From assembly GCA_938743325.2 (NCBI GenBank), contig OW568878.1, positions 663,241-727,240 of the forward strand: a stretch of 64,000 bases of DNA, in the 5' to 3' direction. The notes beneath the pieces were generated by a model. It did no database searches and was not told the origin of the DNA. It saw only the letters and a list, made by a program, of their open reading frames with translations. Source of the stretch: Pycnococcus provasolii. Taxonomy: Eukaryota > Chlorophyta > Pseudoscourfieldiophyceae > Pseudoscourfieldiales > Pycnococcaceae. Position numbers and translations under genes: made by a program. Positions 1 through 64,000 of this stretch are shown here, piece by piece; within the stretch, counting starts at the first letter, position 1, and each line of letters opens with the position of its first letter.

Positions 1-608
1 GCGACCCACTCTGCGAGTTCGTGCCTGTACCTTTTCGTCGTATTTTCGTCCACAAACGGCGTCGACGCCGCGCGTGCGAGCAGGCTTGAGATGCGTTTGT
101 GCGCCTCGATGGCTGCCGGTTGGTCGTCGTCCGCGAGTGCCTTCGAGGCTCTCTCTTTTGTGACATCAACTGCGGCGTCGTACACGTCAGCGGTCGCCGC
201 GGACGGGTCGGCACCAACGTACGAGAGCGCGGACGTGATGACGTCGTCGACGTCGTCCAGACGTTGCGATTTGTGCATGTGTTTGACGTAGTTGGTCCAT
301 ATTTCCGGGCAGTACGGTGCGCATTGCGTCGCCCTAATATGTGTAGCGGTAGCAGCTAAAGTTGTGCCTTGCCATTGCTCTTCCAAGTCCGCCAACTTGA
401 GCCAGTACCCGAAGCAGAGCGGGTAGGAAGCGAGAAAGGACTTGAAGTGCGTGATTGCTATGGAAGCTGAGGAACCCGAGGAACCACCCTGGGAACCCGA
501 GGAGGATGAAACATGTGCTAACAAATCACTCCATTGGTCGAAACTGTACTGCTGATGAGGATGATGAGGCTGAGGATGATGAGGAGGCTGCTGATGGGAC
601 GCCATCAT
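1..608 (-). CDS. PRP39: Prp39-like pre-mRNA processing factor, N-terminal part (runs off window)
   Basis: The frame opens at ATG ATG on the minus strand (608) and stays open to the left edge, giving about 202 residues. After a His/Pro/Gln-rich leader and a Ser/Gly-rich stretch comes HFKSFLASYPLCFGYWLKLA, followed by EIWTNYVKHMHK. This matches the aromatic and Tyr/Trp spacing of HAT (half-a-TPR) repeats, and the Y-P-x-C-x-G-Y-W pattern is the first-repeat signature of Prp39, a U1 snRNP-associated splicing factor. Prp39 is usually 600-1000 residues, so most of the gene lies beyond the window. No intron is needed in the visible part. Another HAT protein of the same family is possible, but the first-repeat match favours Prp39. 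The promoter region is shared with the SIMPL gene on the other strand. Confidence 0.7.
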   Translation of the reverse strand, partial: MMASHQQPPHHPQPHHPHQQYSFDQWSDLLAHVSSSSGSQGGSSGSSASIAITHFKSFLASYPLCFGYWLKLADLEEQWQGTTLAATATHIRATQCAPYCPEIWTNYVKHMHKSQRLDDVDDVITSALSYVGADPSAATADVYDAAVDVTKERASKALADDDQPAAIEAHKRISSLLARAASTPFVDENTTKRYRHELAEWV

Positions 609-1224
609 TCATATGCAGGATGTAATCGCGGATGATGAGGCTCCTTCCTGGCAGTGATATATATATGTGTGATGAATGAAGCAAGGGGGATGAAGTTCCG
701 GATGATGAAGCGCCGCCACCCACCCCTAAAAAGTAAAAAGGGGGGGGGACGAAAAACTCAAACAGAACCCTAACCCTAACCCTAACCCTAACCCTAACCC
801 TAATGCCCATGCGATTCTTATTCCATTCGGGGTTCGCTTTTCTCTAATAAAAAGAAGGGTCCCGATGGATGGATGGATTCGGGGTTTCAGAAAAGAAAAG
901 GGACCCACACCATGGTGAGTGAGTCAGCAGGGGCCCCGTATCATCTCTGGACAATCCCTCTTCTCTCTCTCCGCTCTCTCTCTTCTCTCGGAAGGTGCTA
1001 CTTACCCTATCACATTTTTTAATATAACTAGGGTGGGGTTTTGTGTCCAGATTATTGAGATATTTTACTTTTACATCAATTTTGGTGCGCTACACAACTT
1101 CCCACCCTCCCTCCCTCCCTCTCTCCCCTCCCTTCAAGAAGTGGGTTTGTTGTCAATTTATGGTTTCATTGTACTGTACTGGTTGGATTGATCATTCTTG
1201 CTTGAATCAATCAATCAATCAATC
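609..1224. other. Intergenic divergent region with telomere-type repeats
   Basis: This gap lies between the Prp39-like gene (minus) and the first SIMPL gene (plus). It holds a six-unit CCCTAA array at 768-803, a run of G at 741-748, two copies of an ATTCGGGGTT motif (826 and 877), pyrimidine-rich tracts around 955-990 and 1100-1135, and an (AATC)n run that abuts the ATG at 1225. No convincing gene is seen. Confidence 0.7.
768..803. repeat. Interstitial telomere-type array (CCCTAA)6
   Basis: Six uninterrupted CCCTAA hexamers (TTAGGG on the minus strand) lie inside a divergent promoter region, 160 bases upstream of the Prp39-like start and 420 bases upstream of the SIMPL start. The unit matches the common TTAGGG telomere repeat. 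It is interstitial, since genes lie on both sides. Confidence 0.95.
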
Positions 1225-2271
1225 ATGGCGTCCTCTTTGATGATGTCCATCGCAGCCCTCATCGCTTCCTCCTCGCTCACGTTAGTGGCGGCGCAACCTG
1301 CGACGTCGCCAACGTGCCTTCCGTTTCCGCGCATTGAAGTACGCGGTGGATCGCGCATTCGTGTCGATCCAGATCAAGTTCAAATCACCATCGAAGCGAC
1401 GGCGACACGTCGCAACGCATCCATAGCGTCGGAACTAGTCGCGGGTGCAGTCGCATCCATCCAGGAACTGAAAACGTCGGGCGGATTTGATTCCGTCGTC
1501 AGTCTTAGTTATAGCGGTCCAGATCTGCAGTACAAGTGGGTCAGTTCCACGACGCCTGGTCAACGCAACGTTCGCGTGCCTGTCGGGTACATGTACCGCG
1601 AAGTCCTCATGGTAACCGCTTCCATCGACGTCAATGACACCGACGCTGACGCTGAGGAAGACAAAGGAGACGCCGCAAGTACCGCAGCGACGGCGTCACT
1701 CACGAAGTTTGCGAAGACAGCTGCGACGACCGTCGAGACGATCATTCAGAACATCGCCGAGACGGCGTCCGAAGAGAGCGAATCTGCCGCGTCGTCGACG
1801 ACGAACACGAATCCCGATCCTGCTGCTGCTGCTGCTGCTCCGAATGGTGCTGGGATTGGACAAGGGTGGGATCCTGTCCCATCTCTTGACGACGGAAGCC
1901 CGAAGGATCCGCTCGTGTCTATCCAAAGCGTGAGGTACAGCTTGACACCTAAAAGTCAAGCTTCGTCCGCCCTTCGAGCGCGCAGGCTTGCGACGACTGA
2001 CGCGAAGAAGAAGGCTAGCGTTCTCGCGGAGTCGATGAGCCTCGATCTGGGCGAGCTGCTCTACGTGACAGACTTTGACTCCACGCCCATCACCACCAGC
2101 AACGATGAAGTTGCGGCCGAGTCGATGGTGATGCCAGCCATGGCCCGAAGTGCCTTCTACAGCAGCGGTGGTGCCGCTGCGGCCGCCCCCGCTCGTGGTC
2201 CTGGCGGCGATCCCATGAAGCAGACGTTTACGGCGGATGTCTCAGCAGCTTTCAAGGCAAGCAGCAGTTAG
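1225..2271 (+). CDS. Secreted SIMPL (DUF541)-domain protein, copy 1
   Basis: 348 residues from the ATG next to the (AATC)n run; the longer frame starts only with a non-ATG codon. The N-terminus is a clear signal peptide ending near SLTLVAAQ. The mature part opens with IEVRGGSRIRVDPDQVQITI, typical of SIMPL/DUF541 domains (a G-x-[GS] turn, then a PD and alternating hydrophobic strand residues). A low-complexity Ala/Thr/Glu/Ser insert covers about residues 140-215. The domain resumes with VSIQSVRYSLTPKSQASSAL, an AKKKA helix and a final FTADVSAAF strand, the usual SIMPL order. The molecular role of this family is largely unknown; bacterial and eukaryotic members are secreted or membrane-associated. 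A near-identical copy follows 255 bp downstream on the same strand. Confidence 0.75.
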   Translation: MASSLMMSIAALIASSSLTLVAAQPATSPTCLPFPRIEVRGGSRIRVDPDQVQITIEATATRRNASIASELVAGAVASIQELKTSGGFDSVVSLSYSGPDLQYKWVSSTTPGQRNVRVPVGYMYREVLMVTASIDVNDTDADAEEDKGDAASTAATASLTKFAKTAATTVETIIQNIAETASEESESAASSTTNTNPDPAAAAAAPNGAGIGQGWDPVPSLDDGSPKDPLVSIQSVRYSLTPKSQASSALRARRLATTDAKKKASVLAESMSLDLGELLYVTDFDSTPITTSNDEVAAESMVMPAMARSAFYSSGGAAAAAPARGPGGDPMKQTFTADVSAAFKASSS

Positions 2272-2526
2272 CGAGCCTGTTCATCCAGAGCCCTTTAAGG
2301 CGATCCTAGCCTTATGTGTTGCCAGCATACATGTTGCGTTCAAAGAAATGATCAAACCAAGTTTTTGTGCATCACAGGACCTGCTCAGGCCCGTCCCCTC
2401 TTTTTGATATTTTTTTGGCTGCACAACTTCCTACCAGGTACCGGGTACCCCTCTTCAATTTTCAATTTTCAGTAATTTTGATCAAATTTTGATTTGTCTT
2501 TTGAGATCATTCTGGAATCAATCGTC

Positions 2527-3567
2527 ATGGCGTCCTCTTTGATAATGTCCATCGCCCTCATCGCTTCCTCCTCACTCACGTTAGTGGCGGCGCAACCTGC
2601 GACGTCGCCATCGTGCCTTCCGTTCCCGCGCATTGAAGTACGCGGTGGATCGCGCATTCGTGTCGATCCAGATCAAGTTCAAATCACCATCGAAGCGACG
2701 GCGACACGTCGCAACGCATCCATAGCGTCGGAACTAGTCGCGGGTGCAGTCGCATCCATCAAGGACGAACTGACCGGCACGTCGGGCGGATTTGATTCCG
2801 TCGTCAGTCTCAGCTACCGCGGTCCGGATCTGCAGTACAAGTGGGTCAGTTCCGCGACGCCTGGACAAAGCGACGTTCGCGTGCCTGTCGGGTACATGTA
2901 CCGCGAAGTCCTCCTGGTAACCGCTTCCATCGACGTCAACGACACTGACGCTGACGCTGACGCTGAAGAAGACAAAGGAGACGCCGCAAGTACCGCAGCG
3001 ACGGCGTCACTCACGAAGTTTGCGAAGACAGCTGCGACGACTGTCGAGACGATCATTCAGAACACCGCCGAGACGGCGTCCGAAGAGAGCGAATCTGCCG
3101 CGTCGTCGACGACGTACACGAATCCCACTGCTGCTTCGGCAGATTCCAAACAAGGGTGGGATCCTGTCCCATCTCTTGACGACGGAAGCCCGAAGGATCC
3201 GCTCGTGTCTATCCAAAGCGTGAAGTACGGCTTGACGCCTAAAAGTCAAGCTTCGTCCGCCCTTCGTGCGCGCAGGCTTGCGACGACTGACGCGAAGAAG
3301 AAGGCTAGCGTTCTCGCGGAGTCGATGAGCCTGAATCTGGGCGAGCTGCTCTACGTGACAGACTTTGACTCCACGCCCATCACCACCAGCAACGATGTCG
3401 GCCGAGCAAAGGAGGTGTCGGCCGATTCGATGATGAGGGCATCCTTTGCCCCTCCTCCCATGTACGGTGGTGGGGGCGGTATTGCTGCTCGTGGTCCTGG
3501 CGGCGATCCCATGAAGCAGACGTTTACGGCGGATGTCTCAGCAGCTTTCAAGGCAAGCAGCAGTTAG
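2527..3567 (+). CDS. Secreted SIMPL (DUF541)-domain protein, copy 2
   Basis: 346 residues, same architecture as the preceding gene: signal peptide, IEVRGGSRIRVDPD motif, acidic Ala/Thr-rich insert, then the second half of the SIMPL fold ending FTADVSAAFKASSS. Most of the two proteins is identical. Differences cluster in the KDELTGTSG loop, the insert (the poly-Ala run is missing here) and the region before the last strand, where copy 2 has a Gly-rich PMYGGGGG loop. The 3' flanks also match in part (TTATGTGTTGCCAGCATACATGTTGCGT-like sequence follows both stops), so the duplication included downstream DNA. The recent tandem duplication is seen directly. Function is unknown beyond the fold assignment. 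Confidence 0.75.
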   Translation: MASSLIMSIALIASSSLTLVAAQPATSPSCLPFPRIEVRGGSRIRVDPDQVQITIEATATRRNASIASELVAGAVASIKDELTGTSGGFDSVVSLSYRGPDLQYKWVSSATPGQSDVRVPVGYMYREVLLVTASIDVNDTDADADAEEDKGDAASTAATASLTKFAKTAATTVETIIQNTAETASEESESAASSTTYTNPTAASADSKQGWDPVPSLDDGSPKDPLVSIQSVKYGLTPKSQASSALRARRLATTDAKKKASVLAESMSLNLGELLYVTDFDSTPITTSNDVGRAKEVSADSMMRASFAPPPMYGGGGGIAARGPGGDPMKQTFTADVSAAFKASSS

Positions 3568-4441
3568 CGATCCTGTTTATCCAAACACCAGAGCCGTTAA
3601 GGCTAACTTACCCCAGCCTTATGTGTTGCCAGCATACATGTTGCGTACAAAGAAGTAATGATCAAACCAAGTTTTGTGCGTCACAGTCTCGAGAGACTCT
3701 CCCTGTCAGTCAGACTATTAGACTACAGTGTTGAGTGCCTACCACGGTACAGTGTTGGACAACGGCAGTGACTTGACCAAGGCACCAAGGCACGAAGCAC
3801 GAAGTGTGGTGATGCCTACTGTGATGAGACGAGACAAGCTTGGCGAGTGTAGGTACACATAGCAGACTGCAGAGACGACTCCCTCCCTGTACCTCTACCA
3901 GCCTCTGCTGTCTTCGACTCTTCGTCTTCGTCTTCGTCCCATTCCTTGCCATTCCGTTCTCGGGAAGGGAATGGTATCCCCTATTGAATGTAGATCCGAG
4001 CATGGGATGCGAGCAGGAAGTGATGGGATGCACCATGATGGAGCTGATGCGACTTGCTTGCAGAGGAGAGGGCCTAAGTAGGTGGCTTCCCATGAATGAG
4101 GAGGCTCGTGATGATGAAGCTCGGGAATGAAGACGGGAAGATGGGACGGCTTTCACCTCGTGTCTCGTGAAAACGAATAGGCACCTCGAAGGCGACGTAT
4201 TCTCGTCGTGAAGTCTAACTAAGAAATACTTCTATGGGAATAGGCCGCGTCCGCACCAACTAACTCTGTCCATTCAAGCTTGCACAATTCCTGTGCAACT
4301 CCTGTTGTGCTCATCACGCCAGTGCACTCCTCCTACGATAGTCTACGATAGTTAAGTTCGTGCGAACACGTTTGTCTGTACGTTTGTCTTAAGGTGCTTT
4401 TCTGGCCTGGTATAAGTAAGCAAGCAAGTAAGTAAGTAAGT
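3568..4441. other. Intergenic region, no gene recognised
   Basis: It holds the conserved 3' flank of the SIMPL pair (3600-3675), a (TCTTCG)n microsatellite near 3911-3940, and an (AAGT)n-type run at about 4414-4441 that ends exactly at the ATG of the next gene. Open frames here begin with non-ATG codons or have no recognisable protein character. Confidence 0.6.
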
Positions 4442-5377
4442 ATGCAGCGCGCGTCCCTGCTGACGGTGCGCTCCGACTCCGCCGACCTGGGTAATGGTGG
4501 TGGTGCGCCAACCTCAAGTGGCTCGTCGAAGAAAAACGACGATCCGGACGCGAATAGTAGCGGGATCGTCGCCGTCCCTTTCGTCGGCGTGATCGACGTC
4601 AGCGGCCTGCGCTCCAAGTTCCTGAGGGACGTCGTCACGCAGGTCAACAACGATCCCGTCAAGAGGTCCATGGCAAAAGGCGTTCTCATCGGCTTCTTTG
4701 TAGCCTTCCTCGTGTTCTACGTCGACATATTCAACGCCATGGGAAACGAGCGCGCGCAGTGGAGGCAGACGAGCCGCTTGCTCGCATCGGAGCGCGACGA
4801 GTACAAAAAGGCACTCGAGATCGTCGAAAGCAAAATGGTGCAGAGCGAGGCGCAGGTGCTCGTCGCGCAGAAAACAGCCACGGGAGCGGTCGACCGAGCG
4901 ACGGCGGAGGTGCGAGCGACGCAAGGCGCCGCCAAGGCTGCCATGGGAGACGTCGTGTCCTTAAAAGACAGCATCATCAAAAAGCACAAGGGTGCGGCGG
5001 AGCGCGAGGCGCGAAGTGGTATGAAGCACAGGCTCGAGGCGGAGGCGACGAAAGTGCACCTCAAGACGGCGAGCTCGGAGCTGAAGAAGGTGGAGGCGGC
5101 GGAGGATGCGTGGGACCGGTTCCACCAGTCAGCTGTGTCGCGAAGCGTGCGCTACGGAAGTCACACGAAAGTTCCGAACATACCGCACCCGGATGCCGAC
5201 GACCACGCGGCGAAAATTGTCACCGGATGGAGACTTGGCCAGCGGCTCGCGATTCGCGGCGGTGAGGGCGGCGTGCACAGCGACGGGCTCATGAAGAGCG
5301 CGGTCAAGTCGACGGAGACGTTCGGCTTTGGCGACAAAAAGAAGAGCGGGCGCAAGCTGCTCGCTCGCGCCGCGTGA
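4442..5377 (+). CDS. Single-pass membrane protein with coiled coil, unknown family
   Basis: 311 residues, ATG directly after an (AAGT)n microsatellite. A disordered N-terminus of about 50 residues (Ser/Gly/Asp-rich) is followed by VPFVGVIDVSGLRSKFLRDV and one hydrophobic helix, GVLIGFFVAFLVFYVDIF, near residues 80-97. From about 105 to 225 the sequence is a long Ala/Glu/Lys/Gln-rich helix with heptad character, then a basic tail ending KKSGRKLLARAA. This suggests a tail-type membrane protein with an extended coiled coil on one side; which compartment cannot be told. I do not recognise the family. The next gene, on the other strand, converges on it. Confidence 0.7.
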   Translation: MQRASLLTVRSDSADLGNGGGAPTSSGSSKKNDDPDANSSGIVAVPFVGVIDVSGLRSKFLRDVVTQVNNDPVKRSMAKGVLIGFFVAFLVFYVDIFNAMGNERAQWRQTSRLLASERDEYKKALEIVESKMVQSEAQVLVAQKTATGAVDRATAEVRATQGAAKAAMGDVVSLKDSIIKKHKGAAEREARSGMKHRLEAEATKVHLKTASSELKKVEAAEDAWDRFHQSAVSRSVRYGSHTKVPNIPHPDADDHAAKIVTGWRLGQRLAIRGGEGGVHSDGLMKSAVKSTETFGFGDKKKSGRKLLARAA

Positions 5378-5573
5378 TGTGGTTGAGCACTGCACACTTG
5401 ATTGAATCCTTCTTTTGGTAAAACACAACAAACTTTTTTACTTTATGATTTATAGAGTTGAACAACACCACTTGCTTATCGCAGCTGTGGGCGCCTGCGG
5501 CGGGTGGTCACGCGGAGCGGCGGACGAGGAACTGGAGAACGTGTGCAGTAAAGTACACTCCATTACTGCGATC

Positions 5574-6557
5574 TTAGGTCTTGCTTCCGCTTCTGCCGCC
5601 AGTCATCCTTGAGAGCTTGGCTAAATCCACCTGCTTCGCCTCCGCAGTTGCGACAACTTCGCCCTTGGCATTCTTCACCTCAGCGCACGTCGTGACCATC
5701 ACAGATTCTGGTTTGGCCGTGTCCGGCTTGATCCACGCCTCGATGTGCATCGTTTCGTTGAGCGTTCCCGGTTTTTTCATCCGACACGTGAACTCAGAAG
5801 TGAGACACAACGGCTGCCACGCGATTTTGCCCACCTCACCCATCATTTCGTCGAGTGCAGTTTGAACGGCACCTCCGTGTGCACCAAGCCCAGACTCCGC
5901 ACCTATGCACGCTTGTTCAGAGAATCGTATGGCGCCGAAGACTCGTTTTGTGGTTGGTTCGAAGAAATATCTCAAGTCCAGTCCAGCCGCGGCGGCTTTG
6001 TCTCCCGTCGCCCAGCTAACTTGTGCGACGTCAAGTTGTTGCGACTGCGGGTACACGAGAAGTTTCTGAAAGGGGAACCCGTTGGTTTGGTTCGCTCGTT
6101 TCACGCACGCCTTCATGACGTCGTCTCCTGGTGGCATGAGCCCGTTGGGCCTGAACGGAATTCCTCGTAGGCGAGCAACGCGTTGGTACTCTGTTGTGTC
6201 TACGCGAGCCCAGACAGGATCTGTGGATGGCGTGTCTGCGTAATTGAGAGTTGCTTGATTTTGCGTGATGCCTCCACCAGGTTGCAAGGGATCCATGTTT
6301 TTCTCCTCCTCCTCCTGAGAAGACGCAGGAGCAGGAGCGTGATCCTGACTATCAGGTAAAACGGTTCCGTTCGTTCGAAAGAATGTCCGAATAGACGCTT
6401 CTGTCCACGTCTCGCACGCGTCAGGAGGTAACTCGGGTACGTCTTTATTAGAGTCTTCGAGTTCCTCCTCTAAGACCATTGAGAGGTTACGAAGACGCAT
6501 GGTAAGCTCGGCATCGCGAGCTGCTGCTGCCGATGCTGCTGCTGATGCTGACGACAT
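5574..6557 (-). CDS. Hotdog-fold acyl-CoA thioesterase, PaaI/4HBT type
   Basis: 327 residues from an ATG inside a Ser/Ala-rich leader. The C-terminal third carries the hotdog signature: GLGAHGGAVQTALDEMMGEV near residues 224-242 (the HGG turn followed by the long central helix), then strands LTSEFTCRMKKPGTLN and MVTTCAEVKNAKGEVVATAEA. This is the PaaI-like/4HBT superfamily, which hydrolyses acyl-CoA thioesters; eukaryotic relatives include the THEM family. The first 110 residues are acidic and disordered, with an EEEEK cluster. Its substrate cannot be told from sequence. It converges with the membrane coiled-coil gene on the left. Confidence 0.75.
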   Translation of the reverse strand: MSSASAAASAAAARDAELTMRLRNLSMVLEEELEDSNKDVPELPPDACETWTEASIRTFFRTNGTVLPDSQDHAPAPASSQEEEEKNMDPLQPGGGITQNQATLNYADTPSTDPVWARVDTTEYQRVARLRGIPFRPNGLMPPGDDVMKACVKRANQTNGFPFQKLLVYPQSQQLDVAQVSWATGDKAAAAGLDLRYFFEPTTKRVFGAIRFSEQACIGAESGLGAHGGAVQTALDEMMGEVGKIAWQPLCLTSEFTCRMKKPGTLNETMHIEAWIKPDTAKPESVMVTTCAEVKNAKGEVVATAEAKQVDLAKLSRMTGGRSGSKT

Positions 6558-7469
6558 TGTACACGGTGGTTGACAAATGACAAGAAACAGGGAGGAAAGA
6601 TCAACAGAGTAACGGATGCCGAATTCCTAATTCGGGTTTGTTTTTGTAATTCCAACCCCTAATCAGTAATTTGATTAGGGGTTGGCATGTTCACTCCCCT
6701 AATTAGGGGTTGGTTTTCTTCACCGTTTTCTCTTCTTCGTTTTTCTTCACCCTCGAGTTCTTCACTGATGAAACTGGTCCCTGCCCTACGATAGGGTCCC
6801 TAAATAAATTGACAGATCTGCCCAATATTTCCCAACAACGTTAACACTTAAAACACATACATGTTACGATAGTAAGTCTAGGACTTCAGGCATTATCAGT
6901 CAGTGACTCGCATATGCTTTACAGTTTACACATTAGCGGCCTCTTAGACTATTTGTTGTTTTTTAAAACAGCTCATTGGTCTTGTCTTGTTGGCTCCTCC
7001 CTCCCTCTTCTTCATCCATGGAATTCTCCTCAGGTGTGTGTGCTCGTGCTTCTTCGACCCATCCTCCTCCCTCCTTTGGACTCGTTTTTCAGGCTTTCAG
7101 GTGAATCTTCATCACTCCTCCTGTCCTCGGGATTGCACGAACCTCATTATTATTACAGGTTCATGTTCGTTCAGTGGTTTCCTATTTTCAGGATATCACT
7201 TTCTTTCTTTCTTTCTTTCCTTTATTATGAGCGGAGCCTCACCTCGGCCTCTTGCGAATGAATGAGGGGACACACAGTACTTACCCTCTCCTCGTAGATA
7301 GTTAATAACCTTCGAATCATATCAAAAGAACTGCTGGTTCATTGATGACTACTACGTACGTAGGGTAGGTACTACTACTACTGTTGTTTTTGTTGTTGTT
7401 GGACATTGATTGGGGGAATTCGACGTCGACTCGCAATCAACACGATAATAATAATACGAATCAACAATC
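6558..7469. other. Intergenic divergent region with AT-core palindromes
   Basis: Between two divergent genes. It contains the palindrome cluster at 6652-6709, TTTC microsatellites near 7199-7219, a TACTAC-rich stretch at 7346-7383 and a T/C-rich zone. Apparent open frames are hydrophobic only because of T richness; no gene is supported. Confidence 0.6.
6652..6709. repeat. Perfect 14-bp inverted repeat plus 14-bp palindrome
   Basis: CCAACCCCTAATCA (6652-6665) and TGATTAGGGGTTGG (6672-6685) form a perfect 14-bp stem with a 6-base loop. Eleven bases later lies the palindrome CCCCTAATTAGGGG (6696-6709), followed by another TTGG. The element lies about 100 bases upstream of the thioesterase start, in the divergent promoter. 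Confidence 0.85.
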
Positions 7470-8456
7470 ATGGCGGATAACAACATGTCTAATACTACCG
7501 CCGTTGATGACATGTCATCCAATTCGTCGTCGTCACGGGACTCGCTCACGTCCTCACAGCGCCTGCGTGCGCGTCTCCTGCAATTAGCGGAGGCATCCTC
7601 GCGGGCATCGGAAAGGCTCGCGCTCACGCTCTCGCAGGACGCCGACGCAGATGAACCTTCCATAGGAACGATGTCCGCACCGCCGACAGAACGCGTCTCT
7701 TCAGCCTTGACGCTCGTACACGAAGCAAGGAGGCTGCGACATGCAAGGCTTCTCGTCGTCGACGACGAAGTGCCGCCGCCCGTGCAGCAGCAGCAGGAGC
7801 ACCAGCAGCACATTTCTGTCATCACGCACGAAGCAGCAGTAGGAGATGCACCAAAGAAAAGGACACCATCCCAATCCTACAGCTTGATTCCAAGTGACAT
7901 GGAAGATGAGGTGCTGAGCGACATGCACAAACAGCAAATCGTCGACGTTGAAAAAGAAGAGGAGGAGGTTTGCAAAAAGAGCAACACACCACCATCGAAG
8001 AACAACAAAACGAAAAGAGCACTGGTGATTGTTATGGGCGTGCTTGGAGTTATCCTTTCGTTTGCCATACTCTGCGTTCTTGTGGTGCTCACGATTCGCT
8101 TCTTCAGTACCACGACGACGACGATGATGAACAACCATCAGGAATTATTGACTTCATTATCACCATCACCACCACCATCGCCGCCGCTGCCATCAGCTGA
8201 TTCTTCTCTCACTCTAAAATCACTCACAGCAGAGAGCGCCAAGCTAGGAGATGCGGATGCGAATGAACTGTGGGTGGAGGGTAAGGGTGGATTATTTGTT
8301 GCGCACGGTGCTAGTGTTGGCGGCGATGCGAGCTTTGTGGGTAACGTGCACGTCGGAGGATCCGTGAGCGCAGACGACATTGAGTTGGAGCAGGGTGGTA
8401 GTCTGGCGAAGATGATGGAAGACTTAAGCACACGTCTTGAGAAACTGGAAGGGTAG
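7470..8456 (+). CDS. Type II membrane protein with beta-repeat ectodomain, unknown family
   Basis: 328 residues. Residues 1-185 are polar and Ser/Gln/Glu-rich with short helical parts and no signal peptide. One hydrophobic helix, ALVIVMGVLGVILSFAIL followed by CVLVVLTIRF, lies near 188-212, after a basic KNNKTKR stretch; the positive-inside rule puts the N-terminus in the cytosol. The outer part has a Pro-rich stalk (SPSPPPSPPLPS), then a repeating [VG]-G-x-[VA]-x-[VF]-x-G motif (GASVGGDASFVGNVHVGGSV) like the stacked beta-turns of tail-fibre-type proteins, and a short C-terminal coiled coil (MMEDLSTRLEKLEG) that could trimerise. No family is recognised. It ends 162 bp from the convergent clathrin gene. 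Confidence 0.65.
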   Translation: MADNNMSNTTAVDDMSSNSSSSRDSLTSSQRLRARLLQLAEASSRASERLALTLSQDADADEPSIGTMSAPPTERVSSALTLVHEARRLRHARLLVVDDEVPPPVQQQQEHQQHISVITHEAAVGDAPKKRTPSQSYSLIPSDMEDEVLSDMHKQQIVDVEKEEEEVCKKSNTPPSKNNKTKRALVIVMGVLGVILSFAILCVLVVLTIRFFSTTTTTMMNNHQELLTSLSPSPPPSPPLPSADSSLTLKSLTAESAKLGDADANELWVEGKGGLFVAHGASVGGDASFVGNVHVGGSVSADDIELEQGGSLAKMMEDLSTRLEKLEG

Positions 8457-8618
8457 GAAGGTTATTGTTGGTGTTGGTTCGTGTGTGTGTGGTTGGTTGG
8501 GTTGTTATGACAGAAATATTTTTTCATATCCACTCTTACACCATAAAACAATATTTTTTGTTTGTTTCGTTTTCATGTCACACACTTCTCAACACACCTG
8601 ATACTTTCCCCACCAAAA

Positions 8619-11600
8619 TCAGTACCCACCATACATTTGTTGCTGCTGCTGAGCAGCTTGGTAAGCCGCCATCTGGTCGGGAGGGATGCCCTGACCAGGT
8701 GCGGCTGGCAATGCAGGAGGTAGCAAGCTCGCGTACATGTTTGCCTGTGCCGCCTGCGCCTTTGCCTCCTCCTCCGCCGTCGTCTCGGCATTCGCGCGAT
8801 CCTTCTTCTCCTGCACGAGATTTTCCACCTTGTTGCTGTACTCGCGCACAAACTGGATCACAAACGGCATCACGTACTCCATCATGCCGTTCATCCACGC
8901 AAGCTCCAGCGCCACGTCCGGCTTGATCAGTTCGTAGCACGTGAACAGGCACGCGGCGAAGCACTCCGGCTTCTTCTCGTCGGTGAAGAACTGCAGCAGC
9001 TCGAGCGCAAGGTCCGACTCGCCACTCTGCGCCGCCGTCTCCATCGCGTCCTTGTACAGCTTGTCCTTCCTCTGCAGATCCATCGCCTGCCGCCATCGAA
9101 GGTTCTTAACATACAGGTGAGCGGCAATCCGCCGGAACTCCAGCAGCTCCATCTTTTCCACGCGATGAGCGAGCGCAAGCGCGTCGAAGCTGTCGAAGCT
9201 GTCGATGCTCTGCCTCAATCCCTCGAAGTCCTCCTCCTCGATGCAAAGTTCGTTGATGGCGTCGTTCACCGCCACCAGGTTGCTCGGCTGCACGCTCTCC
9301 AAGTACGGCCGAATCAAAGGCAGCTGGCCTGCGCGCCGCATCAGGTCCACGACGCGCGCGTGGTCGAGGCGCGGCTTGAGCACCTCGAGCAAGTCTGTCA
9401 GGGTGTCAGGGTGCTCGTCGAGGTAGAAGTTCAGCGCCTTGTAGTACAGCTCGTTGTTCGCAACCTTCACCATGACGTCCTTGAACGCGATGTGCTCCCA
9501 CGCTGTCGTGCTGTGCTGCATCATCACGTTCGCGGCGTTGTCGTGCTCGTCGTACGACACGTACAGGTACGCGAGCGCCTTCCAGTGCCGCTCCTCCTCG
9601 CACGTCCTGATAAGCTTGGGGATGTTCAGCTTGTTGGCGAACAGCTTCAGATGCTCCATGAGCTTCTCCTCCTTGTAGCGCGCGTACAAGATGCCGAGCT
9701 CCGTGTAGATCCCCATGTGAGCACGCTCGAGTCCAAGTCCCGCCTCCATCAGAGACAGCAGCTCGTCAAACTTGCCCGCACGCTGGTAGTACTCGCTCAC
9801 CTCCTCGAGCTCGTCAGCCTGCACGATGATGCTCAGACCGCAGAGCTGCGCGAGGCGGAACTCGCCCTCGTCCACGCACGCGAAGCACACCTCCTTCCAT
9901 GTCTTGGGGCTGTTCGCCTTGCGTGCGGCATCCACAGCCGCCTGGAACTGGTGAAGCTTGACGAGAGTGCTCGCGAGGCGACCCCAGTTGGACACCGACT
10001 GGTACAGCAGCTTCGCCGCCTCGAACAGGCCCTCGTCGAAGCACCGGTCTCCCACGCTGGCGATGTTCGCGGCGTTCGGGCCGCTGATGAACTCCTCCAG
10101 AGGTCCATACTGGTTCGTGTGGGCGAAGCTGTACGCGAGCTCCGTGTCCACGTGGCTCTCCTTCACGCCCTTCTTGCGAACCATCTGCAGGTACTTCACC
10201 ATGTCGTCGTAGCAGCCCGCACGGCGTGCCGCGGCAATCACCTCCGTGGATGCCGAGTGGTCGTTCGCGCGGATGTAGCTGGCAATGGCGTCGGGAACGG
10301 TGTTCGCAAGAAGCTGCGCGGCAGCAAGCTCGCTCCACACCTTCGGCTCATCCACCTTGGTGGCAAACTCGTGAGCACGCTCGATCGTCTCGACATTCTC
10401 GAGCAGCACCTTCACCGCGAGCTCGTTCAGCTGGAACTTGCGGTAAATGGCGAACGCCTCCTCGTACAGCTCGCTGCCCACGGCAATCTCTCCCACCGCC
10501 GGACCGTCGAACGCGTCGAGGCGGTTGATGTAGTCCATGACGCGCGTCTTGTCCGCCTTGATGGCGGTGAGAATGAGCAGGTTCTGCAGGTTCGGATTCC
10601 CGCTGAAGGAGCTGTTCTGCAGCACAATCTTCTCCAGAAGCTCAATCAGCTCGTTCGGCAGCTCCGCCGTCATGAAAGCTTTGACCGTGATGCTCACCTG
10701 CTCCGGGTTCTTCGACTCAGGAAGCGCGGTGGACACCACCTGGTCAATCAGCTGGCGGCGGAACTGGTTCTCAGGATCGAGCACGAGCGCCCACAGCTCC
10801 GGGTTCATGCGCTCCACCACGTAGCGGCTCTGGAGCTTGAACAGGCTGTTGCGGTTCGTCACGTCCACGAGCTCCTCGTCGCACTCGCCACGCTTGTAAG
10901 CGACGCACGCCAGCGTGGGATCGCGCTTCTCGCAGTACTTGCCAACGATGCGGCTGTCGTAGTGCGGGTTGGTGGTAAGGAAGTGCTCGGGATTGTTGTT
11001 CGCGTCGATCGTGATCTTGCCAAGCGCGTTGTGCACGTGCGAGTCGGCGGATCCCTCCTGCACGAGCTGCTCCAGAAAAGCGCTGAGCAGCTTGAGGCGG
11101 TTGCGCTTCTCCACCTCATCGCACAGCGGCTCGATGGGCAGAAGACTGCGCACGGACAGGATGAGGTTGGTGATGAAGCTCTCGTCGCACTCGCAGTCGA
11201 GAAGCGCACCGACGACCATGGGTGCATTTGCGGGGTTCACCTTCTGCACGTACCCCTCGATGTAGCGCATCATGCTGTTGTCGTACAGGTACTTGGTGAG
11301 GTCCGCGACGAATCCGAAGCGATCGCACACGTTGATCAGCGGGCGCGCGTCCGGCAGCTTCGCCTCCATCAGGAACACCTTCGCCTTCTCCGGGTCGAAC
11401 ATGCTCGACTCGCGCGTCACGCGCTCAACCTCCTTCACCTGCCCCGTCTTGGCTGCCGCCTCGATGTACTTGAAGTGCACGTCGGGGTTCTCGCTGGTGT
11501 TGATCAGGCTGCCGAGGTAGAAGTACAGGCCCTCGTTGTTCTTGAACTCCTCGAGCAGCGCGATGATCTTCTCCGCGCCAATCTGCTCGGTGTACTCCTT

Positions 11601-14323
11601 GCCCACGTTCACGACGAGCTGCAGATTCTGGCGAGCGTTCACCTGCATCAGCTCGCGCAGGCACTCGAGCGCCCACTCGGGCGACAGGCCGCCAAAGTAC
11701 TGCAGAAGCGCCTGCGGGTCCATGGCGTGCGTGTTGACGACGACGCGCTTGACGTCGCTGAGGTCGGTGTAGTGCTGCAGAGCACGCATGTACAGCCCAG
11801 CCTTCTCGCAAAGCTGCGCGATGCGCGGGCGATCGTAGTGCGTGAACATGCTGTTGGCCAGGATGGCGTCCGCGACGTTGGGGAACGTGACGAGGTTGAT
11901 CTCGAGCACCTTCGTCTGCAGCATGGCGTGCTCCGCAAGATCCGGCTTCAGCACGTCGAGCAGGAAGCTCGTCGCCTCGCGGATCATGTTGCGCTGCAGG
12001 AAGAGGTCGGTGATGGCGTTGTAGTCGAGCGGCGGCGGCGTCATGTTCGCAACCTTGATGGCGAGATTCACGGCGCCCTGCGGGTTATTCATCATCATGC
12101 TCTGCAGCAGGAACAGGTAGTCGGGCTTCTGTCCGCTCTGCTCGCTGTAAGCGACGAGCGCGTCGATGTCGCCCTTCTCCGCCATGCCAGCGAGCGCCTT
12201 CTGCGACGCGCCGCACTTCGTGTAGATCTGCTGCGCCATGTCGGAGTCGCCGGCAGCCTTGACCATGTCCCCGAGCTCCTCAGACGGCTCGAGCTTGTTC
12301 TCCCTGAACCACGTGTCGAGCAGCTGCTTCTTGTTCTGCGCGAGCACGAGCCGCGCGAGCTCGACCGACTCGAAGGCGTTCAGCGCACCCTTCGTCAGCA
12401 GCGTGCCAAAGTACTGCAGCAGAGGGCTCGTCTGACCTTGCGGCGCCTGCACCTGCTGGAATCGGCCAACCGTCTCGCGCGTGCGCAACGATCCCTGCGG
12501 CGACTCAGCCGCCATTTCCGCCGCCTCCTTGTACTGCCCCATGGCCATGAGCTGCTCAAACTTCTGCGTGATGAGCGACTCTGCGCCGGGCAGGTTTCCG
12601 CGCCGTGCCATCGACATGGCAAGGTCGAGGTTCTTCAGCTGCGTGGAGACGAACGGAACCATGGCCTGCGTGTTCACCGTGCACTCGATCACCTGCCCGC
12701 CGCGATTGATGGCCAGGAACCCGCCCGACGTCGGCGCGTCGCAGCACGTGAAGATGGGATCGCTGGAGATGCGGTTGCGGTACACGGCTGACGCCGTCTC
12801 GAGGTCGTACACGAACAGCAGACCGAGCTTGGTGATGACGTACACGAGCCCGTACTTCTCGCTGATCTGCATGGCGACGGGGAAGTCGTCGGCAAACTCC
12901 TGCGGGAAGAACAGGTCCGCCTGCTTCTTGGCGAACGGCTGCTTGCCGGGCTGCGCGCCGAGCTCGATGACGTGCATCTTGCTGTTGAGCTGCCCACCCG
13001 CGACGGACTTGGTGGCGAACGCGATCACGATGCTCTCCTCGGTGTTGCCTGGCACCTTGACGCGGCTGAATGCCGCGGCGTGCGCCTCGAGTGCCTGGCT
13101 GCGCTGCTGCTCAACGCTGTAGAGCTGCATGAATCCCTTGGCAAGCTGCGGCCGTTCCGGCGCGCCAGGCGCGATGCCGATGAGCACGAGCCACTTTCCA
13201 TCCTTGTCAGCCTTGTACTGGATGATCTGGCTTCCGTTGAGGTTTGCGGCACGGTCGAACATCTTCACAGGTTCCGCCGTTCCGTCCATGGACCAGTGGT
13301 ACACCGCCGTGGCGGTGACGAGGCCGAGCGTGCTCTCGTTCACCCACTTCCAGAAGACGACGGACTCGGTCATCTGCACGCTCTTCATCTTGGACTTGAG
13401 TTCCATGTTAAAGATCTGCAGGTGGTCCTGCGTGGTTCCCTGCACAGCAGCCTTGAGCGCGATCACCTTAGAGGTGGGGTGCATGAGAGCGCTGTCTGCG
13501 GTGATGGGTCGTCGCATAGGCTGCGATGGGTTGCCCGTCTCGACGATCACCACCATGTTCCCACCGGCACCTCCCGTCTCACGAACGCAGACGTACTTCT
13601 CCGACTGCAGCGTGACGTGCGTGAACGCGATGAACTGCTGCTGGATGCCGAGGTTGGGGAGCTGAGGTGCGTGGTGGTTGTTTGGGTGTTTGTTTGTTTT
13701 GGTGTGTGTGTGTGTGTGTGTGTGTGGTGGGAGGCGTTTTGATGTGGTGAGTATATTCTGTTCTGTGTGATGTGTATTCTTAAGCGTTAAGCGTTCCAGG
13801 GGTAACGGTCGACAACACGCGTGTATCCTTCGAACGGATGGATGGGTGGACGTTGTTTTGTTTGCCAAAAGGTGCTTCGTCGTCTGATTTCTTAGAAACA
13901 GGCGTGACCGTTGATGAAACATACACCGTCGACGATGTCGCGACCAAAAAGACGCCTTGTTTGCTTCCAAGCGACGGCAAAACGAGTTGCACCACGTGCA
14001 AGAAGTCGCTCCGCGATATATCGCAAACACCTCTTCCCCCCCAAAAAACGACTTCCACTCCACTCCACATATTCTCCATGGGACCCGTTCACGCAAGGGG
14101 GGAGGAACGCAACGCACGCATGCATATGAGCAGAAAAGAGCAGAATCAAAGCACCCACCCATCAAACAAACCACCCACCATGAATCCAACCAACCACAAG
14201 GAAACCAACCAACCAACACAAACAACGATACACACGATACACACCCATGATACGTACCGAGAGCACCTCCTTCATGGCGATGGGCGCCGCTGCACCCACC
14301 ACTCCTCCTGCACCCGCCGACAT
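8619..14323 (-). CDS. CHC: Clathrin heavy chain
   Basis: Two exons give about 1702 residues, the normal family length. Exon 1 (14323-14258, 22 codons) encodes [20 protein letters not shown], matching the API-x-MKE start of plant clathrin. It joins in phase 0 to exon 2 (13661-8619), which begins [20 protein letters not shown]. The N-terminal beta-propeller shows [27 protein letters not shown] and VYHWSMDG. Many CHCR/alpha-zigzag leg repeats follow, then a Gln-rich, Tyr-ended tail near the trimerisation region. Clathrin coats vesicles at the trans-Golgi and plasma membrane. The open frame extends upstream through the intron only by chance. It is the longest and most certain gene in the window. 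Confidence 0.97.
13662..14257 (-). other. Intron in the clathrin heavy chain gene
   Basis: 596 bases, donor GTACGT at 14257, acceptor CCTCAG ending at 13662. It lies between MKEVLS and LPNLGI, where homologues read continuously. Near the acceptor on the minus strand is a long (CA)n tract (plus strand TG repeat at about 13701-13726). Chance open frames cross it. Confidence 0.9.
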
Positions 14324-16084
14324 GGTCCTAACAAAGACAGAAACGACGGAGACGGAAAGACGAACGAACAAAGGGGCGTGCGTGCCCTGTCTTTGTGTGC
14401 GGATGACGGACGAACGAAAGCGCCTTTCCGGAGGGCGAGCGAAGCAGGTTCGTTTTGTCCTCTAAGGGGGAGGGGCGAAGCAGCGAGAAGCCCAAAAGAA
14501 GTAGGAAAGAACCTCCTCGGGCTGTCGGGCAGTAGGGTACAGTACGGGAAAGAAAGGCGTTAGGTTAGGGTTCCCATTCTTTCGGGGTTTCGTTCCTTTC
14601 CGTGGGAGAATAGGTGAGGGCCTGAGGGGACAGGTGGTGGGCTCCCAGGGGTCGTTCTCGTCGTCGCCTTTTTTTCCCCCCTGTTGCCATTTTGGGATCC
14701 GTCCCAGACCTTTTCCCATTCGGGTTTGGGGGGATTGTTTTGTTTAGGGTTTGGGGGACGGAAAACCCTAGCTAGCTTTTTTAATTTTTATACCTTTCTG
14801 ATTCGTTGGAAGAGTCGTTTCCTGACACACGCCACGCCTTCAAGAAACGCACCTTCAAGTATAGGTACTGTACAGTACTACGGTAAATGAAAAAGATGCT
14901 GTCTTGTTTGGTGGGGATCGACGTGCTTATCTTCCCGTTCTTTCTCCTGGTATTCCAGACCTCTACAACCTGAAGTCGTTCATCGTCTTCGTGGCTTTTT
15001 TTTCGTGTGAGCGGAACTGATTGGCTTTTCCTTCCCTTTCATGAGTTTCAGCCATTGCAAGCAGACGACGGATCCGGCGCATGGCATGGCGGAGAAAACC
15101 CTAAAACCTTTTTTTTTTTTCTCGTGGTTGTTTCGTTCGGTTTCCATCCCTTCGCTCTCCTCCACGTGATGAGGCTTTGTCGTGAGCCTCGCCGTGATGA
15201 GGGCAACTGTGAGGGGCAAAACCAAGAGTGAAAGAACCAAACCAACGATTGGCGGAATATTATTGGCTGGAAAGGAAGGCCAACAAAAGAATGCAGGCCG
15301 CAGGCGTGTGCCCCCCCCATACTTACCACCAAAAGAGGCTCTGCAAAAGGGCAGCAAGGCGCATGCCTATTGCCTAAAACCAAGGGCAACCCAGATAAGG
15401 TCGACGAAAATCCGAAGCAGGTTCCTAAGAGTAAAAGCAAGGGGTTGCACGGACCATCAAGCTGATGATCAATAGTCTATTATGGTCCAGAATTCCAGAT
15501 ACATAACAAAACCCATCGCCAAAACACCAATCGCCCCGTCGCTAAGGTACGTACTTCGAAGGCGGTAGTTTAGGTCGGCGGGTGTCTCATTTTTGTGTTT
15601 TTGGCTTCGAAGTGCGACACCCGACCTAAACTACCGTCTACGAAGTTGACGCTTCGAAGTGAAGTGTCGGCCCAGTGATTTTTGGCTTCGAAGGCAAGCT
15701 AAAAACACAAAATTTTCAGGATTTTTTTGAGGTTATTTTTTACATAGGGTACACCGACGCCAGGTCTGCGCCCAGACAGCCAGGGAACTGGGAGGGGAGC
15801 GAGCGGTGGGAGTGGGCACACGTCGCTAAGAACTACTCTTAGCTCATACTTACAGTACCCCTATCGGATAGGTATGACACGCCGGTGACCTCACTCCCTC
15901 CCTCAACCAGGCCAGGCCAAGGCGCGGCGGCGGCGGCGGCGGGACCCCTCTTGCCTCGGCCTCGGCCTCTGGAACTTCCCCCTCCGGCACCTGCTCCTCA
16001 ACTACTTGCCTTGCTTGGGCTACGTCACCTTTCATTCTTCGTTTATTTTTATTTTTCCTCCTTTTGTGCTTAAACTAACTAAAT
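14324..16084. other. Long intergenic region upstream of clathrin; no gene recognised
   Basis: 1.76 kb between two divergent genes. It contains a short GTTAGGTTAGGG telomere-like patch (14561), the TTCGGGGTTT motif (14581), related GGGTTTGGGG patches (14710-14760), homopolymer runs, a hairpin element at 15553-15646 with nearby TTCGAAG words, and a CGG-rich stretch at 15920-15940. Open frames are short, begin with non-ATG codons or look like low-complexity DNA. Confidence 0.6.
15553..15646. repeat. Imperfect inverted repeat (about 31-34 bp arms)
   Basis: Left arm 15553-15586 begins ACTTCGAAGGCGGTAGTTTA; right arm 15616-15646 is nearly its reverse complement. A perfect core pairs GGTAGTTTAGGTCG with CGACCTAAACTACC; three extra bases bulge in the left arm, and GTGTC pairs with GACAC. 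The loop is about 29 bases and T-rich. More TTCGAAG words follow at 15651 and in 15685-15692. Confidence 0.85.
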
Positions 16085-17573
16085 ATGGCTCTCTCTTTGT
16101 TTCTTTGCTTACTTGTGCTCTCCTACTCACCCTCTGCTCTTGCGCAGCTGCAGTTCGAAACGTCGGCCGGTGCTTCTTTCCAGCTCGACGCGAAAGGGTG
16201 CGTGTCGAAATACGCCGAGAAAACCAACTACTTTCCGGACGAACGACGACTCGTCGCCACCGGTGACGCGACGGTGGACGGAAACAAGGGAACGACGTCC
16301 ACAGTCACGGTGGCCAAGGACTTCAGCGTGCAGTACTTCGACACGTTCAAGGTGCTCCGCAACCACAAGGACAACAAGACGTACGTCCTGCACCAGTGCG
16401 GAACGCCGGAAATCACGAAGGACCTGCTTCCCGAACACGCCAAGGATGCGCCCGTGTTCTCGACGCCCGCGCAGGCGTGGTCAACGGCACTCACGAGCCC
16501 GCTCGTCTTCCTCGACATGCTCGGACTCAACCATTTAGCGGACGTCGTGGACATGACGTACGTCACGTCGCCGTGCCTTCACAAGCTTGCCAAGTGCTCG
16601 AGCAAGGACGAGTTTGGACATACGCACATAGCCTCGAATAGTCCGGGATTCAAGGCGAACATCACCGAAGGGGACAGCGAGGTGCACTTCATCGACGCGT
16701 GGGGAACCGGCAAGACGGAGAGCTCCAAGGATGTCTCGTTCGACGCGACGTCGGACCCGGGAATTCTCAACCCACTCCTCGCTCGCGCGGAGTGGGTCAA
16801 GTTCGTTGCCGTCTTCTTCAACGCGGAGCCTCTCGCGAACACCGTCTTCGACGGCATTCAGCGCCGACTCAACGACGTCTCGAAGCTGTCGAAGGGCGAC
16901 AACGCCTCGCCTAAGCAGGTTGCCTTTGTGGCGTACAACGGCGGGTACAAGTCTGAGACTAACCCGGAGTGGAACTCGCCAGCGTCGTGGGTCATCGACA
17001 ATGCCGAGTACAAGATGGATACCATCAAGCTCGCCGGCGCGACTGCGTACAGCGAGGACAAGAAGCAGTCGTTTCCTAATGCCACGGGCGTCAAGGAGGC
17101 GCTTAAGGGTGTGGACTGCGTGATTGACGAGACGTACGCGCTGGACCCGCTCACGTACAACGTGACTTATATAGAGGTCGAACTTAGCCACTTCCTGGCT
17201 AAGTTCGACCTCGAACTCGAGGGCGCCGATCTAAGCGACTACCCCTTCCTCGCGAACAAGTGCGTGATTCGCCTTGACAAGCGCCTGGGCGAGACGGAGG
17301 GGGGCGTTGGCATGGACTGGTTCGAGAGCGCGGTTGGGCACCCGGACATTGTCGTCAAGGACCTCGTGTCGCTGATCCACGACGGTGCGGTTAGCGCCGA
17401 CTACAAGGCGAGGTACATGCGTAATATCGCGAAGGGTGAGGTGCCATTCGTAACTTCGCCCGAAGATTGCGAGGATCCGGAGTCTGTGTGTACCAAGGCT
17501 GGTCACGACGACGACCACGACCACGACCACGATCACACGACGACGAAGGCTATGGCTCACAGCGATCACGACG

Positions 17574-17611
<38 letters not shown>

Positions 17612-17767
17612 ACGACGACGACGACGGCGGCAGCGAAGCCGACGACGACGGCGGCGGCGGCAGCGAAGCCGACGACGACGACGAAGACTACAGAGAAGTC
17701 CAGCTCGGTGCGCGTATCGCCGTTTGTTTTTGTGGCGGGAGCCGCCGTTGTGGCGCTACTCCAGTAG
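16085..17767 (+). CDS. Secreted substrate-binding-like protein with His/Asp-rich tail and GPI-type C-terminus
   Basis: 560 residues. A signal peptide (MALSLFLCLLVLSYSPSALA) leads into a body with FSVQYFDTFKVLRNH, KTYVLHQCGTPEI, TSPLVFLDMLGL and TYVTSPCLHKLAKC. This pattern resembles eukaryotic secreted relatives of type III periplasmic binding proteins (the TroA/BtuF fold used for iron chelates, cobalamin or metals). Near residues 475-520 are two His/Asp clusters (DDDHDHDHDH and a longer one) joined by Thr/Ala/Pro-rich stretches. The last 18 residues are hydrophobic after a Ser/Thr-rich region, as in GPI-anchored proteins. I infer a cell-surface protein that captures a metal or metal complex. 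Family membership comes from motif recall and should be tested by profile search. Confidence 0.65.
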
Positions 17768-18894
17768 ACCTTTTAGGTGTGCTCGAGATGGTTTGGACAA
17801 GAAGCAGAGCTCGTCAAGTGAAGGAGCTGAACGCAAGGGGAGATTGATAATAAGTTAAAAAGATATAGATATATTATTCATGCATGCATTACGTTGATAT
17901 TTAAGTTGATAAAAAATAATAAATAAAATGAAAGTAAACGAATCTCTATTTTATATTCATATACATACTCTGAACCTTAACCAGACTTAAACTAACTATA
18001 TGTCTCTACATATATGTATAACGATCGGTTCCTATTTGAAAACACCTGCACGAAGATTGAACTTCAGCCACGTATGTATCTTAGATGATGAAACTTGACA
18101 GGGGAAGTCTGCACGTCCGAGGCCCCTAAACTTAACATCTATCTGTGAGTCTGTGACCGTGACCGGTTCTTCGAGACCTACATACCCGGTATGTTACCGT
18201 CCCTCCCCAGTACATAAAGGCTAGAGGCCCTCCCCTATCATCGGAACAGCCGGAAGTCGGGGCCCCCCCAGTCTTTGTGCTAGGGTACGTCCTACCGTAC
18301 GGTTTATGGGCAAGGCGATCGCCCTCCTTCCTTCCTACGATAGTACTACCCGGGTACGGTACATACCTATGAGAATCCCTTGCCTGCGCTAATCCTGCGG
18401 CCGAGTCCCGAGTCCCTGCCTGCCTGCGGCGTGCGCTACTTCCCTCCCTCGATCCCAATCCCAAGGCTGCAAGGGGAGATTGCTCTGATCGCGGAACGAA
18501 ATGATCCCAAGAAATCACAAGCCCTGGCGTTGTGGGATCCCGGGATGGGAGGAGTGATTATCACTCAGTGATACACCCTTCCCTCGGACTGTCGGATGGG
18601 CGTATCACAACGGCTGATGAGTGATTATAAGCCTGTTCTCGTTCGCTGTTCTTTGGGGCCATCAATGGCAGAATGGGCAGGGCAGGTGATGGGCAGGCCC
18701 ACCATCACTGTCACTGAGGCCTGCCCTTGGGAAATAAATGGGCATGCCTCATCAAAGCCTTCTCTCCTCAAAGTGCCTTCTCGTCAACGTGCTTGCCTGT
18801 CCTGTGGCCTGTGGTAATAATAATAAGGGTAAGTTCCCCTTCGGCCTTCCCTTCGCCCTCCCTTCCCATCAGCTTCTTGGTGAGTAATTGTCTA
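17768..18894. other. Intergenic region, no gene recognised
   Basis: The first 300 bases (17840-18080) are strongly AT-rich, with TATATA and ATGCATGC words. The rest is GC-richer, with several near-palindromes, for example GAGTGATTATCACTC near 18552. The open frames start with non-ATG codons and resemble no protein. Confidence 0.55.
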
Positions 18895-20641
18895 ATGTCG
18901 TCCATGGGCGACGCCTCCTCCGCGTCCTTGCGCACGGGCGGCGGCGGCGTCGTGCGCAAGTCCGTCGGATTCACGCGCGAGTCGCTCAGCAGACAAGGCG
19001 TGCTCGGGGGAGCTCTCGGGGGAGGAGGCTCCATGCTCGGAAACGCCTCAGGCTCCGTTGATGGGCTGTACGGAGGGGGAGGGAGCTTGGACGTGTACGG
19101 AGGAAGCAGAGCGAGCTCGCGCATAGGCTCGAGAGCGGGCATGGCGACGCCGAGCCCGCAGGACGCAGGTCTGAACCGAACGGGACCGGACCTCGCGGTG
19201 TACGGCGTGGGTGAGTCGGGAGGCGCGAACATGGACATCAGCAGACCTGTAAGCCGAGGAAGGCACATCACAGGATCGACGAGAAGAACGGCGGTACGTC
19301 TGTCTCAACGTGACGAATACGCGCAAAGTAGAAAATACAGGCCGCTCACAGGTTGACCCCACCAAACAAACACACACACACAAAACACAGCCTTACCAAG
19401 TGAGCGGTGACGACAGGATGATGGGACGTCCACGCACGGGCGGTGGCACGGGCGGTGGCTACACGTCGTTCGGCAGCGGTGGAAGCAGGCCAGGCACGTC
19501 GTCTGGCCTGGACGGCGTGGGCGTCGGAGGAGGAGTTGGTGGCAGCGGCCTGGCAGGCGGACTCAGTTCCGCACGCCGTGGTCGATCAAGGCAAGGGGCC
19601 GCTCCCGAAACCGTGGAGAGAATGAGCTTAAGCAGAGGTGGTGCGCGTGGCTTGAACGCGCCTTCACCTAGCACCGGAGTTGGCAGGCCAAGCACGCAAG
19701 GGCGGCGCAACGAGTCGCGCGGCGGACGGCGCAGGATGGAGGCGACGAACGTCAGCCTCGAAGACTACCTGCTCGGTCCGACCGGCGATGGAACGGGAGG
19801 AGGCTTCAGCGGTGTCGTTTCCATCGACATACCGGAGGACCCAATCACAAACGAATCGAGCATCGAGGATGGCGACCTGAGCCCGAGCGCGCTGCCGACA
19901 ACTGGCTTTCGCGACGAGTACGGCGGCGAGCTTCTCGCGGTGTCGCGGCACGACCTTCGTCCTGCTACGGCGGCGGTGGATCTCCCCGGAACAAGCAAAT
20001 TTCGCGGCAGCGGTGACTCGTCGACGTCGTCACAGCTCAGTCACGGCCTCGGCGACGACAGCGGCATGTACGGCTACGGAGGCGGCGGCGGCGGCGGCGG
20101 CGGTGGCGGCGCTAGAACGAGAGAGGTGGACCTTAGCTCGCTCAGCGCAGAGCTTTTTTCACCCAAAAAGGTGCCTGCGCCGCGCGGGCGCAGCCTGTCA
20201 GCTCGAATGGCTGGCGAGGATGGAGGGTGGGAGCTGGACCGCCCGCCGAGTCGGCAGAGACCGCCGCCGGAGAACCTGCACTTGTTCGGAATCGGGAAGC
20301 GCATCATGCCGAACAGGTACGGCGCCGCGGCACGCCCGACAACAAGTCACGTCTCCAGTCGCCCAGATCGACCCATGTCTGGACCAAGCATTGGCAGGCC
20401 ACCGACGCGCAACCGCGGCGGCGACGAAGGTGGCGGTGGCGGCGACGCACCTCAAGTGGAGCGGAGGCCGCCAACGAACCATCGGCTGCCGGATGCCAGC
20501 AACGGCTTAGCGCCGGTGCGTGGTCGAAGCCTCGGCGGTAAAAAGGCATCCGACGAGTACCTGTTTCCCGGAACGCGACCTGGCAAACTTCATCAAAAGG
20601 CATTTCGCGACATCTACGCGAGCGATTCGGACGGCGATTGA
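18895..20641 (+). CDS. Glycine/serine/arginine-rich disordered protein (two exons), unknown family
   Basis: Exon 1 (18895-19293, 133 codons) and exon 2 (19391-20641) join in phase 0 to give about 549 residues. The intron begins GTACGT and ends ACACAG. The protein is mostly low complexity: GGGG runs, repeated 'RGRS' and 'SRPGTSS/RPTT/RPPTR' patches, and a poly-Gly run after MYGY near the middle. Possible short linear motifs are KSVGFTRESLSRQGVLGGAL near the start and a conserved-looking C-terminus, LHQKAFRDIYASDSDGD. No domain is recognised. RG/SR-rich composition often occurs in RNA-binding or cytoskeletal linkers, but no function is claimed. The next gene converges, 128 bp away. Confidence 0.6.
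19294..19390 (+). other. Intron in the glycine-rich protein gene
   Basis: 97 bases, GTACGTCTG donor and ACACAG acceptor, after a (CA)n tract. Both flanking frames are open in phase 0, and the unspliced upstream frame stops just beyond the donor, so splicing is required to join the halves. Confidence 0.8.
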
Positions 20642-20769
20642 GTTCAGGATTCAGTAGAATATTCATTCCTTCTTCCCTTTCACCAGTCGTCGGTTCCCAC
20701 TCAGTGCAAGGGTGATGACCTGTTGTATTGATAATGGAAAACACAAAAGGGTACCATTTACAAACTAAT

Positions 20770-22017
20770 TTACGGCGCGGCGACGATATCGGGAGGATTA
20801 CACGCCTCAAGATGCTTGAACAATTTCGTGCGTGACGAAAATTCAGCGCCGCAGTTTTCACACTTTGATGCCTTGCTATGGGTCGTCAGCGGGTCGGCGG
20901 CAACGCATGCCGCGCATCGCGCGTATCCAGCCTCGCCAGCTTGTGGCACGCACTGCGCAGCGGGCGTTCCTCGAACGGGCCCTCGCGTCGTCCCTCCGTT
21001 GAAGTTGAGAAACTGCGCAGCCGAAAAGCTGCCCTCATCCTTCCATTCGCCGCAAGCGGAGCACTGCGCTGGCAGTGTCGGCCGAAACGCCGTGAGCTGC
21101 ACGGTGATTTTCACAGCGCGCATTCCTAGACTTTGCACGTCGACGACGTTCGGTGTTTCGCACGTGCGCCAGTTGTCTCGTGGCCACCACACCGTCTGAC
21201 CCCGCTTCGACCTGTCGCTTCGAATGAGTCGCTGCTTCGTTGAGAAGGCGAGTTTTGCGGTGGTTGCTTCTTCGGTTGGTCTTTGTGTTGTGTCCAGCGC
21301 GCGCAGTTTATCCTCGACGGTTCGTATGCCAAGCATGTCAAGCTCTAAGTCCTGAAATTCCTGTTCCGCGACGCGTTGTATGTTGACGCCGCTCGCGACG
21401 CATCTCGCGTACAGGCAGTTATCCTCTCCTCCCCATCCCCAGTACCTGTTTGACCATCCGTGCGCTTTGGTGAACCCGAGTTGGTCGAATATGGTGACGC
21501 CTCCGAAGCACGCGTTCCCGTCATATCTCGAGTTCGCCGCCTGCACGACCCTTACCGATCCTGCATTATTACTATTCTCCGTCCCAAGCTTAGCGAATGG
21601 CTTTGTGTATTCGAGGAATGTGCGAGGTGATGGCAAAAGATCGACGTCGTGGAACGCGATGAAGTACTGCTCCCCTGGGGAGGTAGTATGAGACACAGAT
21701 TCTGAGGAGATGTCAAGGGAAGGAGGCGGCAGTATGTTTTCACGAATGGCGTAGGCGTATCCGACGTTCAACAACTGTCCTCTGTTGAACGGCAAAGAAT
21801 CACAAGACTGCTCGACGACGATGAGATCAACCGTAAGATCAGCCCCCCCAAGATCGTCCCTCAGCCCCAACCCTTGAAAACTTAGGTGTTGAAAGTGGTT
21901 GACAAATCTTAAGAGTTGCCCCTGGCGCGTTTTTGAGTAGTCCTCCCGATACGGAACGACTATTACTAAGTGAGCAGATACATGCTGTGGAGGACCGCCA
22001 TACGATGCCGGACGCAT
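20770..22017 (-). CDS. GT7-family (beta-1,4-galactosyltransferase-like) protein with C-terminal Cys-rich zinc-finger-like modules
   Basis: 415 residues. GT7 hallmarks appear in order: LVIVVPYRE near 17-24, FNRGQLLNVGY near 77-87, HDVDLLP near 123-129 (the DxD metal site), FGGVTIF near 171-177 and WGWGGEDN near 193-200. These define the beta4GalT/chondroitin-synthase-type fold that transfers sugar from a UDP donor. After residue 300 come Cys pairs at about 319/322 (CSACGEW), 368/371 and a finger-like CENCGAEFSSRTKLFKHLEAC. This tail is unusual for a Golgi enzyme. No N-terminal signal or membrane helix is visible, unlike animal enzymes. It is divergent from the NAD synthetase gene; an LTR element begins 67 bp upstream of its ATG. 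Confidence 0.8.
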   Translation of the reverse strand: MRPASYGGPPQHVSAHLVIVVPYREDYSKTRQGQLLRFVNHFQHLSFQGLGLRDDLGGADLTVDLIVVEQSCDSLPFNRGQLLNVGYAYAIRENILPPPSLDISSESVSHTTSPGEQYFIAFHDVDLLPSPRTFLEYTKPFAKLGTENSNNAGSVRVVQAANSRYDGNACFGGVTIFDQLGFTKAHGWSNRYWGWGGEDNCLYARCVASGVNIQRVAEQEFQDLELDMLGIRTVEDKLRALDTTQRPTEEATTAKLAFSTKQRLIRSDRSKRGQTVWWPRDNWRTCETPNVVDVQSLGMRAVKITVQLTAFRPTLPAQCSACGEWKDEGSFSAAQFLNFNGGTTRGPVRGTPAAQCVPQAGEAGYARCAACVAADPLTTHSKASKCENCGAEFSSRTKLFKHLEACNPPDIVAAP

Positions 22018-22083
22018 GCGACTTCAGCTTCACGACTGGTTGAGAAAAATAAGTGATCCCTACGTGGGGCCTGGGGGGGGGGG

Positions 22084-22284
22084 TGTGGAGAGAGGGGTGA
22101 GTCCGCGATCCGATCCGCGATCCCTAGGTGCGATCCGATCCCCGATCCGATCCCCGAAACAAACACAAGGAATAAACACAGGAGAATGGGTTTCACATCC
22201 CGTGAACCCCCAGAGGGTTTCACATCCCGCGCCCTTATTATTGCCCTCCTGTAATTCAAACGATCATTATTCACAATCTCTACA
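22084..22284 (+). repeat. Left LTR of the small retroelement
   Basis: 201 bp, starting TGTGGAGAGAGG and ending AATCTCTACA. It contains CGATCCGATCC-type internal repeats and a doubled GGGTTTCACATCCCG word. It is identical to the right copy. Its outer end is 67 bp from the GT7-like gene start. Confidence 0.93.
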
Positions 22285-22489
22285 TGGAACCAGTGGTCTA
22301 ACAACCTTGGACGCCATTGAAAATAGGCGCGTGAACAGGTAGTGGAGAGGCTGAGACGCCACCACAGAAACCAGATATACGTCACGCCACACGATAGGAG
22401 CATCGCTACCAAAAATCGAAAGGCATCCAAGACAAGAACCCATAACCCGGTAGGTTTTTTTTAACATTTTATTTTACTTGATAAACAAA

Positions 22490-22813
22490 ATGAACGACAG
22501 CGACAGCGACAACGAGATGCCGAGTGAACAGCCTCGTCACACAACGTCATCAGCAGCCCGCCGTAGGCGCAGGTCCAACGCTCGTCAAGCGTGGTTCATC
22601 ATCGAAATCGAGCAGGTACCGCGAGAACTGCAGCTGGCGGATATCCTTGGCAAACCGCGCGGTCCGTCAGAATTCACACCCATGCGCGACGTCATCGTGC
22701 CACCTGCAGGAGTGCTCACTGATGCTCAAATCACGCACCGCCTGCGCTACCCACACGTGAGTCATTCCCGGCGCAACGTCGAGCTGGCGCAACAGAAACG
22801 CAGCAACAACTGA
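22490..22813 (+). CDS. Small internal ORF of the LTR element
   Basis: 107 residues, ATG following an AT-rich stretch. It starts MNDSDSDNEMPSEQ, then has an Arg-rich patch (RRRRRSNAR), then QAWFIIEIEQVPRELQLADI and a polar tail. It fills half of the internal region between the two LTRs. I see no gag zinc knuckle, protease or polymerase motif. It might be a remnant gag-like nucleic-acid-binding protein (basic patch) or captured host sequence; neither can be shown. Codon use looks like the host's. Confidence 0.45.
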   Translation: MNDSDSDNEMPSEQPRHTTSSAARRRRRSNARQAWFIIEIEQVPRELQLADILGKPRGPSEFTPMRDVIVPPAGVLTDAQITHRLRYPHVSHSRRNVELAQQKRSNN

Positions 22814-22878
22814 TGGGACCCATCAATCAAAGATGCACGCAACCGATCTTGCCAGATCGATTCGCGTCCAGGGGGGCC

Positions 22879-23079
22879 TGTGGAGAGAGGGGTGAGTCCG
22901 CGATCCGATCCGCGATCCCTAGGTGCGATCCGATCCCCGATCCGATCCCCGAAACAAACACAAGGAATAAACACAGGAGAATGGGTTTCACATCCCGTGA
23001 ACCCCCAGAGGGTTTCACATCCCGCGCCCTTATTATTGCCCTCCTGTAATTCAAACGATCATTATTCACAATCTCTACA
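22879..23079 (+). repeat. Right LTR of the small retroelement
   Basis: 201 bp identical to the left LTR. It ends 203 bp upstream of the NAD synthetase ATG. A frame opening inside this LTR (near 22880) runs without a stop into the NAD synthetase coding frame. Confidence 0.93.
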
Positions 23080-23281
23080 GGGGGGCCCGGGAAATTCTAA
23101 TTCGATCCGTACGGGTATTGTTTTCATCGGGGTAGAAAAACAACTCGAAAAGAAAAGTCGGAGAATTAGGACTGAGAGGAGGAGAAATTCTCTAAAAGAA
23201 AGGGGGAGGCTTTTTGACCTCGCCTCCCTCCCCTCGGCCCGGCTGCGCATCCCCCCCAGAATCCGTTCCATTCTGCTCGTC

Positions 23282-25405
23282 ATGCCCCACCCCACGTCGT
23301 CCCGCTACTGCTCGCAACTACCTCGCTGCTGTGTCGTTGGCGTCGCCACGCTGAACCAGTGGGCGCTGGACTTCGAGGGTAACTTGCGTCGAATCAAAGC
23401 TTCGATTTCACGTGCGCGGTCACTTTCATGCACCTACCTCCTCGGCCCCGAGCTCTCCGTCACGGGATACGGATGCGAAGATCACTTCCTCGAACTTGAC
23501 ACAGAAACGCACTCTTGGGAAGCACTATGCGCTTTGCTCCGTGACGGATTCACCGAGTCCATCGTCGTCGACGTGGGCATGCCCATCGTGCACAGAGGCG
23601 TGCGCTACAACTGCCGCGTCGTCATGCTCGACGGGAAAATCCTACTCATAAGACCCAAGCGGTGCTTAGCGGATGACGGAAACTACAGAGAACCGAGGTA
23701 CTTCACGCCGTGGAGACGAACGAACACGGTGGAAAATTATCACCTTCCTGACGTCGTGCGTGCCGTGCACGGCCAGGAAACGTGCCCTTTCGGAGACGCC
23801 ATCCTGCGGTTCGACGACACGACGCTCGGGTTCGAAACGTGCGAGGAACTCTTCACGCCGGATGCGCCGCACATACGACTCGCGCTGAACGGCGTCGAAA
23901 TCATTGCGAACGGAAGTGGGAGCCACCACCAACTGCGCAAACTCAACCAGCGTCTTGACCTCATACAGAGCCCCACGAGGAAAATGGGTGGAGTGTACCT
24001 GTACGCCAACTGCAGAGGGTGCGACGGCGGACGACTCTACTACGACGGATGCAGCTGCGTCGTGTCAAACGGCGACTTAGTCGCGCAAGGATCGCAGTTC
24101 GCCGTCGAGGAGGTGGAGGTCACCACCGCTCGTGTTGACCTAGACAGCGTCGTGAGCCACCGCGCGGCATTTCGATCCATGGCTGACCAGGCGTCGCACG
24201 AAACGCCTCTTGCGGAGGTCCATGTCAAGTTTCGACTATGCAGCACCGCCGAAGACTGCGTGCCGTCAGACGCCATATCACCGCACATACACGCGCCAGA
24301 AGAAGAGATCGCGCTTGGGCCCGCGTGCTGGCTCTGGGACTACCTGCGACGCAGCCGCGCGGCGGGTTACCTCCTCCCCCTATCCGGTGGTGCGGACTCG
24401 AGCTCCACCGCCGCCATCGTCGGGTCCATGTGCCAGCTTGCGTGCACGGCGGCACGATCGGACGCACGTGTTGCCTCGGACGTGCGTCGCCTCGCGCGAC
24501 TTGCGGATAATCAGCCGCTTCCCATTCCCAACAAGCTCGCCGCTTGCGTGTTCACTACGCTGTACCTTGGCACGGAGAACAGCGGCGTAGAAACGCGCAA
24601 GCGATCCGAGGAGCTTGCCAAGGAGGTGGGCGCGCGTCACATGGACGTTCGGGTAGACAGCCTCGTCGCGGCGCTCGTCGCGCTCTTTGCGGCGGTGACC
24701 GGAAAGAAACCTCGATTCAAGGTTCACGGTGGCACGATCGCGGAAAACCTCGCTCTGCAGAACATTCAGGCACGGCTGCGCATGGTTGTCAGCTTCCTGT
24801 TCGCGCAGCTGCTACCGTGGGTGCGCGGTGAGAGCGGGTTCCTGCTCGTGCTTGGCTCCGCGAACGTTGACGAGGCTCTGCGCGGCTACATGACGAAGTA
24901 CGACTGCAGCAGCGCGGACATCAACCCGATCGGAGGCATCTCCAAGGTGGATCTCAAGGCATTCCTGCGCTGGGGTGCGGATAATCTCGGCTATCCGAGC
25001 TTGGCAAAGGTGGAAGCGGCACCGCCCACCGCCGAGCTCGAGCCTCTCGCGGAAAATGGAGAAGTGGCTCAGACGGACGAGGTGGACATGGGTATGACGT
25101 ACGCGGAGTTGAGCGTATTTGGCCGTCTTCGCAAGATGGCGCGCCTTGGTCCCGTTTCCATGTTCCAGCGCCTGAGACATCAGTGGGCGAGCATGCACAG
25201 CGCGTCGGAGGTGGCCACGAAGGTGAAGCGATTCTTCACATACTACGCAATGAATCGGCATAAGATGACAACGCTGACGCCAAGTTATCATGCTGAAAGC
25301 TACTCCCCAGACGACAACCGCCATGATCTACGTCCGTTTCTCTACAACACAAAATGGCCGTGGCAATTTGCGCGCATCGACCAGCTCGCGGCGACTGGCA
25401 AGTGA
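23282..25405 (+). CDS. QNS1: Glutamine-dependent NAD+ synthetase
   Basis: 707 residues, the usual length of the eukaryotic two-domain enzyme, taking the ATG of MPHPTSSRYC. The frame is open further upstream into an LTR, but homologues start near VVGVATLNQWALDFEGN. The N-terminal nitrilase-type glutaminase shows Glu57 (GPELSVTGYGCEDHF), a Lys near 126 (LLIRPKRCLA) and Cys187 (GFETCEELFTP), the catalytic triad. The C-terminal domain has the PP-loop ATPase motif LSGGADSSSTAAIV near 367-380. It makes NAD+ from deamido-NAD+, ATP and glutamine, the last step of NAD synthesis, normally in the cytosol. It is divergent from the GT7-like gene, with the LTR element inserted in the shared promoter. Confidence 0.95.
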   Translation: MPHPTSSRYCSQLPRCCVVGVATLNQWALDFEGNLRRIKASISRARSLSCTYLLGPELSVTGYGCEDHFLELDTETHSWEALCALLRDGFTESIVVDVGMPIVHRGVRYNCRVVMLDGKILLIRPKRCLADDGNYREPRYFTPWRRTNTVENYHLPDVVRAVHGQETCPFGDAILRFDDTTLGFETCEELFTPDAPHIRLALNGVEIIANGSGSHHQLRKLNQRLDLIQSPTRKMGGVYLYANCRGCDGGRLYYDGCSCVVSNGDLVAQGSQFAVEEVEVTTARVDLDSVVSHRAAFRSMADQASHETPLAEVHVKFRLCSTAEDCVPSDAISPHIHAPEEEIALGPACWLWDYLRRSRAAGYLLPLSGGADSSSTAAIVGSMCQLACTAARSDARVASDVRRLARLADNQPLPIPNKLAACVFTTLYLGTENSGVETRKRSEELAKEVGARHMDVRVDSLVAALVALFAAVTGKKPRFKVHGGTIAENLALQNIQARLRMVVSFLFAQLLPWVRGESGFLLVLGSANVDEALRGYMTKYDCSSADINPIGGISKVDLKAFLRWGADNLGYPSLAKVEAAPPTAELEPLAENGEVAQTDEVDMGMTYAELSVFGRLRKMARLGPVSMFQRLRHQWASMHSASEVATKVKRFFTYYAMNRHKMTTLTPSYHAESYSPDDNRHDLRPFLYNTKWPWQFARIDQLAATGK

Positions 25406-25521
25406 AGCAACAATGTGCGTCATTAGTTATTTATTTAATTTCTTTTACCAAATACCATTAATCTTGATATACGTCTCCCATTCTCCGTATGTAGTAGTAT
25501 TTTGCTGCGGGATCTCTCACC

Positions 25522-28119
25522 TCACTTGCTTGTCTTAACCTTCGACTCAAGCTCGCGAATGCGCTCGAGAAGCCACGTCTCGCGTGACTCGAGCTCCTCC
25601 ACCGTGCGAGAGGCTGACACGTCCGCCCGCTTGCCCGTCGTTTCCATCAGGTATTCGTCCATCACCTCCTTCAAGTCTGCAATCAGGTCCTCGGCATCCT
25701 CGATACCAGCACTGATTCTCACCAAGTCATCCGTCAGGCCGCGCTCCGCTCGCACCTCCGCGGGAATGGACGCATGCGACATGAAGCAAGGCATGGAGAT
25801 CAGGCTGCTCACGCTGCCAAAGCTGACGGTGATCTTGAACAGCTTCGACTTCTCGCAGATTGCGCGGCTCGCGTTGACATCGTGCGTGTTGAACGACAGC
25901 AGGCTCCCGTACCCCGACGCCTGCCTTCGCTGCACGTCGTGATTTGCGTGCGTCTCTAGCCCAGGGTAGTGCACGCGCGAAACGAGCGGGTGCTTTTCGA
26001 GGAAGCGCGCAATCTTCATGGCGTTATCCGACTGCTTGTCCATGCGAAGCTTCATCGTCTTAATTCCTCGAATGCTCAGCCAGCAGTCGAAAGGAGAAGC
26101 GGCAGTTCCCTCCGAGTTCTGGTGGAAGTAGATCTCGTCGCCGAGTTCCTTTCCCTTCGTGGTCAGCAGGCCTGCGGTGACGTCACTGTGTCCCGCGATG
26201 AACTTCGTTGCCGAGGTCATCGAGACATCTGCGCCGAGATCGAGAGGGCGCTGGTACACGGGCGCCATGATGGAGTTATCCACGCAAATGACGGTGTCCG
26301 GATTCGCCTTCTTAGCCATGGCCGAGATGCGCTGCAGGTCGATCACCTGCATGCGCGGATTCGTCGGCGACTCGAGCATGAGCAGCTTCACCTTGTTCTT
26401 GTTCAGCGCCGACTCCACCGCATCGAGGTCTGACATAACAACGTGCACGACATTGATATCCTGCTTCGGAAGCACGGAGCCGAGCAGGCGGCTCGTTCCA
26501 CCGTAGATGTCGTCGCCGGCGAGAATCGTTTCTCCGCTGCGCACAATACGAGTCACCGCGGTGAGTGCCGCCATACCGCTCGCAAAAGCGAAACCTCGGT
26601 CACCACCCTCGAGCTCAGCAATGTGGTGCTCGAGTTGGGCCCGCGTGGGATTGCCACTTCGCGTGTAGTCGTACGGCCCCATCGAAACGGCATCTGGCTG
26701 CTTGAACGTTGCTGTCTGATATAGCGGCGGAGCCACCGCGGCGTACGGATCGTCGCACGGATCCGTGGGGTGCACGAGTCTCGTGTCCATGCCCCAGGAG
26801 TCTTTTCCGGTGCCGCGGGAGGTTGAGGGTGCACCATTCGACTCGGGCATTCCTCCTGACGATGCGGCGAAAATGGACGAGGGTGCGGTTGCAGAATCCG
26901 CCGAGTCACGCGGAGGCGCCTTAGCGGCCATGTCCTGAAGATCTTTCCACAGATTCGCTTCCACTTCGATGGATCCGGCGCGCTCGTTCGCATCCTCGAC
27001 GCGATCTCCTCTCTCGCCGGGCAGGAGAATCTCTCCATGATCGGGAAGGGGCTCGCACTTCTTCACGCGTCGGCACACCGTGTCCACGCGTCGTTGGAAC
27101 TCGTCAGCCGTCCATCCCAGCTGCTTCGGGTCGATGCACACGACAAGGTTTCCCCAGCTCTTCTTCGCCTTCTTGTCTTCGATGGCTGCATTCGTCAGCG
27201 CTCCTCCGAGGAGCTCAACAAGCAGCGCCAGAGACGACCCCTTGTGGCCTCCGTCAAAGACGCGGATGGCACCACCGTCGAGCACCTCAGACGGGTCGGT
27301 GGTGACACGGCCTGCGGCGTCCTGCGCGACACCTTCTGGAATTTTCCGGCCGGCTGTTTTTGCCTCAAGCAGCCCGAAGAGCGCATACGCGGACGTTGCG
27401 AGGTCCATGACGAGCGGGCTGGACGTGTCTGAGGTTGGAAATCCTGCGGCGATCGGGTTCGTCCCGAATAGCGCCTCCTTGCTTCCGTACGGCGCGACGA
27501 ACTCCGGGCTCTGCGCGAAGGCGAGGCATATGACGCCTTGCTTCGCCGCCTGTCTGCAGTAGTACCCGAGCGCGCCTGTGGATGTGGACGTGTTGTGCGT
27601 TCCCACGATTCCCACACCGGCGCTCTTCGCCTTTTGCACCGCCATTTCCGTTGCGCGATACAGGACCGCCATGCCCACTTCTCTGTTTCCGTTGATGCGC
27701 GCGCACGTCGCGGTATCGTGCTCGACGCGCATGGGCGTCGCATCTTCGTTCCTCGCGAGTCCGTTGGTTGTGATTTTGATGATTCCCTGGTTGTTTCCCC
27801 TCATTTGCGCGTACATCATGACGTCAAGGAGCACGGCGGCGTCGTTGGCGCTGTACCCGATGGTTCGTATGGCGTCGAGCGCGGTATCTCTGAGCTCCTG
27901 CATGTCGACGAGCACATCTGACGACGATGAACCCGAGCCTGACGAGTTCATGATTGCTTGGAGCGACGGCAGCAGAGGACGAGCAGCAGAGCGAGAGCGA
28001 GAGGAGGAAGAGCGAGCAGATGAAGACCCACGCAGAGGAGAAACACCACGAGCAACACGACGAGCAGAAGCAGAAGACGAGGACGAGGAGAAAGATGACG
28101 AAGACAAGAGTGAAGTCAT
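25522..28119 (-). CDS. Fusion: LDH2/malate-lactate dehydrogenase-type domain + cystathionine beta-lyase, plastid-targeted
   Basis: 865 residues in one uninterrupted frame. The Ser/Arg/Ala-rich start (residues 1-55) looks like a plastid transit peptide. Residues about 70-385 match the LDH2/MDG2 oxidoreductase fold (YAQMRGNNQGI, GIVGTHNTSTSTGALGYYCR, FGTNPIAAGFP, DGGHKGSSLALLVELLGGAL), which uses NAD(P)H with 2-hydroxy or 2-oxo acids. A polar linker covers about 385-440. Residues about 445-830 are a plant-type cystathionine beta-lyase (PYDYTRSGNPTRAQLE, SGMAALTAV, LESPTNPRMQ, DNSIMAP), with the PLP lysine in SATKFIAGHSD near 639. Beta-lyase makes homocysteine, pyruvate and ammonia for methionine synthesis. 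A short coiled-coil tail follows. It converges with NAD synthetase, 116 bp apart. Confidence 0.9.
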   Translation of the reverse strand: MTSLLSSSSFSSSSSSASARRVARGVSPLRGSSSARSSSSRSRSAARPLLPSLQAIMNSSGSGSSSSDVLVDMQELRDTALDAIRTIGYSANDAAVLLDVMMYAQMRGNNQGIIKITTNGLARNEDATPMRVEHDTATCARINGNREVGMAVLYRATEMAVQKAKSAGVGIVGTHNTSTSTGALGYYCRQAAKQGVICLAFAQSPEFVAPYGSKEALFGTNPIAAGFPTSDTSSPLVMDLATSAYALFGLLEAKTAGRKIPEGVAQDAAGRVTTDPSEVLDGGAIRVFDGGHKGSSLALLVELLGGALTNAAIEDKKAKKSWGNLVVCIDPKQLGWTADEFQRRVDTVCRRVKKCEPLPDHGEILLPGERGDRVEDANERAGSIEVEANLWKDLQDMAAKAPPRDSADSATAPSSIFAASSGGMPESNGAPSTSRGTGKDSWGMDTRLVHPTDPCDDPYAAVAPPLYQTATFKQPDAVSMGPYDYTRSGNPTRAQLEHHIAELEGGDRGFAFASGMAALTAVTRIVRSGETILAGDDIYGGTSRLLGSVLPKQDINVVHVVMSDLDAVESALNKNKVKLLMLESPTNPRMQVIDLQRISAMAKKANPDTVICVDNSIMAPVYQRPLDLGADVSMTSATKFIAGHSDVTAGLLTTKGKELGDEIYFHQNSEGTAASPFDCWLSIRGIKTMKLRMDKQSDNAMKIARFLEKHPLVSRVHYPGLETHANHDVQRRQASGYGSLLSFNTHDVNASRAICEKSKLFKITVSFGSVSSLISMPCFMSHASIPAEVRAERGLTDDLVRISAGIEDAEDLIADLKEVMDEYLMETTGKRADVSASRTVEELESRETWLLERIRELESKVKTSK

Positions 28120-28439
28120 GACTCAAAAGCCTAACCCAAAAGCCAAGCAAGCCAATAAGCCAAGCAAGCCAATAAGCAAGTTGCGTGAGAATGACAAACG
28201 CAATCAGGATAGGATGTCTGCGATGAAGATGATGAAAATGGAGGCTCCCGAGCGATGATGATGAGAAAAAAAGGGAGGGGGAGAGGGAACGAGAAAAGCG
28301 ATAACAATGGCTCTCATGGGGAAAAACCCGTTGGGGAATGGGGATCCCTTCTTGGGGAACCACTGTACGATCCGTTTCCGGGAAGCCCGGAGCCCGGAAA
28401 TTATTGGGATAACCGGAAACGCACTCTATCTATTTTATT

Positions 28440-28745
28440 ATGCTCGCTTGCTTCTACCGGCGCAGCCTGAACGAAGCCCTGGGCGTCGACGGTGCGGGCG
28501 TCAGCAGAGGGCCGAAGAGAGAGCGCGCCGACGACCACGCGTCCACGCCTGGTGTGAGGCTCGAGGACGTGCTCCCAACGCTCAAGACCGACGGGCACTC
28601 GGGCAGGCTCGCTCTTTCTCGAACAACGAACGTGAGTGAGGTCAACTTCTGCAATCCGCCGTGGAAGGACCTCGAGCGGTTGGCGCAGCTACTGTGGGAG
28701 ACGCGAGTGCTCAGTAACAGTGGTGGTGGTTCGCGCTCGCCTTGA
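28440..28745 (+). CDS. Possible small gene, unknown (low support)
   Basis: 101 codons starting ATG, with GC-rich third positions like the neighbouring genes. The protein begins MLACFYRRSLNEALGVDGAG and includes LSRTTNVSEVNFCNPPWKDL and LERLAQLLWETRVLSN, which reads like part of a folded protein, not random DNA. There is no recognised family. The DNA just downstream, in another frame, continues with protein-like composition for about 90 codons, so this may be the decayed remains of a longer gene. A chance ORF remains possible. Confidence 0.3.
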   Translation: MLACFYRRSLNEALGVDGAGVSRGPKRERADDHASTPGVRLEDVLPTLKTDGHSGRLALSRTTNVSEVNFCNPPWKDLERLAQLLWETRVLSNSGGGSRSP

Positions 28746-28870
28746 CGGCGGTGGCTGACACCCCGCCTTCAGGCTTCTTTTGGACGCCGCGCAGTTTTCG
28801 CTCCTCTAGTGCTACTTTTGCTAGTGCGGTACTGGCGCTGGCGCACCGCGCAGGAGTACCCACCGACTAC

Positions 28871-28907
28871 TTCGGCGACGCTTCGGCTGCCGCGAAGCGT
28901 CGCCGAA
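28871..28907. repeat. Perfect 15-bp inverted repeat, 7-base loop
   Basis: TTCGGCGACGCTTCG (28871-28885) and CGAAGCGTCGCCGAA (28893-28907) pair perfectly around GCTGCCG. The arms are GC-rich, so the hairpin would be very stable. There is no following T-tract, so it does not look like a bacterial-type or Pol III terminator. Confidence 0.9.
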
Positions 28908-29141
28908 CGGGAAATCACAGAGAGCTCGCGAAAGGCGCGCGGGCTGAGACCTGTCTTGGAGACGCTCGGCGAGCAAGGCGAAGCGAGCTTGAACGCGTTA
29001 TCTATACCGAGAGAGAAATCATGAATTGAGATTCGATTCGGGGATGGATTTCCACTGGAATTCTTGGGGCAGATTTTCCAGCTCTTCTCCACCATACGAT
29101 TCTTCCCTCATCATCCTCGGGAGGAAGATCTTCATTCAATC

Positions 29142-31133
29142 ATGGGTAGCCCCATGGCCGTGGCGCCTCTCTCGCGTTCGCCTTCGCCTTCGCCTTCGCC
29201 TTCGCCTTCGCGTTCGCGGTGCTCTCGCTCTCGTGCTCACGGGGTGCTTAGGGTGTTTTCGGGTGTGCGTGATGACGTTCCTGGCCATTCTTTGTGCTTT
29301 GGCTTTGGCCTTGGCTTGCGTTTGGCTGCTTCCAACCCCTCTTTCGTCGGTATTCATGGTTTGATCCATACGGGAACAAGAAGTAGCAGAAGAAGAAGAT
29401 GTTCGCGAAATCTTCTTCAGCGACTTCACGCAGCGACCACCAATATGGTGGTGGACAGCCCTGATACGGCGCACCACGCAGGCTTAGCCGCAGAGATGTC
29501 TATCGACGCCATCAACTTGGCGGCGCGCGTCGTCGCAGTCACGCTGCAGTTCTCGAAAATGATCGCAAACACTGCTGTCAACATCACCGCGGAGAACGAG
29601 AGGGATGTGTCGAAAAAGGCTTTGTTAGCACGCGAATTTGCGGACGTGGCGCCAAAGCTAGGACCGACGTTTGTCAAACTTGGACAGACACTCGCCAGTC
29701 GACCGGATATCATCGGCGTCGCCGCGGCTTCCACGCTCGAAACGCTGCAAGACGCCGCGCCGCCGTTCGACGCCAAGGAAGCCGCGAAAGTCATCCGCGA
29801 CGAACTCGGCAGTGCTGACGACCAAACTATTAGCGAATCAGACGCGCTTCCTGCTGGACTGTTCACGGAAACGCACCTTCCACGCACACCCATCGCCGCG
29901 GCATCTTTTGGACAGGTGTACCGTCTGCACAGAGCCAGCGACGGCGTCGCGCTCGCCGTCAAAGTGCAGCGCCCGGGCGCGCTGCGACGCGTTGCGCTCG
30001 ACGTCGTGCTGCTCAGAAAATCGTTGCGAGTCGTCAGCAAGGTGGCTGGCACGTCCACGGACTTCAGCTACCTCGCGGACGAGGTTGGACGCGCGCTGTA
30101 CGGCGAGCTGGACTACATCGCAGAGGCTGCGAACAGCGAGAAATTTGCCGCATTGCACGCGTCGTGCGTACCACGTCCGTGCGTTCCCGCAGTTGTCAGA
30201 GATGGGTACACGACCACGCGCATCCTCACGACGAGGTGGGTGAACGGCGCAAGTCCCAAGGAGCTGCTCGCCACCGCGAGGGACTCAGGAAGCGACAAGG
30301 CACGCCGCGACGCGCTGCAGCTTGTCGACCTCGGCGTCGCGTGCAGTCTTGCGCAGCTGCTTGACACGAAGTACATGCACGGAGACCCACACAGCGGCAA
30401 TCTGCTGCTAGCACCAGCGGGAGCGAACGACCAGTCGGCATTCGCTGGCATGGAGCACGAGGCGAACGTCGTGGATGAACCTAGGCTCGTGTACCTCGAT
30501 TTTGGGAGCGTGGTGGAGGTCACGCCAGAGCACGCAAGCGCGATGCTCGCTTCGCTCGTGCATCTGCATCGCAACGATTGGCGCGCCTTTGCAATGGATC
30601 TCGGCGGAATGGGTCTGTTTAAGCCAGGAACGGATGCCGAGGCTGTAGCAGATGCCGTTGCCGAGAGCTTTGGAGGGAGCAGTGACAACAACAATGGAGA
30701 ACCTGTTTCGCCTTCGTTCACGGCGATTGCCAAGGGACTTGCAAAGGTGGCTCTCAAGTTTCGATTCCGTCTTCCCGGCTACTACGTCGTTGTCGTCCGA
30801 TCGCTCGCAACGCTCGAGGGTGTAGCGCTCGCGGCGGATCCGAACTTCAAAATTGTGCGCGCGGCGTACCCGCGAGCCATTGCTCAGCTGCTGAGCGCCT
30901 CGGCGGGAGATCCCAAGGGACGCGAGCTTCTTGAGGAAATCGACATCGCTTCGCTGCGCGGTGCTACGCGCGGCGGCGCCGATGTTCGGAAGTTTGCCAC
31001 ACGCGGTGGCGCGCAGGGCCTGCGGCAGCTCATGATGCTCTTGCTTGTGGGGGTAAAGGTTGTCATGAAAGGACTGCTAAAAGTAATGGCAAGCATGCTC
31101 ACGCGAATGAAGCGCCGCCTGGCATTTGTATGA
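29142..31133 (+). CDS. ABC1/ADCK/UbiB-family atypical kinase, probably organellar
   Basis: 663 residues from the ATG of MGSPMAVAPLSRSPSPSPS (an in-frame start 26 codons upstream is possible). The leader has a Ser-Pro repeat (encoded by CTTCGC repeats) and many Arg/Ser, as in plastid or mitochondrial targeting. Family marks: the KxGQ helix in FVKLGQTLASRPD near 179, the Ala-rich loop in AAASFGQVYRL, the lysine in LAVKVQRPG, the catalytic loop MHGDPHSGNLLL (the usual Pro is Ser), and YLDFGSVVEV as the DFG segment. ABC1 kinases support ubiquinone or plastoquinone/tocopherol metabolism. Green-alga members are often in plastoglobules. The exact subfamily is not decided. Confidence 0.9.
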   Translation: MGSPMAVAPLSRSPSPSPSPSPSRSRCSRSRAHGVLRVFSGVRDDVPGHSLCFGFGLGLRLAASNPSFVGIHGLIHTGTRSSRRRRCSRNLLQRLHAATTNMVVDSPDTAHHAGLAAEMSIDAINLAARVVAVTLQFSKMIANTAVNITAENERDVSKKALLAREFADVAPKLGPTFVKLGQTLASRPDIIGVAAASTLETLQDAAPPFDAKEAAKVIRDELGSADDQTISESDALPAGLFTETHLPRTPIAAASFGQVYRLHRASDGVALAVKVQRPGALRRVALDVVLLRKSLRVVSKVAGTSTDFSYLADEVGRALYGELDYIAEAANSEKFAALHASCVPRPCVPAVVRDGYTTTRILTTRWVNGASPKELLATARDSGSDKARRDALQLVDLGVACSLAQLLDTKYMHGDPHSGNLLLAPAGANDQSAFAGMEHEANVVDEPRLVYLDFGSVVEVTPEHASAMLASLVHLHRNDWRAFAMDLGGMGLFKPGTDAEAVADAVAESFGGSSDNNNGEPVSPSFTAIAKGLAKVALKFRFRLPGYYVVVVRSLATLEGVALAADPNFKIVRAAYPRAIAQLLSASAGDPKGRELLEEIDIASLRGATRGGADVRKFATRGGAQGLRQLMMLLLVGVKVVMKGLLKVMASMLTRMKRRLAFV

Positions 31134-31148
31134 ATAAACATGAGATTC

Positions 31149-31283
31149 CTCATTCAGTAATGAAGTGTACTTTACTCTGTCCAGCGGTCGTCCATTCACA
31201 CCATTCACTTTCACCATTCAGCCCATTCATTCACCGGCGCCATTCACAGCGCGTTTTTGTACATTGCGCAGGTGATTTCGAAG
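31149..31283 (+). repeat. Dispersed about 130-bp repeat, copy A
   Basis: It lies between the stops of two convergent genes. It shares CTCATTCAGTAATG, CGGTCGTCCA, GCGCCATTC-like, GCGCGTTTTT, TGTACAT and TTCGAAG in the same order and spacing with 47989-48109. The identity is patchy, so the copies are old or conserved only at key words. GCGC...GCGC around TTTTTGTACATT can form a hairpin. Confidence 0.75.
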
Positions 31284-31421
31284 GTTGTATCACTCTATCA
31301 GGGCGCTTTCGTTGGCATAGTGAGGTCTCCGGTTGAGACTTCAAAAAGCAACGAGTTGCATGTCTTCTCAGCGAGACATGTGTAGGTGTAAATAAGAATT
31401 GTGCACTACATCGAAGATTCA

Positions 31422-34400
31422 TTAGATAGGACAACGGCCGAACAGTTTTTCCAACCGTTCGCGTTCGATGACGCTCAGGTTTGTTACGCGTGGCACGGCG
31501 CGCATCGAACCTAAGGTGGCATACACGAGCGGCACCGCCTCGCCCTTGGCATCACCGTTTTCGTGCTCCACCGCATCGAAAAGGGCGCGAATGTCCGCGG
31601 CATCCACGAAGTAGTCAGGATCCATCCATTCCTCCGCATCTAGCGTTAAGACATCCGCAGGTGTGCCTGCCGATTGGTCCCACTCCTCGAACTGCGTGCG
31701 ATTTTCGGGAACGATGGCGATGGTAGACAGGTCCACCACAGGCGCGTCGGCATGTGCCGCGTGCTTCTGATGCTTACGGGAGCTGAACAACCTACCCGTC
31801 GACGCTGCCGTCTCACCCATCTTCGCGAGAAGCCCGCGGCGAAGTCCTCGCTCGGGATTGGGTCCGTGTGGGATGCGACTCGATTCGCCCTTCTTTTTCT
31901 TCAGCTTCTTCGGCGCCGACTTGACGTGCGTGTCCTTCGTCTTGATCTCTCGCTCCTTGCGAATTTCCTCAGCCTCACGCTCCTCCCTCTCCGCGCGCTC
32001 TTTCGCGTCGACATCTTTTTGCTTTTCGCGAGCACGGCGCTCCGCCTCACTCGCGTATCGCTCCGCGGTGGACCACTCATCGGCATCCTCAAAGTTAGGC
32101 GCACGCAACGCAGCTGGGTGCACAATTTCGGCATTTGCACCGCACCGTGCGACCGCTTCCTTGTCCAACAGGTTGCCCGTGTTGAAGTAGCAAGCGAACG
32201 GCTCCAAGCGACCCGCCATAACAACATCAGACGGCTGAAATCCGCGCGAACGCAGTCCACCGCAGTCCACCGTTGGCGGCACGAGGGAGCGCTTTGCAAC
32301 CGCGGCAATCGCCAGCAGGCGGTGAACCTGCGCGCGCCATTGCGGTGAGGCAGCACGCGTGATGTTCGCGTGACCGCGGCCACGCGTCCCGTCCGCACCA
32401 GCGAGAGCGAGCGCCCTTGTATTTCCGAGCAGTTTTTCACCCGCGAGCGGTGAGCTGCCGAGCTGCAAGCGAGAGGAAAGCTGAGTGTGGCTGGAGCTAG
32501 CTCCAGCCCTCGCCTCGTACCATCCATGAGCTCGCAGAATAAAGCGCTTGCCGAGCGCGGGCGAGGCGCTGGGATGCCCCTTAGCACCACCAGCGCTGCC
32601 AGGGCGTGCCACGGCCAGCGCGTCGAATGCCGCGCCGTGAAGTCGTCGAGCTCGCCACTCAGCCTCGCCACCCTGCAGCGTTGAGATGCGGCGCGGCGAC
32701 AGCACTGCGATGCCCTCCGCGTAGCGTATGTTTTCGCCGTGTTTGCCAATGGGCGCTTCGATCGTTGCGTTGGGTCGAGCGAGGCGTCGCGGGTGCGCGG
32801 TAAATTCAGCATCGCCGCCAGCATCCGCCCACGCTGGTACGAAAGCATGACCCTCTGCTGACTGCATCGCTTCACGCACGACGACTTCGAATGCGCCGCG
32901 ACCCCATCCCCAAGACGCCGCTGCCACGCCTCCGCGCACCATGCCAAGCGCGACGACCGGCTGCATCACTTCGCGGAGCATGTCGCGAAGATTCTCCTGA
33001 GCACGCTCCTCCCACGCCTTGATGAGATTCATCGCCGCACCATTCGATCGAATTCCCCCAATCCCACCACCGAGCCGCGCGTCCATGAACAGCATGCCGC
33101 CGTCGAGGCACGGCCAGCGATTTGCCTCCGCGAGCTCGTCGCCGGGTCGTGGGCAACACTGCGTGGTGTCCGAGGCACCTTCGTTGCTTCCCATCTCCCA
33201 TCGTGGACATACATCTGGCGAGGCTATGAAGGCGGCGGAGATGGGGTCGTCGCCACCGAGACCTGATACCCGCCGACGAGCCGTGTCTACGAAATCGAAC
33301 GGGTCAGCGAGCAGTGCCACGTCGTTGTCGACAACAAGCACACCGATGCCCTTTTGCGCGGCTACGCCAACGTAATGAGCCGTGGCTAGCTCCATGCGAA
33401 GCCGCTTTAGCTGGCGTGCTTGGAGACGTGCCTGTCCCGGCGCAGTGTTTGCGTGGTACTCTGCCGCATCAAGCCCTTGCTCGTACTCCGAGCTCCACCC
33501 GAACGAAGAGCCGACGCACGCCACAACGCCGCCAGCCATGAGATAATTACACGTTTTGGCGTGATTCGTGAGCGTGACGAACATCACGTGGTCGTACCCC
33601 AGTTCTGTAAGATGCGCGTTCACATTTGCCGCCAGGTCGAGCTCGTCGTCATCGTCGACAAACACGAGGATTGCATCGCCGTTCCAGGAGCGAGTCTTCA
33701 GCGCGAGTGCGAATTCGTAGTCAGGTAAGTCGACTCCTTGATGACGAACATCCAGCGCCATGACACGGCCCTTGCTGCGCCGACTCTCGTGCACGGCAAT
33801 AGAGCTTCTCTGCGGGCTCCACGGCGGGAGAGGAGGTGGTGGGCTGGGAGGTGGGGGCGGGCTGGGAGGTGGAGGAGGGCTGGGCGGCGGGGGAGGAGGC
33901 GGAGCGAATGGCGGCGGAAATTGCGGCGCGTATGGACTCGGCGGCGGTGGGGGGGAAGGTGGCGGATTCGGCGGCGGCGGCGGCGGCTGTGACGGAGGAA
34001 TGGGAGGTATGTTAGGCGGCGGTGGCGACGGCGGCGGTGGGCGCATGCTGTATCGGTACGGATTGATCGCGACATTGCGCTCCGTTTTCGCGCGGTTCTC
34101 AGGCTTGGGAATGGCGACGCGCCATCCTCTGCCGCCGCCATTTCTGCGGTGCAGCGGCTCGTGCCGGGCCCACCGCCCGTCGACATTCGTGCCTGGATCG
34201 TCGAAGACGCCCTCGAGCATCTTCGACACCTTCTGGTGTCCGTCCGCCGACGTCGCGTCGCCGTCCGACCACACGACCTGCGGCTGCAACACGCTGCTGC
34301 GGTGCCGCACGCGCAGCCGAGGTGGTACAGGTGGCGGCGGCTGAGGACCCACCGGGTCTGGATCAGCTGCCGGTGCAGCTGCCCTAGCTTCCCTCGCTGC

Positions 34401-34967
34401 TTGAGCTGCACCGACCGCTGCAACTACCGCCGGTGGTTGTTCAGGCTGCTTTTCGCCGTTGCCACGCATTTGTGCGACAAGGCGTTGCACGTGTTTGTCG
34501 TCGATCTCCCCGTGCGCCTCGAATCCGTGGCACCTCTCCATGTCGAACCCAGCCTGTTTTGCGAGTTCGTACACGCTCGGTTCGTACCTGATCGTGAAGC
34601 AGAAGTACTCCTCCTGCGCGATCTCCGCCTCGCGTGTCATTTTTGGCGACGGAGGCACGGCAGGTGGCGGGTGGTGAAGCGTCGGGTCGAGCGCGTCTGC
34701 GATGTCCTGCGCGTCGTGCGCCTGCACGTCGTCGGAAGGCTGCAGGACGAGTCTCTCCGCCTTGCGCGCTTCCTTGGCTCTTCTCGCCACCAGGGCGGCG
34801 TTGCGCGCCAGCTCGAGCTGGTTTCTTTGACTTCTGATTGCCTCCGCTCGCTGCCTGTATGCTAGCACGAGTCCTGTGGCGAACGCCGCGAGCACGACGG
34901 CAACGAGGACGACGCGTTGTCGCGTTGCTCCTCCGTGAGGCTTGCGCGAGGCCATCGTGGGCGCCAT
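31422..34967 (-). CDS. GT77-like nucleotide-diphospho-sugar transferase, type II membrane, polyproline stalk
   Basis: 1181 residues. A basic N-terminus and one membrane helix (VLVAVVLAAFATGLVLAY, about 20-37) mark a Golgi type II enzyme. A polar, partly coiled stem follows, then a long proline-rich stretch (about 309-383) with repeated SPPPPP units like extensin/pherophorin linkers. The catalytic part starts near 410 and carries the DxD-like DND at 547-549 in GIGVLVVDNDVALLADPF, plus SAAFIASPDVCP and CLDGGMLFMDARLG. This fits the nucleotid_trans/GT77 family, plant members of which add arabinose, xylose or galactose to cell-wall glycans. Lys/Glu-rich low-complexity sequence follows, with further unassigned sequence to the C-terminus. 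The acceptor is unknown. Confidence 0.75.
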   Translation of the reverse strand: MAPTMASRKPHGGATRQRVVLVAVVLAAFATGLVLAYRQRAEAIRSQRNQLELARNAALVARRAKEARKAERLVLQPSDDVQAHDAQDIADALDPTLHHPPPAVPPSPKMTREAEIAQEEYFCFTIRYEPSVYELAKQAGFDMERCHGFEAHGEIDDKHVQRLVAQMRGNGEKQPEQPPAVVAAVGAAQAAREARAAAPAADPDPVGPQPPPPVPPRLRVRHRSSVLQPQVVWSDGDATSADGHQKVSKMLEGVFDDPGTNVDGRWARHEPLHRRNGGGRGWRVAIPKPENRAKTERNVAINPYRYSMRPPPPSPPPPNIPPIPPSQPPPPPPNPPPSPPPPPSPYAPQFPPPFAPPPPPPPSPPPPPSPPPPPSPPPPLPPWSPQRSSIAVHESRRSKGRVMALDVRHQGVDLPDYEFALALKTRSWNGDAILVFVDDDDELDLAANVNAHLTELGYDHVMFVTLTNHAKTCNYLMAGGVVACVGSSFGWSSEYEQGLDAAEYHANTAPGQARLQARQLKRLRMELATAHYVGVAAQKGIGVLVVDNDVALLADPFDFVDTARRRVSGLGGDDPISAAFIASPDVCPRWEMGSNEGASDTTQCCPRPGDELAEANRWPCLDGGMLFMDARLGGGIGGIRSNGAAMNLIKAWEERAQENLRDMLREVMQPVVALGMVRGGVAAASWGWGRGAFEVVVREAMQSAEGHAFVPAWADAGGDAEFTAHPRRLARPNATIEAPIGKHGENIRYAEGIAVLSPRRISTLQGGEAEWRARRLHGAAFDALAVARPGSAGGAKGHPSASPALGKRFILRAHGWYEARAGASSSHTQLSSRLQLGSSPLAGEKLLGNTRALALAGADGTRGRGHANITRAASPQWRAQVHRLLAIAAVAKRSLVPPTVDCGGLRSRGFQPSDVVMAGRLEPFACYFNTGNLLDKEAVARCGANAEIVHPAALRAPNFEDADEWSTAERYASEAERRAREKQKDVDAKERAEREEREAEEIRKEREIKTKDTHVKSAPKKLKKKKGESSRIPHGPNPERGLRRGLLAKMGETAASTGRLFSSRKHQKHAAHADAPVVDLSTIAIVPENRTQFEEWDQSAGTPADVLTLDAEEWMDPDYFVDAADIRALFDAVEHENGDAKGEAVPLVYATLGSMRAVPRVTNLSVIERERLEKLFGRCPI

Positions 34968-35258
34968 ACCTCACTGGCGACTGGTGTGGCAGTGGCGCAG
35001 CACTGGACTGCGGATGCCGACTGGCGCGCGGATTTCACGATCGGAAGAAGCACGGAACCTCGCACGCCTATAGGTATACGGTGATTTGGATTGACATCGT
35101 GGTGATATGAATGACATCACGAACCTGCGACCATTACGCGAGGCAGGTGTTCCTTAAGGGCCCTGCGACGAACCCGGTTGACGCGTTCGTCCTGAGGCTT
35201 TAATGTGACACAGTCTTTGCTCGCTTGTCATTTCCATCTTGGCGTTCGCTTTGCTGTT

Positions 35259-36074
35259 ATGGCTGAGGAGAAGAAAGCGAAGCAGAAGGGCGCTCCTGCG
35301 GCGGAGGCAACGGGCGCTCCGGCGGTGAAGCCCGTTTCGGTTGCCGAGAAGCTTCGCGCTTGCTTGGTTGCGGTGAAGAAGGTGGTTGGTGACGACAAGA
35401 CGTGCTTCGAGACGTTGCTGAAGATGCTCGGTAACGTCGCGAATGCGCCTGGCGAGGCAAAGCCTATGGCTGCCTCAGGCTCTTTGAAGTGGTCGTGCGG
35501 CTGCGGCGGGGTCATATTGGCCATGCAAGGCGAACCGTACTTCACGCTCGACTGCCACTGCTCGGCGTGCGTTCCGGTGGCCAAGTACCTCGACGCCAAG
35601 TCGAACGGAAAGGGCGCGTCGCCCATAGTGAACGAAACAGGGGTCGCCAAGGCGTTCTTCATGCTCGACAAAGTGAAGTTCGTGCAGGGAAAAGACAAAG
35701 TCGCCGGAGTGAAACTCGGCGAAACGGGCGCGAACGTGCGCGCATACACGACGTGCTGCAGCACACAGCTCATATGCGACTCACCCGTCCCGTTCCCGTT
35801 CCGGCCATTCAACCGGTGCTGTCTCAAGAACGAGGACGGGTCGCCGTACGTCCCGGCCGAACCCGCGTGGGGATGCAAGGGCGGCGACAACCCGTGGTGG
35901 GACGCCGTGCCTGAGCCGAAGCACCCAACCGACCCGGACTGGCTCGTTGATAAAATCAAGGCGCTCGAGGTGGATGGACATGGACTCGGCAGCGTCGGAG
36001 ACTTTGACGGAGACACGACGCCAGGCTTCTTCGCAAAGCCAGAAGACATAACGGAGTTCGTGCCAAAGACTTGA
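35259..36074 (+). CDS. GFA/CENP-V-fold (glutathione-dependent formaldehyde-activating-like) protein
   Basis: 271 residues from ATG (MAEEKKAKQKGAPAAEATGA). The GFA zinc sites appear as WSCGCGGVILAM, then LDCHCSACVPVAKYL, and TTCCSTQLIC further on, which gives the Cys ligands typical of this fold. In bacteria the family includes a zinc protein that may condense formaldehyde with glutathione; many members have unknown roles. The first 70 residues (helical, Lys/Ala-rich) are not part of that fold. The C-terminal region is Pro/Asp/Trp-rich (GCKGGDNPWWDAVPEP), unlike small bacterial members. Enzyme activity is not assured. It is divergent from the GT77-like gene. Confidence 0.75.
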   Translation: MAEEKKAKQKGAPAAEATGAPAVKPVSVAEKLRACLVAVKKVVGDDKTCFETLLKMLGNVANAPGEAKPMAASGSLKWSCGCGGVILAMQGEPYFTLDCHCSACVPVAKYLDAKSNGKGASPIVNETGVAKAFFMLDKVKFVQGKDKVAGVKLGETGANVRAYTTCCSTQLICDSPVPFPFRPFNRCCLKNEDGSPYVPAEPAWGCKGGDNPWWDAVPEPKHPTDPDWLVDKIKALEVDGHGLGSVGDFDGDTTPGFFAKPEDITEFVPKT

Positions 36075-36102
36075 AAGCACGCGTTGCAAATGTTACAGAA
36101 TC

Positions 36103-37092
36103 TCACACGCCAATCTGGCCCGCGACGTTCGCGAGAGACGCCAGGTTTTCGCTGATTGGCTGGTCAAGGTGCGAGAGGTACGCCTTGAGCGGCGCCGCCG
36201 CAGCAGCATCGCCGGGACATAGCAGGCTGAATACGCGCAGCGCGCACGCCACGCCGCCCGGCTGCACATCTTTTTTCCCGAGAGCGCCTCGTTTACTCCG
36301 CGCCTGCCACTTTTCCTCGAGTCGCGCGGCGCGCGCCTCGTGCGCGCCGGCACACAGCTTTTCAAAGCGCGCAAACGACCTCGGGAAGTCGTACAGCGCA
36401 AGCACGTTGATGGCGGACAGGTCGACACCCGCGTGCCTCTGGTGCTCGAACGTGGTGACGAGCGTCGGTGCGACCCCGCTTCGAAACCGGCGCACGATGT
36501 CGTCCACCTGTGCGTCGTCTGTCTTGCTTGATATGTACGGCACGCCTCCGAGTTCCTTCGCAAGTTCTTCCGCGGTCGCAGCGTTGCGCACGAGCACGAG
36601 TGAAAGGCACGTTCTCGCGCGTTCCCTTTCGCTCGCAATCGCCTTTGTTAGCCTTGCTGCACGTTTTTGTTCCGCCATGACGTCTGCGACGTGCTCGGTA
36701 ATGAAGCTAGGCGGCGGGAGCACCCGCTCCTCTTCTTCTTCACGCATGGCCATGTCCTCGTCATCTTCGTCGTCCAGTTCGTTCCCGCCGTCGTTTCTTC
36801 GTGACGCCGGTGCGTTTTGTGGTTCCACCGCCTTTCGAGATAAGCGCAGGGACCTGTTCGCGTCAGCGATTCTCAGCTCTGCTAAGAACTCTGCGTTGTG
36901 GCACATGCCCTTTCTCTTTCCCTTGGTTTTGACGTTCTGGCGCGCCTTCACGTCGACCACCACGTCTCGTTGCCCGCGCCCCGCCTTATGACCACCAGTA
37001 GACGCACCACCCCCACCACTCGCAGGATTTTTCTTGCGCGCGTGTCTCCTCTTCGACTTGGCCAACGACCTCTGCGCGAAGTCCACCGTCAT
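36103..37092 (-). CDS. Degenerate helicase-C (DEAD-box-like) domain protein
   Basis: 329 residues from the first in-frame ATG (37092). The frame stays open upstream (hydrophobic WLVGVLVAVTVA), but only with a TTG codon, so an upstream exon or a different start is possible. After a basic, disordered N-terminus and an acidic stretch come LSLVLVRNAATAEELAKELG (motif IV-like), VDDIVRRFRSGVAPTLVTTF (motif V region) and GVDLSAINVLALYDFPRSFA. This is the RecA-like second domain of DEAD-box helicases, but the HRxGRxGR motif VI is replaced by KLCAGAHEARAA, and there is no Walker A/DEAD domain. It cannot be a working ATP-driven helicase alone. It may be a regulatory or RNA-binding relic. Confidence 0.6.
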   Translation of the reverse strand: MTVDFAQRSLAKSKRRHARKKNPASGGGGASTGGHKAGRGQRDVVVDVKARQNVKTKGKRKGMCHNAEFLAELRIADANRSLRLSRKAVEPQNAPASRRNDGGNELDDEDDEDMAMREEEEERVLPPPSFITEHVADVMAEQKRAARLTKAIASERERARTCLSLVLVRNAATAEELAKELGGVPYISSKTDDAQVDDIVRRFRSGVAPTLVTTFEHQRHAGVDLSAINVLALYDFPRSFARFEKLCAGAHEARAARLEEKWQARSKRGALGKKDVQPGGVACALRVFSLLCPGDAAAAAPLKAYLSHLDQPISENLASLANVAGQIGV

Positions 37093-37329
37093 CGCCACGG
37101 TCACGGCAACCAGAACGCCAACCAACCAGGGAGGGAGGGGGGAAGAAGAACTGAAGGGGGGGCGCAATGGCCAACGGCCAATGGCGGCGGGGAATTGCGA
37201 ACCCCAACCCCTAACTTATTTAGAATCGGAATGTTTGATATGATTCGGGGTTGGGTTTGGGGACTTCTCCCTCCTCTTCGGGAAACTCCCAAGGGCGGCT
37301 GACTGACCTTTTATTTATTTGTCTCCATC

Positions 37330-38289
37330 ATGGCGAAAGATAAAAAGAAGGCGTCGAAGAAGTCTCAGGCTCGGAGTGCAGACGCCTGCGACGACGGGTA
37401 CGTTTCCGCCGAAGACGAAGACTACGACCCGCTGAAAGATAAGTCTGCACCCAAGGACGAAAGGCAGGAACTCGACGCTAATGCGGGGTTTGGCATACCA
37501 GGGGCGTCGTCAGCGGCTCTCCTCATCGCACAGCAGCGATCCGTCAAGCAGCAGCTTGCAGAGCGCAGAAAGGCGGGATACGTTGACAGCGTCTGGACGA
37601 AGCTGAAAGAAGCTACGAGAGCACCTACGCCGGTTATGCACATACCCAGCTTTCAGCAAAGAGCAGCCATGCCACGTGCGGTCGTCGTCAGGGGATCGGG
37701 CACGTTCCAAACGCCGACGACGACGGCGACGACAACAGCAACAGCGCAAGCAGCGACGACGGCAGCGCCAGAATCGGCGGAGGCGGCGCTTGCAACGCTA
37801 TCGCACACACAAACGTTCGACGGAAAAGACGAACAAAGTGTCAACGCCTCGCGCGTATCAGCAGCAGCCGACGCGCTCGCAGTTGCAAGGGAGGCGGCAC
37901 TGGCTGCTATGCCGCGCGCAGGACTCGTGCGTGTCACGGAGCAGCGCAACTTTGCAGGAAAGACGGTCGAAGTCGCGCGCACTGTGAAGGCTGGGAGTAA
38001 GGCGCACGCCGCGGCTGAGAAGCGTAAGGCAGCGACGGGCGTCGACGCGGTTCTAGGCGCGTTGGAAAAGAAGCAGAAGGTGACAGTCACGGAAAAAAGC
38101 CGCGCAGACTGGGAAACGCACAAGGAGAAGGCTGATCTCACGGAGGAACTCGAAAAACACAAGCGGAGTGGCGGTGCATACCTTGCACAGCAGGACTTTC
38201 TCAAGCGCACGGAATTGCGGCAGTGGGAAAAGGGAAAGTCGACGGCGGCGCAGGCGGCACCTGCAGCTACCGCCCCGCGTGCGAGGTGA
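37330..38289 (+). CDS. BCNT: BCNT/CFDP1 (Swc5-like) chromatin-remodelling subunit
   Basis: 319 residues. The N-terminus is basic then acidic (YVSAEDEDYDPL), the normal start of BCNT proteins. Around 75-90 is GYVDSVWTKLKE. The conserved C-terminal BCNT domain begins at VTEQRNFAGKTVEVARTV, continues with KKQKVTVTEKSRADWETHK and ends SGGAYLAQQDFLKRTELRQW, in the family order (a lysine-rich stretch, E-K-S-R-x-D-W, and a final F-L-x-R). In yeast, Swc5 is a SWR1-complex subunit that helps exchange H2A.Z. Between them lies an Ala/Thr-rich linker. It shares a short divergent promoter with the degenerate helicase gene. Confidence 0.85.
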   Translation: MAKDKKKASKKSQARSADACDDGYVSAEDEDYDPLKDKSAPKDERQELDANAGFGIPGASSAALLIAQQRSVKQQLAERRKAGYVDSVWTKLKEATRAPTPVMHIPSFQQRAAMPRAVVVRGSGTFQTPTTTATTTATAQAATTAAPESAEAALATLSHTQTFDGKDEQSVNASRVSAAADALAVAREAALAAMPRAGLVRVTEQRNFAGKTVEVARTVKAGSKAHAAAEKRKAATGVDAVLGALEKKQKVTVTEKSRADWETHKEKADLTEELEKHKRSGGAYLAQQDFLKRTELRQWEKGKSTAAQAAPAATAPRAR

Positions 38290-38542
38290 ACGTGATGTCC
38301 TTCGGCGTTTGCTTGTTTCTTGTAAGAAGATCCTACATTACTGTTTTCATTTCCAGTTTTCTGTTTGATTTTTTGTGTCACCGTCTCACTGATGATCAAG
38401 TGTGCGTCTTTCTCTCACCGAATCATTCCCTCGGGAAAAAAAAAAAAAGAGAGATTGACGGTTTTTTTTTTGGAATAGCACTATTGTGTGGTACGTTCGT
38501 TACTCATCTTCATCCTCTTCCCCCTAATGCTAGCGAACACCC

Positions 38543-40411
38543 TTACATACCTTGGCGGCTTGCATTCTCGATAGGCGCAAGCGCACGACGCGGCGCAAAG
38601 GCCGGATTGTCGTACGTCTTCGTTGCACGCATCAAAGTCTGCTTAACCCGGCTCCTCTTGAGCTCCTCCTGCGCCTTCTGCGCCTCCTCCCACTCGAGTT
38701 CCTCGGTGGTCTTCACCGGAGCTGCGGCAACCCTGACTCGTTTCGTCGAGCGTAACGCGGGACTCTTCGGCGCCGTCAGCTTGGGCGCCGGCACGGGTGC
38801 AGAGGTGCCAGCGCTGGCGGCGCCGCGCAGTGCACGCTGCATGCTTCTCGTCTGCAGCTCCCTGCTCCTCTTGAGCTCCTCCTGCGCCTTCTGCGCCTCC
38901 TCCCACTCGAGTTCCTCTGTGGTCTTCACCGGAGCTGCGGCAACCTTAACTCGTTTCGTCGAGCGTAACGCGGGACTCTTCGGCGCCGTCAGCTTGGGCG
39001 CCGGCACGGGTGCAGAGGTGCCAGCGCTGGCGGCGCCGCGCAGTGCACGCTGCATGCTTCTCGTCTGCAGCTCCCTGCTCCTCTTGAGCTCCTCCTGCGC
39101 CTTCTGCGCCTCCTCCCACTCGAGTTCCTCTGTGGTCTTCACCGGAGCTGCGGCAACCTTGACTCGTTTCGTCGAGCGTAACGCGGGACTCTTCGGCGCC
39201 GTCAGCTTGGGCGCCGGCACGGGTGCAGAGGTGCCAGCGCTGGCGGCGCCGCGCAGTGCACGCTGCATGCTTCTCGTCTGCAGCTCCCTGCTCCTCTTGA
39301 GCTCCTCCTGCGCCTTCTGCGCCTCCTCCCACTCGAGTTCCTCGGTGGTTTTCTGCCCTGGGGCAACGCGCTTTCGCGTGGATCGCAGTGCAGGACTCTG
39401 GGGAATGGTAAGCTTCGACGGAGACGCACCCATGACTGGTGCCGGTCCCGCGCCGTGCAGTGCACGTTGCATGTACTCCTCCTGTCGCTTGCGCTTGCGC
39501 GCCAATTCGCGCTGAGCCTTTTGAGCCTCCTCCGCCTCGCGATCCTCCGTCGTCTTTTGGGCAGCAGCAGCAGCTGGCTTGGCGTCGGCCGTGCGTTGAA
39601 CACGACGCGTCGAGCGCAGAGCTGGGCTCTTCGGTTGCGTGAGTGCTGTGGCAACGGCGGTTTTGGTTGTTGCTGTGCCCGCGTTTGCGTTATCGTTCGT
39701 CGTGCCACCACGCAGTGCACGCTGCATGCTCCTCGTCTGCAGCGCCCTGCTCCTCTTGAACTCCTCCTGCGCCTTCTGCGCCTCCTCCCACTCTCGTTCT
39801 TCAGTCGTTTTCGTGTCAGCGACAGGTCGTCGTCGTGCCGTTGATCGCAGCGCGGGGCTCTTAGGGTTAGTGAGTTTGGGTTCCCACTTTCGTTTTTTCG
39901 TCGGCGGGGCTGGAGCGGCGTCGGCAGGCTCTTCTTGCACGGTCTGCTTTTGGGTTCTTTTGGTGTTCGATCTGGTTGCCCGCTTTGTCGTGGTGTTGGC
40001 GTTGGCTGTGTTGTCCTTTGCTGCTGCTGCTGCTGCTGCTGTAGTTGTTGTTGTCGCTGCGGCAGGCGTCGGTTGTATTTGTTGTGTCGTTGCGTGTGGT
40101 TGCTGCGACGCTGACGCTGCCGCCGCCGCCGCCGCCGGGTTCGCTTTTGTCCCCAAGTCTTCCCTGATATTTTCTGAGATGTAGGCAGTAGCACTGTCGT
40201 TCTCGTTTTCTTCCACGGAAGCGTATCCTTGGAAGTAGGTGTCGAGTGCTTCCTGCTCCTGCTGCTGCCTCTCAACCGAGTCCAAAAGAGCAGGGTTACT
40301 CCTAAAAGCCGCCCCCGACAAGCTTCCCAGGCTCAATGATGAGGAGAAGTCGACGTAGCGCGGCGCGTCGTACTCGTAAGGAACGTGAACATGAGGAGGA
40401 GGAGGAGGCAT
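38543..40411 (-). CDS. TPX2-motif tandem-repeat protein
   Basis: 622 residues from ATG (MPPPPPHVHVPYEYDAPR). The C-terminal two thirds hold six units of the form LT-x-P-[KQ]-SPALRST-x-x-R ... KTTEELEWEEAQKAQEELKR ... MQRALRG. The LTxPKSPxLRT then TEELE order is like the TPX2 central/importin-binding segment of plant spindle proteins, so microtubule or spindle association is likely. Units 4-6 are almost identical in DNA (period 213 bp; 38650-39340), while units 1-3 diverge. The middle is Ala/Thr/Gln-rich, and the N-terminus has YDAPRYVDFSS, seen in some TPX2 relatives. Repeat number may vary between strains. Confidence 0.7.
   Translation of the reverse strand: MPPPPPHVHVPYEYDAPRYVDFSSSLSLGSLSGAAFRSNPALLDSVERQQQEQEALDTYFQGYASVEENENDSATAYISENIREDLGTKANPAAAAAAASASQQPHATTQQIQPTPAAATTTTTAAAAAAAKDNTANANTTTKRATRSNTKRTQKQTVQEEPADAAPAPPTKKRKWEPKLTNPKSPALRSTARRRPVADTKTTEEREWEEAQKAQEEFKRSRALQTRSMQRALRGGTTNDNANAGTATTKTAVATALTQPKSPALRSTRRVQRTADAKPAAAAAQKTTEDREAEEAQKAQRELARKRKRQEEYMQRALHGAGPAPVMGASPSKLTIPQSPALRSTRKRVAPGQKTTEELEWEEAQKAQEELKRSRELQTRSMQRALRGAASAGTSAPVPAPKLTAPKSPALRSTKRVKVAAAPVKTTEELEWEEAQKAQEELKRSRELQTRSMQRALRGAASAGTSAPVPAPKLTAPKSPALRSTKRVKVAAAPVKTTEELEWEEAQKAQEELKRSRELQTRSMQRALRGAASAGTSAPVPAPKLTAPKSPALRSTKRVRVAAAPVKTTEELEWEEAQKAQEELKRSRVKQTLMRATKTYDNPAFAPRRALAPIENASRQGM
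38650..39340. repeat. Tandem 213-bp coding repeats (three nearly identical units)
   Basis: The word GCTCCTCTTGAGCTCC recurs at 38864, 39077 and 39290 with exactly 213-bp spacing, and again, slightly changed, near 38650. Intervening sequence is almost identical. 213 is 71 codons, so gain or loss of a unit keeps frame. Confidence 0.9.
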
Positions 40412-41243
40412 GGCGTGTGGAATGAACGAAATGGCTTGTGTGGGAAAAAAACAATGAGAAGAGGTCTGTCCGGGAGGGCGTTTGAAGTTTCCAGGAAGAA
40501 AAGAACACAGTCGGAAGGGAAGAAACACGCTCGAACTTAATTTTTAGAAAAAGTCGGGTTGTGAATCGGATGGATGCCCCTTTTTTTTTCTAATTCTCCC
40601 TGGTTCACACTTCCATGCAGGCATTGCAGGTGGTTTACTGGTTCGAGGTCCGGGAGGGGAGTCCGGGGTCTCGCCTTATCGTAGGGGGTCCCCTAGTCTA
40701 TGTATTTCACGAATTTCGTTTTCGGGGCGGGGGTGTGTATTTCTTTGGTCGTGTGGCTGGCTTTCCGTGGGTTTGCGATCTGAATAGGGATGGGGATGGG
40801 GCAAGAAAAAAAGGGTAACAATTAAAATCCATGCGAGGAAATGCTGGTGGGTCCCCTCCCCCTCTATGAGTAGGGGGTGAGGTTTGGTGTTTGGTCGAGA
40901 CGTTTGGTCGAAGTGCGTGCCCTCCGTCATTCCGTCAACGTCTCTCTGCCTGGCCGGCGCCCGGCTGGCCTTTTCTTCCGTATTCGCACGGGTCCCGTTT
41001 TCACACCTGGTAAGAACTATTTTATTTCCATGGTGGCGACTTGAGGTCTTACCGGTATTGGTATTGGTAAGTAATTGGAGGTCACACAGCACAGCCCAGC
41101 ATTTTCCTGGGCAGCAAGCACGTTTCGTTTCATCACATTATTCACAGCACGCTTCTTGAGCAGCCCTTCCGAGACTCTCCCCTGGCAGCCTGGGGTCGGA
41201 TCGTCTAACCTTACTTCAGGTTCCCGGGATTCTGTGGGTGGAT

Positions 41244-41274
<31 letters not shown>

Positions 41275-41277
41275 CTA
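40412..41277. other. Intergenic divergent region, no gene recognised
   Basis: 865 bp, mixed composition with short runs of A/T and G. A (CAT)n-type run (41240-41272) leads into the start codons of the next gene. Frames are short and without protein character. Confidence 0.55.
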
Positions 41278-41874
41278 ATGATGATGATGTCTCGCACTCG
41301 TCCCGTTTCGCATCGTTCTTTCTCTCCTTCCTGCTCGTCGTCGTCGTCGTCGTCGTCGTCACCTGAATCTGAATCAGAATCTGTGCCTGCCATCACGTTA
41401 GCGGGACTCGCGGACACAAAGAAACTAAAAGGTTTGGCCCGTCGGTGGATGGAGACGTCCGCCGACTCACTAAGTGCACGAATGCAACGTGACGTCGATC
41501 CTAGCGTGAAGGATGAGAAAGAACAACGAGCCGTCGACGCGTCCAACGAACTCGCCGCGCACTGCCTCGCGGATGGCGACGTCGAGTGCTGGGAAACAAT
41601 CAAAAGTACCTCGCAAACACAAATGGACGGATACGTCGTCGGCTGCGCCATCCTCGCGAGGGACGTTCAGAGAGGAAAGCCCGTCGACGCGTGGTCGTCA
41701 TTCTGGTTTGCCATGCTGCTCATGAACACCATTCCTTTCACACCCATATTCATTCAGCTTCTCGACAAAGTTCCAAACCTCCCGCAGGAAAAGTACATAC
41801 CAAGCCAACTCACGCCGTCGGACGAACGACTTGCACGCGTCGTGCGTGCACGTGGCCGCAAAACGTCCCCTTGA
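41278..41874 (+). CDS. Small unknown protein with one hydrophobic segment
   Basis: 198 residues; four Met codons begin it directly after a (CAT)n run. A Ser-rich leader (SCSSSSSSSSS, then PESESES) could be a targeting peptide or disorder. The central part (KLKGLARRWMETSADSLSAR; DVDPSVKDEKEQRAVDASNE) is helical and charged, followed by LAAHCLADGDVECWETIKST and MDGYVVGCAILARDV, which look like a structured helical domain. One hydrophobic stretch (FWFAMLLMNTIPFTPIFIQL) lies near 145-165. I do not recognise the family; a plastid membrane protein is conceivable. It converges with ALG5, 97 bp apart. Confidence 0.6.
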   Translation: MMMMSRTRPVSHRSFSPSCSSSSSSSSSPESESESVPAITLAGLADTKKLKGLARRWMETSADSLSARMQRDVDPSVKDEKEQRAVDASNELAAHCLADGDVECWETIKSTSQTQMDGYVVGCAILARDVQRGKPVDAWSSFWFAMLLMNTIPFTPIFIQLLDKVPNLPQEKYIPSQLTPSDERLARVVRARGRKTSP

Positions 41875-41971
41875 GAAAATCGTCGCCTTATTTTTTTTTG
41901 TATACGTGTAACACCAACCAACGCCATTTTTGTTTTCTTTTTTTTATAAAAAAAAATAGACACAAGTAAGG

Positions 41972-42955
41972 TTACACGTGTATCTGCCAGATTCCAAACG
42001 AGTACGCGACGACGCACGTGAACAGCTCCAAGGCTATGCTCGCAATGCCACTCACGCGAACTTTCGACCCAGGAATCTCGTTCCACGTCACGCTCACCTC
42101 CTTCACTGGCAAGCTCAACCGTTGTGCAAGATAGAACAACTCCACGTCGAATGCCCAACGGCGCAGACGGCAGTTCTCAAACAGCATACGAGCGGCGTCG
42201 CGGCTGAACAGCTTGAACCCACACTGCGTGTCCTTGACGTTCCTGACGCCAGCCACGAAGCGAACGAGCGCATGAAAGCCGTGCATGAGGAAGTTTCGAA
42301 GTGCGTTGCGACGTGCCACAGCCGCGCTGCTCTGCAAATGTGCACGGCTGCCTGCGACGACGCCTTCACCACCTAAACTTCTCATAGCATCCTCGAGGCG
42401 GTCGACGTCCGAAAACCGCGTCGCGCCGTCAGCATCCGCGAACAGCACGAACTTTCCTCGCGACGCTAGCGCGCCGCGACGCACAGCAGCACCCTTTCCG
42501 CAGTTACGACGCAGCTGGAGGCACCTCACGACATCCCCGCTGTACTTCCGTGCGTACCGCGCAGCCACGTCCTTGGTTCCGTCCGTGCTCCCGTCGTCGA
42601 CGACGATCACCTCGAAGGTGAAGTCCCCGTGCCCTCTCGTCTCGTCGCGACGCTTGCAGAGATACGCGAGAGCCTCGTCCATGAACAGTGGCAGTCTCTC
42701 CTCCTCGTTGTAAGCGGGGACGACCACCGACAGGTCGTGCCGAGCGACGGCGTCTCGGATCGACGGAAGCGGCGTGGGCGACGCCGACGTTCCCTCGACG
42801 GGGTCCCACGACGCGTCACTGAGCTCCGCCGCCACGGCGTCGAGCTGGCGCACCCAGCTCATCCACACACGCGTGAGGATCGCAATGAGCGGCACCAGCA
42901 TGACGGGCAGAGCCGGCCACAGCACCGGCCATAGCACGAGCACGTCGACGCCCAT
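41972..42955 (-). CDS. ALG5: Dolichyl-phosphate beta-glucosyltransferase
   Basis: 327 residues from ATG (MGVDVLVLWPVLWPALPVML); the frame upstream is open but not homologous. An N-terminal membrane segment precedes a GT2 domain: LSVVVPAYNEEERLPLFM, VIVVDDGSTDGTKDVA, NCGKGAAVRRGAL, FADADGATRFSDVDRLE (metal-binding DxD) and VKDTQCGFKLFSRDAA. This order is that of ALG5, which moves glucose from UDP-glucose to dolichyl phosphate at the ER, making the donor for the last steps of the N-glycan precursor. DPM1 (mannose version) is similar but shorter and lacks the N-terminal membrane segment in most species, so ALG5 is favoured. Confidence 0.9.
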   Translation of the reverse strand: MGVDVLVLWPVLWPALPVMLVPLIAILTRVWMSWVRQLDAVAAELSDASWDPVEGTSASPTPLPSIRDAVARHDLSVVVPAYNEEERLPLFMDEALAYLCKRRDETRGHGDFTFEVIVVDDGSTDGTKDVAARYARKYSGDVVRCLQLRRNCGKGAAVRRGALASRGKFVLFADADGATRFSDVDRLEDAMRSLGGEGVVAGSRAHLQSSAAVARRNALRNFLMHGFHALVRFVAGVRNVKDTQCGFKLFSRDAARMLFENCRLRRWAFDVELFYLAQRLSLPVKEVSVTWNEIPGSKVRVSGIASIALELFTCVVAYSFGIWQIHV

Positions 42956-43800
42956 CGCGAATCGGCGGTTTGAAGCTGGAGCGCAATTTTTTCGGTCAGA
43001 GATGGGTGATGGGGGCCAGAATGGGGATCCGTCGTGGAATATGTCCAGACAAGGGAGATGGGGCGGGGCGGATTTTTGGGATCCCGGTTGCGTATTATGA
43101 ACAAAAGGTAGGGCCAAGTTCAATGGCGTTGCATCCGAGTTCGTCGCGCCCGACGCCCAGGATCCTGGGCAGCCCACAGTGAGTTCAATTCCTGAAACGT
43201 CATCGCGTCTTGAAAGGTTGCGAAGGACGCGAATATACGTGGGGGAAGTGGGGGGGTGGGCACACACACTTTGCTTTGGGAAGGCTGTTATTTGCATTTT
43301 AAAAAATACAACTTTTTCAAACTAACCGTCACCCCACCACCCACCCATCCCCGACTCACCTGTGGAGCAACTGGACCACCCTTGGAGAATTACCACGAAG
43401 CAGATGAAAATGAGCCGTGATGTTCGTTCCGTCGGCGTAACGGTGTTGTATCAAAAACTTCACCGCATTTTCAGCCAAGGCGGTGCTGCGGTCATGCGGG
43501 CAAACCAACAAAGGGGGTGGGCGGAGGGTGGCGAGTGAGAGAACGGCGTGCGCACGCTCGGTCATTCCCTCCGCAATGAGAAGAACGCGTGTGCACGCAG
43601 GCGACGGCATGGTGCGAGCCGTAGGCAACGCGCGTGCGAGTACGCGCCGGTGACGACGATGTACCGTGACTTTGCACTAAGCTGCCGATTTCGCGCGCAT
43701 CAAATCTTATACACCGTGGGAGTTGTGTTGAAGTTTGTACAGCGAGGCGCATTCAAACAAAAATCTACTACAAAATCTATTAAACGCTGACGCAACAAGC
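42956..43800. other. Intergenic stretch with one weak minus-strand ORF
   Basis: 845 bp upstream of ALG5. Several GGATCC words and a T-rich zone near 43290-43325 occur. A 90-codon ATG frame lies at 43356-43628 (minus); otherwise there is nothing convincing. Confidence 0.5.
43356..43628 (-). CDS. Possible small gene or exon, unknown (low support)
   Basis: 90 codons starting ATG on the minus strand. The protein (MPTARTMPSPACTRVLLIAE; LVCPHDRSTALAENAVKFLI; FHLLRGNSPRVVQLLHR) reads like a folded domain. Its end, CACAG then GTGAGT, looks like a splice donor, but the confirmed introns here all start GTACGT, so I do not trust it. No family is recognised. A stop codon lies in frame upstream, so it would need an upstream exon or be short. 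Confidence 0.3.
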   Translation of the reverse strand: MPTARTMPSPACTRVLLIAEGMTERAHAVLSLATLRPPPLLVCPHDRSTALAENAVKFLIQHRYADGTNITAHFHLLRGNSPRVVQLLHR

Positions 43801-45609
43801 TTACGCCACGTCGTCGTCGTCTTCCATCGCGACCAACAAAGGGGTTTCCGCGTCACCACGCGAGCCACCCGAACGCGCTCTGACAAAGAGACGCCTAGCC
43901 GAAGAGACGATGCGATCAAACATATCGCGCACATCAGCCATCGACTCAATGCTGTGGCCGCGCGCACGTGCGACGAACCATGCCGACGCGGCCAATGCTA
44001 CGCAGATGGCAATGCCAACGAGGCAGCCTATCACAACGCCCTTGATCGACGAATGACGCTTGGGCGTAGACGCCTTCTCCTCGACCACCAGTGCAATCGT
44101 GCGCTCGATGGCGTATCCGCCACCACGGAAGAGTAGTGTCACGTCTACCGTGCATTTGTTGTCAGATCCGCCGCAACGCGTCTCCTTGTTTGAGGGCAGT
44201 GCGCCGTCGGGCCATTCGAGAGTCAGCGTAACGTCTTGCTTCGCGCCAAAGTCAGATTGGCTGAAAGAGAGCGACTTGGGGGACACGCTTCCGGTGAAGC
44301 GCGGCTTCTCGCCTTCAAAGTGCGACTGCAGCAATACTTCTGCACTAACCTCTGCGTATGGCTCCGCGAGAAGACTCGCAGAGACGGTGGCCACACTCGT
44401 CGCCCCCTTTGCGCCGCCATCCTTCTTGCTCCAGTCCATGACGATCTTCGGCGTGTCACACTCTAAATTAGCATCAGCTTCGCCCGCCACGATGTGCACG
44501 ACAGCTTCCGGAGTGGCGGGGCGACTTTCGTCGTCATCGCCGCAGGGACTCTCGCCGCCAGATACCCAGACTCGCAAACTCGCGTGCGCAGGCTGCGTGC
44601 AATTCACCGCCAGAACGAATGGAGTGTCCTCGCTAGGTTCCGCCGTGATGTTTCCAGCCACGGGAATCACCACGCATGCGTCGGAATCGACGTCGAACCA
44701 CACGCGCGCGTTGGTGAGACTCCACGGGCTGTTGAGCACGAAGGTTCGGTTCACCGCTTCCGTCGTCAGCACGTTAAGCGTGTCGCCGGAATGGTTCAGA
44801 GAAAGGCGCGGCTTTCGTGGGTAGACAGTCACAAATCGAGGAGACGTCGAAGGGCTGAACGACTCGCTGGGTTCCGCTTCGACGGAAAACAGAGCCGCCT
44901 GCCTCGCCTCCTCGTACGGCTCCACGCCTCCCAGGTCGCAGGTGACGTCAATCACCTGCGTGGCGTAGTCGGAGCGCGTGAAGTTGAGCTGGCCCTGCGA
45001 CGCCTTGCACCTGAAGTCGCTCTCAGGTTCCGCAAACAGAACGTCGACGAGAGTGCCCGTGTCATCTCGCGGTTTCTGCAACAAGGACACGTTAAAGCTC
45101 CCAGCCGTGCTGCTTCCCGAGTCCACAACAAGGCAAGGCGGCGTGACGACGACGTCATTCTTTTCCTCCGCCGCAACGTGAACTGCAATCGAGCCAATGT
45201 CTTTCATGATGATTTCTTCCGTATTGTTTAGAAAGTGCAAGTCCGCATCAAAAATTACCGTGGCGTTTGTGCAGTTGCCGTCATCATATGAAAGCACGCT
45301 ACCTTGCACGGCGAATGTGCCAGAGACGTCCTTAACCTGCACAAGCGTCTCAGACAGGCTCACGTTCAAGCACCTGGACGATGCATTGGTTTCCTCTATG
45401 CGCACGACGAGCTCGACGGACTCGAGGCGGTCAGGCTCGGAAGTCGCGTTGTAAGTGACGTTTAAGGAGAAAGTAGACGTGTTGTTCCGCAGAAGGTCGA
45501 GCTCGTTGGGAACTGCCACAGCTGAGAGCTCTTCTTCCGAAGCATTGGCTGAGACGAGCACGAGTGCTGCTGTGGCGAGAAGCCTCACGAGGTGTTCCCG
45601 CAGCGGCAT
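43801..45609 (-). CDS. Type I membrane glycoprotein with beta-sandwich-like repeats, unknown family
   Basis: 602 residues from ATG (MPLREHLVRLLATAALVLVS), a signal peptide. The long outer part has many N-glycosylation sites (NNT, NVT, NAT, NHS) and paired Cys, and alternates polar turns with short strands, suggesting stacked beta-sandwich domains; some segments look alike (SASLLAEPYAEVSAEVLL and NVSLLQKPRDDTGTLVDVLF). Near residues 515-545 is one membrane helix, GVVIGCLVGIAICVALAASAWF, followed by a short cytosolic tail ending EDDDDVA. It is likely a plasma-membrane or endosomal surface protein. I do not recognise the family; Calx-beta-like domains are a possibility that needs a structure-based search. 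Confidence 0.65.
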   Translation of the reverse strand: MPLREHLVRLLATAALVLVSANASEEELSAVAVPNELDLLRNNTSTFSLNVTYNATSEPDRLESVELVVRIEETNASSRCLNVSLSETLVQVKDVSGTFAVQGSVLSYDDGNCTNATVIFDADLHFLNNTEEIIMKDIGSIAVHVAAEEKNDVVVTPPCLVVDSGSSTAGSFNVSLLQKPRDDTGTLVDVLFAEPESDFRCKASQGQLNFTRSDYATQVIDVTCDLGGVEPYEEARQAALFSVEAEPSESFSPSTSPRFVTVYPRKPRLSLNHSGDTLNVLTTEAVNRTFVLNSPWSLTNARVWFDVDSDACVVIPVAGNITAEPSEDTPFVLAVNCTQPAHASLRVWVSGGESPCGDDDESRPATPEAVVHIVAGEADANLECDTPKIVMDWSKKDGGAKGATSVATVSASLLAEPYAEVSAEVLLQSHFEGEKPRFTGSVSPKSLSFSQSDFGAKQDVTLTLEWPDGALPSNKETRCGGSDNKCTVDVTLLFRGGGYAIERTIALVVEEKASTPKRHSSIKGVVIGCLVGIAICVALAASAWFVARARGHSIESMADVRDMFDRIVSSARRLFVRARSGGSRGDAETPLLVAMEDDDDVA

Positions 45610-45974
45610 GGATGATGAGAGCGCGTGCGTTCCACCGTGTCGTGTTCTGGGGAGGGCGTTGTGGCGTGCGCGTCGGGCAGATGCGGGCAATCGGGTCACC
45701 GGGCCGATCCTTGGGCCGATGCCCGATGGGCGATTGGGCGATGCGTCGACCTTGTCGGTGGTTATGAGGATGGTATTTACAAAGTTAATGAGTGTTTCTT
45801 GCACTTGCTTGCCAGCTCGCGGCCGGTATCTTTGACAACTTGAATCAACGTCTGGGAAAACCGGCCGCGAACTTAGTGAGTAAAATCATGGGCAAAGGGG
45901 GACGTTGATATTATTGTCAGATGGCGTTGATGACTTTGACGTTACAAGGAAAGAAAGATGACGCAAGGTGCACA
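45610..45974. other. Intergenic region, nothing recognised
   Basis: Short gap between two minus-strand genes. It contains repeated CGATGGGCGAT/GGGCCGATC words near 45700-45745 and no supported gene. Confidence 0.5.
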
Positions 45975-46832
45975 TTATGAAAACAACTTGCCGATGACGC
46001 TCTTTGCCTGCTGAGCAGGAGAGTTGCACTCGTTCAAGTAGTCGTCGACTTTCGAAATGAGTGAGTCGGTCATAGGTGCGCCAAACGCTTCGCGGTATGC
46101 GTCTCGCGTGCATACCAGCTTCATGTACTTGCATATGTTCGGGTAAGCGGCGTAGCTGACGTCAGGGAAGAACAGAGAGACGTACAGCAAGTAGGATCCG
46201 ATCGCCGCGTCTGCGGCAGAAAAGCCTCCCGAAACGACGTACGGGTCTTCATCCGTTTTGCTTGCGAGGTGGTTCTCGAGCACGACGAGCGGCCGCGCGG
46301 GTTTGCTCGACCGCACGGACGTGTCAACCACCTTCCCTTCCGGCGTTTCGATGAAGAGGCATGGGTCCAGCGTCGCGTTCGCCCACACGACCCACTTTCC
46401 CACCTCCGCCCGTTTCTCGGGCGTGTCGAGTCCGCCGTACTTGTCAGCGAGGTACATAAGAATCGCGCCCGACTCCCACACTTCGAGGTCTAGACCGTCT
46501 CTGAGAGCGGGCACCTGTCCCATCGGGTGCGGGTTCGTTTCGTCTCTCGGGTTGATGAGTTCAAACGGCACGTTAATTTCGTGGAGGTAGAACGAAACGA
46601 GCGGCGATCGCGACCCTGACGAGCCGTAGAGGCGAACATGACCAGTCGATGATGAGGAGGAGGAGGAGGAGGCTGCACATGCACATGCCAACAGACGCCT
46701 TCCCTGAACGTTCTTCTTCTTCTGAAGATGAAGAGCAGGGAGGGTATTATTGTTCACCGCAGAGACGTGACCGGAAAGACGCATGACAGATGAAGATGAA
46801 GATGAAGAAAAAGATGAAGACAAGACGGGCAT
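45975..46832 (-). CDS. Glutathione S-transferase, probably plastid-targeted
   Basis: 285 residues from ATG (MPVLSSSFSSSSSSSVMRLS). The first 65 residues are Ser/Arg-rich and poor in acids, like a plastid transit peptide. The mature part has a thioredoxin-like N-terminal domain (VRLYGSSGSRSPLVSFYLHE, PMGQVPALRDGLDLEVWESG) with the cis-Pro and the E-S pair that binds the glutathione gamma-glutamyl group. The C-terminal helical domain has DPYVVSGGFSAADAAIGSYL, the conserved N-capping box region. GSTs detoxify electrophiles and peroxides with glutathione. No catalytic Cys or Tyr is obvious at the usual place; a Ser (SGSRSP) could serve, so class is uncertain. Confidence 0.85.
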   Translation of the reverse strand: MPVLSSSFSSSSSSSVMRLSGHVSAVNNNTLPALHLQKKKNVQGRRLLACACAASSSSSSSSTGHVRLYGSSGSRSPLVSFYLHEINVPFELINPRDETNPHPMGQVPALRDGLDLEVWESGAILMYLADKYGGLDTPEKRAEVGKWVVWANATLDPCLFIETPEGKVVDTSVRSSKPARPLVVLENHLASKTDEDPYVVSGGFSAADAAIGSYLLYVSLFFPDVSYAAYPNICKYMKLVCTRDAYREAFGAPMTDSLISKVDDYLNECNSPAQQAKSVIGKLFS

Positions 46833-47244
46833 GAAGAACAAAACGGCCCCCCGAAGAAGTGAAGAAGTGAAGAAGGGGGGATGACGAGTGTGTGGCTGCG
46901 AGGGTGGGAGCCTCACCGAGAGATTCACCCGAACCCGAACCTAACCCTAACCCTAACCAAATACCCTAACCCATCTCTTTCGGACCCCCCGAACGAAACC
47001 CCCATTCCATTAAATGGGGGCCCATTCTTCCTTCCTGGCCAGCATGAAAAAACCCCGTCGTCGTCGTCGTCCTCGGCCAGTCGGCCTTCCTTACCCTAAC
47101 CCTTTCCTCCTCCGCCTGGCGATGAGGATCCCTCCCTCTAGTAGATAGTATCTCCCCAGCCCTGCCCTGCCCACCAGGTGCCAGTCCAACTACAACTGTT
47201 CTCCGCCACTCCCTCCCATCACTACGATAATACAGTACGCCGCG
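46833..47244. promoter_or_regulatory. Divergent promoter with telomere-type repeats
   Basis: 412 bp between the GST gene (minus) and the YGGT gene (plus). It contains three CCCTAA-type units at 46940-46957, a further TACCCTAACCC at 46962, another TACCCTAACCC near 47093, and an ATTCCATTAAATGG near-palindrome. No TATA box is obvious. Confidence 0.5.
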
Positions 47245-47949
47245 ATGAATATGCCGCCGTTGTTGTTGTCTTTGCCAGCCTCCATGGTGACTTCCATGGC
47301 GGACAAAAAAGACTTGCTCGTGTCTGCTACTTTCCAAAAACTTTACAAAAAAATTGACCAGGTGGGTGACTTCCTCCTTCAGAAAAAGAAACAACTGCTC
47401 GTCCTACCCGCACAGCGCCAGAACCGGTTCTTGGCACCCGCGCCGTCGCCGTCGCTCCTCAGGGACCCGCGACTCTGCTTCGCAGCTGCCATACCGGGGG
47501 ACTCCGCCGTCGAGTACGTCATCACCTCGGGAACATACCAGTTCCTCAACATTTACAACACCGTGCTGATCGCCCGCATCGTTCTCACGTGGTTCCCGGG
47601 GGCGCCGCAGCAAATCGTCAGCCCGCTCGCCACGCTCGCGGACCCGTACCTGAACGCGTTTCGAGGACTGATACCGCCCATCGGAGGGAGCATCGACCTG
47701 AGCCCGATCCTGGCGTTCGTTGTGCTCAACGCGTTTCAGAGCACGGCAGCGGCACTGCCCGCGGAAATGAACAACCGCGCGACGACGACGTCACGCGCAG
47801 CCACGGCGGGACGAACAGGAGCAGCACGAATCGGCGCAACCTCCAAGACGCGCGCGCACATACTCGCGGACGGGTTCGTCGCAGGTGTCAGCTTACCTCC
47901 ACGCAAAGCCGTCTCAAAGGCTGTTGCGCGCAGGTTGTTGCAGAAGTAG
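47245..47949 (+). CDS. YGGT-family membrane protein (plastid YLMG/CCB3-like)
   Basis: 234 residues. The N-terminal 80 residues are basic and hydrophobic mixed, compatible with a plastid leader. The YGGT domain runs from LNIYNTVLIARIVLTWFPGA through VSPLATLADPYLNAFRGLIP to SIDLSPILAFVVLNAFQSTA, containing the PYLNxFRxLIPP and DLSPI motifs of the family. Plant relatives (YLMG, CCB3) act in thylakoid nucleoid distribution or cytochrome b6 haem attachment; bacterial YggT is near division genes. Two membrane helices are predicted. The C-terminus is Ala/Arg-rich and ends RRLLQK. The domain is clear; which branch is not. Confidence 0.85.
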   Translation: MNMPPLLLSLPASMVTSMADKKDLLVSATFQKLYKKIDQVGDFLLQKKKQLLVLPAQRQNRFLAPAPSPSLLRDPRLCFAAAIPGDSAVEYVITSGTYQFLNIYNTVLIARIVLTWFPGAPQQIVSPLATLADPYLNAFRGLIPPIGGSIDLSPILAFVVLNAFQSTAAALPAEMNNRATTTSRAATAGRTGAARIGATSKTRAHILADGFVAGVSLPPRKAVSKAVARRLLQK

Positions 47950-48292
47950 AGAGTTGGGCGTAACATATTGGATATAGCTGGGATGATGCTCATTCAGTAA
48001 TGGAACGGGGTTTACTTCGTCCAACGGTCGTCCACCTCACACCCATTCTACCATATCCGCGGTGCCATTCCGCAGCGCGTTTTTTTGTACATGGCGCTGG
48101 TTTTCGAAGCAAGTTTTAGGACGCTTTTCGCCGGCGTCCGGCAGTAAGAGCTCCACTTGGCGCTTGTTGTCAGTTGTTGTCGTCGCCATCGCCACCAACC
48201 GTATGCCACCATACATACAACTCTACGACGTGAACCAGTCTGCGGGAAAAAAGCTAAATGCATGTTTTTTTTACAGCTTTTAATTTTCTCTT
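47950..48292. other. Convergent intergenic region carrying the dispersed repeat (copy B)
   Basis: Between the stops of the YGGT gene and the minus-strand GT29 gene. Repeat copy B covers 47989-48109. The rest is short and not conserved with copy A. Confidence 0.7.
47989..48109 (+). repeat. Dispersed about 130-bp repeat, copy B
   Basis: It shares with 31149-31283 the words CTCATTCAGTAATG, CGGTCGTCCA, GCAGCGCGTTTTT-like, TGTACAT and TTCGAAG in order. Both copies lie just 3' of a plus-strand gene and 3' of a minus-strand gene. Confidence 0.75.
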
Positions 48293-50098
48293 TTAAGAAT
48301 GCACGAGCACCTTAACGTCCGAACAAGGCCAAATGCTGATTTGCCGGAACACCTCAAAGCCAAGGTCGAAGCTGTGGCTTGACGTCACGCCAGGAGTCGC
48401 ATCGAAGTAGTGGTACTTTTGGCTGTCACCCTTGCGGTACGGGCTAAAGCCGTACATGTGCACCTCCTCGCACATCTGGATGGCGGACATCATGGCGAAG
48501 AAGCCGCTCATCGGCTTGCCTTGATAGTGGCGCGGGTGAAAGCTCGCGCCCTCGACGAGCGCCTTCATCACCTTCCACACCTTGTGGCTGTGATACACCA
48601 TTTCCGGCGCGAGCACGATGACGTTCGCGTGCTGCCTGCTGTTACCGCTGAATCTCTTCAGCAGCGGCGCGTACAGGTGCCTCCTGGCAAACTCCTTGTC
48701 CACCTCAAAAACCGTTAGGATGGAGTTGCGCAGTCCTGAGCGCTTCGACGTCGGCAAGTGTCCTCCAGCCTCGATGTTCGGCAGGAATGCCTTTGTATGC
48801 TGCTGGTTGATGATGTCGAACGTCGTCTTCGTGCCAACGAATCGCTCGAATCCGCGCGTCGGCGCCATGTTGATGCGAAAGACCGCAGACTTGCTGTCAA
48901 TTTCCTCGCCGTACGGGACGCGCAGCGCAGATCCGGCGTTGCCAACGACGGCGCAGCTCGAGAATTTCCAGAAGCGATCCTCCGTGGGAAGCAGGCCGAG
49001 CAGCACCGGGTCGAAGTGCATGCGCATGTTCGTTCCTGGCACCTGCACCCAGTCGCGCATCACGACGCGCCCCAGCGTGCGGTTGAAGCCGAGGAACTGC
49101 TTCATGTGCATGACAAGCGGGGAGCTTGGCCAGCGGCTCACGCTAGGGTTGGGGCGTTTGCTGCGTCCCTCGCCCGCCTCGCCATCCTTCATGAGAGGGC
49201 CGGAGACGCGGAAGCGGATGCGCGTCGCGTCCATGCCTGCCCAAACGCGCAGCAGGAACTTCGCGCTCTCCGAGTCGCCGCTGTGACAGCGGTTGTACCG
49301 GTCGTACCAACGCCTTCCGGCTGCTTCGGTGGCGTTGCCGGCGGACGCACTCGACGCTGACGCGGCGTCGCCTTTCGCACCCGAGGGTGTCTTCCCCTTC
49401 ACCTCGTTCGCCTCCTCCATCTCCGCATCCTCAATCATCTCGTCCGCCTGCTCCTTGTCATCTTCCGAAGCCTCCGCCAAAGTTGCGCTTTCCGAGTCGA
49501 AGCCGTCGCTCGCCACCTCGTCCTCTTGCTGCTTGTCAACTTTTGGCGCAGCTTCCTCGCCGCCTAGCAGTCCACCATCCTCCTCCTCCTGCTCCTCGTC
49601 TGCCGCCTTACCGTCCCCAGCGTCGCTCTCTTGCTCCATCTTCTTCCTCTTCGCCTCTGCGCGCGCCTGTGCGTCTTCCTGTTCGGAATCTGGTTCGGCG
49701 TCAAGATCCTCGTCCGCGCCGCTGTCTTCCCTCGCGGCTGCAGCTTTGGTTGTGGTTGTGGTTCTTGCCGCGGTTGTTGTTCTTGCTTGTGATCTGGACC
49801 TGCGCGACGTTCTGGAGTTTCCTCTCGCGCTGGCCGCGGCTGTTGCACTGGCGGCCGCGTTTGTGGATTTCGGAGCCGTCGTCCTTGCCGTTCGCTCGGC
49901 CGCCTCCTGTTCCTCCAAGATATCCTCCGGCGACGCGTGTGCTTCGTTCGCGTCCGTCGGCGTAGCTCCTTGGTTGACCGCGACGCGCAGTCTCCACGCG
50001 ACGAGCAGCACGGCTAGCAGTATGAGCAGGAGTCTTGCGGGCGAGGTTCCTCCCCTTTTGGGTTTGGACGGCGGCGCGGTGCCGCCGACGACGGGCAT
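48293..50098 (-). CDS. Sialyltransferase-like (GT29) type II membrane protein
   Basis: 601 residues from ATG (MPVVGGTAPPSKPKRGGTSP). A single membrane helix (LLLILLAVLLVAWRL) follows a basic start. A long acidic, Ser/Ala-rich stem, rich in E, D and K, reaches to about residue 270. The catalytic part has the sialylmotif-L-like SSCAVVGNAGSALRVPYGEE, then AVFRINMAPTRGFERFVGTK, and sialylmotif-S-like PMSGFFAMMSAIQMCEEVHM followed by YGFSPY. A late H (KYHYFD) may be the sialylmotif III/VS position. GT29 in animals transfers sialic acid from CMP-sialic acid; in green algae and plants, homologues exist though the sugar donor is often KDO or unknown. It sits in the Golgi. Confidence 0.85.
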   Translation of the reverse strand: MPVVGGTAPPSKPKRGGTSPARLLLILLAVLLVAWRLRVAVNQGATPTDANEAHASPEDILEEQEAAERTARTTAPKSTNAAASATAAASARGNSRTSRRSRSQARTTTAARTTTTTKAAAAREDSGADEDLDAEPDSEQEDAQARAEAKRKKMEQESDAGDGKAADEEQEEEDGGLLGGEEAAPKVDKQQEDEVASDGFDSESATLAEASEDDKEQADEMIEDAEMEEANEVKGKTPSGAKGDAASASSASAGNATEAAGRRWYDRYNRCHSGDSESAKFLLRVWAGMDATRIRFRVSGPLMKDGEAGEGRSKRPNPSVSRWPSSPLVMHMKQFLGFNRTLGRVVMRDWVQVPGTNMRMHFDPVLLGLLPTEDRFWKFSSCAVVGNAGSALRVPYGEEIDSKSAVFRINMAPTRGFERFVGTKTTFDIINQQHTKAFLPNIEAGGHLPTSKRSGLRNSILTVFEVDKEFARRHLYAPLLKRFSGNSRQHANVIVLAPEMVYHSHKVWKVMKALVEGASFHPRHYQGKPMSGFFAMMSAIQMCEEVHMYGFSPYRKGDSQKYHYFDATPGVTSSHSFDLGFEVFRQISIWPCSDVKVLVHS

Positions 50099-50846
50099 AA
50101 CGTGTCCCTGTTGATAATCAAAACGTCTGTGGCCAAACAAACCCAAGCAGGGAGGAGGAGAAGAGCCGTTAAGGAGCAAACGCCTAAACGTTAAAGTGGA
50201 TTAAGTGCGCCACCACACTATTACACTACAGTACGTGCGTGCAAGACTACTACAGGTAAGTATTGTGTAGTCTGGGATGAATCCAGATGGATCGGAAAAG
50301 ATGTCGCCAAAGGAAAGCGGAAGTAAAGCGGTTCCCTCGAAGTCAGAAGTCTCCCCCTGACTCCCTGAGGCGGCCTGGCCTCGTCCTGACTGCCTTGACT
50401 GCGTGAGTTGATTCGGGAAAGAAAGGGAAGGGAAGAGGCTGAGGTGAGGGAAGGGGGAAGAAAAAGGTGGCCCCAAGAAAAGCTTTACGTCCGGAGACAA
50501 AAAAACAACACCCTTCTCATCAGGTCTCACTTTCATTCCTCACAGGGTATGGGTGGTTTGCCGCACATCACATCAACATTCAACAACATGGTGACATTGG
50601 TCTTTGGCGGTTCTCTTTGGCCGAAGGGAGCGTGGGTTCCTCAATGCGGGTTTGGTTTGGGTTTGGTTTGTTCTGTTTCGGGGTTAGGTACGAGAGTCCC
50701 TCGGGTTAGGGTTAGGGTTAGGGTTAGGGTTAGGGTTAGGGTTAGGGTTAGGGTTAGGGTTAGGGCTACGGGCCTCCCCTTTTCTTTTCCCCTCGGGACC
50801 CGACTTCATCTTCCCTGAAGGGTGGTGGCTTCCTGGAGGTGTGGCG
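50099..50846. promoter_or_regulatory. Divergent promoter region with a long telomere-type array
   Basis: 748 bp between two divergent genes. It holds the TTTCGGGGTTAGG motif (50677) and ten GGGTTA hexamers (50703-50765). Some G-runs and A-runs lie nearby. No gene is seen in it. Confidence 0.6.
50703..50765. repeat. Interstitial telomere-type array (GGGTTA)10
   Basis: Ten perfect GGGTTA hexamers then GGG, about 80 bases upstream of the coiled-coil gene ATG. The G-rich strand is the coding strand of the following gene, so it could form G-quadruplexes in single-stranded DNA or in 5' leader RNA. Confidence 0.97.
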
Positions 50847-52145
50847 ATGGCCTCCCCCTCCTCGCTCTCGCTCTCGCTCAGTGCAGAGATGCAGCGGCTG
50901 AAGCAGGAGAACCTCGACCTCAAGAACGACGTCGAGGCGCTATGCGCGGCGGCGTCCATACAGCAAAACGCAACGTCACTGTCACTCGCGGGGGGAAGCC
51001 TTGGACCCGCGCAGCACTCCAAGGCGCTACTAGGCGCGCAGGAACAGGCCATTTTAACCAGGAGAGAACTCGCGGACGTGCGCGACGAACTCGCTTCCGT
51101 CGACAACGCACGCAGGGCGCTCGCGGAAAAACTCAGGGAAAGCGCCGCGAAGGAAACCAAACTGGAGGAGGAGGCGGCGCACTGGAAGGCGCAGCTCGCG
51201 CGCGCGCTCAGCGGACGCGACGCGTCGGACGCGGCGCTCGCTAACGCCGTCGCAGACGCCGCGACAGAGCGAGGGCGCGCAGACAGGCTGCAGGCTACCG
51301 TCGAGACGCGCGAGGAGGAGGTGAGACACGCACGCGCCGATGCGGAGGCGGCGCGAGAGGAGGCGAGACTATCGCGCACCGATGCGGAGGCGGCACGCGA
51401 GGAGGCGAGCACATCGCGCGCCGATGTGGAGGCGGCACGCGAGGAGGCGAGTACATCGCGCGCCGATGCGGAGGCGGCACGCGAGGAGGCGAGCACATCG
51501 CGCGCCGATGCGGAGGCGGCACGTGAGGAGGCAAGTGTCGCGCACGATGAGGCACAAGCAGCTCGCGAGGAAACACGAGCAGCTCGCGAGGAAATACAAG
51601 CAGCTCGCGAGGAGGCGGAGGAGGCGGCACGAGGCGAGCCGCCTGCCACGGTGGCCAGTGACGGAACGAGCGACCAATTTACGATCGAGGCGCGCGAGGC
51701 GGCGTCACGCGCGACGGAGTCGAAGGTGGAGGCTCTGCTCTTGCTTAGTCAGGAGGAGGAGAGACACCTGCGCGAGGTGGAGGAGCTTCGAGGATTAGTG
51801 CGACACCTCGAGACTCAGCTCAAGACGGCTGGCACTGGAACAGGGAAAACCGAAATGACGCGGCATGAGCAGCGCGCGGCGGCGGCGTCGGCACATGCGC
51901 GCATCGAGAGCCTGAAGTCGCTCGTCAGCTCCTGCCAGCCTATCCGAAGGCGCCTGTCTGAGGATCTGATGGCAGGCGACGAAGGCTCGCTAGCACGCAT
52001 CGAGCAGGCGCGGTCGCAGATTGACGACTTGCTGGCTGCCGCCGGCGCGCTAGGCGAGGCGGCGGACGTGGAGCGCGACATCATCGCGACATTGAGCCTG
52101 GCTGGAGAGTTTGCCGCAAGGCTGAAAACTTTCTCTTCCGTGTAG
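50847..52145 (+). CDS. Long coiled-coil protein with 14-residue repeats, unknown
   Basis: 432 residues from ATG (MASPSSLSLSLSAEM; a GTG codon two residues upstream is not used). Nearly all of it is predicted alpha-helix with heptads. Residues about 155-245 contain repeats of the form SRADAEAAREEAST (42-bp period in DNA, at least five copies near 51320-51530), followed by EETRAAREEIQAAREEAEEA. Outside the repeats the sequence (LEEEAAHWKAQLARAL; LRGLVRHLETQLK) is an ordinary coiled coil. Its C-terminus, SCQPIRRRLSEDLMAG through SLARIEQARSQIDDLLAAAG, may be a small helical bundle. A cytoskeletal or scaffold role is plausible; no family is recognised. Confidence 0.7.
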   Translation: MASPSSLSLSLSAEMQRLKQENLDLKNDVEALCAAASIQQNATSLSLAGGSLGPAQHSKALLGAQEQAILTRRELADVRDELASVDNARRALAEKLRESAAKETKLEEEAAHWKAQLARALSGRDASDAALANAVADAATERGRADRLQATVETREEEVRHARADAEAAREEARLSRTDAEAAREEASTSRADVEAAREEASTSRADAEAAREEASTSRADAEAAREEASVAHDEAQAAREETRAAREEIQAAREEAEEAARGEPPATVASDGTSDQFTIEAREAASRATESKVEALLLLSQEEERHLREVEELRGLVRHLETQLKTAGTGTGKTEMTRHEQRAAAASAHARIESLKSLVSSCQPIRRRLSEDLMAGDEGSLARIEQARSQIDDLLAAAGALGEAADVERDIIATLSLAGEFAARLKTFSSV

Positions 52146-52297
52146 TAGTCATGTACCAATAATACAGTAGCTTTTAGCTTACCCCTACAACTGGTTCCGC
52201 GTTTCGGGGTTCACCGCGGACCACTCAACATTTTCACCTTCCCTCATCCAAAATCATTCAGATCACTGCCTCACTGGTCAAAGCAAGAAAGAAAAAA

Positions 52298-55200
52298 ATG
52301 GCGGCTCGCTCCGTAGGACGTGATGCGACGACACTGCACTCGGTGAGGAAAACGGTGAAGAGGCACTGGGTGCTTTTCCTGCTGCCACTTGTTGCCGCAG
52401 CAGCAGCTGCGGTCATCTGGTTCTGGGTGTGGTACGAGGATATGGCGTCGCAGAGCGACGACAATAATGCAACGAATTCTTCATCATCGGCGAAGGGCTC
52501 CAAATTTCCTGGCTTTGGGAGCGGCGAAACGGCGACCGTCCGGGCGTACGATCCAGAACAGGCAATCAGCCAGCTCAGAGCTGAAAATGTCCTCCGAAAT
52601 GTCAGCAGCAGCAACACCGGCGACGACGACAATTACAACACCAATTGGTTCAGCTGGGGTTGGTCTGTGATGGGTTTGCTGGCTCTTGACAATAACTTGG
52701 CGTGCGGAGCGACAGAGAACACCGCAGGGATGATTCGTGGAATGGAGAAGCTTCCCGCGAACCTCGTCGATGACAACGTCATGAACATGCTCGCGATGTT
52801 CGATGCGACGGGATACAGGCCGTGGATGCAAAAATGTGGCTTTGCTAATTACGGCATCAACGACACGCAGTGTCCCGTGTGCTTCGACTGGGTGCCCAAG
52901 TACGGCGTCAAAAATCTCGACATCCGCTCCGACGGCGTGGTTGTTGGCAAGACGTGGGATGAGGCGGACCTCAGCGACGAAGTTTGGATCGATCAGGTCA
53001 TCAACGACGGCATGGCGAGCGCGTACCGTCGCAGGCGCGAGCCGTTCAATCGCATACCCGCTGAAAGCATGCTAGTGCTCAGCTCGCATGGCAACGCCTG
53101 GGAGAGCTTCGCGGAGGACTGGCGGTGCTATCCAAGGCAGAGATTTGGCAAATGCAAAGCGGTGCAACCTTTGCCAAATACGATTCAGGGCGTGCGCGAC
53201 GGCATTCGCAACTTCAATAATGCCAATAGTAATGCTTCTGCGGCATTTATGATGCCTGAGCTCAATCGGCTGGGGATTGTGATGTTTGACGCGTGCTTCA
53301 TGGGAGCTGCCGAGGTAATCAGTGGATTCGTTGGAACGACGAAAGTGTACATCGGCTCTCTGTTGACGATTCCCGCGCACGGGCAAAACTACAAGGAGAT
53401 CATCGGAAAGATGGCGTCGACGCCAAATGTTACGGCGCAGCAGATGGGAAAGCTCATTCCCGACACCTATCTCGACTTTTGCACGTCTTCCAAAACGCTG
53501 CCATGCACACTCGTCAGCGTCGACATGGAGAAGTGGGTGCAGTTCGAGGCACGCTTCGGCGTGTTCATTCAAACGCTCATCAGTGCCGTGGCACCTAACG
53601 TGGCGATTGAGGGCGTGAAATCTACGAGTCCGGACGACGGCGGCGGCCTTGCATTCAGTAGGCAGATGATCAACGGCATCGCGCTCGCGTCAGGCAACTC
53701 GTACCAAGTAAGCCTCGAGAACAGTGTCGTGGCCGTGGACGTGGGAAACTTTCTGCAAAATCTCGCGACGTCACCGTCGGTGCAAGTCAGGTCTACGGTT
53801 GGTGCCGCGGCAGGCGATGCGCTTACGGCGTACAGGGATTCCATCCTCAACTACCGCTCTGATCGGACGGCGCCACTCACCACTGGCATCGACTTGTATT
53901 TCCCCAACAAGTGGCCGAGTGGCGATAAGGTGGAGGTTGCCGAGCTGTACGAGGGAATGTTCAACGTCAGCTTCATCGCGAGGCGATGGGGAGGTTTCCT
54001 GCGTGACGTTTACTTTCCCATCTCGAACGAAATCAAGGAGAGCGACATCGACACGAAATTCGGGGCAGCGTCCGCAGCACTTACAATCTACCGCGCATCC
54101 CCAGGTACGGTCTTGCAGACTGCGATGATCAACGGAAATATCCCGAATAGCACGGATCCTGGCGTGTGGTCGTACGAGGTGGTGACCGAGGGAGGCGTGG
54201 CGGCGCAGGCATCTGTGTTTGTGGGATTGCGTGTCACGGAGCAGGAGAAAGATCGTAATGGGCGGATCACCACCGTTTCGGGTGCCGACTACGCAACCAC
54301 GTGGCTGACATATTACCAGGGCGTCGTGAACTACGTCAGTTCCCCTTCAGGACCGACGACGAGCATCTCTTTCACCTGGAACGAGGTATTCGTCAGCTTG
54401 ATGAGCAACAACTCTGAGGCGCTAGCGACAACGTGGATCGTGGACTCAAGTCCAGAAACGAAGCTGATTACCGCTTACGTCATGTACGCGCCTGACGAGT
54501 GCGGCGCATGTGCCTGTCCGGAGGACAAGTTGCAGCTGGGCAAGCTGCAGTTCTTGTTCAACACCACCGGCGTTCCTGTCACTTCGAGCGAGGGTGTGCT
54601 GTACGTGAGTTCCAGCGGCTTTGATGCGGGTTCTTATGCGAACGAAACTGCAGCCGGTATCGACGCGGACTTGCTCTCCTCTGCCACGTCAGATCTTTCG
54701 GAGGAACAAATTGCGGCTGCGGTGAAAACGTACACAAGTGAAGTGACCAAACAGATGGGAGGCGCGATCATCCCCTTAACGATGACGACGACGAAAGCGC
54801 AGCAAGATCAGATTGGAGTTCTCGTCGTTCTTGGACAGAACATGGGTGGTGGCGGCGGCTTATCCATGGGTGGTAGCGCCACACCCATCGACATGTTTGG
54901 TGTCGACGCGATCTGGGGTGCGGCGAGCACCGTCTCGCAATTCGGTCTCATCGGATCGGATTTCGACGCGCGTAAATGTTTTGCGTGGGGAATCGATGCA
55001 GCGCCCGTGCAACCTATATTGCGCACGCTCGACGACTCCGTCAGGTTGCTCGTCGACCACAACGACGACGAGGATGTGCGCGTCGTAAATCGAACGACAG
55101 GATTGTTTGAGGTGACGACGAAGCTTGGCAAGAGCGTTTCGGTGACTCCTGAGCTGGCTACGATTGCAGTCGATCCTACTGGCAGCATAAGTTTCACGGA

Positions 55201-55807
55201 CAATCTACTGACGCAAGGCGTGGAGGTGGAGGTCACGGACGAAGTGTACAGCGAAGCGGATAAAAACGCCCTGGCGGCTGCGCGGATCATCGGACGATCG
55301 CCACAGCCTTGTCCTTTGGAGCTTGTGGGTCAGTGGATTGGTGGATCGGTAGTCACCATTGATCCAAGCACTGACGCGGCTCGTTCGATGAGCGGCTTGA
55401 TGCTTGCGGTGTTTGAAGGCGGCACAGGTGAAATCTACATGGAAGTACCTGAAGCGTTCTATGGCGGCGGCGGGTTCCAGGATTACTGCGTGATGTCGTG
55501 GTGCGGCGTTCCTGGCAACTATTCTGAGGCGGCGGCCAGTGGATTTGTCGTCACACAAACTGGAATGTGCATACGGTACGACCGCGTGGGCAAAAATCTC
55601 ACGGCTCAGGTGACGCTAAAGGACGGGTGTCCGACGAATCGGAAACCACCTGCTGACATCGTCGACAGCTACAATCTTGCGACATGGGATGATGCGGAGG
55701 AGGCGGCTAGTGGTGGTGGGCGCTTACAAAATCCCATGTCCATGTCCACGATAGGCAACACGGTGTGGGTGGATGGCTTTGTTGTGAAGGAGGAGGAGAA
55801 TGGTGGA

Positions 55808-55843
<36 letters not shown>

Positions 55844-55873
55844 GGATCGAATAATAATGCATGGACCTGCTAG
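52298..55873 (+). CDS. Membrane-anchored clostripain-like (C11) cysteine peptidase
   Basis: 1191 residues. A basic N-terminus and one helix (WVLFLLPLVAAAAAAVIWFW, about 24-43) anchor it; the rest is outside the cytosol, with many N-x-S/T sites. The C11 catalytic pair is visible: His264 in MLVLSSHGNAWESF and Cys333 in IVMFDACFMGAAEV, followed by VYIGSLLTIPAHGQNYKEII, the usual downstream motif. C11 peptidases cut after Arg or Lys and belong to the caspase-like clan. The C-terminal 600 residues (beta-rich; segments CGACACPEDKL, DYCVMSWCGVPGN) are unassigned and may be sandwich domains. A poly-Gly run near the end leads to WTC. C11 enzymes are mostly bacterial; a eukaryotic, membrane-tethered form is notable. 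Confidence 0.8.
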
Positions 55874-56081
55874 CTCAGTAAGTTGTTGTTTGTTTTTTTG
55901 GTAAAGTGAACTCTCGTTACAACACACACCACGAGAATTGTTTTTCTCTCATCATTCATCAAACAAAAAAAGGCAGCAACAGTTGTTGACCCAACAGTCC
56001 AACACAACAACATCCAACTGAACTGCTCGCAGCTCGCTCCTGTCCGTCCGTGACACAGTAGTCACACAGCAGTCACACACA

Positions 56082-56621
56082 TTAGTAGGAGAGGTGGAAC
56101 AGCGTCACAAGGATTGCGTGGATTTGGCTTGAACCTAAGCCACACAGCTGCGCAATTGGACTTGCAGCAAGCCCAAAGTAGTTGAGGATCGGGATTGCGA
56201 TGAGCAGCACCGTCGTGACCCAGAAGTACTTGTCGAGCTTGCGACCGCCTTTGCCGCGTCCGAAGTAGACGGCGAGTGGAGGAAACATGATGCAGCCAAT
56301 CAGCCTGAGCAGGTTCGGCATAAGGTCGCCCGTAGGTTTCGAACATTTGACGGTCAAGGCAATGTCGTAGAGAAGAACAGGAGCGAGGAGCATGGATATG
56401 GGGTGGTGACGACCACTGTTGTTGTCGTCGCCGTCGTTACCACCATAGAAGCGTGGCGTGCAGTTGTTGTTGTTTCCTCCTCCTCCTCCTCCACCGAAGC
56501 CAACTTGCGGCGAGATGGCAAACATTTTCTTCTTCGACGCGGCGCGACGGCGCGACATGCGGGTAGTAAGACGCGTCGTGCGAGACGACACTGCGCGAGT
56601 AGACGACATAGTAGCGAACAT
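56082..56621 (-). CDS. PMP3/UPF0057-type small membrane protein with N-terminal leader
   Basis: 179 residues from ATG (MFATMSSTRAVSSRTTRLTT); longer frames start with GTG. The first half is Arg/Ser/Gly/Asn-rich and could be a leader. The second half has LLRLIGCIMFPPLAVYFGRG, then KYFWVTTVLLIAIPILNYFG and SSQIHAILVTLFH. The IxFPPLAVxxxxG and IHA motifs are those of PMP3/UPF0057 proteins, small two-helix membrane proteins linked to ion homeostasis and cold/salt stress. This one is longer and ends with a third partly hydrophobic helix. It might be targeted to an organelle. The next gene (Rab2) is on the same strand. Confidence 0.7.
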   Translation of the reverse strand: MFATMSSTRAVSSRTTRLTTRMSRRRAASKKKMFAISPQVGFGGGGGGGNNNNCTPRFYGGNDGDDNNSGRHHPISMLLAPVLLYDIALTVKCSKPTGDLMPNLLRLIGCIMFPPLAVYFGRGKGGRKLDKYFWVTTVLLIAIPILNYFGLAASPIAQLCGLGSSQIHAILVTLFHLSY

Positions 56622-56864
56622 ATTGAGTGTTGAAGTGCTGACGGGGCTTTTGCGTTTTGAGTGAGGGGATAAAATAAAATCGTAACTATGTTGCAACCGA
56701 ATTTGCCGGGTTTTGGCGCTCGGCGCATGTTTTGTACGTAGGCTCACACACACCGTCACAGCTCAAACCTCCTCTCTCTGTATTATTCCGCGTGCGAAAG
56801 GTGGGATTGGGAAGGACACAGCAACATCTCAAAGCTTATCAGTAGTGCTCGTTACAATGTTCGC

Positions 56865-58177
<1,313 letters not shown>

Positions 58178-58408
58178 ATGATGGACACCAGCGCCACGAC
58201 GACAACGCCGCCTATGCCTCAGTGCAAGGAAAAACCTCCGACGGGCGGGCGCGTCGTGCTCGTCGTCGGGTGCGAGGGAACCGGACACCACTTCCTCGAC
58301 GCTATATACCACGGACTGCACGCCAACCACCTGGTACCGCACGTAACAAGCAAAAAAAAACATAAAAAAACAACAACTCTCTTTTTGTTACTCATTTTTT
58401 TATTTTAA
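58178..58408 (+). pseudogene. Truncated P-loop/sulfotransferase-like fragment
   Basis: 77 codons starting ATG ATG. After a Thr/Pro-rich leader comes GGRVVLVVGCEGTGHHFLDA, which resembles the first strand and phosphate loop of algal sulfotransferase-like P-loop proteins ('GCEGTGHH' type), then IYHGLHANHLVP. After this the protein turns into Lys-rich then hydrophobic low-complexity sequence (KKKHKKTTTLFLLLIFLF) and stops, 13 bases before the stop of a convergent gene. There is no room for the rest of a normal enzyme, so I read it as a truncated remnant or a very short gene. A GGTACC-type word follows the conserved part, but no downstream exon fits. Confidence 0.5.
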
Positions 58409-58420
58409 AAAATGAATTCT

Positions 58421-60226
58421 CTAAGTTATGACAACAAGTGCGTCGGCGTTAGACGTGAGTAGCGCGTTCGCCGGCGTACTGTCCTGCGCCACGGGAATCG
58501 GCGTGTTATTGCCCTTGCGTAGCTGAAACTCCGGCGGTAACCTGAATGCCGCGCGCACCGCGCGACGCACCGCGCCAATTGGCGCACCTGGCGGAACGGT
58601 AACCTCGCCAAGGAAGTTGCGCTGGCTCTGCTCTCCCACGTAAACCGGAATCACCGTAGCACCTGGCGGCCGTCCAGCCGAACTTGGCGTGGGTGCAGGC
58701 TGATTCAGTGTCGATCGAGGTGGATTTGCGAACCCCGGACTTGGTGGCAACGGCGGTGGAGCGGCGGTGGAACCTGGGCTACCACGTGTGAGCGCGGCAT
58801 GCTGCTGCGCCATGAGCTGTGCCTCCGTTTCCTTCATGCGTGAGCGATCCAGTTGAGTACGACGTGCCTCAAGCTCGCGCTGCGCATGCTGCCTTTCCTG
58901 CGCAAATCGCTGCTCCTCGGCTGTCACCGCACTCAGGCCTTCGCGCTCCTTAGCCTCCACGCGACGCATGCGATCGATCAAGGCGTGGCGCTCACGTTCG
59001 AGCGCCTCCTCTAGCTCGACGCGCGTCTTCTCGAATTCCGCGCGGTCTTCTTGCACCTTCTGCCTGTGCATCTCCACGTACCCGCTTCGTGCAACCCAGT
59101 CGTACTCCGCCTGGCTCTTGCCACTCTCCTTACCCTCCCGAAGCTCGTTCGTTCGAGTCACCTCCGCCTCGAGCTGACCCATCTGCTCCGCCAGCCTCGA
59201 CTCCGCCTCGCCTCTCTCCGCGTCGTACGACTGCTTCTCCGCCGCAAGCAGCGCGCGCTTCGCGTCGATGTACGCCTCGGCATCGAGGCGGTACCTTTCA
59301 AACTCCGCGACGTCCGCGTCGAGTGCCTTGGCGCGACCTCTGCTCAGACTCTCGCGCTGCCCGCCAATCTCGAGGTTTGCCGCCTGCTTTTCGCGCTCCA
59401 TTGCGCTTGCAGCGTCGTTCAAAGCAGCCTGCGCCTCAGCGAGCGCCAGCTTTTCCTCCTCTAGCATCTCCAGCCCTTGCTTGACACGCTCCTCGCGCAG
59501 CCGAACATCCTCCGTCTGAGAACGCTTCTCCTCCTCAAACTTGCGCTGCGCGGTAGCCACCGCAGCCCGGCTTCGCGTGACGAAAGCAGTCACCTCGCGC
59601 TTCAGCGCTCGAACGCCCTCCACCTCCGCCTCGAGCGCCTCGAGCTCGACGTCCGTCTCGCGACGCTGCTTTCTCTGTCTCTTCAGCGTCGCGTGCAGAA
59701 CTTGCTCCGACCTATGCGTCGCGTGCAGAAGCTTCTTCTTCGCATCGGCAAACTCCTCCTCGAGGCGCGACACGTTCGCCGCGTGGTCTGACTCGAGCAC
59801 CTTGAGCTCCTCGACGAGCACGGCGTGCATGGCTGACACCGCGCCAGCCGAGCCTGCGGTTGTGCGTGCGGCCGCCTTGGACATCGTGTACGCCGACGTC
59901 GGCTTGCGCGGCTTGCGTGCCGCCCCAGACGCGCGGAGGGCGCGTACGCGCTCTGCCGCGGACATTCGTCCTAGCCCCGCCGCCGCGGCGAAGTCGTCGT
60001 CGTCGTCGTATTCATCCTCTTCGTCGTCGTATTCATCCTCGTCGTCGTCGGTATCGAACGACGCCGGCGCGGGCGCTCGTCCACCCGGTCGCCGTCTTGG
60101 GTGTCCTCCTGCTCCCCCTCCTCCCCCTCTGAACGACGGGTTGAACGTCTCCACGCCGTCCGAGTCGAACGTCCCGTCGCGTTCGTCGGCGTCTGACTCG
60201 GTGAGGTGTCCGAGGTTGCGCCACAT
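58421..60226 (-). CDS. Long coiled-coil protein with C-terminal ubiquitin-like domain, unknown
   Basis: 601 residues from ATG (MWRNLGHLTESDADERDG); the longer frame starts with TTG. An acidic, Gly-rich N-terminus (FDTDDDEDEYDDEEDEYDDD) is followed from about 125 to 475 by an unbroken helical coiled coil rich in E, R, A and K. A Pro-rich linker (STAAPPPLPPSPGFANPPRS) then leads to a final compact domain, VIPVYVGEQSQRNFLGEVTV through EFQLRKGNNTPIPVAQ, whose strand/turn pattern resembles ubiquitin-like or PB1/doublecortin folds. No family is recognised. A centrosomal, basal-body or scaffold role would fit, but this is a guess. Confidence 0.7.
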   Translation of the reverse strand: MWRNLGHLTESDADERDGTFDSDGVETFNPSFRGGGGGAGGHPRRRPGGRAPAPASFDTDDDEDEYDDEEDEYDDDDDFAAAAGLGRMSAAERVRALRASGAARKPRKPTSAYTMSKAAARTTAGSAGAVSAMHAVLVEELKVLESDHAANVSRLEEEFADAKKKLLHATHRSEQVLHATLKRQRKQRRETDVELEALEAEVEGVRALKREVTAFVTRSRAAVATAQRKFEEEKRSQTEDVRLREERVKQGLEMLEEEKLALAEAQAALNDAASAMEREKQAANLEIGGQRESLSRGRAKALDADVAEFERYRLDAEAYIDAKRALLAAEKQSYDAERGEAESRLAEQMGQLEAEVTRTNELREGKESGKSQAEYDWVARSGYVEMHRQKVQEDRAEFEKTRVELEEALERERHALIDRMRRVEAKEREGLSAVTAEEQRFAQERQHAQRELEARRTQLDRSRMKETEAQLMAQQHAALTRGSPGSTAAPPPLPPSPGFANPPRSTLNQPAPTPSSAGRPPGATVIPVYVGEQSQRNFLGEVTVPPGAPIGAVRRAVRAAFRLPPEFQLRKGNNTPIPVAQDSTPANALLTSNADALVVIT

Positions 60227-61068
60227 GTGCGTGCGTGCGTGCGTGTTGCTTGTGGATGGATGGCCGGCCGGCCGGCCTGTCGTCGTGGTTGCGAAGTGGG
60301 GAACGGGAACTGAAACGCCTGTTTTCAAGGCGCTCGGAGAGACGGAGAGAAGGGAGAAGAGAGGGAGGAGAGGTTGTCGATTCGCTCCTCCTCATGCAAC
60401 TGAGAACTGAGAGGTGGGTTCCCAATTCGGCAATTCCCATCCCATCCGCCGAACGAGTAACGACATGACAGGTCTACCTACCGACCGACCGAGTGACCGA
60501 GAAGAACGATCAGAACTCGGAGGAAAGGCAAATCTCACTTTGAACTAACCTTATTAGTCTATGAACTCCGCCCGACCGATGCAACGACAACTCTCTTCTT
60601 GAAGCAGGCCTCGCCCCTCGCAGCCTCTGGTGTCTGGCCTTGCACGTCCCTTTTCTCGCTACCATACGAGAGTCGTTGACGTCAGGACTCAGGATGTCAG
60701 TGTGCTCTCCCTACATACAGTGGGTGGTCGTCCGCCCCGCCCCTCCCCTCTCCAAGTCTCCAAGTCTCCAGCCCTCGGCCTGGTGGTGACTTCACAAATC
60801 ACAGGAAACGCGCAAGTCATGCATGGCAAAAGGGGTCTGCTCTGGCTAGGGTTGTGAGGCAATGTGAGCTCCCCTCCTATGAGTAGCTAGCTAGGGTCAG
60901 GGGGAGGGGCGGAAGGGAAGGGCACCCCTGTTGCGTTTGGTCGCATCCGATGTGCACCGTCCCTTGTCCCCTTGCAACGAAGCCGTCCGGTCCGGTGAGG
61001 CTGTGCTGTTTGTTTGGTGCACTCAACACAACACAACACTCACTTCGTACTCTCACTCTCCTCTCAAC
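60227..61068. other. Intergenic divergent region, no gene recognised
   Basis: 842 bp between the coiled-coil gene (minus) and PDH E1 beta (plus). It contains GGCC-rich words (CCGGCCGG near 60265) and CTCCCC-rich stretches. No conserved ORF. Confidence 0.5.
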
Positions 61069-62424
61069 ATGCTCGCTCGCACCGTGCTCTCCGCCCTCGC
61101 TCAGGTACGTTATGGAAGGCATGCACTGCAATGCACACGCAACTTCAGTACGCCATAAGGTGTACTCGCAATGTCTCACAATAGCATATCTCACAATACA
61201 AACTCTCACACAAATATATCAACCTTTTTTACACATGTCCGGACATATCACATGTACACACACACACACACACAAACAAACAAACAAACAAACTCCGCTT
61301 GATTCTTTCTCGTGCTCGTGAATAAAATAACACGACGACCTTTAACAACCACAACACAATATATATATATATATATATAGGCGTCTCGGTCATCGGCACC
61401 GCGAACGCGAACGTTCGCGGACGTCGCGCCTGTGATGACCATCCGCGACGCGCTCAACTCCGCCATGGACGAGGAGATGGTGCGTGATCCGAACGTGTTT
61501 GTTCTCGGCGAGGAGGTTGGCGAGTACCAGGGCGCATACAAGGTGACAAAGGGACTTCTGCAGAAGTTTGGACCAGAGCGCGTGCTCGACACGCCCATCA
61601 CGGAGGCTGGATTCACGGGAATTGCAGTTGGCGCGGCGTTCGGCGGCGTGAAGCCCGTGTGCGAGTTCATGACGTTCAACTTCGCCATGCAGGCGATCGA
61701 CCACATCATCAACTCCGCAGCGAAAACGCACTACATGTCCGCCGGACAGATCTCGTGTCCCGTGGTGTTCCGCGGGCCGAACGGCGCGGCGGCTGGCGTG
61801 GGCGCGCAGCACTCGCAGTGCTTCGCCGCCTGGTACTCGAGCTGTCCCGGACTGAAGGTTGTGTCCCCGTGGAGCGCAGACGACTGCCGTGGCCTGCTCA
61901 AGGCTGCTATTCGCGACCCGGATCCGGTTGTCTTTCTCGAGAACGAGCTTCTGTACGGCGAGGAGTTTGCGCTGAGCCCCGAGGCGATGTCCGCTGACTT
62001 CCTCATCCCCTTCGGACAGGCGAAGATTGAGAAGGAGGGCACGGACGTCACGATCGTCGCGCACTCGAAGATGGTGGGATACTCGCTCAAGGCTGCGGAG
62101 GAACTTGCCAAGTCTGGCATCAACGCGGAGGTTATCAACCTGCGCAGCATTCGGCCGCTCGACCGCACGACGCTCGCCGCCTCCGCGCGCAAGACGGGAC
62201 GCGTCGTGAGCGTCGAGGAAGGCTGGCCGCAGTGCGGCGTCGGCGCGGAGATTGCCGCGGTTCTGATGGAGGATGCGTTCGACTACCTCGACGCGCCCGT
62301 TGAGCGCATCACCGGCGCGGATGTGCCGACGCCTTACGCCGCCAACCTCGAGAATATGGCATTCCCGAAGGTGGACGACATCATCAGGGTTGCTAAGCGT
62401 ACGATGTACCGCGCGACTGCTTGA
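61069..62424 (+). CDS. PDHB: Pyruvate dehydrogenase E1 component subunit beta, mitochondrial
   Basis: 359 residues from two exons: exon 1 (61069-61104, [12 protein letters not shown]) and exon 2 (61381-62424), beginning [20 protein letters not shown], in phase 0. The leader is Arg-rich without acids, as for mitochondria. The mature protein has [75 protein letters not shown] and [16 protein letters not shown], the normal E1 beta order, with thiamine-diphosphate-site Glu in [12 protein letters not shown]. With E1 alpha it decarboxylates pyruvate to feed acetyl-CoA into the mitochondrion. Length and start are typical. Confidence 0.96.
61105..61380 (+). other. Intron in the PDH E1 beta gene
   Basis: 276 bases, donor GTACGTTATG, acceptor TATATATAG preceded by an (AT)n tract (61359-61378). 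It also has (CA)n/(CAAA)n-type runs near 61255-61290. Simple repeats near the acceptor occur in three of the four introns. Confidence 0.93.
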
Positions 62425-62656
62425 ATAAAAGGGTGATTCTTCTAAACGGGAATTTATAAAATGAAAGAGTTACAAAATCCTTGACGTTTTTTTGTTCCTC
62501 GCCTTGTCCTCGCGTGAAATATGTGTGCCTTGTGTGTACTTGCGCAGCAGCACATTCGCGCGCCCACCTGGATGCGCACAACCAACCCTCGTCTGGGGGT
62601 TTCTCCGAGAGAGGGATCGAACTCGGGGTTTCACTCCCGCATGCAATCGTCCTCTC

Positions 62657-63415
62657 ATGGCGCCCATGCCGTACAAGAAGTCTCACAGCAGCATCAACGA
62701 CAAGAAGAGCTGGCACGTCTTCAAGCCGGAGAACGTAGCGAGAGTTCTCAGGGATGAGGCGGCGCACGAGGCGGACGAGGCGCAGAAATTCGAGCGAGAG
62801 CAGGAAAAAGCACGTGCGCACCGTCTGAGCTTGTTGCGAGCGAGAGCAAGGGGGGGTGGCGGAGGAGGAGGAGGAGGAGGAGGAGGAGGAGGCGGAGGAG
62901 GAGAAGCGTCGGCGGCAGGAGCAGCAACATCAGACACCGCTGCACAGTACGCACCGTTGAGAAATGTCGACGAGCAAGCAAATACGTTGCCGTCGTCGTC
63001 GCATCTGCCTGCGGAGCAACCGCCACATTCGGTTCCCGACGACCGCTTTCGCCTCGGTGGCGTGCGCTCGGACATGCCTTGGTACGCGCGCGCTCCAGTC
63101 GAGCGCGAACCAGCCACTCATGCGCCGCCGTCACGGTCACACTACGTGCCTGACGAAAGTCTTCGCCTCGGCGGTGCACGCTCAGGCGAGCCGTGGTACG
63201 CGCGCACGCCACTCGAGCGTGAGACTGGCGCTCCGGCAAGTGCGCTACCACTCCTTAAGCCTGGTGAGATCGCACCTCGTCCGGATGGCAAACGCTCTTC
63301 AGGTCATCGCCATCGCCATCGCCGACGCCGTCACGAGTCCTCTACTGAAGACCGTCGAAGTGGCATCAAAAGAAGAAGACGGAGTTCTCACAAAGAGGAT
63401 GAGACAGATATGTAA
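62657..63415 (+). CDS. CIR_N-domain protein (CIR1/LENG1-like), RS-like tail
   Basis: 252 residues from ATG (MAPMPYKKSHSSINDKKSWH). The N-terminal CIR_N domain reads KKSWHVFKPENVARVLRDEA then a Glu-rich helix, as in CIR1, LENG1 and related nuclear proteins. A poly-Gly run (GGA repeat in DNA, 62850-62905) follows. Two similar blocks (DDRFRLGGVRSDMPWYARAP and DESLRLGGARSGEPWYARTP) lie near 125-195; such 'PWY' ends occur in LENG1-type splicing proteins. The tail is His/Arg/Lys/Ser-rich (HRHRHRRRR, RSGIKRRRRSSHK), nuclear-looking. A role in spliceosome or transcription regulation is likely. Confidence 0.75.
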   Translation: MAPMPYKKSHSSINDKKSWHVFKPENVARVLRDEAAHEADEAQKFEREQEKARAHRLSLLRARARGGGGGGGGGGGGGGGGGEASAAGAATSDTAAQYAPLRNVDEQANTLPSSSHLPAEQPPHSVPDDRFRLGGVRSDMPWYARAPVEREPATHAPPSRSHYVPDESLRLGGARSGEPWYARTPLERETGAPASALPLLKPGEIAPRPDGKRSSGHRHRHRRRRHESSTEDRRSGIKRRRRSSHKEDETDM

Positions 63416-63606
63416 AACAACAGTACCACGTATAGACGGATCACCACACGCACACATTTCGTCATACTACGGTACAACCTGACTCTCGTCTATACTCCGA
63501 GGTGAAGAAAGCCAACGTTCAAGTCTCAACAAGTTCGCTACACAACAATAAATATATCCTTTCGAGTACGGTAGCAGAAAAAAAGCGCAGTTGGCCAACT
63601 TGCTTC

Positions 63607-64000
63607 CTACAATTCCCCGTCACGCCGGCGCATGTTCTTTTGCTGCCTTATTGCTCTAAGCCGCTCCATCTCTTCCGTGACTTTCTGCATTTTCTGTGCC
63701 GTCCTTTCGCGCGCCTCGCGAAGCGTCCTTTGCACGTGGTCCTCCTCGCGATCCCGCGGCGGCACCGCCTCGCGCTTCTTCCTAACCTGGCGTTCACTCG
63801 CGGGCGGCGGCGTGGGCGTCTCCACCTCCACGACTGCGTCGTCTGCCACTTCGTCGTTCTTCACTTCGTCGATGCGGTCGAAGCTGTCGACTTGCACGTC
63901 GGCGTCGTCACTTAAGACGTCGTCGACGTCCTGCACGACGATATTACCCTCTCCTGTTACGTCTTCGTCCTGTGCCGCGACGATGGCCGGCGCGATCACG
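63607..64000 (-). CDS. C-terminal part of a charged coiled-coil protein (runs off window)
   Basis: The frame is open to the right edge; the start lies outside. The visible 131 codons begin Ala/Val/Asp-rich and acidic (VVQDVDDVLSDDADVQVDSF, DAVVEVETPTPPPASERQ), then turn basic and helical (RTLREARERTAQKMQKVTEE, MERLRAIRQQKNMRRRDGEL). It looks like a disordered acidic segment plus a short coiled coil at the C-terminus. No family is recognised. It converges with the CIR_N gene, 191 bp apart. Confidence 0.55.
   Translation of the reverse strand, partial: VIAPAIVAAQDEDVTGEGNIVVQDVDDVLSDDADVQVDSFDRIDEVKNDEVADDAVVEVETPTPPPASERQVRKKREAVPPRDREEDHVQRTLREARERTAQKMQKVTEEMERLRAIRQQKNMRRRDGEL

Follow-up and report, generated by a model that had tools for sequence, protein, structure and literature searches.

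Cystathionine beta-lyase (CBL) catalyzes a step of methionine synthesis that is located in the plastid in plants, and its reaction yields pyruvate. The closest described relatives of the two halves of the protein reported here are the plant plastid CBL, represented by the eukaryotic equivalog model TIGR01329 and the Arabidopsis structure 1ibj, and the LDH2/L-sulfolactate dehydrogenase-like family (2x06, 4fjs, and 1wtj). For the ureidoglycolate dehydrogenase AllD (4fjs), the H116A and R48A mutants were described as inactive, both His (His44 and His116) were described as invariant across the family members aligned, and T156, P158, D174, K224, and G306 were named as NADH contacts (available text of PMC3527362). 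Fused enzymes of sulfate assimilation have been described in algae and protists (ATPS-APS kinase, ATPS-APR, and ATPS-pyrophosphatase; available text of PMC2275785). They show that enzymes of a sulfur pathway can occur fused in algae, whereas none of those described in that text involves CBL or LDH2, and the words "cystathionine" and "dehydrogenase" have 0 occurrences in the main text of PMC2275785. No LDH2-CBL fusion was found by a full-text search of the literature in titles and abstract openings among the matches listed, or in the available text of PMC2705460, PMC4523565, and PMC2275785. To that extent the literature agrees with the initial annotation, which knew of no widely described enzyme with this order of domains.

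Architecture and genomic setting of the fusion gene

The window, meaning the whole stretch of 64,000 nucleotides that was analyzed, is the end of contig C18 in a eukaryotic genome of 32.3 Mb and 46 contigs. A eukaryotic rRNA unit was found on contig C2, and the genome is that of a photosynthetic eukaryote, since all 51 matches to LHC proteins (51/51) were above cut-off. On one side of the fusion gene lies a convergent gene with CN_hydrolase and NAD_synthase domains, and on the other side a divergent ABC1 kinase gene.

The fusion ORF (protein P0001) was found to run from an ATG at 28119 down to 25522 without any internal stop (Table 1). The probability of 866 open codons in a random frame at the GC content of the window (0.578) is about 3.6e-14, and thus the frame is not a product of chance. 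It encodes, in this order, a Ser/Arg-rich presequence, an Ldh_2 domain, a 49-residue linker, a CBL domain, and a short tail. Both domains were complete and far above the curated cut-offs, Ldh_2 (PF02615) covering profile positions 1–333 of 333 (282 bits, E 7.9e-84) and Cys_Met_Meta_PP (PF01053) covering positions 1–380 of 381 (E 5.2e-136). The single 865-codon frame joining an LDH2-type fold to a beta-lyase, as described in the initial annotation, was thereby found to be exact. Both families are known, and their combination, observed here in one genome, is new.

Table 1. Features of the fusion gene, with positions in the window and residue numbers of the encoded protein.
Feature	Residues	Position	Strand	Basis
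Whole fusion ORF, 865 codons + stop (P0001)	1–865	25522..28119	minus	ORF reading
N-terminal presequence	1–56	27952..28119	minus	Composition
Ldh_2 domain (PF02615)	71–395	26935..27909	minus	Pfam profile match
Altered motif 1, GNNQGIIK (family usually SHGxxR)	108–115	27775..27798	minus	Alignment
Altered motif 2, THNTSTSTGALGYY (family usually NH, SH or TH before xG)	174–187	27559..27600	minus	Alignment
NADH contacts (AllD Thr156, Pro158, Asp174)	Thr220, Pro222, Asp239	27403..27462	minus	Alignment
NADH contact in GGHKG (AllD Lys224)	Lys293	27241..27243	minus	Alignment
NADH contact (AllD Gly306)	Gly368	27016..27018	minus	Alignment
Linker, Ser/Ala/Pro-rich, open in frame	396–444	26788..26934	minus	ORF and codon test
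CBL domain	445–820	25660..26787	minus	Pfam, TIGR01329, 1ibj alignment
Lysine of SATKF, aligned with lysine of SATKF in 1ibj	Lys639	26203..26205	minus	Alignment
C-terminal extension (45 residues)	821–865	25525..25659	minus	Sequence; helix from model

The presequence contains 23 Ser, 8 Arg, and 0 Asp/Glu among its 56 residues, a composition that would fit a transit peptide. Judged by composition, the fusion protein is probably plastid-targeted, in line with the placement of the beta-lyase in the plastid by the initial annotation. AlphaFold2 models of the fusion had a mean pLDDT of 46.0 (two-row alignment) and 37.1 (single sequence), too poor for judgement of the active site; residues 839–864 of the C-terminal extension were drawn as a helix in the latter, low-confidence model.

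The lyase half and other PLP enzymes of the genome

The lyase half passed the eukaryotic CBL equivalog TIGR01329 with 523.5 bits against a cut-off of 487.5 (526 bits in the genome-wide search), and its nearest solved chain was Arabidopsis CBL 1ibj (461.7 bits). The YDYTR, VDNSIM, SATKF, and VRISAG segments of the PLP site aligned identically with 1ibj. The lysine of SATKF in 1ibj is, as we assume, the PLP lysine Lys278, and Lys639 of the fusion would presumably have the same role; Tyr485 and Arg487, both supplied by YDYTR, are likewise taken to be PLP-site residues. The fusion thus shares with the plant plastid CBL a complete lyase domain and identical PLP-site segments, with the plant enzyme as nearest solved structure, but differs from it by a whole Ldh_2 domain ahead of the lyase and a 45-residue extension behind it. 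The lyase half is therefore predicted to be a real, active CBL.

A search of the whole genome with TIGR01329 gave six matches, and only the fusion was above the cut-off of 487.5 bits; the other five scored 286.7, 218.6, 215, 109.9, and 86.5 bits, in a search that scores an intron-split CBL exon by exon and could miss such a gene. The wider PLP family was represented by 10 matches, five of them strong. Of the nine matches besides the fusion, the four remaining strong ones were scored in an NCBIfam check and judged by their best models: L006 looked like an O-acetylhomoserine sulfhydrylase and was above cut-off, L005 looked to be of the cystathionine gamma-synthase type but was below the cut-offs, and L007 (scored as a fragment) and L008 resembled further gamma-family proteins, both below the cut-offs. 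Since no other match passes the CBL cut-off, the fusion most likely supplies the CBL step of this genome.

Residues kept and lost in the dehydrogenase half and its relatives

Residues of AllD were mapped onto the fusion by alignment. All five NADH contacts (Thr156, Pro158, Asp174, Lys224, and Gly306 of AllD) were identical in the fusion. In motif 1, Gln111 was found at the His44 site, Lys115 at the Arg48 site, and Asn in place of Ser43, and the following segment, which includes the second-shell Tyr52 of AllD, was deleted. In motif 2, Ser180 was found at the site of the catalytic His116, together with a one-residue insertion that blurs the alignment at this site. On the substrate side, Ser140 of AllD was kept and Asp141 was replaced by Pro. 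The Ldh_2 half has four His in total, none of them at the two catalytic sites. Close to the two motifs there is just one, His175, five residues ahead of the His116 site. It could conceivably substitute for the missing catalytic His, although one Haloarcula relative (L016) has a His at the His175 position as well as the catalytic His.

At the family-conserved columns, 40 of 51 residues were retained in the fusion compared to 42 in AllD, so that the Ldh_2 fold has probably been maintained. The loss is selective, because the NADH contacts and these 40 columns stay and the catalytic residues go. Compared to the LDH2/L-sulfolactate dehydrogenase-like family (2x06, 4fjs, and 1wtj), the fusion shows a full-length match, but both catalytic His, Arg48, and Tyr52 are replaced or missing, and thus the LDH2 half is probably not a normal 2-hydroxyacid/2-oxoacid dehydrogenase. 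Loss of catalytic residues in this part was what the initial annotation had itself set against its proposal, and such a loss was found for both His, the substrate Arg, and the second-shell Tyr. None of the five listed NCBI equivalogs reached its cut-off with the LDH2 half, the best being sulfolactate dehydrogenase (199.3 against 500 bits), and the best solved relative was L-sulfolactate dehydrogenase 2x06 (ComC; 146.9 bits).

Scanning for Ldh_2 relatives gave one relative among 74 pattern matches in genome contigs and none in the viral contigs scanned. By tblastn, 735 plasmid records, all below 60% identity, and nine phage records were found, and of 199 genomes drawn from the phylum to which the one Bacillota hit belongs, 44 carried a match. 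Among the plasmid relatives, one in Haloarcula (35.8%) ranks first by coverage times identity, a Salmonella one having more bits. It adjoins two UxaA-family hydrolases and a putative sulfate exporter, a neighborhood that we take to be a sulfolactate cluster. A CBL-like stretch was found near none of 50 prokaryotic LDH2 loci (49 distinct ones, L012 and L022 being the same gene) by tblastn at E 1e-3 in flanks of about 1.5–5 kb, shorter at contig ends.

Among 49 aligned prokaryotic rows, eight lack both His and were set apart, and two were dropped: L041, which has no motif 1 and keeps His116, and L055, a 233-residue piece that keeps His44 and has no His at the His116 site. The remaining 39 showed His44 in 39/39, His116 in 37/39, and Arg at the Arg48 site in 30/39, in rows that were chosen for likeness to the fusion and are hence no fair sample of the Ldh_2 family. 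The eight His-less proteins (L013, L015, L017, L057, L058, L061, L062, and L063) are from plasmids of Cupriavidus, Paraburkholderia, Paracoccus, Polymorphobacter, and Pseudonocardia, and where annotated they are called only "Ldh family oxidoreductases". Except for L017 and L061, which are from unannotated stretches, neighbors were listed for all of them, and in these six (6/6) the surrounding genes are for metabolism or transport (acyl-CoA dehydrogenase, thiolase, MFS or tripartite transporters, AMP-binding proteins, and an amidohydrolase). Such surroundings suggest that an LDH2 protein can remain an enzyme without the two His. They share with the fusion the absence of both His, and in L058 the Arg48 site is likewise occupied by Lys; unlike the fusion, they have bulky residues at the His116 site and all eight have lost the Gly306 contact.

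In a first tree of 46 rows, with the motif columns included and the bootstrap not settled, the fusion grouped with five His-less members (91/80). In a tree built without both motif stretches (five rows added; L053, L054, L055, L056, L041, and the Ldh_2 relative on contig C5 of the present genome dropped), it fell outside a group (96/88) of all eight His-less rows and three rows with both His, two from Haloarchaea and one (L064) from a Klebsiella plasmid. Constraining the fusion and the eight His-less rows together cost 9.07 log units and was not rejected (AU p 0.242), and the fusion sits on a long branch. Shared ancestry of the fusion and the His-less bacterial proteins was considered and is not claimed, the grouping being lost once the motif columns were removed.

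Possible workings of the fusion protein

The best explanation as a whole, to which we give a probability of roughly 0.6, is a single imported CBL fusion with a remodelled NAD(P)-binding module. The single polypeptide would be the product of one nuclear gene in a photosynthetic eukaryote and would be imported, with the plastid as the most likely destination. Its C-terminal half, an ordinary PLP-dependent CBL by prediction, would serve as the CBL of this genome for methionine synthesis and would convert cystathionine to homocysteine, pyruvate, and ammonia via 2-aminoacrylate and 2-iminopropanoate. The N-terminal Ldh_2 fold is predicted still to bind NAD(P)(H), its proton-relay and substrate-anchoring residues having been lost, and the best reading is that this module has changed or lost catalysis. 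It may bind NAD(P)H without catalysis and regulate or assemble the lyase, or it may be an oxidoreductase of changed chemistry that can do without a general-acid His, for example one reducing an already protonated imine.

The likeliest single working is the former, which is put forward tentatively: the LDH2 half, still binding NAD(P)H but catalytically dead, would sense the redox state and regulate the lyase, or would serve in its oligomerisation. The selective loss of catalytic residues, with all NADH contacts and most conserved columns kept, is what such a domain would show, whereas the metabolic and transport genes around all six His-less bacterial members with listed neighbors speak against it.

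An unlikely alternative is that the LDH2 half reduces the 2-iminopropanoate of the lyase to alanine, which would save nitrogen and remove an enamine that damages PLP enzymes. CBL was described as able to produce 2-aminoacrylate, a reactive enamine, and Rid genes as clustering with CBL genes in bacteria (available text of PMC4433059). The LDH2 family includes an imine reductase, DpkA (delta1-piperideine-2-carboxylate reductase; 1wtj), and an iminium would need no proton donor, which would match the loss of both His with the NADH contacts kept. Beside a lyase that produces one, an iminium would be the obvious substrate to consider. However, the motif-1 His is present in DpkA (aligned chain with HSHGI), and this His was assigned as the acid of that enzyme (available text of PMC3527362). 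Besides, imine disposal is probably present already, because four RidA-family matches above cut-off were found in the genome. Rather doubtful, too, is the proposal that the His-less half, holding NAD(P)H, reduces the 2-iminopropanoate released by CBL in place, as part of a self-cleaning lyase; if true, it would offer reduction as an alternative to hydrolysis by RidA, and the His-less LDH2 branch would have a new chemistry.

That the frame does not encode one protein, but two adjacent genes sharing a frame by chance or a mis-joined assembly, is improbable. The fusion is known from one genome only, and a 49-codon linker would stay open by chance with a probability of about 17% (0.17). Compared with 255 overlapping windows of 49 codons taken from six genes of the same genome (codon score: 5%, −0.040; 10%, −0.007; median, 0.131), the linker, at −0.007 per codon, ranks near the 10th percentile, and the scores of the LDH2 (0.135) and CBL (0.126) parts are typical of such coding windows. 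The linker codon usage gives weak support to the fusion, and the two domains are better established than their junction. Against two genes or a mis-join, the Ldh_2 frame reaches the CBL stop without an earlier stop of its own, and no GTAAGT-like splice donor was seen in the linker sequence on inspection by eye, whereas the Ldh_2 relative on contig C5 is a separate gene with its own stop and an intron of 83 bases starting with GTAAGT. In addition, the only targeting-like sequence precedes the LDH2 half, so that the CBL, if plastid-bound, must be made as a fusion, and two separate genes would leave the lyase without it. This argues for one polypeptide, short of proof.

The working suggested by the initial annotation, reduction of pyruvate or 2-oxobutyrate by an ordinary LDH2-type enzyme, fared poorly. 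An ordinary 2-oxoacid reductase that takes the pyruvate of the lyase and regenerates NAD(P)+ would agree with a complete Ldh_2 domain with kept NADH contacts, with the production of pyruvate by the lyase, and with a 2-hydroxyacid enzyme, 2x06, as best solved relative. It is nevertheless quite improbable: the two catalytic His have been lost together with Arg48 and Tyr52, changes at two of these sites inactivated AllD (H116A and R48A; available text of PMC3527362), no listed equivalog was passed, and a CBL-like neighbor was absent from all 50 prokaryotic LDH2 loci searched by tblastn. The LDH2 half, having no proton-relay His, is a poor candidate for pyruvate reduction.

Very improbable indeed is an action of the LDH2 half on sulfolactate or sulfopyruvate in algal sulfonate metabolism, for which sulfolactate dehydrogenase as best NCBI model and best solved chain, the neighborhood of the Haloarcula plasmid relative, and a phytoplankton route to dihydroxypropanesulfonate described as incompletely understood (available text of PMC11131964) could be cited, but the model score is far below its cut-off and the catalytic His and Arg are lost.

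Under the preferred reading, an imported CBL fusion with a remodelled NAD(P)-binding module, methionine synthesis would be coupled to the redox state or to the disposal of imines through the NAD(P)-binding partner that the lyase carries. This partner has kept its cofactor contacts, whereas residues that have been called invariant in the family are lost from it; bacteria, too, have His-less members of a similar kind. The dehydrogenase-like partner is probably not a simple pyruvate-using enzyme, and it may have a new function.

Relatives of the Ldh_2 domain

The separate Ldh_2 gene found in the same algal genome contained a single intron of 83 bases, and alignment of its protein showed that His44 and Arg48 (AllD numbering) were kept, with Val at the site of His116. 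Both catalytic histidines of the family, His44 and His116, were absent from the aligned bacterial Ldh-family proteins at eight loci (L013, L015, L017, L057, L058, L061, L062, and L063), which were annotated just as Ldh family oxidoreductase or carried no annotation. On the Haloarcula plasmid, the Ldh gene lay immediately behind two genes for UxaA-family hydrolases and one for a putative sulfate exporter, a group that may be a sulfolactate cluster.

Features described in this part
Feature	Position	Strand	Basis
CN_hydrolase + NAD_synthase ORF	window 22880-25405	+	domain matches
SIMPL/DUF541 ORF pair, tandem	window 1198-2271 and 2494-3567	+	
Clostripain-family (Peptidase_C11) ORF, 1191 residues	window 52298-55873	+	
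Haloarcula Ldh gene and neighbours	L016 1503-3999		
Separate Ldh_2 gene	L002 1465-2640 (contig C5)		
Light-harvesting gene matches, two groups	contig C31 133072-142609 and 360395-366434	both	
Group I intron within 18S rRNA gene	L066 596-941 (contig C2)		

Genes around the fusion gene

Because of its CN_hydrolase and NAD_synthase domains, the neighbour of the fusion gene probably encodes a glutamine-dependent NAD+ synthetase. The two genes are convergent with 116 bases between their 3′ ends, and the position of an NAD synthetase-like gene beside one encoding a fusion protein that probably binds NAD is probably a coincidence. Elsewhere in the window, a Peptidase_C11 domain was found, the host genome being algal. 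The two SIMPL/DUF541 ORFs showed 89% identity and look like the product of a recent tandem duplication.

Repeated genes elsewhere in the genome

The rRNA pattern occurred twice in the algal genome, in opposite orientation and approximately 16.5 kb apart. Twelve light-harvesting matches on contig C31, arranged as six and six, had an equal score (92.2 bits), as if these genes had arisen by recent duplication.
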